From contig JAPWJW010000001.1 of NCBI GenBank assembly GCA_028283825.1, forward strand, positions 930,001 to 994,000: a DNA stretch of 64,000 nucleotides, read 5' to 3'. Made by a program: the position numbers and the translations under genes. Below the pieces are notes generated by a model. It did not search any database. It had not been told where the DNA came from and worked only from the letters and a program-made list of their open reading frames with translations. Shown here piece by piece: positions 1 through 64,000 of the stretch. How positions within the stretch are numbered: the first letter of the stretch is position 1; every line of letters begins with the position of its first letter. This DNA is from Azospirillaceae bacterium. GTDB taxonomy: Bacteria > Pseudomonadota > Alphaproteobacteria > Azospirillales > Azospirillaceae.

Positions 1-7
1 ACCGGCC

Positions 8-916
8 TTGAGCCAAGTCCGGATCGACCTGCCGCCCGGCTTCGATCCGGATGCCGCCTGGCGCTACCACGGCCGTGACTGGTACCGCGACCGCGCCGCC
101 CCGGCGGAGCGGGTGGCGGGACATGCCTTGACCAAAGCCCTGGCATTCGACGGCCATCCCTACCTGCTGACCCTGACCGCGTCCGGCCCCACCATGGTGA
201 TGGGCATCGACAGCGATGATCCCCTGATCGTGGCCCGGGCCGAACGGGTGGCCTTGCGCATGCTGGGCCTGACGCCGGCCCTGGCCGACGCCGCGACGGG
301 GTTGGAGGCGCGCGCCGACCATGATGCGGAGACGGCGCGCCTGATCGGCAACCGTCGCGGCTATCGCCCGCCGCTGTCATCCACGGTGTTCGAGGCGCTG
401 GCCTGGGCCATCATCGGCCAGCAGATCAACCTGACCTTCGCGTCCGACCTGCGCCGCCAGCTGATCCTGCTGGCCGGGCGCCCGCATCCCTCCGGCATGG
501 TGGCGCATCCGGACGCGGCGGCGGTGGCGGTGATGGATCCGGAGGCGCTGACCGCCCGGCGGTTTTCCCGCTCCAAAGCGCGCTACCTGATCGACGCCGC
601 CAAGGCTGCGGCGGAGGGGCGGCTGGACCTGGACGCCCTGGAGCGGCTGGACACCGACCCGGCCGGCGAGGCGGATGCGGAGGCGGCCCTGCTGGCGCTG
701 CGCGGCATCGGCCCCTGGACCGCCAATTATGTGCTGATGCGGGGATGCGGCCTGCCGGACCGGGTGCCGGTGGGTGATGCCGGCCTGGCGGCGGCGTTGC
801 AGCGTTTCCACGGCATGGACCGGCGCCCGAGTCCCGATGAGCAGGCGGCGCTGATGCGGCCCCATGCCCCGTGGCGCAGCCTGGCCACCGCCCATTTGTG
901 GGCCAGCCTGGGCTGA
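8..916 (+). CDS. alkA: DNA-3-methyladenine glycosylase II (AlkA-type)
   Basis: Predicted HhH-GPD base-excision glycosylase that removes alkylated bases such as 3-methyladenine. The second half carries the AlkA-type sequence AWAIIGQQIN, the helix-hairpin-helix LRGIGPWTANYV and the following PVGDAGL segment, where the catalytic Asp is expected. It ends with the APWRS-LATAHLW segment typical of AlkA. The first visible start is a TTG seven bases from the window edge and the frame is open to the edge, so the true start may lie outside. About 300 residues matches AlkA alone, without an Ada domain. The family is clear; the exact N-terminus is not. Confidence 0.85.
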   Translation: MSQVRIDLPPGFDPDAAWRYHGRDWYRDRAAPAERVAGHALTKALAFDGHPYLLTLTASGPTMVMGIDSDDPLIVARAERVALRMLGLTPALADAATGLEARADHDAETARLIGNRRGYRPPLSSTVFEALAWAIIGQQINLTFASDLRRQLILLAGRPHPSGMVAHPDAAAVAVMDPEALTARRFSRSKARYLIDAAKAAAEGRLDLDALERLDTDPAGEADAEAALLALRGIGPWTANYVLMRGCGLPDRVPVGDAGLAAALQRFHGMDRRPSPDEQAALMRPHAPWRSLATAHLWASLG

Positions 917-1048
917 GCGGAACGGGTCGATCTGACCATCCGGTCAATTTCGCCGCACTTTGGAATTGTAACCGGCGCGCGCTTGCAGGGTTTCGGGCGG
1001 CCTTGCACTATAAGGTCCAACGGTTCAACCCAAAGGGGCCTTGGCGCC

Positions 1049-2014
1049 ATGCGTTCCACTCTTTTCGCGGCGGGTTTCCTGGGGTTGGCATCCCTCCTTC
1101 CGGTCGGTGCCGCCTTGGCTGGTGTTGCCGATTGCCGCCCCAACCCGGTGGGCGAACTGCCGGTTCACCTTGAGCATGGCCTACCCATCGCCGAGGGCGT
1201 GCTGGACGGCAAGCCGGTGCGGGCGTTGGTCGATACCGGTTCGGCCCGGCACATGGTGTCGCTGGCGGCGGCGGAACGGCTGGGGCTGGATTTCCAGAAA
1301 CGGTTGGCCCCCGGCGTCAATCTGGGGCAGGGGGATTGGGTCAAGGCCGGCAGCATGCAGGCCGACCTGAAAGTGGGGCCGTGGGAAGGCCACCGCTTGC
1401 GGTTGCAGGTGGTGGACGCCGGTGATTTTGGCGCCGGGGTGGACATGGTGCTGGGTCAGGACATGTTCGTGCAGACGGACGTGGAATTGGACCTGGCCAA
1501 CGGCGTCATCCGTTTCTTCAAGCCCGAAGGTTGTGAGGGCGTGCCGCTCGCCTATTGGTCCAAGACCTATGCCGAGGCAACCTCACGGTCCCGGGCCTTT
1601 GGCGGTTTTTCCTTGAGCCGGGTGCTGGTGACGCTGAACGGCCTGGATTTCTGGGCGCGGCTGGACACGGGCGTGACCGCCAGCGCGGTGCAGACACGCC
1701 TGGCCCACCGTGTCGATGTGCGGGAGGATGCGCCCGGGTCGGCGCCCGGACCCCTGCGGCATGACATCGGCCGCACGCCGGTACCCACCTGGATCGGTAC
1801 CTTCGATACGTTGGCCGTGGGGGATGAGACCATCCGCAACGCCCGCCTGTCCGTGGGCGATTACTACAATCTGGGTGTCAGCCGCGATGGCAGCCTGAAC
1901 ATGGTGCTGGGCATGGATTTCATCCTGTCGCACCGCATCTACATCGCCAACAGCCAGGATAAGATCTATTTCACCAATGTTTCCAAGCCGGTATTCACGC
2001 CGTCGGGGACGTGA
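1049..2014 (+). CDS. Exported retropepsin-like aspartyl protease, paralogue 1
   Basis: 321 residues starting at an ATG behind an AAGGGG-like ribosome site. An upstream in-frame start would only add non-protein-like sequence. Residues 1-24 form a signal peptide ending in ALA, so the mature protein is probably periplasmic. Two retropepsin-like halves each carry a DTG triad (about D62 and D206), and each triad is followed by conserved hydrophobic strands. A Cys near the mature N-terminus and another in a KPEGC motif could pair. The next gene is a close paralogue with the same layout, so the pair arose by tandem duplication. The substrate is unknown; a non-proteolytic binding role is possible. 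Confidence 0.75.
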   Translation: MRSTLFAAGFLGLASLLPVGAALAGVADCRPNPVGELPVHLEHGLPIAEGVLDGKPVRALVDTGSARHMVSLAAAERLGLDFQKRLAPGVNLGQGDWVKAGSMQADLKVGPWEGHRLRLQVVDAGDFGAGVDMVLGQDMFVQTDVELDLANGVIRFFKPEGCEGVPLAYWSKTYAEATSRSRAFGGFSLSRVLVTLNGLDFWARLDTGVTASAVQTRLAHRVDVREDAPGSAPGPLRHDIGRTPVPTWIGTFDTLAVGDETIRNARLSVGDYYNLGVSRDGSLNMVLGMDFILSHRIYIANSQDKIYFTNVSKPVFTPSGT

Positions 2015-2055
2015 ATCCGGACTTTTCATTTCGAATAGGCTGATTGGGGGGCCAT

Positions 2056-3078
2056 ATGCGGGGTTGGGTTGGGCGTGCCTGCGGGCGCGGGTTGCTGGCG
2101 CTGGTGGGGCTGGGCATGGGGACGGCCTGGGCGGGGGCCGAGGATTGCCACCTGAACAAGGTGGCCGAACTGCCCATCCGGCTGGAACAGAACCAACCCA
2201 TCGTCGAGGGCAGCATCAACGGCAAGCCCATCCGCGCCCTGCTGGATACCGGTTCCTACCGGACCGTCCTGACCAGTGCCGGTGCGCAGCGCCTGGGCCT
2301 GGACGTGACCAAGCATTACTCGGCGGGCAAGGCCGTTGGCGTCGGCGGTGAGGTGGGCATCGGTTCCACGCCGGTGGATGAGTTGGTGGTCGGCAGTTGG
2401 AAGATGAAGGATCTGAAACTTCAGGTCATCGGCACCGGCAATGTCGGGCCGGGGGTGGAACTGATCCTGGGGCAGGACATCTTCAGCCAAAGCGATATCG
2501 AGCTGGACTTCGCCGGCGGCATGGTCCGCTTCTTCAAGCCGGAGGGCTGCGACGGCGTTCCCCTGGCCTATTGGGCGCGAACCTATGCCGAGGCGGTGAT
2601 GCGCATGCCCGAAGGCGGCCGTCGCACATCCACCGAGCTGCGGGTCGCGCTCAACAGCTACGGGTTCTGGGCCAAGCTGGACACGGGCGCCACCGCCAGC
2701 AGCGTGCAGCTTCGCGCCGCCCATCACGCCGGGGTGCACGAGGACGATCCTGGCGTGGTTCCCAGTGGGGCCAGCCACGGCGTGGGGGCCAAGAGCATTC
2801 CAACCTGGGCGGGGACCTTCAATACCTTCACCATCGGGGATGAAACGGTGCGCAATGTGAAGATCCGCTTTGGCGACTTTTCCGCCGGCGACGATCCCGA
2901 GCGCGAAGGCAATCACGACATGCTGTTGGGGGCGGACTTCATCAAGACGCACCGCATCTACATCGCCAGCAGCCAGAACAAGATCTTCTTCACCAACGTC
3001 GGCCATCCGATCTTCGCCGCCGTGCCCAAGGCGCCGACCCCCAGCGCCGAACCGGCGGCGGAGGGGGCCCAGGACTGA
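2056..3078 (+). CDS. Exported retropepsin-like aspartyl protease, paralogue 2
   Basis: 340-residue paralogue of the preceding gene, separated from it by 41 bases. The ATG at this start is preferred over a TTG four codons upstream. Residues 1-27 form a signal peptide. Two DTG motifs (about D64 and D209), a LILGQD strand and a KPEGC motif match the neighbour nearly position for position. Aspartyl-protease halves normally pair to form one active site, and having both DTG motifs in one chain suggests a pepsin-like pseudo-dimer. The C-terminus adds an Ala/Pro/Glu-rich tail. The substrate is unknown. The spacing suggests co-transcription with paralogue 1. Confidence 0.75.
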   Translation: MRGWVGRACGRGLLALVGLGMGTAWAGAEDCHLNKVAELPIRLEQNQPIVEGSINGKPIRALLDTGSYRTVLTSAGAQRLGLDVTKHYSAGKAVGVGGEVGIGSTPVDELVVGSWKMKDLKLQVIGTGNVGPGVELILGQDIFSQSDIELDFAGGMVRFFKPEGCDGVPLAYWARTYAEAVMRMPEGGRRTSTELRVALNSYGFWAKLDTGATASSVQLRAAHHAGVHEDDPGVVPSGASHGVGAKSIPTWAGTFNTFTIGDETVRNVKIRFGDFSAGDDPEREGNHDMLLGADFIKTHRIYIASSQNKIFFTNVGHPIFAAVPKAPTPSAEPAAEGAQD

Positions 3079-3212
3079 TCGTTTCGGTTCCCGGCCATAC
3101 GCTTCAGGCGGAAAACAACCGCCGGTGACTGGTGGCCCGCCGCCCGCCGTGGCAGGGTGGCGGCCGCGCAGCCTTCTGCCGCTGCGCCGGGCATGAACGG
3201 CTGGACGGAACG

Positions 3213-4511
3213 ATGACTCAGGATGTGATGGCGGCGGCGACACCCCGGGACCGCTGGTCCCAGGTCATGACGGTGGTGCGGGTCGCCAGCGGCAACTTCC
3301 TGGAAATGTACGACTTCATGGTGTTCGGCTATTTCGCCGGCGCCATCGGCCAGGCCTATTTCCCGGGCGAAAGCGATACGGCGCGCCTGTTGGCCAGCCT
3401 GGCCACCTTCGGTGTCGGTTTCCTGATGCGGCCCATCGGCGCCCTGCTGCTGGGCGCCTATATCGACCGCAAGGGCCGGCGGGTGGGCCTGCTGCTGACC
3501 CTGGGCCTCATGTCCATCGGCACCATCACCGTGGCGGTGATGCCCGGCTACGCCACCATCGGCCTGCTGTCGCCGCTGCTGGTCTTGCTGGGCCGCCTGG
3601 TCCAGGGCCTGTCGGCGGGGGTGGAACTGGGCGGCGTCTCCGTCTACCTGTCGGAAATCGCCACGCCGGGCAACAAGGGTTTCTATGTCAGCTGGCAATC
3701 GGGCAGCCAGCAGGTGGCGGTGATGGTGGCGGCGTTGATCGGCGTGGCGCTGACCTTCTGGCTGCCGCCGGACACCATGCAAGCCTGGGGCTGGCGCATC
3801 CCGCTGGTGGTGGGCTGCCTGATCGTGCCCTTCCTGTTCCAGATCCGCCGTTCGCTCCAGGAAACCGAAAGCTTCAAGGCCCGTCGGCATCATCCGACGG
3901 TGACGGAGATCTTCCGTTCGCTGGCCGCCAACTGGGGCGTGGTGCTGACCGGCGTGGGCCTGGTGATGATGACCACCGTGTCCTTCTACTTCATCACCGC
4001 CTACACCCCGACCTTCGGCCGCAAGGCCCTGCACCTGACCGACATGGACAGCCTGCTGGTGACCCTGGCGGTGGGGGCCAGCAACCTGGTGCTGCTGCCC
4101 CTGTCCGGCGCCTTGTCCGACCGGGTCGGCCGCCGGCCCCTGCTGGTGGCCTGCACCGTGCTGGCGCTGGCCACGGCCTATCCGGCGCTGTCCTGGCTGG
4201 CCTCGGCCCCCAGCTTCGGCCGCCTGCTGGTGGTGGAACTGTGGCTGTCGCTGCTGTACGCCAGCTACAACGGCGCCATGGTCGTCTATCTCACGGAAAT
4301 CGTGCCGGTGGCGGTGCGCACCTCGGGATTCTCCCTGGCCTACAGCCTGGCGACGGCCGCCGGCGGCTTCACCCCCTTCATCAGCACCTACCTGGTGGAC
4401 AGCAGCCACGACGCCGCCATGCCGGGATTGTGGCTATCCGCCGCCGCCCTGTGCGGCCTGATCGCCGTGCCGGTCAGCGTGCGCTACGCCAAACGGCATG
4501 CGGAGGGGTAG
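3213..4511 (+). CDS. MFS metabolite:H+ symporter (citrate/tricarballylate type)
   Basis: 432-residue inner-membrane transporter of the major facilitator superfamily, metabolite:H+ symporter branch (CitA/TcuC/ProP-like). The start is an ATG after GGACGGAAC; the longer open frame upstream looks non-coding. Evidence includes about 12 hydrophobic segments, the N-terminal [18 protein letters not shown] signature of citrate-proton symporters, the loop motif DRKGRRVG after helix 2, and its repeat DRVGRRP in the second half. The likely job is proton-driven uptake of a di- or tricarboxylate. The substrate cannot be fixed from sequence, and no catabolic genes flank it. Confidence 0.8.
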
Positions 4512-4516
4512 GGGAC

Positions 4517-4798
4517 TCAGGCCGTTTCCAGGATATTCATCTCAATGCGCAAACCGGCGGCGCTGGCCATGTTGACCAGCGCATCCAACGCGAACAGGTC
4601 GATTTTCCCCCGGATGAGATCCGAGATGCGCGGCTGGGTCACACCGAAGACCTTGGCGGCTTCCGTTTGGGTCATGCCCTGGCGGACGATGTGGTCCTTC
4701 AGCGCCATGGCCAACCTGGAACGAAGCCTCATGTTCTCCGCCTCCGCCGGGGTGTCTTCGATTGCGTCCCAGACGCTGGAGAAGCGTTGCGTGGTCAT
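4517..4798 (-). CDS. XRE-family HTH antitoxin (HigA-like), apparently orphaned
   Basis: 93-residue helix-turn-helix protein. The segment GMTQTEAAKVFGVTQPRISDLIRGK is a classic XRE HTH, as in the short antitoxins paired with HigB/Gp49-like toxins. Its ATG overlaps the stop of the upstream fragment by four bases (ATGA), the usual toxin-antitoxin coupling. That fragment keeps only the end of a toxin (see 4795-4950), so this protein may now act only as a DNA-binding regulator or as an antidote to a toxin encoded elsewhere. Confidence 0.8.
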   Translation of the reverse strand: MTTQRFSSVWDAIEDTPAEAENMRLRSRLAMALKDHIVRQGMTQTEAAKVFGVTQPRISDLIRGKIDLFALDALVNMASAAGLRIEMNILETA

Positions 4799-4950
4799 GT
4801 CCGTTTGCCTTTCCGGTTCTTGGCCTTACGCCGTTTGATCTGTTCAACGAGAGCGCTGTAGCGGTTCTTCGCGATCTCGACATCCGCCGGATTGGTCTTC
4901 TGGGTCTTTTTCTGAAGGCGTCTATACAGAATTTTGTATAATTCGGCAAG
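4795..4950 (-). pseudogene. Truncated HigB/Gp49-like toxin remnant
   Basis: About 51 readable residues resemble the C-terminal end of phage-derived Gp49/HigB-like toxins: a QKKTQKTNPADVEIAKNRY stretch, then a basic tail. The N-terminal half, including the toxin core strands, is missing. The frame runs upstream into the tail of the methyltransferase gene without a plausible start. The stop overlaps the antitoxin start by four bases, so this was once an ordinary toxin-antitoxin operon. I infer a deletion that fused the methyltransferase end to the toxin remnant. Confidence 0.55.
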
Positions 4951-5566
4951 GCCGCGCCCGCGCCAGCCACACCGTGCGCCGGCCGCAGTCCGGATCCTCC
5001 GCCCGGTATTCGACGACATCGAAACCGTGGGTGTGCAACAGGGTGCGATATTCCGCCGGATCCAGGCTGGCGTGGTACAGCGCCTCGCCGGCGTAGGACC
5101 CCATGGCCTCGCCGTGGCGGGGGCCGGCGGTGAACATCAGGGGCGCGCCGGGTTGGGCGTGGCGTTGGAAGACCGGGAACATGGCCCGCTGGGCGTCGAA
5201 ATCCAGGTGGAAGAAGCTGTCCCAGGCCAGGATGCCGGCGAAACGGGTTCCCAAATCCAGGCCGCGCATGTCGCCCACGCGCCAGTCCTGATCGGGCATG
5301 CGGGCGCGGGCGAGGTCAACCAGGGCGGGGGCGGCGTCCACGCCGGTGACGGCGCGGCCCTGCGCCCCCAGATAGGCCGCGATGGGTTGTCCACCGCCGC
5401 AGCCGAGGTCCAGGATGGCGCCGCCGGGCGGGGCCAGGGCCAGGAAACGGTCCAGCCAGGGGCGTTCCATCAGTGGGCGGCGGCCGTGTTCCGCCTGCCG
5501 GTCGGCCTCCCACGCCAGGCCGTGGCGTTGGTACAGCGCGATGATGCCCGTCCGGTCGTCGCCCAT
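4922..5566 (-). CDS. Class I SAM-dependent methyltransferase
   Basis: 214 residues. Motif I ILDLGCGGGQPIAAYL (about residues 50-65), motif II TGVDAAP with the acidic cofactor residue, and DFDAQR/PVFQRHAQPGAPLMFT in the later strands mark a Rossmann-type methyltransferase of the UbiE/Tam-like class. It is predicted to be cytosolic. The substrate is unknown. The last few residues (RIIQNSV) run over the toxin remnant, so the natural C-terminus may have been replaced. The gene lies 7 bases after the histidine kinase stop in the same direction. Confidence 0.75.
   Translation of the reverse strand: MGDDRTGIIALYQRHGLAWEADRQAEHGRRPLMERPWLDRFLALAPPGGAILDLGCGGGQPIAAYLGAQGRAVTGVDAAPALVDLARARMPDQDWRVGDMRGLDLGTRFAGILAWDSFFHLDFDAQRAMFPVFQRHAQPGAPLMFTAGPRHGEAMGSYAGEALYHASLDPAEYRTLLHTHGFDVVEYRAEDPDCGRRTVWLARARPCRIIQNSV
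4923..4940. promoter_or_regulatory. AT-rich dyad with a leftward promoter-like element
   Basis: TATACA-N6-TGTATA is a perfect 6-bp inverted repeat in otherwise GC-rich DNA. On the minus strand TTGCCG, 17 bases, then TATAGA reads like a sigma-70 promoter overlapping the dyad. It could be an autoregulatory operator for the antitoxin gene. This is inferred from sequence only. Confidence 0.35.
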
Positions 5567-5573
5567 GGTCCCC

Positions 5574-6974
5574 TCACGCCAGCGGCAGCAGCAATTCCGC
5601 CTTCAGGCCCGGGTTGTTGTCGTCCAGCACCAGGGTGCCGCCATGGCGCTGGGCCACCGCATCCACCAGGCTGAGGCCCAGGCCGCTGCCGGGGTGGGCC
5701 TGGTCGCGTTCCAGCCGGAAGAAACGCTCGCGCACCCGGGCGCGGTCTTCCACCGGGATGCCGGGGCCGGTATCGGCCACCGTCACCCGCACCTGGCCGG
5801 GGCCGCCGGGCGCCACGGTCAGGGTCACGCGGCCGCCTTCGGGTGTGTACTTCAGGGCGTTGTCCAGCAGGTTGACCAGGGCCTGGGACAACAGCTGGCC
5901 GTTGCCCTGCACCGTGGCGGCGGCCTCGGTCGCCGTGACCGACACCGTGAAGGCGATGCCCTGGGCCTCGGCCACGGCCTCATACAACTCACCGGAACTT
6001 TCCGCCAACTGGTCCAGGCGGACGGGGGCGATGGGCAAGCTGCCGCCGGACTCGACCTCCGCGATGGCCAGCAGGGCGCGGAAGGTGGCCAGCAGGTGGT
6101 CCACCTCCTCGATCGCGGCCTCCAGCACCTCACGCGGGTTTTCCACCGTGTCGTGCATCAGGGCCAGTTCCAGCCGGGTGCGCAGGCGCGTCAGGGGGGT
6201 GCGGAGATCGTGGGCGATGCCTTGGCTGACATGGCGGATGCCGGCCACCAACGCCTCGATCCGGTCCAGCATGGCGTTCAGGGTGTGGGCCAACTGGTCG
6301 AACTCATCCCCGCTGCCGGTCAGGGGCACGCGGCTGACCAGCATGCCCTCGCGGATGGCCTCTGCCGTGCGGGTCACACCATCCAGGCGGCGCAGCCAGA
6401 CGCGGCTCATGGCCAGGCCGCCGGTCAGGCCCAGCACCAGGGTCAGGCCCATGCTCCAGCCGATGACGCGCTCCAGCCGCTCGCGCAGCACATGCACCTC
6501 GCCCAGGTCGCGGCCCACCAGGACATGGTATCCACCGGGCAGGGCCGCGATCAGGGCGCGCACGTCGCCGGGGCGGATGGCGCCGGTCTTGGGGTCCTTC
6601 ACCGGCAGGTTGACCCAGCCGGGCCCTTCCGCGCCCTTGGGCCAGAACTGGTTGCCGGCCAGGGTGGAGCTGTTGGGGCTGGACAGGATGTAGAGGGCCG
6701 AGGCGTTGCCCATGCCGCGCTCGTTCACCGCCTCCGCCAGGCCGGCCATGCCGCCGGCGCGATAGCGGTCGGCCAGCAATTGCATGTCCTCGCGGATGGC
6801 GGTGTCGGCCTGGCCCGCCAGAAAGCCGGCGGTGGACCAATAGATCAGCCACAGCACCAGCAGGACCGAGCCGACGAACAGGCCCAGATAGACCAGGGCG
6901 AAGCGAAAGGTGGTGGCGCGCAGCAACCGGCCGAGGGAGCGGTGCCGGCCGGCCGCCTTCAGGGACGCAGGCAA
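5574..6974 (-). CDS. Sensor histidine kinase (HAMP, HisKA, HATPase)
   Basis: 466-residue inner-membrane sensor kinase. The first transmembrane helix is near residues 25-45 and the second near 175-195, enclosing a periplasmic sensor region of about 125 residues. HAMP follows. The HisKA box VSQGIAHDLRTPLTRLR carries the phospho-accepting His. The ATPase shows an N box NLLDNALKYTPEGG, a G1 box DTGPGIP and a G2 box GSGLGLSLV. It overlaps the response regulator by 16 bases, so the two form one system. The stimulus is unknown. A DegP-like protease gene lies upstream, suggesting but not proving an envelope-stress role. Confidence 0.9.
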   Translation of the reverse strand: MPASLKAAGRHRSLGRLLRATTFRFALVYLGLFVGSVLLVLWLIYWSTAGFLAGQADTAIREDMQLLADRYRAGGMAGLAEAVNERGMGNASALYILSSPNSSTLAGNQFWPKGAEGPGWVNLPVKDPKTGAIRPGDVRALIAALPGGYHVLVGRDLGEVHVLRERLERVIGWSMGLTLVLGLTGGLAMSRVWLRRLDGVTRTAEAIREGMLVSRVPLTGSGDEFDQLAHTLNAMLDRIEALVAGIRHVSQGIAHDLRTPLTRLRTRLELALMHDTVENPREVLEAAIEEVDHLLATFRALLAIAEVESGGSLPIAPVRLDQLAESSGELYEAVAEAQGIAFTVSVTATEAAATVQGNGQLLSQALVNLLDNALKYTPEGGRVTLTVAPGGPGQVRVTVADTGPGIPVEDRARVRERFFRLERDQAHPGSGLGLSLVDAVAQRHGGTLVLDDNNPGLKAELLLPLA

Positions 6975-7633
6975 TATCCGGCCCCCCGCACCGTCTGGAT
7001 CAGGGGCGGCTCAAAACCCTTGTCCACCTTCTGGCGCAGCCGGGCGATGTGCACGTCGATGACGTTGGTCTGGGGATCGAAGTGATAGTCCCACACCTGT
7101 TCCAGCAGCATGGTGCGGGTCACCACGCTGCCGGCGTTGCGCATCAGGCATTCCAGCAGCTGGAACTCACGCGGCAGCAGATCGATGGTCTTGCCGGCAC
7201 GCTTCACCGTGCGCGCCAGCAGATCCATTTCCAGATCCGCCGCCACCAGCTTGGTGGCCTGGGTCTGGGGGGCCGCGCGGCGGCGGCCCAGGCTTTCCAG
7301 CCGGGCCAGCAACTCGGAAAAGGCGTAGGGCTTGGTCAGGTAGTCGTCGCCGCCGGCGCGCAGGCCGGTCACCCTGTCCTCCACGCTGCCCAGCGCGCTC
7401 AGCACCAGCACGGGCGTGTCGTTGCCGGCGGCGCGCAGCAGGCTGACCAGGGACAGGCCATCCCGCCCCGGCAGCATGCGGTCCACCACCAGGGCGTCGT
7501 AATGCTCCGCCCCCGCCAGGTACAGCCCTTGCGTCCCGTCGGGCGCATGATCGACCGCGTGCCCCGCCTCTTTCAGGCCTTTCAGCATGTAGGCGGCGGC
7601 CTGGGCGTCGTCCTCGATGACTAGGATCTTCAT
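6959..7633 (-). CDS. OmpR-family response regulator
   Basis: 224 residues from the ATG at MKILVIEDD; 14 upstream codons are not protein-like. The receiver domain has the acidic pair ED, the phospho-acceptor Asp in VVDRMLPG and the Lys in LTKPY. The C-terminal winged helix has LLPREFQLLECLMRN and NVIDVHIARLRQK, typical OmpR/PhoB DNA-binding elements. It overlaps the histidine kinase gene by 16 bases. Targets are unknown; close homologues are QseB/PmrA-like. Confidence 0.9.
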   Translation of the reverse strand: MKILVIEDDAQAAAYMLKGLKEAGHAVDHAPDGTQGLYLAGAEHYDALVVDRMLPGRDGLSLVSLLRAAGNDTPVLVLSALGSVEDRVTGLRAGGDDYLTKPYAFSELLARLESLGRRRAAPQTQATKLVAADLEMDLLARTVKRAGKTIDLLPREFQLLECLMRNAGSVVTRTMLLEQVWDYHFDPQTNVIDVHIARLRQKVDKGFEPPLIQTVRGAGYCLRP

Positions 7634-7775
7634 GGGGCAAACCCTGGGTTGGGGGCTGCCGGCGGCGTGGGACATTCCCCGCGTCGCCGGAGGCCGGGCG
7701 ACTGCCGGCCCGGGCCGGGAGGCCCGTGAGCCAAGCCGCCGGAGGGCGGCGCCCGGCGCCTGAGGGCCATGATAA

Positions 7776-7815
7776 TAAAGGCCGGGCGGGGGGTGACCCG
7801 CCGCCCGGCCCTTTT
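7776..7815. terminator. Bidirectional intrinsic terminator
   Basis: A 10-bp perfect GC stem (7780-7789 with 7801-7810) and an 11-base loop. It is followed by CTTTTC on the plus strand and by TTTATTAT on the minus strand. It lies about 50 bases after the end of the leftward Do-type protease gene and probably ends its message before the two-component operon. Confidence 0.75.
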
Positions 7816-7861
7816 CGTCCTGGGGGAAATCCCCCGGGCGAGGGGCCCGGGGAAAGAGGCA

Positions 7862-9355
7862 TCAGCCCTTGGGCGTGATGGGTAGGGGCAGGAACATCTG
7901 CTGGTCGGCGCGCTTGACCAGCAACAGGATGGACTTGTGATTGTCCTTCTTGGCCTTTTCGATCTGGGCGGTGATGTCGGCGGGGGTTTTCGCCGGCTCA
8001 TTGTTCACGCTGGCAATGATGTCGCCGGGGCGCAGGCCCAGATCGTCCTTGCCGGGATCGACGATGACCACGCCCTGGGCGTCGCCGTCCAGGCCCAGCT
8101 TCTCGCGGGTGCGGTCGTCCAGCTTGCTCAGCTTCATGCCCAGCACGGTGGTGTCGCCGCCGCCCTTGCCGTCCGGCGAGGCCGAAGCGACGGGGCTGTC
8201 CTTGTCCTGGTTGGGCGCCTCGCCCAGCTTGACCGACACGGTGATGACCTTGCCGGCGCGCAGCACGCCCAGGTCCACGGTCTTGCCCGGTTCGATGCCG
8301 GCGACGTTGCGGGCCAGGTCGCGCTGGTTGTCGATGGCCTTGCCGTTGATGCTCTGCACCACATCGCCCTGCTTCAGGCCACCCTTTTCCGCCGGGCTCT
8401 TGGGCGAGACGGCGTTGATGATGGCGCCCTTGGGCTCCTTCAGGCCCAGGCTGTCGGCGATGTCCTGGGTCACGGCCTGCAGGGTGACGCCCAGATAGCC
8501 GCGCTCGATATGGCCGGTGGCCTTCAGCTTTTCGATCACCGGCTTGGCGACGTTGGATGGGATGGCGAAGCCGATGCCGACCGAGCCGCCGGTGGGCGAG
8601 AAGATGGCGGTGTTGATGCCGATGACCTCGCCATTGGCGTTGAAGGTCGGGCCGCCGGAATTGCCCTTGTTGATCGAGGCGTCGATCTGCAGGAAATCGT
8701 TCAGGTTGGCGGGGTCGATGTCACGGCTGCGGGCCGAGACGATGCCGGCGGTGACGGTGCCACCCAGGCCGAAGGGGTTGCCCACGGCCACCACCCAGTC
8801 ACCGGGGCGCATCTTGTCGCTGTCGCCGAAGGACAAGGCCTGCAGCGGCTTCTTGGTCTCGACCTTCAGCAGCGCCAGGTCCGAGCGTTCGTCCTGGCCC
8901 ACGATCTTGGCCGGCACGTCGTCGGCCTGGTCCTGGAAGTGGACCTTCACCTCGTCAGCACCCTCGATGACGTGGCGGTTGGTGACGATGTAGCCGCTGG
9001 GGTCGATGACGAAGCCGGAACCCAGGGCGGATTCGACGCGCGGCCGGCCGTTGCTGCCCCGGCCGCCGGGGACGGCGTCATCGGGGAAGCCGAAGTGGCG
9101 CATCATGTCCTGCAGTTCCTGCGGGACCTGCGGGGCGGTCACCTTGTGCGCGGCGGTGATGGTCACCACCGCCGGTGCCACCTTCTCCACCAGGTCGGCG
9201 AAGCTGGGCAGGGCCGCCGGGCTGGCGGCGCGCGCGGTTTCGGCGGCCGGCGGGGCCACCAGGGCGGTGCCGGTCATCAGGCCGATGGCCAGCAGCGACA
9301 TGGCCAGGCGGGGAAGGCGCTTCTTGGCGGGGGTGGTGGTGGGCAGGGAGGTCAT
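7862..9355 (-). CDS. degP: Do-family periplasmic serine protease (DegP/DegQ/MucD)
   Basis: About 497 residues from the ATG; a GTG six codons upstream is an alternative start. An N-terminal signal segment ends in ARA. The trypsin-like domain shows the catalytic His in VTNRHVI, Asp in RSDLALL and Ser in GNSGGP. Two PDZ domains follow, the first starting near YLGVTLQ and the second near KLGLDGDAQGVV. It is predicted to degrade or refold misfolded envelope proteins as an oligomeric cage. It is followed by a strong terminator and then by a two-component operon in the same direction, a common arrangement for stress-controlled MucD-like proteases. Confidence 0.9.
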   Translation of the reverse strand: MTSLPTTTPAKKRLPRLAMSLLAIGLMTGTALVAPPAAETARAASPAALPSFADLVEKVAPAVVTITAAHKVTAPQVPQELQDMMRHFGFPDDAVPGGRGSNGRPRVESALGSGFVIDPSGYIVTNRHVIEGADEVKVHFQDQADDVPAKIVGQDERSDLALLKVETKKPLQALSFGDSDKMRPGDWVVAVGNPFGLGGTVTAGIVSARSRDIDPANLNDFLQIDASINKGNSGGPTFNANGEVIGINTAIFSPTGGSVGIGFAIPSNVAKPVIEKLKATGHIERGYLGVTLQAVTQDIADSLGLKEPKGAIINAVSPKSPAEKGGLKQGDVVQSINGKAIDNQRDLARNVAGIEPGKTVDLGVLRAGKVITVSVKLGEAPNQDKDSPVASASPDGKGGGDTTVLGMKLSKLDDRTREKLGLDGDAQGVVIVDPGKDDLGLRPGDIIASVNNEPAKTPADITAQIEKAKKDNHKSILLLVKRADQQMFLPLPITPKG

Positions 9356-9486
9356 TCTTGAGCTCGCTTTCACGTCTTCTTTGTCTTTAGGCCCGGTCGC
9401 GGGACTTTAGCGGGATTAAAAGGTATTTGTCAGGGAATTGGGGCCGTATTGCGGTTCCGGCCCCGAAAAGCCGTACAGGCGGGCGT

Positions 9487-10230
9487 TCAGGTGTCGATGG
9501 AGCCGTCATCGAAACCGCCGTCATCGAAGGAATTGTCGGTCTGGTAGTCGGCGTCCTGGTAGCCGCCATCCTGGCGACCCTGGTCGAAGGAAGTGCGGTC
9601 AGTACTACCGCCGCCTTCGTTGATGATGGTCTCATTCACCGTGGTGTTGTTGACGACGGTCTCATCGATGCGGTCACCGCCGCCGCCCCAAGGGCTGCCG
9701 CCGAAGCCGCCCCCCAGGCCCCCGCCATGGCCGCCACGGAACAGCGACTCAACCGCGTCGGCCGCCAGCACGCCGCCGGCGACGCCGGCCATGGTCTCAA
9801 ACATGCCGCGCATGAAGCTGCGCGGCTGGGCATAGACGGGCGGGGCGCCGTAGGCCGGCTGGCCATAAGCGGGCGGTTGCTGGCCGTAGGCCTGCTGCTG
9901 TCCATAGGGCGGCTGGGGCTGCGGCTGATAGGATTGCTGCCCCCACGGGCCGTTGGACTGGCCGCTTGCCGATTGATCGGAACCGCGGAAGGGTGGCGGT
10001 GCCGCGGTGCTGCTGCGGGCGTTTTCCTGCAGGTCGGCCAGCCGCCGCTGGGCATCGACCAGGGCCTCCTGCTGGGCCAGCAGCGCCTGGGCCATGATGT
10101 AGGGCAGGGTGGGCTGGCGCGACAGGGCGTCGCCGACCAGGCGGTCCGATTCAGGGTCGCGCGGCATGCCGTCCAGTCGGGACACACGCGCCAGCAGGGC
10201 TGTCAAATCTTCGCGGTCCTTGGGGGTCAT
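9487..10230 (-). CDS. DUF2076 family protein
   Basis: 247 residues from the ATG at MTPKDRED; upstream codons look non-coding. Residues 1-75 form the helical DUF2076 start (LTALLARVSRLDG, YIMAQALLAQQEAL). A Gln/Pro/Tyr/Gly-rich linker (PYGQQQAYGQQPP) follows, then a Gly-rich patch, and finally an acidic Asn/Asp-rich tail with VVNNTTVNETIINEGG. Members are often called periplasmic ligand-binding sensor proteins, but no signal peptide or biochemical function is evident here. It diverges from the pseudouridine synthase gene. Confidence 0.75.
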   Translation of the reverse strand: MTPKDREDLTALLARVSRLDGMPRDPESDRLVGDALSRQPTLPYIMAQALLAQQEALVDAQRRLADLQENARSSTAAPPPFRGSDQSASGQSNGPWGQQSYQPQPQPPYGQQQAYGQQPPAYGQPAYGAPPVYAQPRSFMRGMFETMAGVAGGVLAADAVESLFRGGHGGGLGGGFGGSPWGGGGDRIDETVVNNTTVNETIINEGGGSTDRTSFDQGRQDGGYQDADYQTDNSFDDGGFDDGSIDT

Positions 10231-10442
10231 GATGATCCTCGAACGCTTTCCTTGGGTGAAGGGGATATCGCAGTAACATGGGTCGATATCCGCCGGCCGC
10301 AACGAGGATGATCATGGCCGGGCCAGACTTTCCAGCCTATGGAGCCCGGATTAAGTTTTTTTCATGCGCTGAAGTGCTTAAAGGGATAAGACCCCTCTCC
10401 ATTCGAGACCTTGAGGGGCCCGTTCGAGGGTGCCGCCGTTCC

Positions 10443-11219
10443 ATGGCCATCATGCTTCCCCTGGCGCCCCCCGCCTACACGCCCGAGCAGATGCGGGCCC
10501 GCGTCCTGCATCAGGACGGCGACGTGCTGATCGTGGACAAGCCCTATGGTTTGCCCGTGCATTACGGCACCAAATCCACCGACCATCTGGAACGCTACCT
10601 GCCCTGGCTGGTGGCGGAGGATGCGCCGGCCCCGCGCCTGGCCCACCGGCTGGACAAGGACACCACCGGCTGCCTGGTGCTGGGCCTGAACGAGGCGGCG
10701 TCCACCCGGCTGGGCAAGCTGTTCCTGGCCGGCCGGGTGGGCAAGCGCTACTGGGCCGTGGTCAAGGGACGACCCGACGGGCCGGAGGGCCGTATCGACC
10801 TGCCCCTGATCAAGCGCAAGGTGCCCGGCTGTTCGCGCATGATGGTGGAGGATGAGGGCAAGCAGGCCGTCACCGAATGGCGGGTGATGGCCAGCGGCGC
10901 GGATGCCGACGGCCAGGTCCTGTCCTGGCTGGAACTGACGCCCCGCACCGGGCGCATGCACCAGCTGCGCGTCCATTGCGAGGCCATGGGCTGGCCCATC
11001 CTGGGCGATCCCATCTACGGCCGCGACTGGCGGGTGGAGGGCGGGCGGGACCCTGCGCCGGCCATTCCCCTGCACCTGCATGCCCGCTGGGTGGCGCTAC
11101 CGTGGGGGCCGGCGGCGGAATCGCTGCTGACGGCCACGGCACCCTTGTCCCCCCACATGGCGGCGACGTTGGAGCGCCTGGGGTTCCCGGTCGAATCAGC
11201 CGGCCCGATTCAGGGTTAA
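10443..11219 (+). CDS. RluA-family RNA pseudouridine synthase
   Basis: About 258 residues from the first ATG; a second ATG three codons later is also possible, and the long upstream extension is not protein-like. HRLDKDTTGCLVLG contains the catalytic Asp of the RluA family. Other family elements are VVKGRPDG, RTGRMHQLRVH and GDPIYG. There is no N-terminal S4 domain, as in the shorter RluA/RluE-like enzymes. It isomerises uridine to pseudouridine in rRNA or tRNA; the site cannot be predicted. Confidence 0.85.
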   Translation: MAIMLPLAPPAYTPEQMRARVLHQDGDVLIVDKPYGLPVHYGTKSTDHLERYLPWLVAEDAPAPRLAHRLDKDTTGCLVLGLNEAASTRLGKLFLAGRVGKRYWAVVKGRPDGPEGRIDLPLIKRKVPGCSRMMVEDEGKQAVTEWRVMASGADADGQVLSWLELTPRTGRMHQLRVHCEAMGWPILGDPIYGRDWRVEGGRDPAPAIPLHLHARWVALPWGPAAESLLTATAPLSPHMAATLERLGFPVESAGPIQG

Positions 11220-11292
11220 CAGGCGGCGACGGGTTGGTGCCGTCTGCGCCGTATAAAGCGCTGTCCCGGTGGTTGGAACGGCACTGGGCCCC

Positions 11293-11329
11293 GAAAAAGG
11301 AAAAGGTCGGTGGCAGAACGCCACCGACC
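11293..11329 (-). terminator. Leftward intrinsic terminator of an unknown transcript
   Basis: A perfect 10-bp stem GGTCGGTGGC/GCCACCGACC with a 5-base loop. On the minus strand it is followed by TTTTCCTTTTT, a good terminator tail; on the plus strand there is no T run. No leftward gene is recognisable upstream, so a small RNA or unannotated short gene may end here. Confidence 0.55.
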
Positions 11330-11511
11330 CATCAAGGCTTGGAAGGAATTCAAGACAGGACGGAAGCGAAGGGCGCCGTCATGGCTTGGTAGATCCGTTG
11401 CCGCGGCGGAACCGGCCAGGAACTCCGGTCCCGTCGCCACAGGTACGGGGGAACGTCAACCGGGCAGGGTGGTCTAGAACCCGAGCCCGGGGTGTTTCCG
11501 GCGCCGCACCC

Positions 11512-11530
11512 GCCCCAACCAGGTTGGGGC
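11512..11530. repeat. Perfect 9-bp inverted repeat
   Basis: GCCCCAACC and GGTTGGGGC are separated by one base. In DNA this could be a dyad for a regulator; in RNA it would be a hairpin inside a leftward transcript ending at 11293. The role is unknown. Confidence 0.4.
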
Positions 11531-12106
11531 AGAAGGGGCGGGCATCCGCTCGGTCTAGAAGCGGGGCGCCGGTGCCACCAGCCAAGGAGGCGGCGCCGCG
11601 GGCGGGGGGTTGGGGCTCCCGTCGTTGGCTGTTGCCGTCTCCATCGGCTGGCGACGAACGGACAGTGCCACGCCAAGCTGACCGCATCCTGACAGCGATG
11701 CGCGGAATGTCGATTTCCGGCGGCCGTCACATTTTTGCCCCCGAGCCTCATTTTCCGTCCCGGTGCGACATCCTGCCGCCACCCCGGGAACCCCGCGCCG
11801 TCGCCACCGTTGTTGTCGCAACGTCGCCCAGGGTTTCGGCCGCGCTCGCGCGATCAGCCGTAGACGGGGCGTTAACCTTCTTCACCCTAAGATGGGCTGA
11901 TGGGCGCCGCGAGCCCGTGCGTCCGGGCGCTTTCGTTTTGAATTTTGCTGTGACAAGGACGTTTTCGCCCTTTTTGCGTCCATTTTCGTGTCCACGATCC
12001 CTTCCGCATCGCCACGGATGATGCGATAGAGTTTTTCCGGGCGGACACCGCTTGGGATCATCCCGCTCAGGACCACGTCGTCAGATATCGAGTCAGATAC
12101 CGTCCC

Positions 12107-13135
12107 ATGTTGACCTCTCTCTCGGCCGCCTCCGGATCCCACGCCCAGCCGGCATCCACGCTGGTGGGCAAGCGCCTGTCCATCGTCATCCCCATGCATA
12201 ATGAGGAGGCCAACCTGGCCGCCTTGTTCGAGCGGCTGATCCCGGTGCTGGACGGCATCGGCATGCCGTTCGAGATCATCTGCGTGGATGACGGTTCGCG
12301 TGACGGCACCTTCGCGGCATTGGTCTTCCACCAGGCGCGCGAGCCGCGGCTGAAGCTGTTGCGCCTGTCGCGCAACTTCGGGAAAGAGGCGGCGATGTCC
12401 GCCGGCCTGCGGCACGCCAACGGCGACGCCGTGGTGCTGATGGACGGCGACCTGCAGCACCCGCCGGAGACCATCGTCACCTTCGTGGAACAGTGGCACC
12501 AGGGCATGCAGATGGTCTACGGCGTGCGCGCCAGCCGCCTGACCGACCCCTGGACCCGCCGCTTCCTGACCAAGATCTATTACCGCCTGCTGGACAATTT
12601 GTCCGAGGTGACGCTGCCGCGCGGCGCCGGTGACTTCCGCCTGCTGGACCGCAGCGTGGTCGATGCCCTGAACGCCATGCCGGAGCGCAACCGCTTCATG
12701 AAGGGCCTGTTCAGCTGGGTGGGGTACCGCCAGCTGGCGATACCGTTCGAGGTGGCGCAGCGCCACGCCGGCACCTCCACCTTCAATTTCTGGCGCCTGC
12801 TGCGCTTCGGCCTGGACGGCGTGGTGTCGTTCAGCAACGTGCCGCTGCGCATGTGGTCGTGGCTGGGCATCGCCCTGTCGGTGCCCTCCTTCTTCTATGG
12901 CCTGGTCATCATCACCAAGACGCTGCTGTTCGGCGTCGATACGCCCGGCTACGCCTCCACCATGGTGGCGGTGCTGTTCCTGGGCGGCCTGCAGCTGATC
13001 GGCCTGGGCGTGCTGGGCGACTATCTGGGCCGCGTCTTCACCGAGGTGAAGGGCCGGCCGATGTACCTGGTGAACGAGAAGGTGGGCTTCGGCGAGGCGG
13101 TCGCGCGTCCGGCCCCGGTTGGGGAGCAGTCCTGA
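12107..13135 (+). CDS. Family 2 glycosyltransferase (polyprenyl-phosphate sugar transferase, DPM1/GtrB-like)
   Basis: 342 residues. The GT-A domain starts at LSIVIPMHNEE (about residue 24), with nucleotide-binding VDDGSRDGT, the DGDLQHPPE metal/acceptor motif and GAGDFRLLDR. Two C-terminal transmembrane helices lie around residues 245-265 and 285-305. It is predicted to transfer a sugar from a nucleotide donor to undecaprenyl phosphate at the inner membrane. The next gene, five bases on, is a GT-C membrane transferase that would use such a lipid-linked donor, so the two probably act together on LPS or glycan decoration. Confidence 0.85.
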   Translation: MLTSLSAASGSHAQPASTLVGKRLSIVIPMHNEEANLAALFERLIPVLDGIGMPFEIICVDDGSRDGTFAALVFHQAREPRLKLLRLSRNFGKEAAMSAGLRHANGDAVVLMDGDLQHPPETIVTFVEQWHQGMQMVYGVRASRLTDPWTRRFLTKIYYRLLDNLSEVTLPRGAGDFRLLDRSVVDALNAMPERNRFMKGLFSWVGYRQLAIPFEVAQRHAGTSTFNFWRLLRFGLDGVVSFSNVPLRMWSWLGIALSVPSFFYGLVIITKTLLFGVDTPGYASTMVAVLFLGGLQLIGLGVLGDYLGRVFTEVKGRPMYLVNEKVGFGEAVARPAPVGEQS

Positions 13136-13140
13136 CCCCC

Positions 13141-14868
13141 ATGCCGCTCGCCCGTGTCCCCCATGCCCCTGTGACCGACGTGCGGACGCCTGAGATTCTG
13201 GGCGGGGCGGCGGCCGACCAGACGCCGGGCGTGAAGCCGGCCTGGTGGCGCCTGTCCGTCTGGGACGCCCTGTTCTGGCTGGCCATGCTGGCGGCCGTGG
13301 CCATGGTGGCCGTGGGCTTCCAGGATTTCGGCATCACCTTCGATGAACCGCTGCACGTGGAATACGGGCAGCGCGCGCTGGAATGGTACGCCTCGCTGGG
13401 CCGTGACCGCGCCGTCCTGGAATTCCAGAACCTGTACCTCTACGGCGCCCTGTTCGATACCATCGAGGCGCTGGCCGAAAACGTCCTGCCGCTGGACGTC
13501 TACGCCACCCGCCGCCTGGTCGGCGGGCTGACGGGCCTGCTGGGCGTGCTGGCCGTGCGCCGCATCGCCCGCGACATCGCGGGCGGGAAGACGGGCGACC
13601 GTGCCGGCCTGATCGCCGGCCTGTGCCTGATGCTGATCCCCGACTGGTGGGGCCATTCCTTCGCCAACCCCAAGGACGTGCCCTTCGCCGTGGCCGCCGC
13701 CTGGACCCTGTCCTGGCTGGTGCGGGTGGGCAAGACCATGCCCAACCCCAGCCGGGGCTCGGTCGCCATGCTGGGCGTCTGCTTCGGCATGGCCCTGGGC
13801 ATCCGGGTCGGCGGCGTGCTGCTGGCCGGTCCCATCGCCCTGGTGATCTTCGGCGAGATTTTCCGCCGCATCCTGACCGGCGCCGCCCCGCGTGAGGTGT
13901 GGCGCGCCACCTGGCGCCTGGCGGGCAGGCTGTGGTTCGCCGCCCCCATCGCCTATCTGGTCATGCTGGCCTTCTGGCCGTGGGCCCAGGTGGATCCCCT
14001 GCGCCACCCGGTGGAGGCGCTGGCTGAGTTCTCGAAGTTCCCCATGGACTTCACCTTCACCTTCGCCGGGGTCCAGGTGCGCACCACCAACCTGCCCTGG
14101 TGGTACCTGCCGGTCGGCTTCGGCGTGAAGCTGCCGGAGATCGAACTGGTCGGCCTGGCCGCCAGCGCCGCCTTCGTCGTCATGGCTTTCGCGCGCCAGC
14201 CCCTTACCGGGCGCGCCTGGGCCGGCGTGCTGCGCCTGGACGTGCTGGCACTGGCCACCGCCCTGTTGCTGCCGCCGGTGGCGGTGGTGGCGACGGACGC
14301 CGTGCTGTACGACGGCATCCGGCACATGCTGTTCCTGATGCCGCCGCTGGCGACCACGGCGGCGCTGGGCCTGAACGGCCTGCTGACCCTGGCGCTCCGC
14401 CGCTGGCCCCGGCTGCCCGGCCTGCGGGCCGGCATGGGCGCCTTGCTGGCGGCCTGTGCCGCCATCCAGGTGGCCTTCATGGTCCATTTGCACCCCTATG
14501 AGACCATCTGGTTCAACCGTTTCGCCGGCGGCGTGCACGGTGCCGGCCCGCGGTTCGAGTTGGACTACTGGGGCAGTTCCCTGTCCGACGCCGCCAAGCG
14601 CCTGACCGACACCATGGTGAAGCTGGAGGGGGCGGCCGCCTTGACCCAGCCCTACCGCATCCGCGTTTGCGGCCCGCCCACCTCGGTGTTCCACTACTTG
14701 CCGCCGGCGTGGAAGCCCACCCGGCGCAATACGGGGCCGGTGGATTTCTACTTTGCCTTCACCCGCTGGGCCTGTAAGGAGATCCCGGCCGGCCAGGACA
14801 TCGTGCGCATCGAGCGCGATGGCGAGGTGCTGGCCTATGTGCGTGATTTGCGGGAGCCGCCCCAGTAA
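13141..14868 (+). CDS. GT-C-type integral membrane glycosyltransferase
   Basis: 575 residues from the ATG five bases after the preceding stop. It has about ten hydrophobic segments. The acidic pair in the first periplasmic loop, FGITFDEPLH, resembles the DE motif of polyprenyl-phosphate-dependent GT-C enzymes (ArnT/PMT-like). A soluble segment of about 130 residues forms the C-terminus (IWFNRFAGGVHGAG, VCGPPTSVFHYLPP). It is expected to use the lipid-linked sugar made by the adjacent family 2 enzyme and to work on the periplasmic face. The acceptor is unknown. Confidence 0.7.
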   Translation: MPLARVPHAPVTDVRTPEILGGAAADQTPGVKPAWWRLSVWDALFWLAMLAAVAMVAVGFQDFGITFDEPLHVEYGQRALEWYASLGRDRAVLEFQNLYLYGALFDTIEALAENVLPLDVYATRRLVGGLTGLLGVLAVRRIARDIAGGKTGDRAGLIAGLCLMLIPDWWGHSFANPKDVPFAVAAAWTLSWLVRVGKTMPNPSRGSVAMLGVCFGMALGIRVGGVLLAGPIALVIFGEIFRRILTGAAPREVWRATWRLAGRLWFAAPIAYLVMLAFWPWAQVDPLRHPVEALAEFSKFPMDFTFTFAGVQVRTTNLPWWYLPVGFGVKLPEIELVGLAASAAFVVMAFARQPLTGRAWAGVLRLDVLALATALLLPPVAVVATDAVLYDGIRHMLFLMPPLATTAALGLNGLLTLALRRWPRLPGLRAGMGALLAACAAIQVAFMVHLHPYETIWFNRFAGGVHGAGPRFELDYWGSSLSDAAKRLTDTMVKLEGAAALTQPYRIRVCGPPTSVFHYLPPAWKPTRRNTGPVDFYFAFTRWACKEIPAGQDIVRIERDGEVLAYVRDLREPPQ

Positions 14869-14903
14869 AGCGGGCGCCTCGCTCTAGGGAAAGGATCGCC
14901 CTG

Positions 14904-15419
14904 ATGAAGCTGTTCGGCCTCGCCGGGTGGAGCGGTTCGGGCAAGACCACCCTGCTGACCCGCCTGATCCCGGAACTGACGGCGCGCGGATATGGCGTGT
15001 CGACCCTCAAGCACGCGCACCACGATTTCGACGTGGACCAGCCGGGCAAGGACAGCTATCGGCACCGCGCCGCCGGCGCCACCGAGGTGCTGGTGGCCTC
15101 GGCCAATCGCTGGGCCCTGATGCATGAGCATCGCGGCGCGCATGAGCCCACCCTGGCCGACCTGGTGTCCAAGCTGTCGCCGGTGGATCTGGTGCTGGTG
15201 GAGGGGTTCAAGCGCGATCCCATACCGAAGCTGGAGATCTGGCGGGCGGAAAACGGCAAGGCGCCCTTGCACCCCGACGACCCCACCATCGTGGCGCTGG
15301 CGGCCGACCCGCTGCCGGTCGAGGCGCCGGGCCATCTGCGCCTGTTTGCCCTGGACGCGGTGGCGGACATCGCCACCTTCATCCTGGCCCATGTCGGTCT
15401 GCCGCCGCAGGCGGGCTGA
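14904..15419 (+). CDS. mobB: Molybdopterin-guanine dinucleotide biosynthesis protein MobB
   Basis: 171-residue P-loop GTPase-like protein. The Walker A is GWSGSGKTTLLTRLI near the N-terminus, followed by STLKHAHHDFDVDQPGKDSYRH and LVLVEGFK, both MobB hallmarks. It assists MobA in converting molybdopterin to MGD. It is followed 15 bases later by moeA, with mobA about 3 kb further on the opposite strand, giving a dispersed molybdenum-cofactor group. Confidence 0.93.
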   Translation: MKLFGLAGWSGSGKTTLLTRLIPELTARGYGVSTLKHAHHDFDVDQPGKDSYRHRAAGATEVLVASANRWALMHEHRGAHEPTLADLVSKLSPVDLVLVEGFKRDPIPKLEIWRAENGKAPLHPDDPTIVALAADPLPVEAPGHLRLFALDAVADIATFILAHVGLPPQAG

Positions 15420-15434
15420 GCGGTCATCCATCCC

Positions 15435-16673
15435 ATGTCCGACACCCCCAACGACTGTTATGTCCCCTCGGGTCTGCTGACCGTCGACCAGGCGCGCGAC
15501 CGGCTGCTGGCCGGCCTGGCGCCGGTGACGGCGGTGGAAAGCGTGGGCTTGGCCGATGCCGACGGCCGGGCGCTGGCGCATGACCTGGTGGCGCCGCACG
15601 ATCTGCCGCCCTTCGCCCAGTCGGCCATGGACGGCTATGCCCTGGCCCACCGGGATGCGGGTGGCGGGACGCCCGTGCGATTGCCCCTGTCCGGCCGCGT
15701 GGCGGCGGGCGATGCGCCGGGTGTGCTGACGCCCGGCACGGCGGTGCGCATCTTCACCGGCGCCCCCCTGCCGGCCGGCGCCGATACTGTGCTGATGCAG
15801 GAAGACGCGGTTCTCGAAGACGGCGTCCTGGTGGTGGGGCCCGGCCTCGCCGCCGGCCGCAATTGCCGTCTGGCGGGCGAGGATGTGGCGGCCGGCGCCG
15901 TGGCGCTGCCGGCCGGCCGCCGGCTGACGCCCGCCGCGCTGGGCCTGGCGGCGGCGCTGGGCCGGCAAACCCTGGCGGTGCGGGCGCCGCTGACGGTGGC
16001 GCTGGTGTCCACAGGCAATGAGGTGCGTCCGGCGGGCGCCGCCTTGGGTCCCGGCGCCATCCACGACGCCAACGGACCGATGCTGTCGGCGCTGCTGCGC
16101 CGCCTGGGCTGCCGCGTTGTCCCGGCCGGGATCATCGGTGATGATCTGGGCGCCCTCACCACCCGCCTGGCCGGCCTGAAGGCCGACCTGATCCTCAGCA
16201 GCGGCGGCGTCTCCGCCGGGGAGGAGGACCACGTGAAGGCGGCGGTCACGGCCCTGGGCGGCATCGACTTCTGGCGCCTGGCGCTGAAGCCCGGCAAGCC
16301 CCTGGCCTTCGGCCGGGTGGGCGCCACGCCCTTCCTGGGCCTGCCCGGCAACCCCTACGCCGCCTTCGTCGCCTTCCTGGCGCTGGGCCGCCCCCTGGTA
16401 CAGCGCCTGGGCGGCGAGACCGTCAGCGACACGCCCGCCTTCACTGCGCGCGCTGGCTTCACCTTGAACCGCGCGCCGGGCAAGCGCGAATACCTGCGGG
16501 TGACCCTGGCGTCCGAGGGGGGCGTGACCGTGGCCCATCTGTCCGGTGCCACCGGCAGTGCCGCCCTGTCCTCACTGGCGGGCGCCGACGCCATCGCGGT
16601 GGTGGCCGAGGGCAATGCCGGCGTCCGTCCCGGCGATCCGCTGACCGTGCTGCCCCTGCACGGGGTGTTCTGA
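15435..16673 (+). CDS. moeA: Molybdopterin molybdotransferase MoeA
   Basis: 412 residues, the usual MoeA length. It inserts molybdate into adenylated molybdopterin. Motifs are PPFAQSAMDGYA near residue 60, GAPLPAGADTV, STGNEV, IHDANGPML, SSGGVSAGEEDHVK and LALKPGKPLAFG, followed by GLPGNPYA and the C-terminal beta barrel with PGKREYLRV. It lies just after mobB and is presumably co-transcribed with it. Confidence 0.95.
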   Translation: MSDTPNDCYVPSGLLTVDQARDRLLAGLAPVTAVESVGLADADGRALAHDLVAPHDLPPFAQSAMDGYALAHRDAGGGTPVRLPLSGRVAAGDAPGVLTPGTAVRIFTGAPLPAGADTVLMQEDAVLEDGVLVVGPGLAAGRNCRLAGEDVAAGAVALPAGRRLTPAALGLAAALGRQTLAVRAPLTVALVSTGNEVRPAGAALGPGAIHDANGPMLSALLRRLGCRVVPAGIIGDDLGALTTRLAGLKADLILSSGGVSAGEEDHVKAAVTALGGIDFWRLALKPGKPLAFGRVGATPFLGLPGNPYAAFVAFLALGRPLVQRLGGETVSDTPAFTARAGFTLNRAPGKREYLRVTLASEGGVTVAHLSGATGSAALSSLAGADAIAVVAEGNAGVRPGDPLTVLPLHGVF

Positions 16674-16675
16674 CG

Positions 16676-17014
16676 TCACGGTGCCTTCCTGTGGCGCAGC
16701 ACCCAGCCGGCCAACTCATCCAGTTGGGCCGGATGGCCGTCGCCGTCGCGGAAGCGCAGGGTGGCGCTGTGTTCGGGCCAACGCACCACCAGTTCCGTCT
16801 CCACCGCGTCGGGGTGGCCGGGGCCGGGGAAGCGCGTGGGCTGGGCCCCCACGTTGGCGGCCTGCACCAGGTCCCGCAGGGCCGCCTGCTCCTCAGCCGG
16901 CAGGTCGGTCACCGCCATGGCGATGCGCGGCCGGGCCATGGGGAAGGCGATGCCGCCCTGGCGCTGGCATTCGATGGTGACGATGGGCGGCTGGGCCACC
17001 GGGTCGCTGTTCAC
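16676..17014 (-). CDS. Emfourin-type M4 protease inhibitor
   Basis: 112 residues without a signal peptide. The size, an N-terminal strand IVTIECQRQGGIAF and the tight coupling to an M4 protease gene (four-base ATGA overlap) match emfourins, small proteins that block protealysin-like thermolysin-family proteases. It presumably restrains the neighbouring protease inside the producing cell. The family assignment leans on gene context as much as on sequence. Confidence 0.7.
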   Translation of the reverse strand: MNSDPVAQPPIVTIECQRQGGIAFPMARPRIAMAVTDLPAEEQAALRDLVQAANVGAQPTRFPGPGHPDAVETELVVRWPEHSATLRFRDGDGHPAQLDELAGWVLRHRKAP

Positions 17015-18054
17015 AGGCCCACTTCCTTCCAGGCCGCGTCCACCGCCGTCGTGGCGGCGGCCCCGTATTTCCTGGCGACATCGCGCGTGGCGGCGGCGGC
17101 CTCCGCGAAATCGGACGACGCCTTCAGCCGGGTGGTCAGCACCTCATACCAGATCGGGCCCGCCACCTCCCACGCCTTGCCGCCGATCTTGGTGGCCGCC
17201 AGGTAGAAGGCGTGGTTGGGGATGCCGGAATTGATGTGGACGCCCTGATTGTCGTCCGACCCGCTGTAATAATCCTTCATGGTGGCCGGCTGCGGGTCCT
17301 TGCCCAGGGTGGGGTCGTCATAGGCGGTGCCCGGCGCCTTCATGGACCGCAGGGCGGTGCGGTTGGTGCCGGCCTTGGGGATCAGCAGGCCCTCGCCGAT
17401 CAGCCAGTCGGCCTGGTCCGCCGTCTCGCCGGCCGCATACTGCTTGATCAGTGATCCGAAGACATCGGACATGGATTCGTTCAGGGCACCTTGCTGGGCA
17501 TTATAGTCCAGGCCGGCGGTGAATTGCGTGACGCCATGGGTCAACTCGTGGCCGATGACGTCCAGGCACTTGGTGAAGCGGTCGAACAGCTGGCCATCGC
17601 CGTCGCCATAGACCATCTGCTGGCCGTTCCAGAAGGCGTTGTCGTAGTCGGTGCTGTAATGGACGCTGCTGTCCAGGCGCATGCCCTTGTCGTCCACCGA
17701 ATTGCGCTTCAGCACGTCGAAATAGAAATCATAGGTCTGGCCGGCATAGGCGTAGGCCTCGTTCACCGCCACATCCTTGCCGTCCGGCTGTCCCTCCGAC
17801 CGCACCAGCGTGCCCGGCAGGGTACTGCCGTGCTTGGCGTCGTAGACGGTGCGCCGCTTGGTGCCCGTGCCCAGGCCGGCGAAGGCGAACTGGTTCATGC
17901 TCTCGCGCATGCCGCGCAGGCGGCCCTGGTGATACAGGTTGCGCAGGGCGCGCTGGCGCAGCGTCGGGTCCTGGGCATGGGTCGCCACATGTTCCATGAT
18001 GTGCGGCGGGATGATGAAGCAGACATGGGGGGCGCAGCCGGCGTGTGTGCACAT
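17011..18054 (-). CDS. M4-family metalloprotease (protealysin-like)
   Basis: 347 residues from the ATG at MCTHAG. There is no classical signal peptide. A short protealysin-type propeptide is marked by FIIPPHI near residue 15 and followed by the segment LRQRALRNL. The catalytic domain has VIGHELTHGVTQ (zinc ligands and general base), the third ligand Glu in ALNESMSDVFGSL, and SGIPNHAFYLAA with the later HIN motif. Protealysin-like enzymes are neutral proteases made with a removable propeptide; the export route is not obvious here. It forms an operon with the emfourin-like inhibitor. Confidence 0.9.
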   Translation of the reverse strand: MCTHAGCAPHVCFIIPPHIMEHVATHAQDPTLRQRALRNLYHQGRLRGMRESMNQFAFAGLGTGTKRRTVYDAKHGSTLPGTLVRSEGQPDGKDVAVNEAYAYAGQTYDFYFDVLKRNSVDDKGMRLDSSVHYSTDYDNAFWNGQQMVYGDGDGQLFDRFTKCLDVIGHELTHGVTQFTAGLDYNAQQGALNESMSDVFGSLIKQYAAGETADQADWLIGEGLLIPKAGTNRTALRSMKAPGTAYDDPTLGKDPQPATMKDYYSGSDDNQGVHINSGIPNHAFYLAATKIGGKAWEVAGPIWYEVLTTRLKASSDFAEAAAATRDVARKYGAAATTAVDAAWKEVGL

Positions 18055-18193
18055 GGGCGGCAAGCTCCTGCGGGGAGGCGGATCCCAAGGGTCGCACCGC
18101 ACCCGGACGGCGGGAATAGTCGCCTAGGGCCTAGTCACGGACGATCCACAAAGGTTGCGACAATCTTCACCACTTCCCCGATGCTTTACACCT

Positions 18194-18799
18194 TCAGGCG
18201 AAGGCCTGCGCCGCCGTCAGATCTTCCGGCGTGTTGACGTTGAAGAACGGGTCCACCGGCACGGCGGGGAAATCGGCCTCCGCCACCGGGTGGCGGGCCA
18301 GGAAGGCGTTGACCCGGCGCATGTCCTCCACCGCCAGCGCATGCCGCAGGTCGGCCGCCAGCGCCACCGGCCACAAGGCCACCACCGGGTGCCGCCGCCC
18401 GGCGGAGGCGGCACAGGCGATGCCGTTCCGGGGGGCGATGGTCGCCAGCCTTCCCGCCAGGTTCCAGGGCAGGAAGGGGCAGTCGCCGGGCACGCTCAGC
18501 ACATAGGCGTAGCCGCCCTGGTTCACCGCGTGCTCCAGGCCCGCCAGCACACCCGCCAGCGGCCCCGGGTGCCCCGCCACCGTGTCGGGCAGGATGGGCA
18601 GATCGAAGCCGCGATAGCGGGCGGGGTCGCCGTTGGCGTTCAGCGCCATATCCGTCACCTGCGGGGCCAGCCGGTCGCGCACGTGGGCCAGCAGGGGCCG
18701 CCCCGCCAGGGTCAGCAGGGGCTTGTCCACCGCCGCCGCTTCACTGCCGCCAAAGCGGCGGGCCAGGCCGCCGGCCAGGATCAGGCCAAGGATGCGCAT
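18194..18799 (-). CDS. mobA: Molybdenum cofactor guanylyltransferase MobA
   Basis: 201 residues. The nucleotidyltransferase signature LILAGGLARRFGG at the N-terminus, DKPLLTLAGRPLL, and VPGDCPFLP mark MobA, which joins GMP to molybdopterin to give the MGD cofactor. PFFNVNTPEDL near the end is also typical. It is the last gene of a leftward group, 12 bases after the glycerate kinase, and partners functionally with mobB and moeA nearby. Confidence 0.92.
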   Translation of the reverse strand: MRILGLILAGGLARRFGGSEAAAVDKPLLTLAGRPLLAHVRDRLAPQVTDMALNANGDPARYRGFDLPILPDTVAGHPGPLAGVLAGLEHAVNQGGYAYVLSVPGDCPFLPWNLAGRLATIAPRNGIACAASAGRRHPVVALWPVALAADLRHALAVEDMRRVNAFLARHPVAEADFPAVPVDPFFNVNTPEDLTAAQAFA

Positions 18800-18811
18800 G
18801 GGGCCGGGCTT

Positions 18812-20101
18812 TCAGGGAATGTAGAGGGCGCGGAAGTCGTTCACGTTGGTGCGGGTGGGGCCCGTCACCACCAGGTCGTCCAGCGCCTGGAAAAAGCCGT
18901 AGCCGTCGTTGTTGGCCAGGAAGGCCGCCGCATCCATGCCTAGGCTTCCCGCCCGTTTCAGCGTGTCGGGACGCAGCAGGGCGCCGGCGTTGTCCTCCGT
19001 CCCGTCTATGCCGTCGGTATCGCAGGCCAGGCCCCAGATGGCTTCGCCGGCGGCGGCCGACTCCTTCAGCGCCAGGGCCAGGCCCAGCAGGAACTCCACG
19101 TTGCGGCCGCCCCGGCCCTGGCCGCGCACGGTCACGCTGGTCTCCCCACCCGACAGCAGGACGCAGGGGCGGGGCAGGGGCTGGCCGTGGCGCAGGCAGC
19201 CCCGGGCGATGCCGGCGTGCACCTTCGCCACCTCCGCCGCCTCGCCCTCCAGGTCATCGCCCAGCACCAGGGGCGTGACGCCGGCGGCGCGCGCCACCTC
19301 GGCCGCGGCGTTCAGCGCCTGGATGGGTGTTGCCGCCAGGATGTGGCGGGTGTGCGGCAGGCTGCCGGGCTTGGGCGATTCATTGGTCGGGTCAAACAGC
19401 GCCGCCGCGATGCTGGGGGCCGGGGTGATGCCGTACTTGGCCAGCACGGCGCGGGCGTCGGCCAGGGTGGTGGCATCCGGCACGGTGGGGCCCGACGCGA
19501 TGGTGCCGGGATCGTCGCCCGGCACGTCGGATACCGCCAGGGTCACCACCGGCGCCTTGCTGGCGGCGGCCAGGCGCCCGCCCTTGAAGCGCGACAGGTG
19601 CTTGCGCACCGTGTTGATCTCGCCGATGGCGGCACCGCTGCGCAGCAGGGCCTTGGTCAGGGCCTGCTTGTCGGCCAGGCTGACGCCAGGGGCCGGCGCC
19701 ACCATCAGTGCCGACCCGCCGCCCGACAGCAGGCACAGCAGCAGATCGTCCGGCGTCAGTTCTGCGGCCAGATCCAGGGCCCGGGCGGCCGCCTTCATCC
19801 CCGCCTCGTCCGGCGTGGGGTGGGCGGCCTCGATCAGGGTGATGCGCTTCAGGTCCAGGCCGTGGTGATAGCGGGTGACGGCCAGGCCGGACAGGGGGGC
19901 CTCGCCCCAGGCCTGTTCCGCCACGGCGGCCATGGCGGCCGCCCCCTTGCCGGCGGCGATCGCCAGGGTGCGGCCCTTGGGACGGGGCAGGGCCCCGGGC
20001 GTCAGCAGGCGGGGCAGGATGTGGTCGGCGGAAACGGCGTCCAGGCCCGCCTGGAACAGGCGGCGCAGGAAGGCGGCGGGATCTTTTGCGGCATCGGTCA
20101 T
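18812..20101 (-). CDS. Glycerate 2-kinase (MOFRL/TtuD type)
   Basis: 429 residues. The N-terminal glycerate kinase domain shows RTLAIAAGKGAAAMAAVAEQ and CLLSGGGSALMV, and the C-terminal MOFRL domain shows VLLSGGETSVTVRGQGRGGRN and ACDTDGIDGTEDNAGA. The reaction is ATP-dependent phosphorylation of D-glycerate to 2-phosphoglycerate, linking glyoxylate or tartrate breakdown to glycolysis. Older annotations call such proteins hydroxypyruvate reductase. Its start overlaps the upstream PEBP gene by four bases, and a HexR-type regulator heads the group. Confidence 0.9.
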   Translation of the reverse strand: MTDAAKDPAAFLRRLFQAGLDAVSADHILPRLLTPGALPRPKGRTLAIAAGKGAAAMAAVAEQAWGEAPLSGLAVTRYHHGLDLKRITLIEAAHPTPDEAGMKAAARALDLAAELTPDDLLLCLLSGGGSALMVAPAPGVSLADKQALTKALLRSGAAIGEINTVRKHLSRFKGGRLAAASKAPVVTLAVSDVPGDDPGTIASGPTVPDATTLADARAVLAKYGITPAPSIAAALFDPTNESPKPGSLPHTRHILAATPIQALNAAAEVARAAGVTPLVLGDDLEGEAAEVAKVHAGIARGCLRHGQPLPRPCVLLSGGETSVTVRGQGRGGRNVEFLLGLALALKESAAAGEAIWGLACDTDGIDGTEDNAGALLRPDTLKRAGSLGMDAAAFLANNDGYGFFQALDDLVVTGPTRTNVNDFRALYIP

Positions 20102-20922
20102 GGCTTTGGGGCGTCTCCCGATGGTTGTTGGGCTTGGGACGCGGGTGCGGGCGCGGCTGGCGCTGCCGCCGGGGCCGCGTCCGGCCTGTTCTCCGGTGGC
20201 TTGGCCTCCACCTTGGACGGAAGGGCCTTGGCCTCGCTACCCTTGCTTTCGCCCGACTTACCTTCTGGGGGCTTGCCCTCGGTCGGCTTTTTCCCGGCCT
20301 CTTTGCCGTCCCCCTCTTTCTTCCCGGCGTCCTTCTTGTCCGGCGGCGCGTCCACGCGGGTGCCGCGCGCCATCATGCGCCCCTTGCCCAGGGCGTGGGA
20401 CAGCACCAGGGTTTCCAGCGACCCTGCCCGCTGGTTGGGGCTGAGATCCAGCGTGGCCTGGTTCAGGGCATAGATGGTGAAGGTATAGTGATGGGTTTCC
20501 CCCGCCGGCGGGCAGGGGCCGCCATATCCCGGGGCGCCGTAATCGTTCTCGGACTGGACGGCGCCGGCGGGCAGGGCCTTGCCGTCCGGCTGGCCGGCAC
20601 CGGCGGGCAGGCTGTGGACGCCGGCCGGAATGTTGAACACCAGCCATTGGCGGAAGCCCTTGCGGCTTTCCACGTCCATCATCACCAGGGCGAAGCCGCG
20701 CGTCGCCGGGGTTTCGCCGCCCCAGCGCAGGGCCGGCGATCGGTTGGCGCCGCCGCAGCCGTCGGCGTTCCAGGCCTGGGCCGCCGCCAGCTGGCCGTCG
20801 GCGCCCACGTCCGGGCTGTTGATCCACATGTCGGCGCGGGCGTCGCGGGCCCCGAGACAGGAACCGAGGGCGAGAAGGGCGGCGGCGCAAAGGGCCGTCC
20901 GCTTTCTTCCACCGGCCGGCAT
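20098..20922 (-). CDS. YbhB/YbcL-family PEBP-like protein with a charged tail
   Basis: 274 residues. A signal peptide occupies about residues 1-30 (ending ARA), so it is periplasmic or secreted. The PEBP fold is indicated by SPALRWGGETPATRGFALVMMDVE, YGAPGYGGPCPPAG and HHYTFTIYALN. After about residue 190 there is an unusual Lys/Glu/Gly/Pro-rich tail (KKDAGKKEGDGKEAGKKP) absent from typical family members. Raf-kinase-inhibitor naming is historical; the bacterial role is unclear. It lies between the glycerate kinase and the HexR-type regulator with almost no gaps. Confidence 0.8.
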   Translation of the reverse strand: MPAGGRKRTALCAAALLALGSCLGARDARADMWINSPDVGADGQLAAAQAWNADGCGGANRSPALRWGGETPATRGFALVMMDVESRKGFRQWLVFNIPAGVHSLPAGAGQPDGKALPAGAVQSENDYGAPGYGGPCPPAGETHHYTFTIYALNQATLDLSPNQRAGSLETLVLSHALGKGRMMARGTRVDAPPDKKDAGKKEGDGKEAGKKPTEGKPPEGKSGESKGSEAKALPSKVEAKPPENRPDAAPAAAPAAPAPASQAQQPSGDAPKP

Positions 20923-20924
20923 GG

Positions 20925-21767
20925 TCAGACCTGCTCGGCCAGGCGGCGTTCGCGCAAGGGGCGCTTCACCCTGGCCAGGTTCTCGCCCAGCGCCGTGCCG
21001 TGGCGCAGGGCCACCGCCACCTGCAGCACGTCGATCACCGCCAGGTGCGACAGGCGCGAGGTGCGGGGGGTGTAGATGCTGGTGTCCTCATCCACGTCCA
21101 CCAGCAGGGGCACGGTGGCGCGTTCGGCCAGGGGCGATCCGCCCGAGGTGATGGCCACCACGGCGGCCCCGCCGTCCAGCGCCAGGTCGACCGAGCGCAG
21201 CAGCTCGCGCGTGCGCCCGGTGTGGGAAATGGCGATGACCGCCCCGTCGGCACCCAGGATGCTGGCCGCCATGGCCTGCACGTGCACGTCGCTGTGGGCG
21301 ATGACGGGGATGCCCAGGCGGAAGAACTTGTTCTGCGCGTCCAGCGCCACGACGCCCGAGGCGCCGAAGCCGTAGATCTCGATGCGCCGGGCCGCCGCCA
21401 GCAGGTCCACCGCCCGGCCGAGGTTTTCCGTGTTCAACTGGTTGCGCATGCGGGAAAAGGCGCTGATGGCCCGGCCGATGACCTTGGCCGCCACCTCCGC
21501 CACCGGGTCGTCGGGCATCAGGTCCGCGTCCACGAACGGCGTGCCGGTGGCCAGATCCTGCGCCAGGCGCAGCTTGAAGTCCTGGTACCCGCTGCACCCG
21601 ATGGACCGGCAGAAGCGCACCACGGTGGGCTGGCTCACGTCCGCCTCGCGCGCCACCTCCGCCACCGAGGCGGTGACGACGGCATGCGGCCGCTTCAGGA
21701 CGATTTCCGCGATCTTGCGTTCCGATGGCCGCAGGCCTTCCATCATCCCGCGTATGCGACCCAGCAT
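20925..21767 (-). CDS. hexR: RpiR-family transcriptional regulator (HexR-like)
   Basis: 280 residues. The N-terminal HTH has SERKIAEIVLKRPHAVVTASVAEVAREADVSQ and PTVVRFCRSIG. The C-terminal SIS domain has EIYGFGASGVVALDAQNKFFRLG and VIAISHTGRTRELL, very close to HexR. HexR represses Entner-Doudoroff and central-carbon genes and is released by KDPG. A TGTAGT-N3-ATTACG element 100 bases upstream resembles a HexR site, suggesting autoregulation. It heads the leftward hexR-PEBP-glycerate kinase-mobA group. Confidence 0.82.
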   Translation of the reverse strand: MLGRIRGMMEGLRPSERKIAEIVLKRPHAVVTASVAEVAREADVSQPTVVRFCRSIGCSGYQDFKLRLAQDLATGTPFVDADLMPDDPVAEVAAKVIGRAISAFSRMRNQLNTENLGRAVDLLAAARRIEIYGFGASGVVALDAQNKFFRLGIPVIAHSDVHVQAMAASILGADGAVIAISHTGRTRELLRSVDLALDGGAAVVAITSGGSPLAERATVPLLVDVDEDTSIYTPRTSRLSHLAVIDVLQVAVALRHGTALGENLARVKRPLRERRLAEQV

Positions 21768-21867
21768 GAACTAACCCCCGACCCTGCCGATGATGGAAAC
21801 CCCGGGCCGATCCGGCCGCCCGGGCCATGGTGGCAGGCGGTCCTGGGCGGCGGGTGGTTTCCGTGCT

Positions 21868-21882
21868 TGTAGTGAAATTACG
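21868..21882. promoter_or_regulatory. HexR-like operator upstream of the regulator gene
   Basis: TGTAGTGAAATTACG is an imperfect dyad similar to the TGTARTT...YTACA sites known for HexR. It lies 100 bases upstream of the hexR-like start on the promoter side. Binding is an inference. Confidence 0.4.
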
Positions 21883-22365
21883 TAAATGCCGCGATCCTGT
21901 CACGCTCACAGTGTGCATGGTGGAGAGATCGGGCCGTCGGTGTACCCCAGCCAAGGCCGGGGTGGCGCCCTAAATCCACGGTTTTATTGGATGCGCGCGG
22001 ACTATCGCCCAGGCCGGGTCCCAGTCGAATTGGTGTATCTACTAAAAGTTGTTCATCGGCTTTCACCAGCCATTACCACTTGATCTGCGGCCCGAAAGTC
22101 GTGCCGCCGACCTGTATTCCTCTGCGTGTTCGATATGCATAGGTTTATATTTTAAATATCGGCGATATATTTGATTCCTATATGGAAAGATACCCCATTC
22201 GTTCGATACAAATGTATGCTTCAGAGTCATTAATTTTTTAATTCAGTAATATTTGTTAACGGATGTTGGAATGTATTTTCAAATGACGGGCTTGTGACTC
22301 ATAAATCCATTAACATCATGGACTTATAAATCATTCGTATAGGAATAATCGGCCTGCATACCTAG

Positions 22366-22381
22366 AAAGCGCATGCGCTTT
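22366..22381. repeat. Perfect palindrome AAAGCGCATGCGCTTT
   Basis: A 16-base perfect dyad 97 bases upstream of the precursor start, followed by ATTATT. It could be a regulator site or, in RNA, a short hairpin with a U-rich tail. No known consensus is recognised. Confidence 0.45.
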
Positions 22382-22478
22382 ATTATTGGTCTGTCAATGC
22401 TTGCATTAAAGCAATGGCAGGCATAGGGTGCCGTTGCTCGTGCACAGGACTGCGTTTTCCTCAACTGGGAGAAGCAAT

Positions 22479-22811
22479 ATGCCTGATTCGAAGCTCAACC
22501 TTCAGTTATCAAGCAAGATTGAAGATCTGAAAGGCGTCCGCCTGGCCGGTGTGTCCAAACCATTGGACCAGCTGACCGTGGCGGAATTGGTGGCCTTGCG
22601 TCCTGGCGGCGGCGGCACGGAAGCCGCCGACAGTTACAGTGTCAACGCCTTCACCGACAACGTCTCGGTGTCAACATCCTCCCTCGTCGACCAGATCGGC
22701 CAGATCGCCAAGGAAAGGGCGATGCGGGCCGAGGTGGAAGATGTGAAATTGGGGTCCTTGCGTCAGCGGCTGGGAACGGTCGCGACAACCGTGGTCAAGG
22801 CCAAGGGCTGA
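22479..22811 (+). CDS. Candidate RiPP precursor peptide
   Basis: 110 residues starting at an ATG with GGGAGAAG eight bases upstream. I know no named family for it. Residues 28-46 (PLDQLTVAELVALRPGGGG) resemble leader regions that end in a Gly-rich boundary. The segment after it, about residues 47-70, is Ser/Thr/Asn/Asp/Val-rich and holds the only aromatic residues, Tyr53 and Phe58. There is no Cys, so thioether chemistry on Cys is excluded. Residues 71-110 are helical and charged. Position at the head of a four-radical-SAM operon makes a modified precursor the best reading. An accessory or recognition protein is the alternative. Confidence 0.55.
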   Translation: MPDSKLNLQLSSKIEDLKGVRLAGVSKPLDQLTVAELVALRPGGGGTEAADSYSVNAFTDNVSVSTSSLVDQIGQIAKERAMRAEVEDVKLGSLRQRLGTVATTVVKAKG

Positions 22812-22844
22812 TCCCGCGTCTCGGGCCACTCGCCCGAAAACACC

Positions 22845-22876
22845 CGCGACGGCCGCGGAAGACGGCCCGCGCTTTT
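22845..22876 (+). terminator. Hairpin after the precursor gene (possible attenuator)
   Basis: CGCG-(AC)-GGCC pairs with GGCC-CGCG around a 9-base loop and is followed by CTTTTC. It lies 34 bases after the precursor stop and before the first radical SAM gene. Partial termination here would give more precursor than enzyme message, as in many RiPP operons. Confidence 0.45.
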
Positions 22877-23015
22877 CATCTGCCAAACGCAAAACGTCCT
22901 GGAAACACGAGGTCGAGCGTGGGTTCGCGCTCGCGCGGCCTGCGTTCGACCTTTCCTATCCAACCTTGTCCTATTCAACCTTGGGCCCGTGGCCCCACCT
23001 GACGGAGGGCGCATC

Positions 23016-24086
23016 ATGTGGATGTCCGACGGTGACCTGCTCGCCTTGCAGCGGCAGGGGGAACATCACATCGGGCTTAGCCTGACGGCCGCCTGTCCCA
23101 TGACGTGCAGCCACTGCGCCGCCGCTACGGTGCCGGCCCGCGACCATGCCAAGGTGGGCATGGCCGCCGACCTGGTCGCCCGGTTCTGCGGGGAACTGCC
23201 GGCGCTGGCCGCCCGGGGCGTCACCCGTCTCAGCCTGACGGGGGGTGAGCCCATCCTGGCCCTGGGTGCGGTGGCCGACCTGTCGCGGGCGGCGCGCGCC
23301 GCCGGTGTCGCCACCACCGTGGTCACGGGCCTGTTCTGGGCCACCAGCGCCGCCTCGCGCCGCCGCATCATCGCCGCCCTGCCCGACGTGGATTGCTGGA
23401 ACATCAGCTGGGACCGCTTCCATGCCGCGTATGTGAAGCTGGCGCATGTCGTGGCGGCCGTGGGGGATCTGCGCGCCGCCGGCGTCCGTGTCACCCTGCG
23501 GGTGGCCACGGCCGGGGAGGATGATCCCCATCTGGCCGCCCTGGCGCGGGCGCTACCCGACACCGAAATCGCCGTGCAGCCCATCCTGCCCGTGGGGCGC
23601 GCCGCCGTCGACACGCCGCCGGCCACGGGGGCGGAGGAGGCGCCGCGCTGGCCCTGCCTTTCCACCGGTCCGCTGGTCATGCCCGACGGCACCGCCCGGC
23701 CCTGTTGTTCCGCCATGATGGAGGAACCGGACCATCCCTTCGCCGCGCGCACTGCGCGCGACGGGCTGGTGGCCCTGCACCGCGCCTGGCTGGACGATCC
23801 CCTGCTGCTGCTGATCCGGGCGCTGGGTTTCCGGCCGGTGCTGCGCCTGCTACGGATCCTGGCGCCGGACCATCCGCTGCTGGCCGGCACCGCGCCGCAT
23901 CCATGCGCCGTCTGCGCCACCCTGTTCCGCGACCCCGCCCTGGCGGGCCGGCTGGCGGACGCGGCACGGGCGCCCGCCCTGGCCGCCCAGGTGCGGGCCG
24001 CGGCCACCGTGATTTTCCCTGCCCCACCCACCCCGTCCCCATCGCCTGTTTCGTCCAAGGAGAGCCGCCATGCTCACGCCTCCTGA
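23016..24086 (+). CDS. Radical SAM/SPASM-like peptide-modifying enzyme 1
   Basis: 356 residues from an ATG with GGAGGG upstream. The 4Fe-4S/SAM motif CPMTCSHC gives C27, C31 and C34, followed by the SAM-binding TGGEP near residue 75. The C-terminal half has a GTARPCCS motif and a later CAVC, resembling a reduced SPASM/twitch region for one auxiliary cluster. It is paralogous to the enzymes at 24070 and 27249, sharing the order SLT-CPxxCxHC-TGGEP-STGP-CC-CxxC. It is expected to modify the upstream peptide by radical chemistry; the exact reaction is unknown. The gene overlaps the next by 17 bases. Confidence 0.85.
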   Translation: MWMSDGDLLALQRQGEHHIGLSLTAACPMTCSHCAAATVPARDHAKVGMAADLVARFCGELPALAARGVTRLSLTGGEPILALGAVADLSRAARAAGVATTVVTGLFWATSAASRRRIIAALPDVDCWNISWDRFHAAYVKLAHVVAAVGDLRAAGVRVTLRVATAGEDDPHLAALARALPDTEIAVQPILPVGRAAVDTPPATGAEEAPRWPCLSTGPLVMPDGTARPCCSAMMEEPDHPFAARTARDGLVALHRAWLDDPLLLLIRALGFRPVLRLLRILAPDHPLLAGTAPHPCAVCATLFRDPALAGRLADAARAPALAAQVRAAATVIFPAPPTPSPSPVSSKESRHAHAS

Positions 24087-25290
24087 ACCCCTCTCCGGCC
24101 TTGCCCCTCCCGGCTTGCCGGCGGCGGACATGCCCGATCCGCGCACCACCATGACATTGACCGAGCTGGCTGACTTCCAGGCCATCGCCGGGCACCACAT
24201 CACCTTCAGCCTGACGCTGGCCTGCCCGTTGCGCTGCACCCATTGCATCGTCAGCGCCTCGCCGGACCTGAAGCACACCACCATGCCGGTGGCGGTGGCC
24301 CAGGCCTACGCCGACCAGATGCCGGCGCTGGCGGCGGCCGGCATCCGCAGCCTGAGCTTCACCGGCGGGGAACCCTTCCTGGCGCGTGAGCAGGTGAAGC
24401 TGCTGACGGAAAGTGCCGCGGCCAATGGCATCAAGTCCGGCGTCGTCACCGCCGGCCATTGGGGCAAAAGCCCGACGCTGGCCCGCCGCCTGGTGGAAGA
24501 ATTCCGGGGCATCACCAACTGGGACATCTCCATCGACAGTTACCACCTGGACTGGATCGAGCTGGGAACCGTGGTGAACGCCATCGAGGCGGCGCGCGAC
24601 GCCGGCCGGCGGGTCACCGTGCGTTACAGCTACAACGACCCGCCCACCGACGCCGACCGTGACATCTGGGCCGCCATCCACGACATCGCCGGCGTGGAGA
24701 TCGCCTCGCAACGGGTGCGGACGGAAGGGCGGGCCCGCGACCTGGCCCTGGAGGCGCCGCACCGCTATTCCCCCTGGGTCAAACCCTGCCTGACCCAGGG
24801 CATGGTGGTGCGTTACGACGGCAGCATCGCCCCCTGCTGCCTGAACCTGGTGGAGGCGCGGGAACATCCCTTCCAGTTCGGCGACGCCCGGACGCGGCCC
24901 CTGGCCGACCTGCACCGCGATTTCCTGTCCCATCCGCTGTTGCAGCTGATCCGCGTCCTGGGCTTCTCGGAAGTGTGGACCTGGCTGCGCGATGACGGTC
25001 TGGACGCCCTGGTGCCGGAGGAATTGCCGGACGATTCCTGCGACCTGTGCAGCCTGCTGATGCGCAAGCCGGCCGTCGCCGCCTACCTGGCGGAACGGGC
25101 GGCGCGGCCGGAGGTGGAGGCCCGCATCGCCTTGCTGGCCAGCCGGGTGCTGGGCGAACACACCATGGCGCTGCACCTGGTCCGCCGCTGGCGGGAGGCG
25201 CCGGACAGCCGGCCGCCCGGCTTCGCGGATTTCGATGACTATGTCGCGGCGGTCGCCGGGGAGGAGGTGGGCCATGCCCGTGCCAACTGA
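24070..25290 (+). CDS. Radical SAM/SPASM-like peptide-modifying enzyme 2
   Basis: 406 residues from an ATG behind AAGGAG. CPLRCTHC places the cluster Cys at 52, 56 and 59, followed by SFTGGEPFL. The C-terminal region carries GSIAPCCLNLVE and CDLC, matching enzyme 1. SIDSYHLDWIELG in the barrel is a conserved spot in this set. It overlaps its neighbours at both ends by 17 bases, so the locus is translationally coupled. It probably acts on the same precursor; whether the three paralogues act on different residues or form heteromers cannot be told. Confidence 0.85.
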   Translation: MLTPPEPLSGLAPPGLPAADMPDPRTTMTLTELADFQAIAGHHITFSLTLACPLRCTHCIVSASPDLKHTTMPVAVAQAYADQMPALAAAGIRSLSFTGGEPFLAREQVKLLTESAAANGIKSGVVTAGHWGKSPTLARRLVEEFRGITNWDISIDSYHLDWIELGTVVNAIEAARDAGRRVTVRYSYNDPPTDADRDIWAAIHDIAGVEIASQRVRTEGRARDLALEAPHRYSPWVKPCLTQGMVVRYDGSIAPCCLNLVEAREHPFQFGDARTRPLADLHRDFLSHPLLQLIRVLGFSEVWTWLRDDGLDALVPEELPDDSCDLCSLLMRKPAVAAYLAERAARPEVEARIALLASRVLGEHTMALHLVRRWREAPDSRPPGFADFDDYVAAVAGEEVGHARAN

Positions 25291-27238
25291 AACCCTGGCG
25301 GATGACGACGGCGGTGCGGTGGACATCATCTTCGCCGCCATGCCCTGGGCCACCACCACCCGGCCCTCCATCGCGCTGGGCATCCTGGACCGGCTGTGTG
25401 ACGAGGCCGGGGTGCGCTGCCTGTCCCTTTTCCCCAACCTGGACATGGCGGCGCTGATCGGCCTGGACGCGGCCCGGCCCATGGCGGATGAACGCGCCCT
25501 CTATGGCCTGGGGGAGCATCTGTTCGCCGTCGACCTGTTCGGGCGCGAGGCGCTGGACAGCGACGGCTTCCTGGAACTGATGTGCCGGCTGCCCCTGCCG
25601 CCGCCTTATAACGACCTGGCCTATGTCCGCCGCCTGCGGGATGAGGTGGTGCCCGTCTTCCTGGATGGGGTCGCCGCCCGCATGCTGGCCAGCGGTGCCG
25701 CGGTCTACGGTTTCACCGCTACCTTCAACCAGGTGATGGCCAGCCTGGCGATGGCCCGGCGCATCAAGGCCGTCCGTCCGGACGCCGTCATCCTGGCCGG
25801 CGGCGCCTGCTTCGATGGCGAGATGGGGCAGGAATACCACCGCGCCCTGCCGCAGCTGCTGACCCATGTGTTCATGGGCGAGGCGGAGGAAAGCTTCCGC
25901 GAGTTCCTGGCGCGATGGAAGGCCGGCCAATCCACCGCCGGCATTCCCGGCGTCACTTATGTCGAGGACGGCGACCTGCGCCTGGTGTCGGGTCACGCGG
26001 TGGAGGACATGGACGCCAGCCCCATGCCCAACTACTTCCCCTTCTTCCAGGAAGTGGCGGCCATCCGCGCCCGCACCGGCATCGAACTGACGGTGGAGGC
26101 CCTGCCGTTCGAAGGGTCGCGCGGCTGCTGGTGGGGGCAGAAGAACCATTGCGTCTTCTGCGGCATCAACAAGGACCTGCTGGGCTTCCGCGAGAAATCG
26201 GTGGACCGGGTGGTGGATGAGATGCTGGTGCTGACCCACCTGCACGGCGTGCCCAAGCTGACGGCCACGGACTGGATCATCTCCCGCAAGTCGCGCACCG
26301 AGATCCTGGAACGCCTGCGCGGGCAGGACCTGGATATCGAGGTGTTCTATGAGACCCGGTCCGACCTGGCGAAGGATGAAATCCGCCTGCTGCGGGATTC
26401 CGGCGCGCTGCGGGTGCAGCCGGGCATCGAATCCTTCTCCACCCCCGTATTGAAGCTGATGCGCAAGGGCACCACCGGCATCCGCCAGATCCGTTTCCTG
26501 AAATGGGCGCGGGAGTACGGCGTGAAGGCCTCATACAACATCCTGTGCGGTTTCCCCGGCGATGCGCCGGACTGGTACCTGGAGATGGCGGACGTCATCG
26601 AACAGGTGCCCCATTTGCAGCCGCCCACCAGCAACGCCAACTTCGTGGAATTGCACCGCTTCAGCCCCTTGTTCATGCGGCCGAAGGATTTCGGCATCCA
26701 TGAGTATGAACTGCGGGTCGATTACCGCTTCAACTTCCCCCAGGGATTGGTCGACCCGCTGAAGGTCGGCTATTTCTTCGAATACCGGTCGGACATGATC
26801 GCCGACCCCACGCAGTACATCGACCGGGTGCGGGCGGTGATCCGGCCGTGGATCGAGAACTGGGAAGGCCGGCGGCTGCCCCGGTGCGACTACCTGATCG
26901 GGCCCGAATTCGTGCAGGTGCACGACGGCCGCCCGGTGGCGGGCGAATCCCCTGAGGCGCGCACCCTGATCCTGCGCGGCCTGGCCAAGGACGCCTTCCT
27001 GCTGCTGGACGACGTGCGCACCGACCATGAGCTGGCCACGCTGCTGGCGGCCAAGTATCCGCGCCAGGTCGCCGACGGCGTGCTGGCCCGGACGGTGGAG
27101 GAGTTCATCGCCAGCCGCCTGGTGCTGCGCGAGGGCAACATGCTGCTGGCCCTGCCCATCGCCATCAAGCCGCGCGGGACGCGCGACCTGGAAACCTATG
27201 TCGTCGGGGCCGCGCCGGCGGCCCTGGCGGCGGAATAG
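25274..27238 (+). CDS. B12-binding radical SAM enzyme (RiPP maturation C-methyltransferase type)
   Basis: 654 residues from an ATG behind GAGGAGGTGG. Residues about 15-215 form a cobalamin-binding-like domain (VYGFTATFNQVMASLAMA, ILAGGACFDG, MGEAEESF). The radical SAM motif is unusual: GCWWGQKNHCVFCG, a C-x7-C-x2-C with C285, C293 and C296. This is characteristic of the bacteriocin-maturation radical SAM family 1. Members methylate unactivated carbons or are otherwise tied to RiPP loci. A C-terminal region of about 200 residues follows (FRFNFPQG-like, ENWEGR). It is the strongest single reason to call this locus a RiPP cluster. Confidence 0.85.
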   Translation: MPVPTETLADDDGGAVDIIFAAMPWATTTRPSIALGILDRLCDEAGVRCLSLFPNLDMAALIGLDAARPMADERALYGLGEHLFAVDLFGREALDSDGFLELMCRLPLPPPYNDLAYVRRLRDEVVPVFLDGVAARMLASGAAVYGFTATFNQVMASLAMARRIKAVRPDAVILAGGACFDGEMGQEYHRALPQLLTHVFMGEAEESFREFLARWKAGQSTAGIPGVTYVEDGDLRLVSGHAVEDMDASPMPNYFPFFQEVAAIRARTGIELTVEALPFEGSRGCWWGQKNHCVFCGINKDLLGFREKSVDRVVDEMLVLTHLHGVPKLTATDWIISRKSRTEILERLRGQDLDIEVFYETRSDLAKDEIRLLRDSGALRVQPGIESFSTPVLKLMRKGTTGIRQIRFLKWAREYGVKASYNILCGFPGDAPDWYLEMADVIEQVPHLQPPTSNANFVELHRFSPLFMRPKDFGIHEYELRVDYRFNFPQGLVDPLKVGYFFEYRSDMIADPTQYIDRVRAVIRPWIENWEGRRLPRCDYLIGPEFVQVHDGRPVAGESPEARTLILRGLAKDAFLLLDDVRTDHELATLLAAKYPRQVADGVLARTVEEFIASRLVLREGNMLLALPIAIKPRGTRDLETYVVGAAPAALAAE

Positions 27239-27248
27239 GGGGTGCCCC

Positions 27249-28481
27249 ATGGCCGCCGCCGTCATGACCGGCCAGGCCAGCGCGGAGGCGTTCACCCGCT
27301 TCCAGCGCCTGGCCTGGACCAACCTGGTGTTCAGCGTGACGCGGCGCTGCCCCCTGCGCTGCGCCCACTGCGTCACCGCCAGCGCGCCGGACGCCGCCTT
27401 CCCCGTGCTGGACGTGGATGAGGCCGGGCGCTGGGCACCGGACTTGGCGGCGCTGGCGGCGCTGGGTCTGCGGACCGTCACCTTCACCGGCGGGGAACCG
27501 ACCCTGGCCCTGCATCCGGTGGCCACCCTGGCGCGGGCGGCGCGCGCTGCCGGCCTGCGCACGGCGGTGGTCACGTCCGGGTCCTGGGGGGCCAGCGCGC
27601 CCTTGACCGGCCGGGTGATCGGCCTGCTGGGGCCAGCGGTCGATGCCTGGGATTTCGGTTACGACGCCTATCACGCCCGCCACCTGGCCCTGCCGGCTTT
27701 CATCCGCGCGGTGGCGGCCGCCTGTGACACGGGGGCCGAGGTGGCCGTGCGGCTGTGCGAGGCCGACGCCGTCTCCACCCAGGCGGTCCTGGCGGCGCTG
27801 GAGGGGGCGTTGCCGACGGCGGTGACGGTCATCGTGCAGCCCACCCTCGCCGTTGGGCGGGGGGCGGACCTGGTGCCGGACGGGGTGCTTGAACCGGCCG
27901 GCGGCGACGGCCCGTTGGCGCCATGCCTGTCCACCGGTCCTTTCGTGCGGGAGGATGGCAGCGTCGGGCCCTGCTGCGCCGCCCTGGGATATGGCGCCCG
28001 CGGGCGTCACCCTTTGGAATATGGCGGTCCGGGTGGCCTGGTGGCGGCCTGGCGCCGGTGGCGGGCCGACCCGCTGTTGCGCTTGCTGCGCCTGGCGGGG
28101 TTCGCCCTGCCGTTGCGCTGGCTGGCGGAGGAAGGGTTGCTGGACCCGCAGGCGTTGGCCGGCGGCCATGTCTGTGAGGTTTGCCAGGGGCTGTGGGACG
28201 ATGATGGTCGCGTCGCGGCGATGTTGCGGCGGCGCGCGGAAGATCCGAAGCTGCTGGCATTGCTGGACGGGCTGGAGATCGCCCTGTTCGGCGCGGTGTG
28301 GTCGGAGACGGCGGCGGTTCCTCCGCCCCAGGGGGAAAACCGTGCAAGAGGCCTGTTTTGCCGAGGCGTGAGCCGTGTGACCAGACCCTGCTGCGCACCG
28401 TGGTGCGTGGCGAGGTTGCCGCCCCCGGGCCGCGCTATGCCCTGGCCCGCGCCATCGCCCGGCGGGATGGGGGGGCGCTGA
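27249..28481 (+). CDS. Radical SAM/SPASM-like peptide-modifying enzyme 3
   Basis: 410 residues from the ATG ten bases after the B12 enzyme stop. CPLRCAHC places the cluster Cys at 34, 38 and 41, then TFTGGEPTL. The C-terminal region has GSVGPCCAALG and CEVC as in its two paralogues. Homology-like sequence ends near residue 355; the last 55 or so residues (Arg/Pro-rich, CRGVSRVTRPCC) overlap the following gene in another frame and look like read-through. A lost upstream stop is possible. It presumably acts on the cluster's peptide. Confidence 0.8.
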   Translation: MAAAVMTGQASAEAFTRFQRLAWTNLVFSVTRRCPLRCAHCVTASAPDAAFPVLDVDEAGRWAPDLAALAALGLRTVTFTGGEPTLALHPVATLARAARAAGLRTAVVTSGSWGASAPLTGRVIGLLGPAVDAWDFGYDAYHARHLALPAFIRAVAAACDTGAEVAVRLCEADAVSTQAVLAALEGALPTAVTVIVQPTLAVGRGADLVPDGVLEPAGGDGPLAPCLSTGPFVREDGSVGPCCAALGYGARGRHPLEYGGPGGLVAAWRRWRADPLLRLLRLAGFALPLRWLAEEGLLDPQALAGGHVCEVCQGLWDDDGRVAAMLRRRAEDPKLLALLDGLEIALFGAVWSETAAVPPPQGENRARGLFCRGVSRVTRPCCAPWCVARLPPPGRAMPWPAPSPGGMGGR

Positions 28482-29482
28482 TCGCGGCGGCCCGGGACGA
28501 GGTCACCCGCCCCCTGATGCACCCCCTGGACCGCCTGCGCCTAGCGGAGGCGGTGGCGGAGCATGACCGCCCCCTGGCCGAACATGTGTTCCATGGGACC
28601 CGGCCTGCCTGGCCGCGCGCCGTCGCCGTCCGGTTCCAGGCCGCGCTGGCGCTGGCGGAATCGGGCACAGCCGTGGCGGATGGGGCGGTGGATTTGATGC
28701 CGGGCCAGGCCCTGCCGATTGTCGAGGCGACGGTGGACGGCCAGCGGGGCGTCTTCATCGTCGATACCGGCGCGCCGCACAGCGCGCTGTCGCGGCGCTG
28801 GTGCGTGGACCGGGGATTGGCCTGGAATGGCGCCGTGTCCCACCCCGTGGACGATGGCGCCGGCACGCGCATCCCGGCGGAGGCCGTGCGCCTGGGGCAT
28901 GTGGCGGCCGGCGGCCAGGCGCGGGACGTGCCGGCGGTGGTGTTCGACTTCCCCCCGGGTCTGGCGGTGGCCGGCATCCTGTCACCCCTGGACGTCTTCG
29001 GCGGCCGGCCGGTGCGGCTGGATTTGCGCGCGCGCCGGCTGGTGGTGGGCGAGGCCACGGGCGACGCCGGGGCCGGTTTGCCCTTCACGGCGCCGCTGCA
29101 TTGGCGGGGCGGCGTGCCGCTGGTGGCTGCCCGGGTGGCTGGCCGGCCGGGTTTCCTGATGGTCGACAGCGGCGCCGGCGGCGTCGTCCTGTGCCGGGCG
29201 TACGCGCGCATCTCGGGTTTGCACACGCCCCAGGCGACCACCACCATGTCGGCCGCCGGCGCCCTGGCGGTGGGGGTGGGTTTGCGGGCTGGCATCGCCG
29301 TTGGCGGCAGCGCCGAGGTTCAGGCCGATATCGCCTTGAAGCCCTGCCGCACCGTGGGGCCCGCGGCACCGGTTCTGGCACTGGACGGCCTGCTGGGTGT
29401 CGGTTGGCTGGGTGGCCGCATCCTGGACTTCAGCCGGGATCGTCTGTCGCTGGGCTTCGACGAAAGGGTGCCGGCAGCATAG
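28298..29482 (+). CDS. Cytoplasmic two-domain retropepsin-like aspartyl protease of the RiPP locus
   Basis: Up to 394 residues. The GTG used here overlaps the previous gene by 184 bases; a TTG at 28358 with AGAGG upstream is an alternative start. The first aspartyl motif is VDTGAPHSALS (D156 of the long form) and the second is VDSGAGGVVL (D290). Each is followed by retropepsin-like strands such as LDVFGGRPVRLDLRARRLVVG. Residues about 30-130 form a helical domain before the first half. There is no signal peptide, unlike the two exported paralogues at the left end. Leader removal from the modified peptide is the natural hypothesis. It converges with the NRPS operon, whose last stop is 72 bases away. 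Confidence 0.72.
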   Translation: MVGDGGGSSAPGGKPCKRPVLPRREPCDQTLLRTVVRGEVAAPGPRYALARAIARRDGGALIAAARDEVTRPLMHPLDRLRLAEAVAEHDRPLAEHVFHGTRPAWPRAVAVRFQAALALAESGTAVADGAVDLMPGQALPIVEATVDGQRGVFIVDTGAPHSALSRRWCVDRGLAWNGAVSHPVDDGAGTRIPAEAVRLGHVAAGGQARDVPAVVFDFPPGLAVAGILSPLDVFGGRPVRLDLRARRLVVGEATGDAGAGLPFTAPLHWRGGVPLVAARVAGRPGFLMVDSGAGGVVLCRAYARISGLHTPQATTTMSAAGALAVGVGLRAGIAVGGSAEVQADIALKPCRTVGPAAPVLALDGLLGVGWLGGRILDFSRDRLSLGFDERVPAA

Positions 29483-29554
29483 GGGAAACGGGAACGTCCG
29501 CCGCCATCATAGCGGCGCTTGAGGCCGGCGCGGGCATCGCGTGATCTTCCACCG

Positions 29555-29837
29555 TCAGCCGGCCGCCGCCACCAGGAAGGGCCGCAGGGCTGCGGCCAGG
29601 GCGGGGGCATGGGCTTCCGCCATCATGGTCACATGGTCGCCGCCGACGGGCACCACGGTGCAGGGCGGGTGGATCAACGCCTGCCAGCCGGGGTCGATTT
29701 GTGCGGCGCCGTTGGCGCGCAGCAACACCGTGGGTGCTGTCAGGGGGCCGGGTGTATGGCGTTGGCGGGCCCGCTGCTGGGCGCGGCCCACGTTCAGCAT
29801 GGCGCGCAGGATGGCGGCGTCATCCGGCAGGCCGGGG
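29555..29837 (-). pseudogene. Out-of-frame C-terminal part of the terminal thioesterase
   Basis: This frame encodes the missing end of the thioesterase: LPDDAAILRAMLNVGRAQQRA, then PTVLLRANGAAQ and GGDHVTMM, where GGDH carries the expected catalytic His. It is one base out of phase with the upstream NRPS frame. Deleting one G of the GGGG at 29834-29837 (plus strand) joins the two as AAGIPGLPDDAAIL. It has no start of its own. The shift is either a sequencing error, a recent mutation, or ribosomal slippage. Confidence 0.75.
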
Positions 29838-32800
29838 TATGCCCGCGGCGCGGAACGCCCGTGCCACCGCGACGATCTGGTCATCGGGAGGCAAGGTTGG
29901 CAGCGTCTCCCCCAACGGGATGGGCCGGCCGGTGAAGCGGGCGTAGGCATCGGCGGCCGCCTGCAGGGCCCGGCCCGTTTCCTCCCGCCCGTCGCCGTCG
30001 TCCCCGTCTTCGCGCGTTTCCGGATGGGGTGGCGCCGGGTCGAACAGGGCCAGCAGGGCGATTTCCTGCCCGTCGGCGGCCAGGCGCCGGGCCATTTCGC
30101 AGGCGACCAGGCCGCCGAAGGAATGCCCGCCCAGCAAATAGGGTCCCTGGGGCTGTACCTGGCGGATCAGCGCGATGTAGGCGTCGGCCATGGCCCCGAC
30201 CTCGTCCAGCGGGGTACCGCGCCCATCCAGGCCCGATGCTGGAATGGCATAGACGGAGAGGGGCGGCGCCAGGTGGCGGACCAACGGGACATAGTTGAAC
30301 ACGGTGCCGCCGCCGGTGTGCACCAGGAACAGCGCGCGTGGCGACGGGCCCGTCCACAGGCGCACCAGGCCGGGGTCCGGCGCCTCCGCCTGGCGGACGG
30401 TTGCCGCCAGGTGGGCGATGGTGGGGTTGGACAGCAAGGCGCCCAGCGGCACCTTGCGCTCCAGCGCCTGTTCCAGTCGCGTCAGCAGGCGCATGGCCAG
30501 CAGCGAATGCCCGCCCAGTTCGAAGAAGCTGTCGGTCACGCCCACCTGGTCGCATTCCAGCAGTTCGGCCCAGACCTGGGCGATGCGCAGTTCGATCGCA
30601 TCGCGCGGCGCCACGAAGGCGCGGCCGGCGGACCGGTCAGTGGCGGAGGGGGCGGGCAGGCGGGCCCGGTCCAGCTTGTGGTTGGCGGTCAGGGGCAGGG
30701 CCTCCAGGAATACGACAGACGTGGGCACCATGGCGGCCGGAAGGCGCTGGCGCAGATAGTCCTGTATGTCCCGGACGCCGGGGTTGGTGCCGCCGGCCGG
30801 CACGACATAGGCCACCAGCTGTGGCCCCGTGCGCTCCTCCTTGCGGGCCAGCACCGCGCAGGTGGCAACGTCGGGACTGGTCCGCAGACAGGCCGCGACC
30901 TCCGCCGGTTCCACCCGGGTCCCCATGATCTTCACCTGGTCGTCCATCCGGCCCAGGAACTCCAGTTGCCCGTCCGCCCTCATGGCGCCGCTGTCCCCCG
31001 TGAGGTACAGCCGGTCGTCCGGATCGATGGAGAAGGGGTTGGCGACAAAACGCTGCGCCGTCTCATCCGGCGCGTCCAGATAACCCAGGCTGCGGAAGGG
31101 GGTGCGCACCGCGATCTCGCCCGGTTCCCCCACGCCGCACAGGCGCCGGTCGCCCGTCAGCACCAGGATCTGGGTCTGGGGCAGCGGATGGCCCAAGGGC
31201 TGGATGCCGGCCAGGGGCGGTTCCGCCACCACGGCGCAGCACTTGGCCAAGGTGGTCTCCGTGGGGCCGTAGAGATTGACCACCCGGCTGGCCGGGAAAG
31301 CCCGTCGCCAACGTTCAACCAGGGAGGCGGCAAGCGGTTCGCCGGCGAAGAAGGCGCACCGTAGCGTGGAGGGAAGTTCCGGCTTTGCCGGCGGGGCGTC
31401 CGCCAGCCAGGCGTCGGCGATGGCCGGCACCGTGTGCAGGGTGGTGATGCCCGCCACCGCCAGCCAGACCGGCAGGTCCGGTCCCGCCACCGCCATGTCG
31501 GCCGGTGGCAGCACCAGTTCCGCGCCGGATGTCAGCGGCGTGAACACATCCCGCAACACCACGTCGAAGGAAAGGCCGGTCAGCTGGGCGCAACGGTCGC
31601 CGGGCCCGATGGCGAAAGCCTTCCGCTGCCAGTCCAGGAAATGCGCCAGTCCGCCGTGCGTGCCGCGCACCGCTTTGGGGGTGCCCGTGCTGCCGGAGGT
31701 GAAGAAAAGATAGGCGGGTTCGTCCAACCCTGCCGCCAACCCCGCCGCCCCGGTGGCCATGGCGGTGACCGGGGACGGAAACGGGGCCCCTGTTTCCTCC
31801 ACCGCGAGGATCGTCAGGTCCGGCACTTCCAACAGCCAGGCGTCCTCCCCCCTCTCGGGGCCCGCCCGCAGCAGTCGGCGGGCGCCGGCGCGTGTCAGCA
31901 TGGCCTGCTGGCGCTCCGGGGGCAGGTCCAGGCTCAGTGTCAGCAACACGCCACCGGCCCGCAGGACGGCCGCCATGGCGACGATCAGGGATGGGGAACG
32001 GGGTCCGCGCACCGCCACCACTTCCCCCTTGGCCAAACCGGAATCACGCAGCCTTGCGGTGATGGCGTCCATCCAGGCGACCATCGCGGCGTAGCTCAGG
32101 GTTTCCGTCCCCTGCCGCAGCGCCGGGGCATCGGGGGTCAGGGCGGCCCAGCGGGCGATGGTGTCCGGCACGCTTTCCTGGGGTGGGGCCGGAAGGGGGG
32201 CCGTGGTGTCGGGCGGCAGGGCCGCCGGTGCCGGCCGGCTGAGGTCGTAGGCGGCCAGGGGCCGCGCCGGATCTTGTGCCGACTGGGCCAGCAGGTGGGC
32301 CAGTTGCGCCAGCAGGATGCGCATGCGTTCCGCCGAATAGGCGGCGGCGCGGTAGACCAGGCGCAGTTCGGCCGTGCCCTCCCACTCCGTGACGTACAGG
32401 GTGGCGGCGAAGTCGGACCGCACGACTGCCGGCGGCTCGAACGCCGCCCGCAGCCCCGGCAATTCCAGCGTCCGGGGGGGGCTGGGCGTGAAGTTGAACA
32501 GGAGGTCGAACAGCGGGTGGGTGTCCGCCGCGCGGTCCGGCATCAGATCCCGCACCACCTGTTCGAACGGGACCTCGCCGTGTTCCAGCCCCTTCAGCAG
32601 CACCGCCTGCACCTCGGCGAGCGCCTCCCGGAAGGTGATGTCCGCCGTGAGCCGGACCCTCAGGGCCAGCGTGTTCAGGAACAGTCCGATCAGCGGTTCG
32701 CTTTCCATCCGGACGCGCCCCGCCACGGGGGTGCCGATGACCAGATCCTCCCGACCCGTCAGGCGCAGCAACAAGGCCAGGAAGGCGGTCAGCAGCACCG

Positions 32801-33689
32801 CATAGGGTGTGGTTCCGGCCGCCTTCGCCCGCGCACGCACCGCCTCCATCACGGCACGGTCCAGGGTCAGGGTCTGTACCGCGCCGGTGCGGTCACGCGG
32901 GTCGGCGCCGTGTGTCGCCTGGTCGGGACGCGGTGCCAGGGGGGGCGGCGCATCGGCCAGCTGCCGGCGCCAGTAGTCAAGGCTGGCCGCCAGCCCCCCC
33001 GCCGCCATGCGTCGGCGCTGCCATGCGGCAAGGTCGGCATAATCCAGCGCAAGGGCGGGCAGGGCCGGCGTTTCGCCCCGCACGTGCGCGGCATAGCCGG
33101 CCGCCAACTCCTCCAGCAGGATACCGATGGACAGCCCGTCGGACGCGATGTGGTGGTGGCTGAAGATCAGCAGGTGATCCTCCGCCGACAGGCGCACCAG
33201 GATAAGCCGCAGCAGCAGGTCACGGGCCAGGTCGAACCCCCGGGCCGCTTCCTCCCGGTAAATCCGGTCGCATTCCGTGCCCGCCGCCGCCGGGTCCAGG
33301 GATGACAGGTCGATCCGCCGGATGGGTACCGGGCCGGCGGGGTCCAGGGTCTGCGCCGGCTGCCCGCCTGGCGCGCTGAACCGCGCCCTGAGCGTGGCAT
33401 GGCGGGCGATGATGCCGTCGCAGGCGCGCGACAGGGCCTCGACGTTCAGCGTTCCGGTCAGCCGTAGCGCGCCGACGATGGCATGGGCGGGATCGGCGGG
33501 GGACAGCCTGTCCAGGAACCACTGCCTTTCCTGGGCGAAGGACAGGGGTGGTCCTTCGGGGCCGTCCGGGCCGCGCGGTCCCGGGGCGTCCACCGGTGGC
33601 GCCGGCCGGGCCGCCCCGGACAACTGACGCATCAACTGTTCGCGCAACGCCGGGGAAAGGTTGCGGAGGGCGGGAAGCAGGTCAGTCAT
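29820..33689 (-). CDS. NRPS module C-A-PCP with frameshifted thioesterase
   Basis: 1289 residues to the premature stop; the ATG overlaps the PKS stop by eight bases. The condensation domain covers about 40-470 with intact HHIASDG (H179, H180, D184). The adenylation domain covers about 500-980, with FTSGSTGTPKAV and YLTGDSG. My reading of its ten-residue code is DVRHFALLAK, loosely Ser/diaminopropionate-like but not a firm match. The carrier domain has [10 protein letters not shown]. The thioesterase has GGHSFGG with Ser1190 and then breaks at a G4 run (see 29555-29837). It is the last module of the line and would add the final residue and release the product. Confidence 0.9.
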   Translation of the reverse strand: MTDLLPALRNLSPALREQLMRQLSGAARPAPPVDAPGPRGPDGPEGPPLSFAQERQWFLDRLSPADPAHAIVGALRLTGTLNVEALSRACDGIIARHATLRARFSAPGGQPAQTLDPAGPVPIRRIDLSSLDPAAAGTECDRIYREEAARGFDLARDLLLRLILVRLSAEDHLLIFSHHHIASDGLSIGILLEELAAGYAAHVRGETPALPALALDYADLAAWQRRRMAAGGLAASLDYWRRQLADAPPPLAPRPDQATHGADPRDRTGAVQTLTLDRAVMEAVRARAKAAGTTPYAVLLTAFLALLLRLTGREDLVIGTPVAGRVRMESEPLIGLFLNTLALRVRLTADITFREALAEVQAVLLKGLEHGEVPFEQVVRDLMPDRAADTHPLFDLLFNFTPSPPRTLELPGLRAAFEPPAVVRSDFAATLYVTEWEGTAELRLVYRAAAYSAERMRILLAQLAHLLAQSAQDPARPLAAYDLSRPAPAALPPDTTAPLPAPPQESVPDTIARWAALTPDAPALRQGTETLSYAAMVAWMDAITARLRDSGLAKGEVVAVRGPRSPSLIVAMAAVLRAGGVLLTLSLDLPPERQQAMLTRAGARRLLRAGPERGEDAWLLEVPDLTILAVEETGAPFPSPVTAMATGAAGLAAGLDEPAYLFFTSGSTGTPKAVRGTHGGLAHFLDWQRKAFAIGPGDRCAQLTGLSFDVVLRDVFTPLTSGAELVLPPADMAVAGPDLPVWLAVAGITTLHTVPAIADAWLADAPPAKPELPSTLRCAFFAGEPLAASLVERWRRAFPASRVVNLYGPTETTLAKCCAVVAEPPLAGIQPLGHPLPQTQILVLTGDRRLCGVGEPGEIAVRTPFRSLGYLDAPDETAQRFVANPFSIDPDDRLYLTGDSGAMRADGQLEFLGRMDDQVKIMGTRVEPAEVAACLRTSPDVATCAVLARKEERTGPQLVAYVVPAGGTNPGVRDIQDYLRQRLPAAMVPTSVVFLEALPLTANHKLDRARLPAPSATDRSAGRAFVAPRDAIELRIAQVWAELLECDQVGVTDSFFELGGHSLLAMRLLTRLEQALERKVPLGALLSNPTIAHLAATVRQAEAPDPGLVRLWTGPSPRALFLVHTGGGTVFNYVPLVRHLAPPLSVYAIPASGLDGRGTPLDEVGAMADAYIALIRQVQPQGPYLLGGHSFGGLVACEMARRLAADGQEIALLALFDPAPPHPETREDGDDGDGREETGRALQAAADAYARFTGRPIPLGETLPTLPPDDQIVAVARAFRAAGIPRPAG

Positions 33690-36600
33690 GGGCGAACGCC
33701 GGGGCTGGGGATACGGCAGGCGGGGGTGACGCGGACGCCGTTTCCATCTCCGCCAACAGGCGGGCCAGGACGTCGGACGGCAGGTGGCGGGCGCGGGCTT
33801 CCAGCACGGCCAGACCCTGTTCCTCGACGGTGGGCGCGCGCAGCAGGGTGGCCAGCGACAGTTCCACCCCCAGCCTGGCCGTGATGCGGGCGTTGAGCTG
33901 CGTGGCCAACAGGGAATGGCCGCCCAATTCGAAGAAGTTGTCGTGCACGCCGATGGGGGTGACGTTGAACAGGTCGCTCCAGATTTCCGCCAAGGTCGCT
34001 TCCAGTTCGCCGCGGGGGGCCGTGTAGGTGTTGCGCAGGTCGGCGCGGGCATGCGCCGCTTGCGGTGCCGGCGCCGGTTTCGTCCGCGCCACCCACTGCC
34101 GCAACCGCGCCTTGATGTCACCGCTGGACACCACCACCGGGCCGGTCAGCCCGGCCGCCAGGATGCGGCTGGCGGCGTCCACCCCTTCCTCGGCGGCCAT
34201 GTGGAAGATATTGACGGTGGCGCCCAGGCCGGCGATGGCGGGTTCGGTGTCGCCCAGCCGCCAGCTGTCCCAGTCCACGCTGGTCCAGCGGCCGGTGGCG
34301 GCGGCATGGGCGTCCAGGAACAGGTTGGCGGCGGCGTAGGCGGAAAAGCCCAGTCCACCCAGCACGGCGGCCAGGGAGGACATGGCCAGCCGGCAATGCA
34401 GCGGGCGGTCGGCCAACAGCCTGTCCAGCACCAGCAGGCCTCGGGCCTTGGCGTCGAACTGGGTTTCCGCCTCCAGCACCGTGGACTCGCCGATGTCGCG
34501 GAAGGCCTCCACGCCCACCGTGCCGGCGCCATGGATGACGCCGTCCAACGTGCCGAAATAGTACTCGCTCATCTGCAGCACGCCGGCCATGGCCTGCGTG
34601 TCGGTCACATCGGCGGCCAGGGCCAGCACTTCCGCCCCCTTGGCCTCCATGGCCCGGATGCGGCGGATGCGGGTGGCCGTGGCATCCGCCGGCGGGTGTG
34701 CGGCCAGCCAGTCGTCCCAGGCGGCGCGGGCGGGCAGCGCCGTGCGGCCGACCAGGACCAGCCGCGCCTGTACAGCCGCCGCCAGATGCTCGGCCAGCAC
34801 CATGCCCACCCCGCCCAGGCCGCCGGTCAGCAGGTACACGCCCCGCTGCCGGAAGGGTGATGCCGCCGGTGCGGGCAGGGGAACCGGCTCGTAATCGCGG
34901 ATCCAGCGCCGGCCGCCCCGTCGCGCGACCATGACGTCCAGGGCGGCCGCGCCCAGTTCGGCCATGACGGCATTTGCCGTGTCCTCCACCGCGCCTTCCG
35001 GCGCCGGCACGTCGATGCACCGGCAAATCAGGCCCGGCCGTTCCTGCGGCGCCACCAGGACGGGGCCCAGCACCGTCGATTTTTCCGGACGCAAGCCGGG
35101 CGCGCCGGCGGGATCGGAACCGTTGGGGTCGAACAGGCCGTCCGCGATCACGTCGATGCGGAGGCCGGCCCCGGCGGGAAGGGCGCGCAGCAGGTGCATC
35201 ACGCTGTGGAAGCCCGGTGTCTGCTGGGCGTCGAACCGGGCGACATCGATCACCCCCGTCGCCGGACCCGTCAGCAGCCAGAGATGCGCGACGCGCCGGG
35301 GCTGGACGCCCCGCTGTTGCAGGGTCGCGACCAGCTGGTCGTAGTCATCGCCCGTTCCGGCCCGGATCACCGCCTCGTCCCCGTCCAGGGCAAAGGCGGC
35401 GCCCGCATCGACCGTGATCACCCGGCAGCCCCTGTCGCGCAGACGTTCCGCCAAGGCGGCGCCGATGCCCAGGCGGTCGCGGAAGACCAGCCAGGGCCCG
35501 TCCAGGGCGCCGGTGTCGTCGGGTTGGGCCACCGCCGGCTTCCAGTAGGGCAGGGACGTCCACTGGGCGACATCGGGGCGCCGTTCCGCCGGCCCCTCGG
35601 TCGCGCCGGCCGGCTGGAGGACGGGGGGATCTATCCAATAACGCTGCCGCTCAAAGGGATATGTCGGCAGCGAAAGGCGCCGGCGCCCCTCGCCGGCCAG
35701 CAGCCGGGCCGCGTCCTGGCCGGCGCCGCCCAGCCAGGCCTGGCCGATTGCGCGCAGCAGGACGTCCCATTCCGGCTGGCGGTCATAGGACCAGCGCATG
35801 GTGGGGGCGATGCGGTTGGCGCTTCCCGGATGAGCGGCCCGTTCGGCCAGGGCGTGCGCGGTCAGCGACTGTCCCGGCCCCACCTCCAGCAGGATGCGGT
35901 GGGGATCCCGCAACAACTCGGCCAGCACGTCCTTCAGGCGCACGGTGCGGCACAGGTGGCGGGCCCAATACAGGGGGTCTCTCGCCTGGGCGTCCGTCAG
36001 CCGGGTGCCGGTGACGCAGGAGACGACGGGGATGCGCGGCGGGCTCAGGCGTACCCGTCCCAGCACGGCGGCCAGGTCGGGGACGATGGGTTCCAGCATG
36101 GTGGAATGATAGGCATGGGTGCTGCGCAGCCGCTGGGCGGCGATGTCGCGGCCGTTGAGCGTCTCCTCCAACGCTGCGATGGCGGCTTCCGGGCCCGAGA
36201 CGACGCTGAGGCGCGCGGTGTTGACGGCGGCCAGGTCGGCACCCGGTGGCAGCAGCGGCCGCAGCGCGTCTTCGCCCAAGGGGACGGCCAGCATGGCGCC
36301 GGGCGCCACGCGGGTGGCGATCAGCGTCGCGCGCGTCGCCACCACGGCCAGCGCGTCCTCAAGGCTCAGGATGCCGGCGACGCAGGCGGCGGCGAATTCT
36401 CCGATGCTGTAGCCGGTCAATACCGCCGGCTCCAGGCCCCAATGGCGCAGCAGTGCCGCCAGGGCGTATTCGGCCACGAATATGGCGGGTTGCGCCGTTT
36501 CCGGCCCTTCCGCCGGCGTTTCCGCCCGACCGCCCCGGCCCAGCATGGCGCGCAGATCCAACCCAATCGCCGGTGCCGCCGCGGGGGGTGGGTCGATCAC

Positions 36601-38352
36601 CGGCCGGGCGGGATCGCGGCCGGGATACAGGCTGGCGCGGATGTCGCCGGGCAGGTGGGCCCGCAGCGCCGCCGCGCATCGGTCCACCGCCGCGCGATAG
36701 ACCGGCTCGGCGCAATAAAGCTCCCAGCCCATGCCGGGGTAATGATCCCCCAGGCCCGGGAAGAGGAAGGCGATTTCCGGTATGGCATCCGGCGCCACAC
36801 CATCGGCCTGCCGCCGCTTGTCGCGCAGGGCCTGGGCGGCGTCCCCCGGGGTGGCGGCCACCACCGCGCGCCGGTGGGCGAAGGGCCGCCGGCCCAGGCG
36901 CAGGGTGTGCGCCACATCGGCCAGGGACAGGGTCGGGTGGCTTTCCAGGTGGTCGGCCAGGCGTGCCGACGCCGCATTCAGCGCCGCGGGGGTGCGGGCG
37001 GACAGGACCAGCAACTGGGCGGGCGCGGTGGTCGCGGCCGGGGGTGACATGTCGGCCGGCGCTTCCTCCAGCACCACATGGACGTTGGTGCCGCCGATAC
37101 CGAAGGAGCTGACGCCGGCCCGCATGGGGCCGTCACCGACATAAGGCTCACAGGTGGTGGGGACGCGGAAGGGCGTGCGTTCCAGCCCCAGGCGGGGATT
37201 GGCCGCCTGGAAATGGGGGCAGGGCGGTATGGCGCGGTGGCGTAGGGCCAGCACCGTCTTGATCAGTCCGGCGATGCCGGCGGCGGCGTCCACATGGCCG
37301 ATGTTGCCCTTGACCGAGCCCAGGGCGATCGGGCCGGGGGCGTCGCCGAAGGCCTCCGCCAGGGCCGCCACCTCCACCGGGTCGCCCAGGTTGGTGCCGG
37401 CCGCGTGCGCCTCCACCAGCGCGATGGTGGACGGCGCCACATCCGCCACGGCCATGGCCTCCGCGATCACCCGGGCTTGCGGGGCGACGCCGGGTGCCGT
37501 GTATCCCACCTTCTCCCGGCCGTCATTGTTCACCGCCGACCCGCGGATGACGGCATGGACGGTGTCACCGTCGGCGCGGGCGTCGGCTAGGCGCTTCAGC
37601 ATCACCACGCCAGCGCCGTCGCTGGAAACCGTGCCCTGCGCCGCCGCGTCAAACGGCCTGCAATGGCCGTCGGGGGACAGGATGCCGCCCTGTTCGTAGC
37701 GATAGCCGCCGATCAGCGGAAGATGGATGGAAACGCCGCCGGCCAGGGCCGCGTCGCTTTCCCGGCACAACAGGCTCTGGCAGGCCAGATGCACCGCCAC
37801 CAGCGAGGTGGAACACGCGGTGCCCACACTGATCGCCGGCCCGCTCAGCCCCAGCAGATAGGCGACACGGGTGGCGAGGAAGGTGGGATCGTTGCCGATG
37901 GCCATGGGGAAGGCGCCGGCGCGCCGTATCAGGCCGGGATCCGGCCACAGGTTCTGCAGCAGATAGGTGCTGAGGATGCTGCCGGCGAAGACGCCGACCG
38001 CCCCCGGCAAGGCCCCGGGCTCATACCCCGCATCCTCCAGCGCCGCCCAGGCGCACTCCACGAAGACGCGTTGCTGCGGATCCATCAGTTCCGCCTCGCG
38101 CGGGCTGATGCCGAAAAAGGCGGCGTCGAAGCTGTCGGCCTGGGCCAGGACGCCCTTGGCCGGAACATGGTCGGGCCGGCGGATCAGGTCGGGCGCCACG
38201 CCGGCGGCCAGCAACTCCGCTTCACTGAAGCGGGTCAGGGTGTCGCGCCCGTCCCGCAGCAGCGTCCAGAAGGCGTCGGGCGTGTCGGCCCCGGGCAGGC
38301 GGCAGGCCATGCCCACCACGGCGATGGCGTCATCGGGCGGGGGCGTGGTCAT
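33682..38352 (-). CDS. Type I PKS module KS-AT-KR-ACP
   Basis: 1556 residues; the ATG overlaps the upstream NRPS stop by four bases. The KS covers about 10-435 with Cys180 in TACSTSL and the later His in EAHAAGT (a variant of EAHGTGT) and [11 protein letters not shown]. The AT covers about 530-830 with Ser649 in GYSIGE (His to Tyr variant of GHSxGE) and a HAYHS specificity motif that is neither the classic malonyl nor methylmalonyl type. The KR covers about 1130-1400 with TGGLGGVG and Tyr1339 in YAAAN, and no LDD motif. The ACP has Ser1480 in GGHSLL. It has no DH or ER, so it would leave a beta-hydroxy group. The extender may be aminomalonyl (see the rightward operon). Confidence 0.92.
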
Positions 38353-41300
38353 GACCGGCCCCCTTCCGCCGCGCGCCGCGCCCGGCCGGCCAGGGCCGCC
38401 CGGCGGTCCGCCGCCCGTGTCTGCGCCTGGACGCTTCCGGTGCCGGTCGTTCCGGCACCCAGTTCTTCCAGCCGGGCGGCCAGGCTTTCCACCGTGGGGC
38501 AACGGAACAGTTCGGCCACCGGCACGGCCAGCCCGGTTTCCTGGCGCAAGCGTTCCTGCACCTCCAGCAACAGCAGGGAATGGCCGCCAATGTCGAAGAA
38601 ATTGGCGTCGCGTCCCACCGCGGGCAGTTTCAGCACCCCGGCCCATAAGGCGGCCACCAGGCTTTGCGTCGCGGCCACCGGCTGGGCGCCGGCGTTTCCC
38701 CGTTGCCGTGCCGCCGCGGCGCACAGCGCCCGCCGGTCCAGCTTGCCGCTTGCCGTCAATGGCAATTGGTCCAGCAACACCAGGCCGGCCGGCATCATGT
38801 GCTCCGGCACGTGCTGCCGCAGGAAGGCGCGCAGCGAGGCTTCGGTCGCCTGATCGCCGCCTTCGCTCCAGCGGTCACCATGGTCGAACGTCCGGTGGAA
38901 TGGCGACGGGGTGGGGGACGGTCCGTGGTGGGGCGAGTCATGGCGGAAGGCGACGGCATCGCCGTTCCGGCGGTGCAGCCGGCCTTCCACGAAATAATCG
39001 GTGTGCAGCCGGTCGTCGGCGAAGGTGGCGCCGCAGGCCGCGTCGATCCAGTCGCCCGCCGCCACCGCGACCCCATCCGCCCCGATGGGAAAGAACACCG
39101 GCAGCCAGCAATGTTCATGTGCCAGGATGTCCAGCAGGGGCCCGCCGCCCGTATCCAGGCACAGCCATACCAGGAAACCGTCGACGCGACCCTCGCGGGT
39201 AAGGGTGAAGCGGTTCTGATGCCGATATTCCGCCGCGACGGGCTGACGGTAGTCGAAATCCTCAAAAGGTTGCGGTTCGGCCAGCAGATCGGCGGCGCTG
39301 AGGCCGCGGGCGCACAGGCGCAGGTCGAAGGCGCCACCCATGTCCTTGAAGATCCGTTGGGCGTACCGATTGCCCAGGGGGCCGAAGCCCCGATGCCGCA
39401 ACAACGGCTCGGGCAGTTGGACGGGGGCGTACAGCGTGGTGCTGCGTGCCGGGATCATACCCGCGTCGGGGGTCAAAAGGGGGCGCACGCCGTTGATGAT
39501 GACGGCCGCGCCCTCGCTGCCGCCGATGGCGCCGACGATCTCGGATACGCAGACATCAGCCGGTTCCGGCAGTTGCGTGGTCATCGCGTCGCCATGGATG
39601 ACGGTGATGCGATCCTGCAGGCCCAGCGCCCGCACGTGGGCCACGGCGCGCTGGTAGGTGGCTTCCAGCTTTTCCACCGCATAGACGTGGCGGGCGCCGG
39701 CCTCCACACAGAACCGAGACAGCAGCGCTTCCGGCCCAGGCCCCACCTCCAGCACCACCCGACCCGGAACCTGCCGGGCGATGGCGGCGCGGTAGCTGTC
39801 GTTGCGCCGTTCGTCCCGGATCATGGCGTGGTAGGCCATCTCGTCATAGACGAAGAACTCCGCGATGGAGGGCCACCATTCGACACCCCCATCGGCGGAT
39901 GCGGGACGGGGAACGGTGGCGCGGGGCACGACGCCCGCGACCAGCCGCCGGTCCGCACCTTCACCTTCGACGACAACGGCCGCCTCCGCCACGCCGGGAT
40001 GGCCGCGCAATGTGGCCGCGATCTCCCCCGGTTCCACGCGGAAGCCGCGAATCTTCACCTGCTCATCCGCCCGCCCCAGATAGTCCAGGCCGCCGTCGGG
40101 CCGTTGGCGGACGATGTCGCCGGTACGGTACAGCCGGCCCCCGGGTATCGCCCCGAACGGGTCGGGGATGAAGGCCGCCGCCGTCAGGTCGGGCCGGCCG
40201 TGGTAGCCGCGGCTGACGCCCGGCCCGCCGACATGCAATTCACCGCTCACGCCCGGCGGCACCGGGTTCAGATCGCCATCCAGCACATAGACGCGGGCGT
40301 CGCCGATGGCGCGGCCGATGGGGGGACGCCCCCCGCCCGCCGTCACCGCCGCTGCCGTGGCGCAGACCGTGATCTCCGTCGGGCCGTAGGCGTTCAGGAA
40401 CAGCCGGCCGGGCGCCCAGCGGTCCACCAGGTCGGCGGGGCAGGCCTCGCCGGCGCACACCAGCGTGACAAGGTCGGGCAGGGCGGCAATCGGTGACGTT
40501 GCGGTGGGCAGGCGGGCCAGCACCGATGGCGACAAGGTCACCGTGGTGACACACCGGTCCCGCAGCAGCGCCACCAGATCCGCGGAGGGCGCCAGCAGGT
40601 CGCGGGGGGCCGTGTGCAGGCAACCGCCGGCCAGCAGGGTGGTGAAGATCTCGGAAACGGAGGCGTCGAAGCTGAAGGCCGCGGCCTGCAGGACCCGGCT
40701 GTCCGGCCCCAGGCGAAACAGCGCGATTTGCGCCCGCGCCAGGTGCAGCAGGTTGGCATGGCTGACCACCACGCCCTTGCGCCGGCCCGTGGAGCCGGAG
40801 GTGTAGATCAGGTAGGCGGCCGCGCCCATGTCGGGGCCGTCGTCCCGACTTCCGCCCGCGTCCGGTCCGTCAGCGGCCGCTTCGATATCGGCGCGCAGGA
40901 CGGTCACCGTCCCCAGGCCCGCCAAGGTGCCGGCGGTATCGGCATCGGCCAGGACGGCGCGGGCGCCGCAGTCGGCCAGCAGTTCCCCCAGCAGGGCGGC
41001 GGGAAAGAAGGGATCCAGCGGCACATAGGCCGCCCCCGCCTTCATCACCGCCAGCACGGCGGCGATGCGTGTGGCCGACGGGCCCATGCACACCGCCACG
41101 CGGTCCTCCCGCCCGACACCCAGCGCCACCAGCCGGTTGGCCAGCCGGTCGGCCTGCGCGTTCAGGTCCTGGTAGCTCAAGACGACATCCGGACCGGCCA
41201 CGCCGTTGGCCGCATGCGCCACCGCCGGCGCATCGGGCGTCAGCCGGGCCTGCCGTTCGAACAGGCGGGACACGGGTGCGTCGGGCAGCGGTGGGGCCGG

Positions 41301-42761
41301 GGGTACAGGGTCGACGGTGGCCGGTCCGCTCCAATCCTCCAGCAGGCGTCGGCGCTGGGACGCGTCCAGCGGGTCCAGCGCGTCCAGCGGGCGGCTGCCG
41401 TCGCGGACCATGTCCGCCAACAGTGCCCGCAGGGAGGCCAGCAGGCCGCGCATGGCGTCATCCTCGAAGCGGGCGCGGTCATAACCCACGCCCAGCCGGG
41501 CACCGTCACGTACCACCATGGTCACGGTCAGGGGGAAATTGGACCGTTCGAACAGGCTGGTGCCGGCCACCGACAGACCGCCGCCGGTCAGCGGGGGCGT
41601 GGCCGGCAACTCTTCGAACACCAGCAGGCTATCGACCAGCGCCTGGCCGCCGGGCACCGCGCTCCAGCCCTGGATGTCGGAAAGGGCCGTGTGCTCGTGG
41701 CGCCGCATTTCCAGCTGCCGCTGCTGCAGGGCGCGAAGCCAGTCGGCCACGGCGGCGGTCGGCTCCACGTGCACGCGGGACGGCAGGGTGTTGACGAACA
41801 GGCCCACCATGGTCTCGATACCGGGAAGTTCGGGCGGCCGGCCGGCGACGGTGGTGCCGAAGACGACCTCCCGGCGGCCCGCTCCACGGGAAAGCAGGAC
41901 GGACCAGGCCCCCTGCACCAGCGTGTTGAGCGTCACGCCCCAGGTGCGGGTGGCCTGGCGCAGGGCCGCGATCTCATGCGGCGCCATCTCCAGGAATTCC
42001 AGCCCATAGCCGCCGGGGCCGTTTGGCGCGGGGCCGAAATCCAGGGGCGTGGGGGTGTCGAATCCTGCCAGTTCCCGGCGCCACCAGCGCTCCGTATCCG
42101 CGACCGGCTGGGCGCGCAGCCAGGCGATGAAATCACTGTAGGGCCGTGCCGGTGCCAATGCCGGTACCCGGCCGGCCACCAGGGCGTCATAAAAAGCGAA
42201 GACCTCGCCCAGCAGCAGGGGGACCGACCAGGCGTCCAGGATGGCGTGATGCCAGGTCCACAGCAGGGTGTGCCGCTCCTCCGCGAGGCGCAGCAGGGCC
42301 AGGCGGGTCAGGGGCGCGCGGGTGGGATCGAAGCCGGCCGCCCGGTCATCCGCCGCCAGCCGGTCCAGTGCCGCCGCCTGTTCCGAGGGGCCAAGGTCGC
42401 GCCAGTCCTCCGCCGCCAGGGTCAGGCGAACCTGGGTACCGACCACCTGCAAGGGTTCGGGCAGGCCGCGCCAGGCGAAGGCCGTGCGCAGCACGTCATG
42501 CCGTTCCAGCACCCCATGCCAGGCGCGGCGGAACAGCGGCCCATCCAACGGCCCCTGAAGCACCACCCGCAGTTGCTGCACGTACAGTCCAGGATCGCCG
42601 TCGGTCCGGCTGTCCTCGGCGATCCCGTCCGACGCACTTGGGGAGGGGTCGGCCAAGGAACCGGCCAGGGTGTGGAACAGCATGCCCCGTTGCAGGGGGG
42701 AGACGGGGTAGGCGCGCGGCGTCTGGGCGGCGGGCGCGGGCGTCATCGTATCAAAGGTCAT
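38349..42761 (-). CDS. NRPS module C-A(Tyr)-methyltransferase-PCP
   Basis: 1470 residues; the ATG overlaps the previous stop by 11 bases. The condensation domain (about 18-460) has HHAILDA (H171, H172, D176; the usual DG is DA). The adenylation domain has [12 protein letters not shown], and I read its specificity code as DASTVAAVCK, which matches a known tyrosine code. Between motifs A8 ([12 protein letters not shown]) and A9 lies an insertion of about 280 residues (about 970-1250). It has a SAM motif [12 protein letters not shown], a SEIVG loop and a beta-barrel with [11 protein letters not shown], resembling protein arginine methyltransferases rather than the usual NRPS N-methyltransferase. 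A10 is [11 protein letters not shown] and the carrier Ser is near 1394 in GGHSLL. Confidence 0.92.
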
Positions 42762-45700
42762 CAAAGCGAACCTGCTGCAAGGCGCGTTCGAGAAGCCCGC
42801 CGTCCACCAGCACGGACGCCAGCGGAAGGATGGAGGCAGGGGCGGTCGGCGAATCCGCCGCGATCGTCAGGCCGGGGAGGGCCGCCAGGGCGGCCACCGT
42901 GCGGTGCAGGAACACATCGCCCGGGCGTACCGCCAGCCCCTGGGCCCGGCACCGGGCGGACACTTGGATGGAGCGGATGCTGTCCCCACCGATGGCGAAG
43001 AAGTCGTCGGTGACCCCCACCGAGGCCAGGCCCAGCACGTCGGCCCAGATGGCGGCCAGCTTCACTTCCTCCGGGGTGCGGGGCGGCACCCGGGGGGCTT
43101 CGTCGGCCCGCCACGGCGGCTCGGGCAGGGCCTTGTGGTCCAGCTTGCCGTTGGCGGTCAGCGGCAGGGTCGCCAGGGTGACGAAGGCCGCCGGCACCAG
43201 GGACTGCGGCAGGTCGGCGGCCAGGAAGGCCCGCAAGGCCGCCTCATCCGGCGCGGGGCCCGGGGCGGGAACGATGTAGGCCACCAGTTGCCTGTCGCCC
43301 GCCGGGTGGGGGCGGGCGCGGACCACCGCCTGCGCCACGCCGGGATGGCGGCGCAGGGCCGTCTCGATCTCCCCCGGTTCGATGCGCAGGCCGCGTAGCT
43401 TGATCATGTCATCGACGCGGCCCAGAAAGTCGATGCGCCCGTCCGCGCGCCGCCGGGCCAGGTCGCGGGTCTTGTAAAGACGGGCGCCCGGTGTGGGGGA
43501 GTGGGGGTCCGGTATGAAGGACATGGCCGTGCGGGTGGGATCCCCGCGATAACCCAGGCCGACCCCGATGCCACCGATGTACAGCTCCCCCACCACCCCC
43601 GCCGGAACGGGGGCCAGGTTGCGGTCCAGCACGTGCGCCGTCATCGCCCGTATCGGTTGGCCGATGGCGGCGATGGCGACGGCGGCGTCGGCCGGCGACA
43701 GGCGGTCGATACGGTCATGACACTGGTCGTCGGAGCATTCGGTCGAACCGTAGGTGTTGAGCAGCGGCACCGTGGGATACAGCGCCAGCCAGCGCCGGCA
43801 CAGGTCGGTCGGCAGCGCCTCGCCGGTGGGGACCATCCAGCGCAGCTTGGGCAGGGGCGGCGGTCCCGCCGGCCGTGCCGCGGCCTCCGTGATCACCGCG
43901 TGCAGCATGGAGGGCACCAGTTGCAGGGCGGTGACGCCCTGGTCCGCCGTCTCTTCCAGCAGCCGGGACGGATCCTCGGCGGCCTCGTCGGCCACCACAG
44001 CGACCCGGCCGCCCACCGCCAGCGGCGCCAGGCACTGCCAGACCACGACGTCGAACGACGGCGGGGCGTTCTGCGCCAGGACGCCGTCGGCGCCGAACTC
44101 CAGATCCTCCAGCTTGGCCAGGACATGGTTGACCATGCCGCGATGCGCCACCATCACCCCCTTGGGGCGGCCGGTGGAACCGGATGTGTACATCACATAG
44201 GCCAGGTCGTCCGGCCTGCCGCCGGCTGGGCGCGCCGCCGGCGGCACTTCCCCGGCCAGGGTCGCCGGATCGTGCAGGGCCGGTGGATGGGCGGCCCATT
44301 CCTGCTGTGCCAGGGCCGCCGCCAGCGCCGGATGCAGCGCCTTTTCCGCCAGGACGAAAGGGGCGCCGCTTTCCGCCAGCACCTGGGCCAGGCGCGAAGG
44401 GGACTGGCGCAGATCCATCGGCAGGAAGGCGCCCCCGGCCTTGTGCGTCGCGACCAGTGCTGTGACGAAGTCCGGTCCGCGGGGCAGGGCCACCGCCACA
44501 AGCGTTCCGGGACCGACGCCCCGTGCCGCCAGGCCGGCGGCCAGCGCGTCGGCCCGGCGGTCCAGATCGGCGTAGCTGAGCGTCGTCGCGCCCATGCTGA
44601 CCGCGATGGCCTCACCCCGCCGTTTGGCCTGCGCCTCGAACAGGGCGCAGACGGTGTCCGCCGGGGGCGGTGCCGGTAGGGGGCCGATACCGGCGGCCAG
44701 GGCGGCGGCCGTGGCCGCGGGGCTTAACAGCGACAGTTCGGCCACGGGCCGGTCCGGCTCCGCCACCACGCGCTCCAGCAGTGTCTCGAAGCTGTCGGCC
44801 ATGCGGGCGACCGTCGCTTCCTCGAACAGGTCGGTGGCGTATTTCCAGGCCCCGACCAGCCGGCCGCGCTCATCTTCCTTCATCTCGAGATTCAGATCGT
44901 ACTGGCCCTCCTGCTGGGCCAGGACCATGGGATGCAGCACCAGGGGTCCGAAAGGCACGTCCGCCTCGTCCGTCGAGGGCAGCATGGCGCGCTGCAGTTC
45001 CTCGAAGCGATGGAGGCGCTGCAGGACAAAGGTGGTCTGGAAGATGGGTGATCGGCTGAGGTCGCGCGCCGTCTGCAGCCGATCCACCATCTGCGACAGG
45101 GGCAGGTCCTGGTGTTCCAGCGCGCCCAGAACACCGGCCTGCGCCTGCGCCAGCATCTGGCGGAAGCTGGGGCTGCCGGAAAGATCCGCCCGCAAGGGCA
45201 CCATGTTGACCAGGTTGCCCACCAGGTCCGCCAATCCGGGCTGGCGCCGGCCCAGGGTCGGGATGCCCACCATGATGGCGTCCTGGCCGCTGTAGCGGTG
45301 CAACAGCACCTGGTAGGCGGCCAGCAGGGCCATGAACAGCGTGGCCCCCTGGGCCTCGGCGAAGCGTTTCAGCGCCTGCGTCGTCCCCGTCGCGACATGA
45401 CGGGTCAGTGTGGCGCCGGCAAAGCTGCGCACAGGCGGGCGGCCCCGATCAGTCGGCAGGTCCAGCACGGGCAGTTCGCCGGCCAACGCGTTGTGCCAAT
45501 ACGTCCGGTGTGTATCCCAAGCGCCTGTTTCCTGCTGGCGGCGCTCGGCCCGCACCCAGTCCTCGAACTCCACCGCCATCGGCGGCAGGGCCGGGGCGTG
45601 GCCGGCGGCCTCGGCCGCGTAGGCGTCGCGCAGTTCGTCCATCACCGCCACCAGGGACCAGAGGTCGCACAGGATGTGCGGCAGGGAAATCAGCAGCACC

Positions 45701-46197
45701 GCGTCCAGCGCGCCGCGGCGCAACAGCAGGACGTCCATGGTCGCGTCCTCATCCAGGCAGAAGGGCCGTGCGGCCCGCGCCCGGATCGTGGCGTCCACCC
45801 GCGCGGCGTCCCACCCGGCGGCGTCGGTCACCTCCAGCCGCACGGCGTGTCCTGGCCGGGGGCGCTGGCGGATGCCGTTCGCGTCCTCGCGGAATTCCAT
45901 GCGAAGGCAGGCATGCCGGTCGGACAGGATCCGCAGGGCGCGGCGCAGGGCGCTTTCGTTCAGTGGCCCGCCGACACCAACCGGCAGCACCACATTATAG
46001 GCGGGGCTGTCGGGTGCCAGCTTCCACAGGAACCACAACGCCTCTTGCCCATGGGATAGGGGGAACCAGCCGTCATCGGTGCTGCCCAGGCGGGCGCGGA
46101 CCAGCGATTTCAGCTTTTGCTTCAAGGCGTCGCGCGCCTGGTCCTTCAGGTCCGTGACCGCGGGCATGGTCTTGATGATGGGGTCGCGCGCGTCCAT
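42751..46197 (-). CDS. NRPS module C-A-PCP (first elongation module)
   Basis: 1148 residues, starting 4 bases after the loading-protein stop. The condensation domain (about 45-470) starts with [12 protein letters not shown], but its active-site motif reads PHILCDLWS: the second His (H174) and Asp (D178) are kept, while the first His is Pro and the Gly is Leu. The adenylation domain has [12 protein letters not shown] and YGSTECSDD. My reading of the code is DVWQVTTDDK, for which I have no confident substrate. The carrier has GGDSIRS with Ser1073. The last 50 residues form a tail that could be a docking helix to the Tyr module. It receives the fatty acyl chain from the loading protein. Confidence 0.9.
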
Positions 46198-46201
46198 GGC
46201 C

Positions 46202-49200
46202 TCACTCCGCGTCCGACAGCTGGGCGACCAGGCTGGAAAGCTGTTCGTCGGTCAGGGTGTCGATCCGCGCCAGCAGGGCCAGTTCGTCATGGGCGGCCGG
46301 CGCGGGTGCGCCCATGCCGCCAAGGCCGGCGATGTGGTCGGCCAAACCGCCGATGGTCGGATGGTCCCACACCAGGGATGGCGCCAGTTTCACCTCGAAC
46401 TGGCGCTCCACCGCCCCGACCATCAGAACAGACGCCACGGAATCGAGACCGAAGCCGCTGAAACGGTCCTGCGGGCGCATCCCGTCGCGGGCGTGGCCCG
46501 TCTTGTCGGCGATCCAATCCATCAGGAAGTCCTGGATCTCTTGCGTCCGGCTGCGGCGCACCTCCACCCGCGGCGTGTCGGCCTTGGGTGCGGGGGCCGC
46601 GGCCGGCGTCGATTGGGCATCCAAGGCCCGGGCCGGCAGGATCAGCGGATCGGGGGCCCAGTCCTCACCCATCATGGTCTGGTGGGGATCGCCGATGGCG
46701 TCGTCGTAACCGGCCACCAGGTCACGCGCCGCGTGCGCGTCAAGGAACACGGCCTGCGCCGCGGACAGGCCCAGCGCCTTCGCCAGCCGCCGTTCGAAGC
46801 GCAGGCGCGCCCATTCCGCGGCCCGCGCGTCCGGCCGGGCGGCATGGCGCACCGCCGCCAGCAGGATGGCATAGGTCGCCACCTCCCCCGCCTGCAGGTA
46901 GGCCCACTGCCGGGCGGCGGCGATGTCGGCGATGCGGCGTTGCGGGTCCTCGGCGTGCCGGCGGATCGCCTCGGCGGCGTCGCGCAGCTGGTTCGCCAGG
47001 GCGGGCTGGTTCAGGGGGCCGGCCAGGAAGCCGCACAGCGCCTCCGGCGTTTGCAGCAGGCGCGAGCCCACATGCATGTTCATCGGCTCCGTCGGCCCTT
47101 CGAAGATGCGCAGCACGCGCGCATCGCGCAGGATCTGGGGGACGATGTTGGTTTCGATAAAGCCGCGCCCGGCCATTTGCTGCACCAGCTGGTCGGCGGC
47201 GCGCCAGGCGAATTCCGGTCCCGCCGTCTTGCATGCGCAGAACAGGTCCGGCGGCACCGGCAGGTTTGCGTCCAACCGGTCGCCCACCAGCGCCACCAGC
47301 GCCTCGACCGCCGCCGCCGCCGCCGTCAGGTCGCTCAGCCGCATCAGGATGGCGGGATTGTCGATCAGGGCCCCGGTGGCGACGACGCGCCGTTCGCCGT
47401 GGCGCACCATCAGTTGCAGGCAGCGCTTCATCACCCCGAGGCTCAGGGCGGCGATGGCGAAACGGCCGAATTCCATGGTGTCCATGGCGACGGCCATGCC
47501 ATCCCCCGGGCGGCCCAGCATGTCCTCCGGCGCCACCCTCACACCTTCCAGGCGGACCTCGTTCTGCACCATGGCGCGCAGCCCCATGGTCAGGGCTTCC
47601 GGTCCCATGCGCAGGCCCGGGCTGCCCTGCCGCACGATGAAGCCGGTGACCCCTTGCGTTCCGTCGCCATCATCCACGCGGACGAAGGTGTTGATGACGC
47701 CCGCCCAGGCGGCGGACCCGCTCCACAGCTTGGTGCCGTGCAGCCGCCAGCCACCGGCCCCGTCGGGCAGGCCGACCGATGCCAGGTTGCGGATGTTGGA
47801 ACCGGCGTCGGCCTCGGTCATGGCGAAGGAGGCCAGCTGCCGGCCGGCCGCCAGCATGGGCAGCAAGGCGTCACGGGCGGCGGGCTGGGCATGGCGCAGG
47901 ATGGGGCGCACGCCCAGCGCGTTGTTGACCGCGACGAAGGAGGCCAGCGTGGTGTCGATCGCGGCCAGCTGCTGCAGGGCGGCGGCCAGCGACCGGTTGC
48001 CGAGCGCCAGCCCGCCCAGGGCCAGCGGCGCCTGGAGGCCGAGGATTCCCCGGTTGCCGAGATCCAGCACGACGTAGGGCGGGATGGAACGCCGTTCGTC
48101 CATCAGCCGGGAATTCAGCCGGTCGGCCGCGTAGCCGCGCAGCCAGTGCGTCAGCGCCGTTACCCGATCCTGTTCCCCGCTGTCGCGGGGCGCGGGCGAC
48201 GGGGTGACCGGGGATGCGAGGGGGGACGGGGCGGGTTCGGTCGCCCGATGCAGCCGGGGTGCCACCAGCGTGGCGACGGTGGGCAGCGTGCCGTCCTCGA
48301 AACCCTTGCGGCAGGCGTGGCGCTGCTTCTTGCCGCTGTGTGTGCGGGGAAGGCCGCGCGGCTTCAGCAGCAGCACGGCGCCCACCTCCAGGCCATGCCG
48401 CTCGGCAACGGCGGCAACCACCGCCCGGGCCACGCCCTCACCATCCAGGCCGCGCAGGGTGCTGCGCCGCACTTCCTGCGCCACGACCAGGAAGGTCTCG
48501 CCACCCCGGTCGATGGTGAAGGCGGCCGCGCCCCCCGGTTGCAATGCCGGATCGGCCGCTTCCGCCGCCAGTTCGATGTCCTCGGCGGCGTGGTTGGCGC
48601 CGCGCACGATGATCATGTCGTCCAGGCGGCCCAGCACGAAAAGTTCGCCGTCCAGCACGCCACCCAGGTCGCCGGTCCGCAGGAAGGGGCCGTCCCCATC
48701 GGCCAGCCGGGCGCGGAACTTGGCCTCCGTGGCGTCGGGCCGTCCCCAATAGCCGCCGGCGATGGACGGGCCGGCTAGCCAGATCTCACCCAGTGCGCCC
48801 TCGGGCTGCGGCGCCCGGGTCTCGGGATCGACGATCACGATGCGGGTTTCGACCGCCGTGCCGCCGCTGGACACCAGGGCCCGGCCCGTTTCCACGGGCA
48901 CGGGTTCCAGGCGTCCCCCCTGGGGAGACAGGCGGTCGGCCTGCACATGACGCACCGTCGGGCGCCGGTCCGGGCCGCAGCCCGTGGCTACCAGCGTTGA
49001 TTCCGCCAGGCCATAGCCGGGGCACAGCGCCTCAGGCCGCAGGCCGGCACCGGCATAGACCCGCGCGAAGGCCGCCAGGGTCTCGGCCCGCACCGGTTCG
49101 GCGCCATTGACGGCCACGCGCAGCGCGGACAGGTCAAGGTCTCCGCCGTAGCCGGCCGGAATGTCGGCGCAGGCCTGGTAGGCGAAGTTGGGCGCGCCTG

Positions 49201-49945
49201 TGTGGGTGATGGCGTGGCGGGACAGCGCCTCCAGCCAGGTCAGCGGCCGTTGGGCGAAAGCGCCCGGCGGCATCAGAAAGCCCCGGCATCCGACGTACAG
49301 CGGCTGCAGGCAGCCAAAAACCAGGCCGAGATCGTGGTAGTGGGGCAGCCAGGACAGCGTACGGGCCTGCGGCGTGATGTCGAACTGGCGGGCGAAGTCG
49401 GCGGAATTGGCCATGATGTGTTCATGGCGGATGACGACACCCCGCGGCGCCGATGTCGAGCCGGAGGTGTACTGAAGATAGGCGACGGCGTCCGGGGCCG
49501 GGAAGTTGGCCCACGCGGCATGGGGCGGGGCGTTGTCGGCCGGCGTGGGCGTCAGCCAGCGGATGCCGGGCAACTGCGCCGCGGCGACGGGGTGCAGTTC
49601 CGGCGTGGTGATGCCGACCATGGCCCCTGAATCGGTTGCGACCGCGTGCAAATGGTCCAAGGGGCGCTTGGGGTTGGGATAGCGGGTGGGAATGGCGACG
49701 GCGCCGGCGTAAAGGCAGCCGAAGAACGCGGACAGGAAGTCGGAACCCGCCGGCAGCACGATCATCACCGGTGTCGCGACGTCCTGAAGGACGGCCGCCG
49801 TGGCCCGCGCGGCCCGGTCCAGGCGCGCGCAGTCCAACTGCTGTTGTTCCCGGCCCTCGGTGGACAGCAGTGTGTAAAGCGGGAAATCCGGCGTTTCGGC
49901 GGCACGTTGGCGGAGCAGGGACACGAAGGTGGGTGCTGCAATCAC
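46202..49945 (-). CDS. FAAL-ACAD-ACP tridomain loading protein
   Basis: 1247 residues. Residues 1-590 form a fatty acyl-AMP ligase (QYTSGSTSAPRGVV near 160, GYGLAEST, LRTGDLG), which activates a free fatty acid as acyl-AMP. Residues about 620-1110 form an acyl-CoA dehydrogenase-like flavoenzyme (FAMTEADAGSNI, GTKLWSGSA, FEGPTEPMNMHVG). Residues about 1140-1225 are a carrier domain with GLDSVAS (Ser1169). The layout predicts loading of a fatty acid onto the ACP and oxidation to a 2,3-unsaturated acyl starter, then transfer to the first NRPS. The gene is 40 bases after mbtH. Confidence 0.92.
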   Translation of the reverse strand: MIAAPTFVSLLRQRAAETPDFPLYTLLSTEGREQQQLDCARLDRAARATAAVLQDVATPVMIVLPAGSDFLSAFFGCLYAGAVAIPTRYPNPKRPLDHLHAVATDSGAMVGITTPELHPVAAAQLPGIRWLTPTPADNAPPHAAWANFPAPDAVAYLQYTSGSTSAPRGVVIRHEHIMANSADFARQFDITPQARTLSWLPHYHDLGLVFGCLQPLYVGCRGFLMPPGAFAQRPLTWLEALSRHAITHTGAPNFAYQACADIPAGYGGDLDLSALRVAVNGAEPVRAETLAAFARVYAGAGLRPEALCPGYGLAESTLVATGCGPDRRPTVRHVQADRLSPQGGRLEPVPVETGRALVSSGGTAVETRIVIVDPETRAPQPEGALGEIWLAGPSIAGGYWGRPDATEAKFRARLADGDGPFLRTGDLGGVLDGELFVLGRLDDMIIVRGANHAAEDIELAAEAADPALQPGGAAAFTIDRGGETFLVVAQEVRRSTLRGLDGEGVARAVVAAVAERHGLEVGAVLLLKPRGLPRTHSGKKQRHACRKGFEDGTLPTVATLVAPRLHRATEPAPSPLASPVTPSPAPRDSGEQDRVTALTHWLRGYAADRLNSRLMDERRSIPPYVVLDLGNRGILGLQAPLALGGLALGNRSLAAALQQLAAIDTTLASFVAVNNALGVRPILRHAQPAARDALLPMLAAGRQLASFAMTEADAGSNIRNLASVGLPDGAGGWRLHGTKLWSGSAAWAGVINTFVRVDDGDGTQGVTGFIVRQGSPGLRMGPEALTMGLRAMVQNEVRLEGVRVAPEDMLGRPGDGMAVAMDTMEFGRFAIAALSLGVMKRCLQLMVRHGERRVVATGALIDNPAILMRLSDLTAAAAAVEALVALVGDRLDANLPVPPDLFCACKTAGPEFAWRAADQLVQQMAGRGFIETNIVPQILRDARVLRIFEGPTEPMNMHVGSRLLQTPEALCGFLAGPLNQPALANQLRDAAEAIRRHAEDPQRRIADIAAARQWAYLQAGEVATYAILLAAVRHAARPDARAAEWARLRFERRLAKALGLSAAQAVFLDAHAARDLVAGYDDAIGDPHQTMMGEDWAPDPLILPARALDAQSTPAAAPAPKADTPRVEVRRSRTQEIQDFLMDWIADKTGHARDGMRPQDRFSGFGLDSVASVLMVGAVERQFEVKLAPSLVWDHPTIGGLADHIAGLGGMGAPAPAAHDELALLARIDTLTDEQLSSLVAQLSDAE

Positions 49946-49985
49946 GGCGTGTAATCTCCAGGGGGCGGCGGACCGGCCGGATTGA

Positions 49986-50183
49986 TCAGCGGGCGCTCAG
50001 GGGGCGCAGATCGGTCCAGACAGTGGCGATGTGGTCCAGGCAGGTCCGGCGGTCACCCGAGGGACCATCCTTGTGCCAACCAGCCGGCGGGGCCCGGTGG
50101 GCGGGCCACAGCGCGTATTGGCCCTCGTCATTGACGACAACCTGGACGGTCCCGTCCTGCCAGCTTTCTCTCGTCCCATCCAT
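49986..50183 (-). CDS. MbtH-family NRPS chaperone
   Basis: 65 residues from an ATG behind AGAGGTGG. VVVNDEGQYALWPAHRAPPAGW, with its conserved Trp/Pro residues, and TCLDHIATVWTDLRP near the end are MbtH hallmarks. MbtH proteins bind adenylation domains and are needed for their folding or activity. It is the first gene of the leftward NRPS operon. Confidence 0.93.
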   Translation of the reverse strand: MDGTRESWQDGTVQVVVNDEGQYALWPAHRAPPAGWHKDGPSGDRRTCLDHIATVWTDLRPLSAR

Positions 50184-50294
50184 GGGCCACCTCTTTTGCG
50201 GGTAAATTTCCCTGACGAAGACGCGCTTGTGCGCCCAAATCACGTACCATTGGCGCTATATGCACGTAGTGCGATTAGCTGTAACGTAACCGCA

Positions 50295-50322
50295 ATTATA
50301 GCGTATTGACGCTTCATGGCAA
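50295..50322 (-). promoter_or_regulatory. Leftward promoter of the mbtH-NRPS operon
   Basis: On the minus strand TTGCCA, 16 bases, then TATAAT, in an AT-rich 216-base divergent region. It lies about 110 bases before the mbtH start and overlaps the rightward promoter candidate. Confidence 0.5.
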
Positions 50323-50370
50323 CGCATATAATGTCCAATCGTTATGAAATGCACTTATAAAGTGTATAAT
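50306..50370 (+). promoter_or_regulatory. Rightward promoter candidates of the precursor-supply operon
   Basis: TTGACG with 15 bases before TATAAT (50306-50332) and a second TATAAT at 50365-50370 with TTATGA 17 bases upstream. The second is closer to the small Lys-rich gene. The first overlaps the leftward promoter, so the two operons may share a regulator. Confidence 0.45.
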
Positions 50371-50399
50371 TTCGTAACGATCCCTACAGGAGGATGACC

Positions 50400-50687
50400 A
50401 TGAGCGTTGAAGCGCAACTGAAGGAGCGGGCTGCGGCCGAGAAGGCCAAGGCCAAGGCGGAATACAAGGAAACCGCGAAGGCCGAGGAGAAGGCCAAGCT
50501 GAAGGCGGCTTACAAGGCCGAGTACAAGGACAAGTACAAGGCCACCGCCAAGGTGGAAGAAAAGGCCAAGGCCAAGGAGACCTACGCCGAAGCCCTGAAG
50601 GTGGAGCACAAGACCGCCGCGAAGGCGGAGCACAAGCTCCCCAACAAGGAGAAGGCGCAGGCTGCCGCGCTGGCCGCCGGCGTCTGA
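50400..50687 (+). CDS. Small Lys/Ala/Glu-rich repetitive protein
   Basis: 95 residues. The ATG here is preferred because AGGAGG sits six bases upstream; an ATG two codons earlier touches that site. Almost the entire chain is Lys, Ala, Glu and Tyr, in imperfect repeats such as KAEYKETAKAEEKAK and KAEYKDKYKATAKVEEKAK, predicted to be one long charged helix. There is no signal peptide or Cys. I recognise no family. A strong hairpin follows, so it may be made in excess over the biosynthetic genes. Possible roles include nucleic-acid or polyanion binding, or a scaffold; none is supported. Confidence 0.65.
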   Translation: MSVEAQLKERAAAEKAKAKAEYKETAKAEEKAKLKAAYKAEYKDKYKATAKVEEKAKAKETYAEALKVEHKTAAKAEHKLPNKEKAQAAALAAGV

Positions 50688-50688
50688 G

Positions 50689-50714
50689 CCGATACCGGCT
50701 TCGGCCGGTATCGG
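50689..50714 (+). terminator. 11-bp hairpin with TTCG loop after the Lys-rich gene
   Basis: CCGATACCGGC-TTCG-GCCGGTATCGG is a perfect stem with an extra-stable tetraloop. It starts two bases after the stop codon and has no T run. It may stabilise the small-gene message or partially terminate before sbnA. Confidence 0.5.
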
Positions 50715-50893
50715 GGCGGGGCCCCCCGGGCGCCCCGCCCAACTTTCACCCCTTCCCGGATGCGCGACAGGACGTACGGGTCCGCCGGCAGCTTCCGTCC
50801 CCTTTGCCTGGCCCCCTGGCGCGGCCATGGGAAGGACGGGGGCGTCTTTCCGGTACCCCATGTGTTCTGCCGACAGGAAAAGGCATTTGCCCC

Positions 50894-51997
50894 ATGCCCA
50901 TCGTCAGCAGCCCGCTCGATCTGATCTTCCACGACCTGTTCATGCAGGTGCGGGGTGTCGCGGAGCCGGCACGCCTTTATCTCAAGCTGGAAGGCTATAA
51001 CGTCACCGGCTCGATCAAGATCAAGCCGGCCCTGTTCATGGTCGCGGATCTGGAACGGCGGGGCCTGTTGCGGCCCGGTGAATCGACCTTGGTCGAATCC
51101 TCTTCCGGCAACCTGGGCATCGCGCTGGCGCTGATCTGCAGCCTGCGCGGCTACCGGTTCATCTGCGTCACCGACCCCAACGTCTCGCCCATCAACCGGC
51201 GCAGCATCGAGGCCTATGGTGGCCATGTCGAGGTGGTGACGGAGAAGGATCCCCAAGGCGGCTATCTGCAAAGCCGTATCGCCCGCATCAACGCCCTGGT
51301 CCAGGGCAACCCCGATCACGTCTGGCTGAACCAGTACGCCAATCCCTTCAATGCCCGCGCCCACGCGGACTGGACGGCCCGGGCCATCCTGAACGATCTG
51401 CCGGGTGTCACCCGGCTCTATGTCGGGTCGGGGACCACGGGCACCGTCATGGGGCTGGCCGGCTGCTTCGCCGAGTTGTCGCCGCAGACCGAGGTGGTGG
51501 CGGTGGAGCCGGAGGGATCGGTGACGTTTGACCAGAACCGCAAGGGGCGGCGCCTCATTCCCGGCATCGGCACCAGTCGCCGGCCCGAACTGGCCGACGA
51601 GCGCCTGCTGGGCCGCATCGTCTACGTCTCGGAACGGGACACCGTCCGCATGTGCAACCGGCTGGCGCACCGGAACGGCTTGCTGCTGGGCGGATCCAGC
51701 GGTTCGGTGCTGGCAGCGGTGGCCATCGATGCCGAGTCCGGCCTGCTGCAACCCGGCGACACCGTCGTCGCCATCGCCCCCGACCTGGGCGACAAATATC
51801 TGGAAACCATTTATGCGCCGGAGTGGGTGGCCGCCGCCTACGGGGCCGATACCCTGGACACGCCAGCCGCTACTCTGCATCCCCCCCTGGTGGATGAACC
51901 GCTGGAGGCTGTCCTGGCCCGCCATGCCGCGTTGCTGAGCCGGCCGGGCACCACCACCCGTCGTCACCTCATGCTGGCGCAGGCCCACGATGCATAA
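50894..51997 (+). CDS. sbnA: SbnA-like N-(2-amino-2-carboxyethyl)-L-glutamate synthase
   Basis: 367-residue PLP enzyme of the cysteine-synthase fold. NVTGSIKIKPAL holds the PLP Lys (K42), ESSSGNLGIALA binds the cofactor phosphate/substrate and GSGTTGTVMG is the PLP-phosphate loop. SbnA joins O-phosphoserine and glutamate; SbnB then oxidises the product to L-2,3-diaminopropionate (Dap). The next gene is SbnB-like and overlaps by eight bases. Here Dap most likely feeds the adjacent NRPS, since no siderophore (NIS) synthetase genes are present. Confidence 0.88.
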   Translation: MPIVSSPLDLIFHDLFMQVRGVAEPARLYLKLEGYNVTGSIKIKPALFMVADLERRGLLRPGESTLVESSSGNLGIALALICSLRGYRFICVTDPNVSPINRRSIEAYGGHVEVVTEKDPQGGYLQSRIARINALVQGNPDHVWLNQYANPFNARAHADWTARAILNDLPGVTRLYVGSGTTGTVMGLAGCFAELSPQTEVVAVEPEGSVTFDQNRKGRRLIPGIGTSRRPELADERLLGRIVYVSERDTVRMCNRLAHRNGLLLGGSSGSVLAAVAIDAESGLLQPGDTVVAIAPDLGDKYLETIYAPEWVAAAYGADTLDTPAATLHPPLVDEPLEAVLARHAALLSRPGTTTRRHLMLAQAHDA

Positions 51998-53030
51998 GGG
52001 CGGCGAGGGGTTTCACGTCGTCGGGGCGGCCGCCGTTGAGCGTATCCTGGCGTCCAGGCGCGGTGCCGTGATGGATGCGGTGGCCAACGCCTACCTGGCG
52101 CATGCGGCGGGGCGGACAGTCAACCCGGATAGCCATTTCCTGCGTTTTCCTGATCGCCCGAGCGCCCGCATCATCGCGCTGCCGGCCCGGCTTGAGGCGA
52201 CGGCGGGCATAAAGTGGATCGCCAGCTTCCCGGAAAACCGTGACCATGATCTGCCGCGCGCCTCCGCCGTGGTGATCCTGAACGACATGGTGACGGGTTT
52301 CCCCCAGGCCTTGCTGGAGGGGTCCGGCATCAGCGCCGCGCGCACCGCGGCGTCCGCGGCGCTGGCGGCGGAAAGGCTGGCCGGGGGGCGTCGCGCGCAG
52401 GCGCTGGCCGTCATCGGCGCCGGTCCCATTGCCGCCACTGTGCTGGATTATCTGCAGGCCGCCGGCTGGGCGGTGGGGGAGATCCGCGTCCATGACCTGG
52501 TGCCCGCCCGCGCCCAGGCGCTGGCCGACCGGGCACTCGACACGGGCGCCGCCGTCGCGGCCAGGGTCGCCGCGTCCATTCCGGCCGCCGTGGATGGCGC
52601 GGACCTGGTGCTTTTCGCCACGACGGCCGGGGTCCCGCACCTGCAGGACCCGGGGCTGTTCACCCGGCGCCACACGGTGCTGCACCTGTCCCTGCGCGAT
52701 CTGGCGGTTCCCGTCATCCTTGCCGGACAGAACGTGGTTGACGACATCGACCATGCGCTCAAGGCGCAGACCTCCGTGCATCTGGCGGAGCAGGCGACCG
52801 GCGGTCGCGGCTTCATCGCCGGCACGCTGGCCGACCTGCTGGCCGGCCGCCTGGCACCGGATGCGGCGCGGCCGCGCTTCTTCTCCCCCTTCGGGCTGGG
52901 GATCCTGGATCTGGCGGTGGCGCGCCTGGTGCTGGAAGAGGCGGTGGCCGCCGGCGAGGCCCTTGCGGTCGATGGCTTCCTGCCGTCGTCCACGGCCGAC
53001 AGCGGCCTGCGGCAAGGCGGTGTCCGGTGA
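51990..53030 (+). CDS. sbnB: SbnB-like 2,3-diaminopropionate-forming dehydrogenase
   Basis: 346 residues of the ornithine cyclodeaminase/mu-crystallin family. The NAD-binding fold has ALAVIGAGPIAATVLDYL, and the N-terminal half has IKWIASFPENRDHDLPRASAVVILND. Coupled to SbnA, it oxidises the Glu-Ser-derived adduct to Dap and 2-oxoglutarate. The start lies inside the sbnA end, and the stop shares bases with the next start (TGATG). It is good evidence for a Dap residue in the product. Confidence 0.87.
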   Translation: MHKGGEGFHVVGAAAVERILASRRGAVMDAVANAYLAHAAGRTVNPDSHFLRFPDRPSARIIALPARLEATAGIKWIASFPENRDHDLPRASAVVILNDMVTGFPQALLEGSGISAARTAASAALAAERLAGGRRAQALAVIGAGPIAATVLDYLQAAGWAVGEIRVHDLVPARAQALADRALDTGAAVAARVAASIPAAVDGADLVLFATTAGVPHLQDPGLFTRRHTVLHLSLRDLAVPVILAGQNVVDDIDHALKAQTSVHLAEQATGGRGFIAGTLADLLAGRLAPDAARPRFFSPFGLGILDLAVARLVLEEAVAAGEALAVDGFLPSSTADSGLRQGGVR

Positions 53031-54319
53031 TGACCTGGCGCGCCACCTGTGTGGAGTGCGGGGCCACGCGCGCCTGGTCCCATCCCCAGGCGGCGGGGGC
53101 GGAGCAGTGTTCCTGCCCGGCGGGCGGCAACCTTGCCCTGATGCCGCCGCTGGGGCCGGCGGCCCGGTCAGCGCTATTGGCCGCGATCGCCGACGGCGAC
53201 GCCACGCATTGGCGTTACGCCCCGCTGCTGCCGGCACCCCGTCCCACGGCGGGCGGGCGGGCGGGGATCCGCCTGCCGGTGGGATGGACGCCCCTGATTG
53301 ATTGCGGCGTCCAGGGCGCCTCCGGTGGCGGTGTGCGTCTGCTGGTAAAGGATGAGACCCGCAATCCCTCGGGATCGTTGAAGGATCGCGCCAGCGACGT
53401 GGTGGTGGCCGCCGCCCGGGCGCGGGGTGTCACGGCCTTCGTGGCGGCATCGACCGGCAACGCGGCGGCGTCCCTGGCGTGCATCGGTGCCGCCGCCGGG
53501 GTTGCCATCACCATTCTCGTGCCCGCCACGGTACCGCCGGCCAAGCTGGCGCAGATCCGCGCCTATGGCGCCACGGTCCGCCGGGTGGCCGGCAGCTATG
53601 ACGACGCCTGGGAACTGGCGGCCCAGGTGGCGCGCCACACCGGCCTGCACAACCGCAGCACGGGCATCAACCCGGTGACGCGCGAGGGCAAGAAGACGTG
53701 CGCGCTGGAAATCGCCGAGCAGATGGGCTGGCAGGCGCCGGACTGGGTGGTGGTGCCCACCGGTGACGGGAATATCCTTTCCGCCATCTGGAAGGGCTTT
53801 TGCGAATTGCGGACGCTGGGTCTCATCGGCACCTTGCCGCGGTTGGTGGCGGCGCAGGCCGCGGCTTCCGACGCCATCGCGCGCGCCCATTGGGGTGCCG
53901 GGGGTGCCGGGCTGGACCCGGCCATCGCGGTGGATGCCAAATCGGCCGACACCCTGGCGGACAGCATCAGCGTGAGTTGGCCCCGCGACCGTGCCGCCGC
54001 GCTGGCGGCATTGCGGGACAGCCGTGGTTTGGCGGTGACGGTGACGGAGGCGGAAATCGTGGCCGGCGTGCGCGCGCTGGCCTCGCGCTTCGGCCTGTTT
54101 GTCGAGCCGTCCAGCGCCGCCGCCTTCGCCGCGTTCGAACGCGTGGCGCGCAGCGGCCATTTTGAAGCCGGCCAGCGCGTGGTCTGCCTGGCCACCGGCA
54201 CCGGTCTCAAGGATTTGCGCGCCGTGGCCGCCGACACGGATGAGGCGGCGCTCGTGGCCGCCGGTGACTGGCGCGCCGTGGCCGACGCGTTGCCGCTTGC
54301 CACCGGCACCGGGGGCTGA
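53030..54319 (+). CDS. Threonine-synthase-like PLP enzyme
   Basis: 429 residues from the ATG overlapping the sbnB stop. The N-terminus has CVEC and a later CSC, a small zinc-ribbon-like segment seen in some threonine synthases. The PLP Lys is in NPSGSLKDRASD and the Gly-rich phosphate loop is PTGDGN. Canonical threonine synthase makes Thr from O-phosphohomoserine. In this operon it may instead make or process an unusual beta-substituted amino acid for the NRPS. The exact reaction is unknown. Confidence 0.75.
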   Translation: MTWRATCVECGATRAWSHPQAAGAEQCSCPAGGNLALMPPLGPAARSALLAAIADGDATHWRYAPLLPAPRPTAGGRAGIRLPVGWTPLIDCGVQGASGGGVRLLVKDETRNPSGSLKDRASDVVVAAARARGVTAFVAASTGNAAASLACIGAAAGVAITILVPATVPPAKLAQIRAYGATVRRVAGSYDDAWELAAQVARHTGLHNRSTGINPVTREGKKTCALEIAEQMGWQAPDWVVVPTGDGNILSAIWKGFCELRTLGLIGTLPRLVAAQAAASDAIARAHWGAGGAGLDPAIAVDAKSADTLADSISVSWPRDRAAALAALRDSRGLAVTVTEAEIVAGVRALASRFGLFVEPSSAAAFAAFERVARSGHFEAGQRVVCLATGTGLKDLRAVAADTDEAALVAAGDWRAVADALPLATGTGG

Positions 54320-54324
54320 CGGTC

Positions 54325-56208
54325 ATGTGCGGCATCTGCGGCATCTTCCATATGGGTGATCGCCGGCCGGTAGCGGCCGGCCGGATCAGCCGCATGGCCG
54401 ACACGTTGATCCATCGCGGGCCCGATGAGGGGGGAATTCATGTCGAGGATGGCCTGGGCCTGGGTTTCCGCCGGCTCAGCATCGTTGATCTGGCAGGCGG
54501 CAGCCAGCCGATCACCAACGAGGACGGCAACCTGGTCCTGGTCTGCAATGGCGAGATTTACAACCACGGGGAACTGCGGGCGGACCTGATCGCGCGCGGG
54601 CACCGCTTCCGCTCCGGCAGCGACGTGGAGGTCCTGCTTCATCTTTATGAGGATCTCGGCGAGGCCATGGTGGAGCGGCTGGAAGGCCAGTTCGCCTTCG
54701 CCCTGTTCGACCGCGCCCGCCGCCGGCTGGTCCTGGGGCGTGACCCCTTCGGCGTCGCCCCCCTGTTTTACGCGCAGATCGATGGCGGCCTGGTGTTCGC
54801 TTCGGAGATCAAGGCCATACTGACACATCCGGCGATGGAGCGACGGGTGGACCCGGCAGGCCTGGACCAGGTGCTGGGCCTGCCCGGCCTGGTGAGTCCG
54901 CGCACGCTGTTCCAAGGGGTCTCAAGCCTGCCTGCCGGTTTCTGCCTGACGGCCGACACCCTGGGCGTGCGCCTGCGTCGCTATTGGGACATGGACTACC
55001 CGCCGGACGGCCCTGCCCAATTTGATGGATCGGATGAGGCGTGGCGCGAGGCGTTGGACACTGCCTTGCGGCATGCCGTGCGCCGCCGGCTGCAGGGGGA
55101 GGTGCCGGTGGGCGCCTATCTCAGCGGCGGGCTCGATTCATCCCTGGTGGTGGCGTTGATGCGGGAAATCGGCGGCGCGCCCGTGCGCACCTTTTCCATC
55201 GCCTTCGGCGACCACCGGCTGGATGAGCGGCGGTTCCAGCGTGAGGTCGCGGCGCGGCTGGACTGCCGCCACACCGAGATTGAACTGGACCCGGCCGGCA
55301 TCGGCGCCCTCATGCGCGACGTGGTGTGGCAATGCGAATGCCCGGTGCGGGAAACCTATAACGCCGCCTCCCTGGCCCTGTCGGCGGCCGCACGGCGTGC
55401 CGGCGTGCCGGTGGTGCTGAGCGGCGAGGGGGCTGATGAGCTTTTCGCCGGCTATGTCGGCTACAAATATGACGCCTTCGGTCCCCGGAGATCGCCGGCA
55501 TCGGAACGGGAGTCCGTCTTGCGCGAACGCCTGTGGGGGGACGCTACGGTCTTCTATGAGCATGACCTCGCCGGGCAGGAGGGACATCGGCTCGCCCTTT
55601 ATGCCCCGGCCTTGCGTGAGCGGTTCCGCGACTTCGCCATCGGTGTCGATGCGCTGGTGCCGGGGGAGCGCCTGAGGGGACGGCACGTCCTTCATCAGCG
55701 CTCCTACCTGGATCTGAAGCTGCGCCTGGCCGACCACCTGGTGGGGGATCACGGTGACCGCATGCTGTTGGCCAACGCGGTGGAGGGCCGCTTCCCTTTC
55801 CTGGACCTGGATGTCGCGGAACTGGCGCGCCTGATGCCGCCGGATCTCAAGCTGCGGAACTATCAGGAGAAATTCATCGTCAAGCAGGTGGCCCGTCCCT
55901 ACCTGCCGGCGTCCATCGTCGAGCGGGAGAAATTTGCCTTCAGCGCGCCGGGCGGTGCCGCCCTGCTGCACTTGGGGGAGGAATGGGTGGAGGATCTGCT
56001 GTCGCCCGCCACCCTGGAACGCCAGGGCTATTTCGATCCCGCGGCGGTGGCGGCCCTGCGTCGGCGCTGCGTGTCCGCGGGATCGGGCGGTGCCACGGGC
56101 CAGCCCGTCCACGCCCTGGCGGGGACCAGCGAGGCGGATCTGCTGATGGCGGTGTTGACCTTCGGGATGTTCCTGGAGGTCTTCGACATGCCGAACCTGG
56201 GGGGCTGA
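54325..56208 (+). CDS. Asparagine synthase, glutamine-hydrolysing (AsnB-like)
   Basis: 627 residues. The class II glutaminase domain begins MCGICGIF with the catalytic Cys after Met removal, followed by HRGPDEGG and VCNGEIYN. The synthetase domain has the ATP pyrophosphatase loop AYLSGGLDSSLV near residue 270 and SGEGADELFAGY. It transfers Gln ammonia to an activated carboxylate. Within this operon it may amidate a precursor or the finished peptide rather than serve general Asn supply. Confidence 0.88.
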   Translation: MCGICGIFHMGDRRPVAAGRISRMADTLIHRGPDEGGIHVEDGLGLGFRRLSIVDLAGGSQPITNEDGNLVLVCNGEIYNHGELRADLIARGHRFRSGSDVEVLLHLYEDLGEAMVERLEGQFAFALFDRARRRLVLGRDPFGVAPLFYAQIDGGLVFASEIKAILTHPAMERRVDPAGLDQVLGLPGLVSPRTLFQGVSSLPAGFCLTADTLGVRLRRYWDMDYPPDGPAQFDGSDEAWREALDTALRHAVRRRLQGEVPVGAYLSGGLDSSLVVALMREIGGAPVRTFSIAFGDHRLDERRFQREVAARLDCRHTEIELDPAGIGALMRDVVWQCECPVRETYNAASLALSAAARRAGVPVVLSGEGADELFAGYVGYKYDAFGPRRSPASERESVLRERLWGDATVFYEHDLAGQEGHRLALYAPALRERFRDFAIGVDALVPGERLRGRHVLHQRSYLDLKLRLADHLVGDHGDRMLLANAVEGRFPFLDLDVAELARLMPPDLKLRNYQEKFIVKQVARPYLPASIVEREKFAFSAPGGAALLHLGEEWVEDLLSPATLERQGYFDPAAVAALRRRCVSAGSGGATGQPVHALAGTSEADLLMAVLTFGMFLEVFDMPNLGG

Positions 56209-56212
56209 TTGC

Positions 56213-56887
56213 ATGAGCACCATCCTTGATCACCGGCTGCATGCCGCCCCGACCCTCGGCGGGACGCCCTTGGTCATCGTTTTCAGCGGCCCGTCGGGTG
56301 CCGGCAAGTCCACCCTGATCGACCATGTCGCGGCCGGGCTGGGGGGCGGGGCGCGGCTGCATTTCGACCACTACATCACCTTGGGCAACGATATCGGCGT
56401 CATCCGCGATTGGCTGGCGGACGGGGCGCCGCCCGACGCGATCACGGCGCCAGGCCTGGCCCGGGACATAGCGGAACTTGTGGCGGGGCGGCCCATTCCG
56501 GCCTGCGATGGCCGGCCCGAGGTACAGCCGCACGCCGTGGTCCTGGTGGAGGAGCCCTTCGGCCGGGCCCGGCGGGAAATGGCCTCGCTGGCCGGCCTGG
56601 CGGTGCACATCGACGTTCCGGCCGATGTCGCGCTGGCCCGCCGGCTGCTGCGGGCGGTGGAGGCCGGGGGCGATGATCACGCGGCCCTGGTGGGGGATGT
56701 CGGCGGCCAGTTGCGCGCCTTCCTGGCCGTCGGGCGCGAGGCGTACGCCGCCGCCGATCGCGTGGCCCGGGCCGCCGCCGACGTGACCTTGGACGGGCTG
56801 CTGCCGGTGGAGGCACTGGCGGAACGCCTGCTGGCGCAGATCCGCCACCGGCGGGGTGAAGACGGGAACACGGGCGACCGCGCCTAG
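56213..56887 (+). CDS. P-loop kinase-like protein
   Basis: 224 residues. Walker A is FSGPSGAGKSTLIDHV near residue 30, then FDHYITLGNDIGVIRDWLADG, a layout like uridine kinase or other small-molecule kinases. VVLVEEPFGRARREM could be a Walker-B-like strand. The substrate is unknown. In a peptide antibiotic operon such a kinase can phosphorylate the product for self-protection or prepare an intermediate; both are guesses. Confidence 0.65.
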   Translation: MSTILDHRLHAAPTLGGTPLVIVFSGPSGAGKSTLIDHVAAGLGGGARLHFDHYITLGNDIGVIRDWLADGAPPDAITAPGLARDIAELVAGRPIPACDGRPEVQPHAVVLVEEPFGRARREMASLAGLAVHIDVPADVALARRLLRAVEAGGDDHAALVGDVGGQLRAFLAVGREAYAAADRVARAAADVTLDGLLPVEALAERLLAQIRHRRGEDGNTGDRA

Positions 56888-56913
56888 ACAATCGACAAGC
56901 AGGGAAAACTGAG

Positions 56914-57822
56914 ATGGACACGAATCAAGTGGGCGATATCCAGGCGGCGGCCTCCGTGCATGCCGTTCCCGCCGGCTTCCGCCGCGTCGGCGTCGTCGGC
57001 GCCGGCGTCATCGGCACCGGCGTGGCGCACCTTTTCGCCCAATCCGGCCATGACGTCATCCTTGTCGACACCGCGCCGGCACAGCTTGACCGGGCGGTGG
57101 GCCATATCCGTGAGCACGCGCGCCTCTACGGTTTCCTGATGAAGGACGGCCCGGCGCCGGACGCCGTGGTGGCGCGCATCAATGCCGGCACGGACCACGC
57201 GGCCCTGGCGGATGCGGATTTCATCATCGAGAACATCGTGGAGGACTGGGAGGCCAAGCGCCAGGTCCATGCCATCATCGACGGGCTGGCCGGTCCCCAG
57301 GTGCCGGTGGCGGTCAACACCTCCGCCGTCCCCATCACCAAGGTCGCGGGCGTGGGGGCGCATCCCGGCCGGGTGGTCGGCATGCACTTCATGAACCCGG
57401 TGCCGGTCATGCCGGTGGTGGAAATCATCCGCGCCGCCCATACCGACCCCCGCACGCTGGCGGCGGCGCAGGCGCTGGTGGCCCAGGCGGGGCGGCAGTC
57501 CATCGTGGTCAACGACTCCCCGGGCTTCGTCACCAACCGCGTGATGATGCTGATGGTGAACGAGGCCATGTACCTGGTGCACGAGGGCGTGTCCGATGCG
57601 CCCGATGTGGACCGGCTGTTCAAGACCTGCTTCGGCCACAAGATGGGTCCGCTGGAAACGGCCGACCTGATCGGCCTCGATACCGTCCTGAAGTCCTTGG
57701 AGATGCTGTACGCCGAATTCAGCGACAGCAAGTACCGGCCTTGCCCGCTGCTGCGCCACCAGGTGTACGCCGGACGCCTGGGACGCAAGAGCGGCCAGGG
57801 TTTCTACACGTATCGCGCTTGA
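56914..57822 (+). CDS. 3-hydroxyacyl dehydrogenase-like enzyme (aminomalonyl-ACP route)
   Basis: 302 residues. The NAD fold has VGVVGAGVIGTGVAHLF (Gly29, Gly31, Gly34), and the catalytic region has GMHFMNPVPVMPVVEI with the expected His. The C-terminal helix region has GFVTNRVMMLMVNEA and GPLETADLIGLD. Followed by a stand-alone ACP and an acyl-CoA dehydrogenase, it matches the enzyme pair that oxidises a hydroxymethyl acyl-ACP to a malonyl-type unit (ZmaG, FkbK-like). With a Ser-loading ligase, the product would be aminomalonyl-ACP. Confidence 0.85.
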   Translation: MDTNQVGDIQAAASVHAVPAGFRRVGVVGAGVIGTGVAHLFAQSGHDVILVDTAPAQLDRAVGHIREHARLYGFLMKDGPAPDAVVARINAGTDHAALADADFIIENIVEDWEAKRQVHAIIDGLAGPQVPVAVNTSAVPITKVAGVGAHPGRVVGMHFMNPVPVMPVVEIIRAAHTDPRTLAAAQALVAQAGRQSIVVNDSPGFVTNRVMMLMVNEAMYLVHEGVSDAPDVDRLFKTCFGHKMGPLETADLIGLDTVLKSLEMLYAEFSDSKYRPCPLLRHQVYAGRLGRKSGQGFYTYRA

Positions 57823-57877
57823 CCTCGGCCGCGCCGGACGGGCGTGGCCCAACCTTATCATTCCCGGGGAAACCATC

Positions 57878-58150
57878 ATGCATGACGTTCATTCCGCCAC
57901 CACCGACACCGTCGCCCGGATCACCGGTTTCATGGCGCGGGCCCTGGACCATGGCGCCATCGATGCCGAGACCGACATTTTCGCCACCGGGCTGGCCAAC
58001 TCGCTGTTCGCCATGCAACTGGTCCAGTTCGTGGAGCGCGAGTTCGGCATTGAGATCGGCGCCGAAGATCTGGAACTGGAGAATTTCCGCACCATCCGCC
58101 GCATCGCCGCCCTGGTCGCCCGCAAGCGCCAGGCGGAGGTGGCGGCGTGA
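57878..58150 (+). CDS. Stand-alone acyl carrier protein
   Basis: 90 residues. FATGLANSLFAMQLVQFVE carries the phosphopantetheine Ser42 in an NSL variant of the usual DSL, a form seen in the methoxymalonyl/aminomalonyl ACPs. It overlaps the following dehydrogenase by four bases and is predicted to hold the unit being oxidised. Confidence 0.87.
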   Translation: MHDVHSATTDTVARITGFMARALDHGAIDAETDIFATGLANSLFAMQLVQFVEREFGIEIGAEDLELENFRTIRRIAALVARKRQAEVAA

Positions 58151-59328
58151 CGATGTCCTTTCCGGCCGTTGCCGATTTGCTGCCCGACGCCTTTGAGCCG
58201 GTCCGGGCGGCTTGGCGGGAAACCGCCTCCCGGCACGTCGCCCCGGCCGCGGCCGCCATCGACCGGGATGAGCGCATCGGCCCCGAGGTTGTCGCCGCCT
58301 TGCGCGCGGCCGGCGCTTTCGCCAGCGGCTTTCCCGCCGCGTACGGCGGCCTGGCCGATCCCGGCGACGGCCCGGCCGCCCAGATGCTGCGCCACGGGCT
58401 GATGCACGAGGCGCTGGGTACCGCCAGCGCCTCGGTCCAGGGCTTGGTGAACGTGCATCACATGGGGGGCAGCGCCATCGCCCGATGGGGGACGGCGGAT
58501 CAGAAACGCGAATGGCTGCCGCTGCTGACCGCGGGCACGCGGCTGGCGGCCATCGCCATCACCGAGCCTGAGGTGGGAAGCAACGCCGCCGCGGTGAAGA
58601 CCTGGGCGGCGCCTGACGGCGACGGCTACGTGGTCGACGGTCACAAGAAATGGATCACCTGCGGACAGTCGGCCGACCTGTTCGTGCTGATCGCCGGTTC
58701 CGACGCGGGGCCCGTCGCCTTCATCCTGCCGCGTGAAACGCCGGGACTGGAGATACGCCCCATCACCGGCATGCTGGGCTGCCGCGGCTATATGATGGCG
58801 GAACTGGTGCTGGATCGCTGCCGTCTGGGAACTGAGCTGATGCTGGGCCGGCCGGGCTTCGGCGTCAGCCATGTGGCGTCCATCGGGCTGGATGCCGGCC
58901 GCTACAACCTGGCCTGGGGCTGCGTCGGCCTGGCGGGCGCCTGCCTGGCGGCGTCGCTCGATTATGCGCGGCATCGCCAGCAGTTCGGCAAACCCATCGG
59001 CGAACACCAGCTGGTCCAGCGCCTGATCGCCCACATGGCAACCGACATTGAGGCGTCGCGCCTGCTGTGCTGGCATGCCGGCATCCGGCGCGGCATGGGG
59101 CATGAGCATGCGGCGCGGGACACGGTGACGGCCAAGTACCACGCTTCCACCATGGTCAACCGGGCGGCCTCCGACGCCCTGCAGATCCATGGTGCGCAGG
59201 GGTGCGGGCCGGAACTGGCCCTTGAGCGTTATTTCCGCGACGCCCGCATCACGGAAGTCATCGAGGGCACGACCCAAATCCTGGAAGGGGTCATTGCTCG
59301 CCACTATTACCAGGCGGTCCCGCGATGA
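58147..59328 (+). CDS. Acyl-CoA dehydrogenase-like flavoenzyme (aminomalonyl-ACP route)
   Basis: 393 residues from the GTG that overlaps the ACP stop; an ATG two codons later is possible. IAITEPEVGSNAAAVKT and HKKWITCG are FAD-binding segments, and HRQQFGKPIGEHQLVQ and VIEGTTQILEGVIA (with the Glu base) are ACAD family signatures. With the dehydrogenase two genes upstream and the ACP, it would complete oxidation of the carrier-bound amino acid to a malonyl-type extender. Its stop overlaps the ligase start by four bases. Confidence 0.88.
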   Translation: MTMSFPAVADLLPDAFEPVRAAWRETASRHVAPAAAAIDRDERIGPEVVAALRAAGAFASGFPAAYGGLADPGDGPAAQMLRHGLMHEALGTASASVQGLVNVHHMGGSAIARWGTADQKREWLPLLTAGTRLAAIAITEPEVGSNAAAVKTWAAPDGDGYVVDGHKKWITCGQSADLFVLIAGSDAGPVAFILPRETPGLEIRPITGMLGCRGYMMAELVLDRCRLGTELMLGRPGFGVSHVASIGLDAGRYNLAWGCVGLAGACLAASLDYARHRQQFGKPIGEHQLVQRLIAHMATDIEASRLLCWHAGIRRGMGHEHAARDTVTAKYHASTMVNRAASDALQIHGAQGCGPELALERYFRDARITEVIEGTTQILEGVIARHYYQAVPR

Positions 59329-60521
59329 GCGATCAGTCCACCAGTTTCGACCTGACCGGCTTCAATGAGTTCGGTGTCCGGGCCGTCCTGGACGGCCTGG
59401 GGGTCATCCGGGGACAGGTGTCCCGCTTCGACTACGATCCCGCCAGCCGTCGCCTGGCGGTCGATCTGACGGGTGAGGGCGTGGCGGCGGAGGTGGGGCG
59501 CTTCCTGGATGGAATGCGCAACGTCCATCGCTTCACCGCACGCAAGGTGATCGGCGGCCACGCCGGCACCGTGCGGCTGGACCATTCCATCGATCCGGAA
59601 CTGGCGGCCTCGCCCGACCTGCACGTCATGGGGCCCGGCCTGTGTTCGCTGCGCGGCGGACTGCTGGCCCTGTTCCGCTATTTCGAAGCGGAAATGCGGG
59701 CCCTGGCGGATGTTTTCGGGGCGGAAGACAGCCACCATCCCGTCATGCTGCCGGGGGCCCTGCTGGCGGAAATGGGGTATTTCGGCCACTTTCCCCACCA
59801 TGTGACCTGCTGCTGCCATTTTCCGGACAGCCTGCCGGTGCTGGAGGCGGTGGCCGCCGGCGCCGACCGGCCCTGGCCGGAATTGGCGGCGGATTACCAG
59901 GCGCGGCTGACGGCACCCAGCCATGTGCTGACGCCCGGCGTCTGTCTGCCCTGCTACCCCCAGCAACGGGGCCTGAGGCTGGCGCCGGGGGCGGTGCGCA
60001 CGCTGACCATGCAGAACCACGTCTTCCGCTATGAGGCGGGAAACTTCCGCCCGCTGGCCCGGGGGTGGGATTTCACGGTGCGCGACATCGTCTTCTTCGG
60101 GGCGACCGCCGACCTTGAAGGCCTGCGCCGCCAGGTCATGGACCGGACCCTGGCGATGTGCGCCGCCCTTGACCTGGATGTCACGCTGGAGCTGGCCAAC
60201 GATCCCTTCTTCCTGGACGCCAGCAGGGACAAGGCGGTCTATCAGCGACTGGGTGACGTGAAATATGAACTGCTGGCCAGCCTGCCGGGGCGCGACGGTG
60301 GGCTCGCCATTTCCTCGTTCAACCTGCACCGCGACTATTATACCCGTCTCTACGACATCGGCCTCGAAGGTGGCGGGGGGGCGGAGAGTGCCTGCATGGG
60401 TTTCGGGCTCGACCGCTGGCTTTATGCCTTCGTGGCGCAGAAAGGCCTGGACCCGCAGGGGTGGCCGCGTAGCGTGACGACCGCGATTGATGCCGTCACG
60501 GCCAGGCAATCACGCTTCTAG
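59325..60521 (+). CDS. Seryl-tRNA-synthetase-like amino acid:[carrier protein] ligase
   Basis: 398 residues of a class II aminoacyl-tRNA synthetase core. Motif 2 is HVFRYEAGNF (Arg235, Glu237), motif 3 is MGFGLDRW (Gly359-Arg364), and TCCCHFPDSL supplies candidate zinc Cys. WDFTVRDIVFFG is a family segment of the atypical-SerRS relatives that charge carrier proteins instead of tRNA. There is no tRNA-binding arm. The adjacent ACP is the likely acceptor. Ser is inferred as substrate because the two oxidising enzymes need a hydroxymethyl group; characterised relatives prefer Gly or Ala. Confidence 0.85.
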   Translation: MSDQSTSFDLTGFNEFGVRAVLDGLGVIRGQVSRFDYDPASRRLAVDLTGEGVAAEVGRFLDGMRNVHRFTARKVIGGHAGTVRLDHSIDPELAASPDLHVMGPGLCSLRGGLLALFRYFEAEMRALADVFGAEDSHHPVMLPGALLAEMGYFGHFPHHVTCCCHFPDSLPVLEAVAAGADRPWPELAADYQARLTAPSHVLTPGVCLPCYPQQRGLRLAPGAVRTLTMQNHVFRYEAGNFRPLARGWDFTVRDIVFFGATADLEGLRRQVMDRTLAMCAALDLDVTLELANDPFFLDASRDKAVYQRLGDVKYELLASLPGRDGGLAISSFNLHRDYYTRLYDIGLEGGGGAESACMGFGLDRWLYAFVAQKGLDPQGWPRSVTTAIDAVTARQSRF

Positions 60522-60569
60522 AGCGGAACGCGATCAGGTGGCATCACCTGATCGTGTAAATCCGCTCTA
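60519..60569. repeat. Palindromic element 1 (RPE/REP-like)
   Basis: TAGAGCGGA...TCCGCTCTA ends flank an inner perfect stem CGATCAGGTG-GCAT-CACCTGATCG. The element starts at the ligase stop codon. The form resembles interspersed palindromic repeats of alphaproteobacteria and may also stop transcription. Confidence 0.6.
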
Positions 60570-60583
60570 TCATGAACAGCTTA

Positions 60584-60621
60584 AGAGCAAGAAGCGATCA
60601 TGCCTGATCGCATCTTGCTCT
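60584..60621. repeat. Palindromic element 2 (RPE/REP-like)
   Basis: AGAGCAAGA...TCTTGCTCT ends with an inner stem GCGATCA-TGCC-TGATCGC, 15 bases after element 1. It shares the GATCA core with element 1 but has different ends, suggesting a paired repeat. Confidence 0.55.
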
Positions 60622-60677
60622 AGGCAGAGGTTCCGGGCTTTGGTCCAGGGCGCCCCGCTGGTGAAATAGGGCCACGG

Positions 60678-60720
60678 GCGCCAGCGGCCGATGACGACAC
60701 CGCCGTCCTGCCGCTGGCGC
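60678..60720. terminator. Long-loop inverted repeat between ogt and the ligase operon
   Basis: GCGCCAGCGG pairs with CCGCTGGCGC across a 23-base loop. It lies 13 bases after the leftward ogt stop. There is no T run, so a terminator role is weakly supported. Confidence 0.3.
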
Positions 60721-60733
60721 GCCGATCGATAGG

Positions 60734-61312
60734 TCAGAAGCCGAACGTCCCCTGGGGGGAAGGGGCGTCGGGTGCCTTCACCAGCGTTTGCACCCCTTCC
60801 AGGTGCAGCATCTTCACCTTGGTGGTGGCGCCGCCCGGGGCCGAGAAGCCGCCGATCTTGCCACCGGCGGCCAGGACGCGGTGGCAGGGGATGATCAGGG
60901 GCACCGGGTTGGTCGCCATGGCCGCGCCGACGTCGCGCGCCGCTTCCGGGCCGGCACCCAGCTCCGCCGCCAGGGTGCCGTAGGTCGTGGTCCGGCCATA
61001 GGCCACCGTGCGCAGGGCGGTATAGACGCGGACGAAGAAGTCCGACTGCCCGCGAAGATCGACCGCCACGCCGGTGAAATCGATGGCCTCGCCCCGGAAA
61101 TAGCGGACCGCGGCGTCCATCACCGTCGATACTTCCGGCGGCGGCATCTCCTCCACCGCGCCGGGCACGCGGCGGTGCCGCCAGCGCCGGATATCACCGC
61201 CGTCTTCCGCCGGCAGCTGGAGGCAGGCGATCCCGGCGTCGTTCCAGGCGATGGCGCAGCGGCCCAGCGCCGTCTCGAACGTGGTGAACTTCTCGGCAAT
61301 CAAGCTGACCAT
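60734..61312 (-). CDS. ogt: Methylated-DNA-protein-cysteine methyltransferase (Ogt)
   Basis: 192 residues. IIPCHRVLAAGGKIGGFSAPGG contains the methyl-accepting Cys143 and is the family signature; TTTYGTLAAELG is the DNA-binding helix. It repairs O6-methylguanine and O4-methylthymine by suicidal methyl transfer. Upstream on the same strand lies a degraded alkB-like fragment, and an AlkA glycosylase sits at the left end of the window. Confidence 0.93.
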   Translation of the reverse strand: MVSLIAEKFTTFETALGRCAIAWNDAGIACLQLPAEDGGDIRRWRHRRVPGAVEEMPPPEVSTVMDAAVRYFRGEAIDFTGVAVDLRGQSDFFVRVYTALRTVAYGRTTTYGTLAAELGAGPEAARDVGAAMATNPVPLIIPCHRVLAAGGKIGGFSAPGGATTKVKMLHLEGVQTLVKAPDAPSPQGTFGF

Positions 61313-61329
61313 CTTGGAGCCTCCTTACT

Positions 61330-61500
61330 GCGTGTCAGGCGTCGGCGCCGGCCATTTCTTGACAGGCCCCGGAAGGTTATCGACCATCCTGCCAAGGTTC
61401 CCGGCGCGATGCTGTGTACCCAGTCATGCCGCACCTCGCCATCCAGGTGATAGATGGAACGGGGAGGGCAGCAGGACCGCCGCGCGGTCAAAGCCGCTGC
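61330..61500 (-). pseudogene. Decayed AlkB-like dioxygenase C-terminus
   Basis: The readable stretch PPRSIYHLDGEVRHDWVHSIAPG followed by WSITFRGL resembles the end of AlkB-like 2-oxoglutarate/Fe(II) dioxygenases, including the metal His in VHSI and the Arg of TFR. Immediately upstream the matching sequence (FDRAAVLL) continues in another frame, and no N-terminal half with the HxD motif is found. The remnant runs toward the ogt start, suggesting a former alkB-ogt repair operon. Confidence 0.5.
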
Positions 61501-61666
61501 CCGTCCGGCGGCATGTAGACGTTGTCGGCCATGGTCAGCTTGCCCGTGTCGTCGAATATCGGCACCTTGTTCTTCTTCAGCGGGGATGGGCGGTCCCCTG
61601 GCTCATCCGGATATCCGGGCCACCGGATCGCGGTCGGTGAATTGACTCAGGGGTGGGGGGCCGTCT

Positions 61667-64000
61667 TTGGAAACCGCGATCCCAACCTTCGTCAGGGCGT
61701 ACTGGGGCAAGGCCCGGCCCATGCCGGGTGCCGCGCGATCATGGCATCCGCTGGCCTATCACAGCCTGGACGTGGCGGCGGCGCTGGGCGCGCTGCTGGA
61801 CCTGCGGCCCGCCTGGCTGCACGCCATGGCGGCGGCCTTGGGGGTGGATGCGGCCGCCTGCCGCCTGCGCCTGCTGCTGGCCGCGGCACTGCACGACATC
61901 GGCAAGTTCGCGGAGAACTTTCAGCAGAAGGTGCCGGACCTTCAGCGTGCCCTGCTGGTCGAGGTCGGGCGGCAACCGGTCCCCTGCCCCGCCAGTGACG
62001 GCCATGGTGACATCGGCCAGGGGCTGTGGCGGCCGCTGGCCAAACCACGGGGACTGTTGCCCCTGACCCCGTGGGTGCTGGCGGCCGTCGCCCACCATGG
62101 CGCCCCCACCGTGTCGGCGACGCCCAATAATGCCATCAGGCCGCCCAGCCTGGACGATGCCGGCGCTTGCGTGGACGCCGTTGTCGCCCTGCTGGGCCGT
62201 CCCGACTTCGCCGACCCCATGCCCGAGGAGATGGGGGCGGAGGTGTGGCGGGTGGCGGGCCTGGTCATCCTGGCCGACTGGATCGGGTCGAACCAGGCCT
62301 GGTTCCCCTATGCCCCGCCGGACCTGGCCCTGCCGGCCTATTGGGACCGGGCCCGGCACCAGGCGCGCCTCGCCGTCCGGGCGGCGGATTTGGCGGAGGC
62401 ACCCATCGCCGCCCGTGTCCTGCTGGCCGACCTGCTGCCGGGCAGCGACGCCACCCCGCTGCAACAGCAGGCCGAGCGCGAACCCAGCCCCGACGGCCCC
62501 ACGCTTTATATCGTGGAGGACCTGACCGGTGCCGGCAAGACGGAGGCCGCCCTGCTGCTGGCCCACCGCCTGATGGCGGACGGCCGGGCGGAGGGGCTGT
62601 ACTGGGCCCTGCCCACCATGGCCACCGCCAACGGCCTGTACCGGCGCCTGGCCGACAGCCACCATTGCCTGTTCCGGCAAACGGGGCAGGGGGGCCGGCC
62701 GTCCCTGGTGCTGGCGCACAGCGCCCGGGACCTGAACACCGCCTTCCAGCTGTCCATCGCCGCCCCCGGCCGGGCGGATTACGCCGATGCCCCCAATGCC
62801 GCCGATCAGGACCGCAGTGCGGAGGCCCACTGCGCCGCCTTCATCGCCGACGATGCCAAGAAGACCTTCCTGGCGCAGGTGGGCGTGGGCACCCTGGACC
62901 AGGCGTTGCTGGCCGTCCTGCCGGTGCGCCACCAGGCGCTGCGGCTGGCTGCCCTGTCCCGGCGGGTGCTGGTGGTCGACGAAGCCCACAGTTACGACCC
63001 TTATATGAACAGGGCGCTGGAACAGCTGTTGCGCTTCCACGGCCGGCTGGGCGGCAGTGCCGTGGTGCTGTCCGCCACCCTGACGGCGGCGCAGCGCCAG
63101 GGGCTGGTGAATGCCTATGCCGGCCGCACCGTCGCCCTGTCCCGCCAGGATTTCCCCCTGCTGACCCGCGTGCGCGCCGGTGCCGCCGTGGAGGTGCCGG
63201 TGGCGTCCGGCCGGGGCACCCGCCGCGACCTGCCCGTGCGCCGCCTGGACACGGCGGAGGCGGCGATGGCCGCCCTGCTGGACGCGGCCGCCCAGGGGCA
63301 TTGCGCCGTCTATATCCGCAACACGGTGCGTGACGCGCTGGCCGCCGTGGACCATCTGCGGCGCCATGCAGCCCAGGCCAGGGGTGGGGCCGGCGTCGCG
63401 GTCGACCTGTTCCACGCCCGCTATTGCCTGGGCGACCGCCTAGCGCGGGAGGGGGCGGCGCTGGACCGGTTCGGCAAGGCGTCCACGCCGGCCGCGCGCC
63501 GGGGCCGCATCCTGGTGGCCACCCAGGTGGTGGAGCAGAGCCTGGATCTGGATTTCGATTTCATGGCCACCGACCTGGCGCCGATGGATTTGCTGATCCA
63601 GCGGGCCGGGCGCCTGCACCGCCATGCGCGGCCGGGCCGCCCGCCGCCGGAACTGTGGGTGGTGGGGCCGCCGGCCGTGCCCGACGCGCCCGCCACCTGG
63701 TACCAGACGCCGTTCCCCTACGCCGCCAAGGTCTACCCCGACGCCGTCCAACTGTGGCTGACCCAGCGCACGCTGGACGCCCTGGGCGGGCTGCCGCTGG
63801 ACAGCCGCAGCCCGCGCGCCCTGATCGAGCCGGTGTTCGGCGCGACAGGGGCCGAGGGCGCCCCCGCCGTGTCCGCCGCCCTGGCCCGCGTGGGCGAGAC
63901 CGCCGCCGGGCAACGGTCGGCGGAACGGGGCATCGCCCGGCTGAACACCCTGGACCCCGACCGGTTCGACCGGGGGGCCGCCGCCTGGGACAGCGACATC
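61667..64000 (+). CDS. cas3: CRISPR-associated helicase/nuclease Cas3 (type I), 3' end outside window
   Basis: At least 778 residues, open to the window edge. The TTG start is chosen because FVRAYWGKARP, typical of Cas3 N-termini, precedes the first ATG (61721). The HD nuclease has YHSLD and LHDIGKF (H76, D77). The helicase has TGAGKTE (about G288-T292), TMATANGLYRR, VVDEAHSYDP (D438-H441), LSATLT, VEQSLDLDFD and IQRAGRLHRH (Q645 onward). It unwinds and degrades the DNA strand opened by Cascade. The form resembles type I-E-like Cas3. Other cas genes and the array would lie to the right. Confidence 0.9.
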   Translation, partial: METAIPTFVRAYWGKARPMPGAARSWHPLAYHSLDVAAALGALLDLRPAWLHAMAAALGVDAAACRLRLLLAAALHDIGKFAENFQQKVPDLQRALLVEVGRQPVPCPASDGHGDIGQGLWRPLAKPRGLLPLTPWVLAAVAHHGAPTVSATPNNAIRPPSLDDAGACVDAVVALLGRPDFADPMPEEMGAEVWRVAGLVILADWIGSNQAWFPYAPPDLALPAYWDRARHQARLAVRAADLAEAPIAARVLLADLLPGSDATPLQQQAEREPSPDGPTLYIVEDLTGAGKTEAALLLAHRLMADGRAEGLYWALPTMATANGLYRRLADSHHCLFRQTGQGGRPSLVLAHSARDLNTAFQLSIAAPGRADYADAPNAADQDRSAEAHCAAFIADDAKKTFLAQVGVGTLDQALLAVLPVRHQALRLAALSRRVLVVDEAHSYDPYMNRALEQLLRFHGRLGGSAVVLSATLTAAQRQGLVNAYAGRTVALSRQDFPLLTRVRAGAAVEVPVASGRGTRRDLPVRRLDTAEAAMAALLDAAAQGHCAVYIRNTVRDALAAVDHLRRHAAQARGGAGVAVDLFHARYCLGDRLAREGAALDRFGKASTPAARRGRILVATQVVEQSLDLDFDFMATDLAPMDLLIQRAGRLHRHARPGRPPPELWVVGPPAVPDAPATWYQTPFPYAAKVYPDAVQLWLTQRTLDALGGLPLDSRSPRALIEPVFGATGAEGAPAVSAALARVGETAAGQRSAERGIARLNTLDPDRFDRGAAAWDSDI

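What the first reader, a model, noticed from the sequence alone, without database searches (positions are those of the whole stretch)
22479..29482. Probable undescribed RiPP system: three SPASM-like radical SAM paralogues, a B12 radical SAM enzyme and an aspartyl protease
Seen: a small protein gene, then five tightly coupled genes. Three share one layout (CxxxCxxC, GGEP, a CC motif, then CxxC). One has the C-x7-C-x2-C motif of the B12-dependent RiPP maturation family, and the last is a two-motif retropepsin-like protease without a signal peptide. Known: B12 radical SAM enzymes of this type sit in RiPP loci. Inference: a Cys-free peptide receives several radical modifications, including C-methylation, and an aspartyl protease removes its leader. 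I know no described RiPP class with this gene set.
Basis: partly seen in the sequence, partly recalled or inferred. Interest (0 to 1): 0.88.

Follow-up and report, generated by a model that had tools for sequence, protein, structure and literature searches.

The report
Rare conserved radical-SAM peptide cluster
A small protein gene next to three epimerase-like radical enzymes, a vitamin-B12 methylating enzyme and an HIV-protease-like peptidase recurs as one unit in very distant bacteria, so it is probably the pathway for an unstudied, heavily modified peptide.

Summary
Six genes (22479-29482, +) encode a Cys-free 110-aa protein, three paralogous radical SAM proteins, a TIGR03975 B12 radical SAM enzyme (Cx7Cx2C) and a two-lobed aspartic protease. 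One pattern-based scan of a 84,980-species collection found the same six genes in the same order in four other genomes (Alphaproteobacteria MAG, Cereibacter ovatus, Nitrospira MAG, Acidobacteria MAG), and partial sets in three more. The small gene heads all six fetched clusters whose contig reaches that end. Sampling suggests a rare, patchy system.

One part of the reading changes. The paralogues are relatives of the peptide epimerase EpeE/YydG, not SPASM thioether enzymes: eight EpeE-type cysteines, including the H-donor Cys223, are conserved, and the predicted fold matches EpeE (TM 0.81 normalised to EpeE, 0.68 to the model). They fall far below the family cut-off and EpeE Asp210 is Gly/Ser here, so the reaction is inferred.

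One gene is added. A subtilisin follows the aspartic protease in exactly the three loci whose precursor has a C-terminal tail, and a motif of that tail recurs at the C-terminus of two of the three subtilisins. Best model: a new RiPP family combining epimerisation, C-methylation and aspartic-protease maturation.

The parts
22479..22811 (+). precursor-like protein, 110 aa, Cys-free; conserved block 15-43 (leader-like, ends LRPG) and block 51-67 (DSYxVNAxTDNxSxxTS, candidate modified core)
   Evidence: aligned with 6 homologues (38-46% identity to the window protein) heading homologous clusters; no Pfam or NCBIfam match at E up to 1
23016..24086 (+). rSAM1, EpeE/YydG-type radical SAM protein, clade r1 (ATG 23016, GGAGG 7 nt upstream)
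24070..25290 (+). rSAM2, EpeE/YydG-type radical SAM protein, clade r2 (ATG 24070 or 24130)
   Evidence: model pLDDT 90.9; EpeE TM 0.81
25235..27238 (+). B12-binding radical SAM C-methyltransferase family TIGR03975, Cx7Cx2C (ATG 25235 or 25274)
27264..28481 (+). rSAM3, EpeE/YydG-type radical SAM protein, clade r3 (start ATG 27249 or 27264; frame open from 27027); C-terminal tail runs into the protease frame
28298..29482 (+). two-lobed retropepsin/pepsin-like aspartic protease with N-terminal helical domain, no signal peptide seen; start uncertain (GTG 28298 or 28400, ATG 28517)

Best explanation
A RiPP pathway. The 110-aa protein is the substrate: residues 15-43 act as leader and about 51-76 as core. 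The B12 radical SAM enzyme adds methyl groups at unactivated carbons. The three EpeE-type enzymes each abstract a Calpha hydrogen and return one from the conserved Cys (EpeE Cys223 equivalent), giving D-residues at different positions. The cytosolic two-lobed aspartic protease then cuts the modified protein, probably freeing the core from the leader. In the tailed variant (L024, L025, L026) a subtilisin acts on the C-terminal tail. Shown: gene set, order, homologies, catalytic motifs, conservation, and the tail/subtilisin co-occurrence. Inferred: substrate role, core position, reactions, cleavage sites, location, product. The confidence is for the RiPP pathway reading as a whole; the first and third rivals are variants inside it, so the figures are not meant to sum to 1.
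For: The same six ordered genes occur in L024, L025, L026 and L029; reduced sets in L048, L027 and (cut contig) L028. The precursor is conserved at the head of 6 of 6 such clusters whose contig reaches that end. The rSAMs form three supported clades, r1 95/95, r2 99/98 and r3 100/100, each spanning several phyla. EpeE is the best solved relative by sequence, E 4e-31 over profile positions 14-321 of 365, and by fold, TM 0.81 normalised to EpeE against 0.59 or less for every other entry among the 50 listed. 8 of 8 Cys are invariant in 25 of 25 rows, and the C223A PDB sequence shows the donor is the second Cys of the CC pair. TIGR03975 504.6 bits with Cx7Cx2C as in PoyC (passages of PMC5682303 and PMC11285071). 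The protease model matches tethered HIV protease, renins and plasmepsins. Subtilisin and precursor tail co-occur in 3 of 7 loci and are absent together in the other 4. The exact motif PEDD[IMV]F occurs once in each of those three genomes, always in this locus, and in 0 of 3 genomes without the subtilisin.
Against: No product or activity is known. The rSAMs score 34-64 bits against a TIGR04078 cut-off of 300, and the model is 20% identical to EpeE. EpeE Asp210, mutated in 8ai6, is Gly in 24 of 25 and Ser in 1 of 25 rows, so the chemistry may differ. The candidate core is unusually conserved for a RiPP core, and block 15-43 is more conserved than it. No exporter recurs beside the clusters. Most carrier genomes are MAGs. 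The tail link rests on 7 loci, two of the three carriers are sisters in the tree, the L025 subtilisin ends before the motif, and the precursors of L024 and L026 carry only looser versions of it.
Confidence: 0.68

Rival explanations
1. Same RiPP, but the three EpeE-type enzymes do not epimerise: after Calpha-H abstraction they form crosslinks or dehydro or other Calpha-modified residues on a Cys-free peptide. (A variant inside the RiPP reading.)
For: EpeE Asp210 is replaced by Gly/Ser in 25 of 25 rows; three old paralogues suggest three distinct roles; family scores lie far below the epimerase cut-off.
Against: The donor Cys needed for epimerisation is invariant in 25 of 25; the fold is closest to EpeE, not SuiB or SkfB.
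Confidence: 0.3
2. The small protein is not consumed; it is an accessory or carrier (PqqD-like) subunit and the true substrate lies elsewhere.
For: Its N-terminal block is its most conserved part; it has no Pfam or NCBIfam match.
Against: No other conserved short ORF was found among 821 ORFs of 25 aa or more within 6 kb of seven loci (less where the contig ends); at blastp E 1e-3 only the subtilisin gene and antisense frames over it recurred. The subtilisin tracks the tail of this protein and shares its motif.
Confidence: 0.12
3. The product is a conserved intracellular cofactor or signal rather than a secreted antibiotic. (A variant inside the RiPP reading.)
For: Block 51-67 is conserved across phyla; no exporter gene recurs within 6 kb of the clusters; the aspartic proteases lack strongly hydrophobic N-terminal segments.
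Against: Rare, patchy distribution fits a specialised metabolite; exporters may be encoded elsewhere.
Confidence: 0.3
4. Chance neighbourhood of unrelated radical SAM genes.
For: None found.
Against: Ordered recurrence in several phyla and clade structure.
Confidence: 0.01

Closest known systems
Epipeptide system EpeX/EpeE (YydF/YydG) of Bacillus subtilis
   Same: EpeE fold, radical SAM plus C-terminal cysteines, the H-donor Cys; a small precursor gene in the same locus (PMC7026026, abstract start)
   Different: three EpeE-type paralogues instead of one; a B12 methyltransferase and an aspartic protease; precursor without NCBIfam match; EpeE Asp210 absent
Proteusins (polytheonamide, poy) with PoyB/PoyC and PoyD
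   Same: TIGR03975-type B12 radical SAM enzyme with the Cx7Cx2C motif of PoyC; combines methylation with, by inference, epimerisation
   Different: no NHLP or Nif11 leader family match; [quoted passage not shown] aspartic protease
Clan AA aspartic proteases (TIGR02281, Asp_protease_2; tethered HIV protease and renin/plasmepsin by fold)
   Same: two lobes each with a D[TS]G motif in one chain
   Different: extra N-terminal helical domain and fixed place in a radical SAM peptide cluster; a 2023 review of RiPP leader proteases (PMC10885120) has 0 hits for aspartic, aspartyl, retropepsin or pepsin in its main text

Membership tests
EpeE/YydG peptide epimerase | radical SAM CxxxCxxC plus C-terminal Cys residues, EpeE fold | tested here: met
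EpeE/YydG peptide epimerase | H-donor Cys223 | tested here: met
   second Cys of CC, 25 of 25 rows; identified with the C223A PDB sequence
EpeE/YydG peptide epimerase | Asp210 (mutated in PDB 8ai6; its role was not readable here, so whether it defines the family is unknown) | tested here: not met
   Gly in 24, Ser in 1 of 25, by the alignment
EpeE/YydG peptide epimerase | curated TIGR04078 cut-off (300 bits) | tested here: not met
   50.9, 63.8 and 34.1 bits
EpeE/YydG peptide epimerase | L-to-D conversion of residues | not testable with these tools
   needs biochemistry
RiPP maturation radical SAM C-methyltransferase (TIGR03975) | score above curated cut-off over the full model | tested here: met
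   504.6 vs 281.85 bits, model positions 1-606 of 606
RiPP maturation radical SAM C-methyltransferase (TIGR03975) | Cx7Cx2C motif of PoyC | tested here: met
   11 of 11 homologues, window included
Proteusin | nitrile-hydratase-like (NHLP) leader | tested here: not met
   no NCBIfam or Pfam match of the window precursor at E up to 1; none in NCBIfam for those of L025 and L029 at 0.01
Proteusin | PoyD-type epimerase in the cluster | tested here: not met
   no PoyD-type family among the listed matches of the six proteins (the best 25 per protein are shown, where a member would rank high)
RiPP | small precursor gene conserved beside modifying enzymes | tested here: met
RiPP | modified, cleaved peptide product | not testable with these tools
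   no product data
Two-lobed aspartic protease | two D[TS]G motifs and duplicated fold in one chain | tested here: met
   both motifs in 6 of 7; the seventh, L028, on a cut contig, shows only the first; fold of the window protein
PqqD-like RRE in the C-terminus of the B12 enzyme | match to PF05402 | tested here: inconclusive
   L048 E 0.0032 and L058 E 0.034, both below cut-off; no PqqD match for window and L025; hhalign with the own genome's PqqD: probability near 0

The most novel reading that the evidence does not exclude
A new RiPP class in which three anciently diverged EpeE-type radical SAM enzymes, lacking EpeE's Asp210, each carry out a different Calpha-radical reaction on one strongly conserved 17-residue block that is also C-methylated. 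It would be, as far as the review I checked shows, the first RiPP released by a retropepsin-like aspartic protease, and in one variant trimmed by a subtilisin that carries the substrate's own tail motif. The product would be conserved across phyla and act inside the cell like a cofactor or signal.
Probability: 0.2. Interest if true: 0.9.

Novelty: new variant of a known kind. Interest (0 to 1): 0.74.

Why it matters
It would join two radical chemistries, EpeE-type and B12 C-methylation, in one pathway with three EpeE-like enzymes that have stayed distinct, giving a natural series to learn what selects the residue and the outcome. It would also give RiPP biology a protease type absent from the review I could check. 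The tail and subtilisin variant makes substrate recognition directly testable.

Tried and rejected
Chance neighbourhood: rejected by ordered recurrence. Plasmid, phage or viral-contig carriage: no plasmid match for the L025 precursor, no phage match for the L025 rSAM2, no relative among 62 pattern matches in viral contigs for the precursor profile; plasmid hits of the window rSAM2 were under 30% identical and none covered 80%. Proteusin or Nif11 leader: no family match. RRE in the B12 enzyme: inconclusive. Homology of the precursor to the small proteins of cousin loci L030, L031, L033: hhalign probability 0.2%, so the shared SY....[IV]T look stays a hint. B12 enzyme against PDB by sequence: only distant Elp3 matches. 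Promoter and terminator scan upstream: 1 promoter-like site (shuffles 1.0) and 3 terminator-like sites (shuffles 1.3, sd 1.2). Wider prevalence with the precursor profile: only the carrier itself in 162, 295, 40, 235 and 396 genomes, samples that partly overlap; rSAM profile, only the own genome in 385. The EpeE structure paper and the original YydG paper are not held, so the role of Asp210 could not be read.

Literature: in searches no listed title or abstract start named this gene set. The lists were capped at 20 (for example 20 of 160, 20 of 202, 20 of 85, 20 of 3,188), so this is not proof of absence. I saw passages of PMC8326336, PMC5682303, PMC9062424, PMC11285071 and PMC7470986, and zero-hit word searches of PMC10885120 and PMC12710340. 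Most subscription papers are not held.

Full report
Observation. The window lies in a 7.16-Mb genome of five contigs. The six ORFs are present at the stated place on the + strand. The small protein is 110 aa with no Cys, Pfam or NCBIfam match. The three paralogues are rSAM1 (23016-24086), rSAM2 (24070-25290) and rSAM3 (from about 27264 to 28481); rSAM1 and rSAM3 are 33-36% identical to rSAM2. The B12 enzyme is a clear TIGR03975 member. The last gene carries two aspartic-protease stretches.

Conservation. Among 59 relatives searched (same genus, family and class) only the own genome carries the precursor. rSAM2-type matches outside the own genome were weak (three of 82 family genomes, E 6e-23 or worse). 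A pattern-based scan of the genome collection with the three paralogues gave 184 relatives; the best 80 were kept, 79 distinct loci, so weaker ones were not seen. Searching these with the six window proteins showed the complete ordered set in L024 (Alphaproteobacteria MAG), L025 (Nitrospira MAG), L026 (Cereibacter ovatus JA234) and L029 (Acidobacteria MAG). L048 (Acidobacteria) lacks rSAM3. L027 (Peptococcaceae MAG) has precursor, rSAM1, rSAM2 and B12 enzyme only, followed by other genes. L028 is a short cut contig and shows rSAM2, the B12 enzyme and the start of the protease. The precursor was found in 6 of 79 loci, the same six whose contig reaches that end of the cluster; a relative of the window's B12 enzyme (tblastn) lies in 11 of 79 (L024-L031, L033, L048, L058).

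Old, distinct paralogues. In a maximum-likelihood tree of 26 rSAM proteins, r1 (7 rows, 95/95), r2 (8 rows, 99/98) and r3 (5 rows, 100/100) are separate clades, each spanning several phyla (the window's rSAM1 is a long branch, so its exact place is unsure). The three enzymes appear to have diverged before the cluster spread, so they are unlikely to be redundant copies. With the precursor profile, the system was absent from every other sampled genome in the order (161), family (294) or order (39) of three carriers, and from 234 genomes of the Nitrospira carrier's order and 395 of an Acidobacteria phylum sample; the samples partly overlap. Rare and patchy presence suggests horizontal spread; most carriers are MAGs, so their taxon labels carry some doubt.

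What the paralogues are. A profile of 25 family members finds EpeE/YydG as the best solved relative (E 4e-31, profile positions 14-321 of 365), followed by SkfB at 9e-9 over positions 24-207. The AlphaFold model of rSAM2 (mean pLDDT 90.9) matches EpeE at TM 0.81 normalised to EpeE (0.66-0.69 to the model), and no other entry among the 50 listed exceeds 0.59. All eight cysteines are invariant in 25 of 25 rows. Comparing the wild-type and C223A PDB sequences shows that EpeE's H-donor is the second Cys of the CC pair, Cys237 of rSAM2 numbered from 24130. Reviews state that EpeE abstracts a Calpha hydrogen and that Cys223 is proposed to donate one back (passages of PMC8326336 and PMC5682303). EpeE Asp210, mutated in entry 8ai6, is Gly in 24 and Ser in 1 of 25 rows. 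I could not read what Asp210 does. I therefore say 'works like an EpeE epimerase, probably', and do not file the enzymes as members of TIGR04078 (34-64 bits against 300).

The B12 enzyme. TIGR03975 is met over the whole model and Cx7Cx2C is present in 11 of 11 homologues, as in PoyC, a shown C-methyltransferase (passages). A C-terminal PqqD-like leader-binding domain is only hinted at.

The proteases. The aspartic protease has D[TS]GA motifs in two lobes in all five complete relatives and the window; L028, on a cut contig, shows only the first. The model of the window protein (pLDDT 76, six-row alignment) resembles a Bacteroides endopeptidase, tethered HIV protease, renins and plasmepsins. No strongly hydrophobic N-terminal stretch was seen. 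A review of RiPP leader proteases has no hit for aspartic, aspartyl, retropepsin or pepsin, and a full-text search for aspartic protease with leader peptide, RiPP and bacteri- returned two unrelated papers.

A seventh gene. Comparing 821 ORFs outside the six genes, within 6 kb of seven loci or to the contig end, the only other recurrent gene was a subtilisin directly after the aspartic protease in L024, L025 and L026 (Pfam S8 for the L025 copy; Asp, His and Ser motifs in all three). These are exactly the loci whose precursor is long (132-136 aa), with a tail ending DPFKA. The precursors of the window, L027, L029 and L048 are 102-110 aa and the subtilisin was not found in their loci. The motif LPRPEDD[IV]F lies in the precursor tail of L025 and at the C-terminus of the subtilisins of L024 and L026. 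Against this reading, the L025 subtilisin ends before the motif and the L024 and L026 precursors carry only looser versions (SDDVF, TEDVF), so no single genome has the exact motif on both proteins. An exact DNA pattern for PEDD[IMV]F occurs once in each of these three genomes, always in this locus, and not in three genomes without the subtilisin; the reversed control gave 0. Ignoring kinship, a perfect 3-of-7 match has chance 1 in 35 (my arithmetic); L024 and L026 are sisters in the tree. I read this as the subtilisin acting on the tail, with its own tail as a mimic or shared docking tag (inference).

Where the core is. Precursor conservation falls in two blocks, 15-43 (mean pairwise identity 66%) and 51-73 (47%), then fades to 21%. 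I take the first as leader and the second as core. A core this conserved would suggest one product with a fixed target, as with peptide-derived cofactors; no exporter gene recurs beside the clusters. This remains a rival, not the main claim.

Verdict. A real and conserved peptide-modification cluster that none of the literature listings I saw names: a new variant of the RiPP kind. Its gene set is not that of epipeptides or proteusins, though its enzymes probably work like theirs. Chemistry, core and product are inferred.

Noticed in passing
L058:409-5594 (Thermoplasmata archaeon MAG): EpeE/YydG-like protein (83.7 bits to TIGR04078, cut-off 300), ABC-transporter-like genes (by reading only), a TIGR03975 enzyme (553 bits) and a 116-aa protein with a very hydrophobic C-terminus: a possible archaeal epimerised and C-methylated peptide system.
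   Followed up: partly
L030:9667-12973, L031:9735-12991, L033:4821-8074: Cousin loci: one EpeE-type rSAM plus one TIGR03975-like enzyme preceded by a 76-83 aa protein with a conserved AASYI[KR]EIIT block.
   Followed up: partly
L003:1375-2847 (unnamed same-family genome G014): EpeE-like rSAM following a 116-aa small protein that could be its substrate.
   Followed up: no
L008:8989-10014 (Allochromatium tepidum plasmid pAt1): EpeE-like gene, annotated radical SAM/SPASM, sits among type III-B CRISPR genes with a Csm6 gene close by.
   Followed up: no
G000:C2:223817-225655 (L020): A second, different B12 radical SAM gene (36% identical to the window's) in the same genome; one match of 33-35% identity exists in each of the six other genomes of the genus, orthology not tested.
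   Followed up: partly
window 983-2014 and 2044-3078: Two tandem aspartic-protease-like proteins; the second is TIGR02281-like below its cut-off, the first had no NCBIfam match. Their N-termini look like signal peptides by eye only.
   Followed up: no
window 29820-56208: NRPS/PKS-like genes on the - strand (by reading the ORFs) with SbnA- and SbnB-type 2,3-diaminopropionate genes and an asparagine-synthase-type gene on the + strand, these three above NCBIfam cut-offs.
   Followed up: no
window 28298-28481: The rSAM3 and longest protease frames overlap by 184 nt; in L025 the protease starts at the base after the rSAM3 stop.
   Followed up: partly
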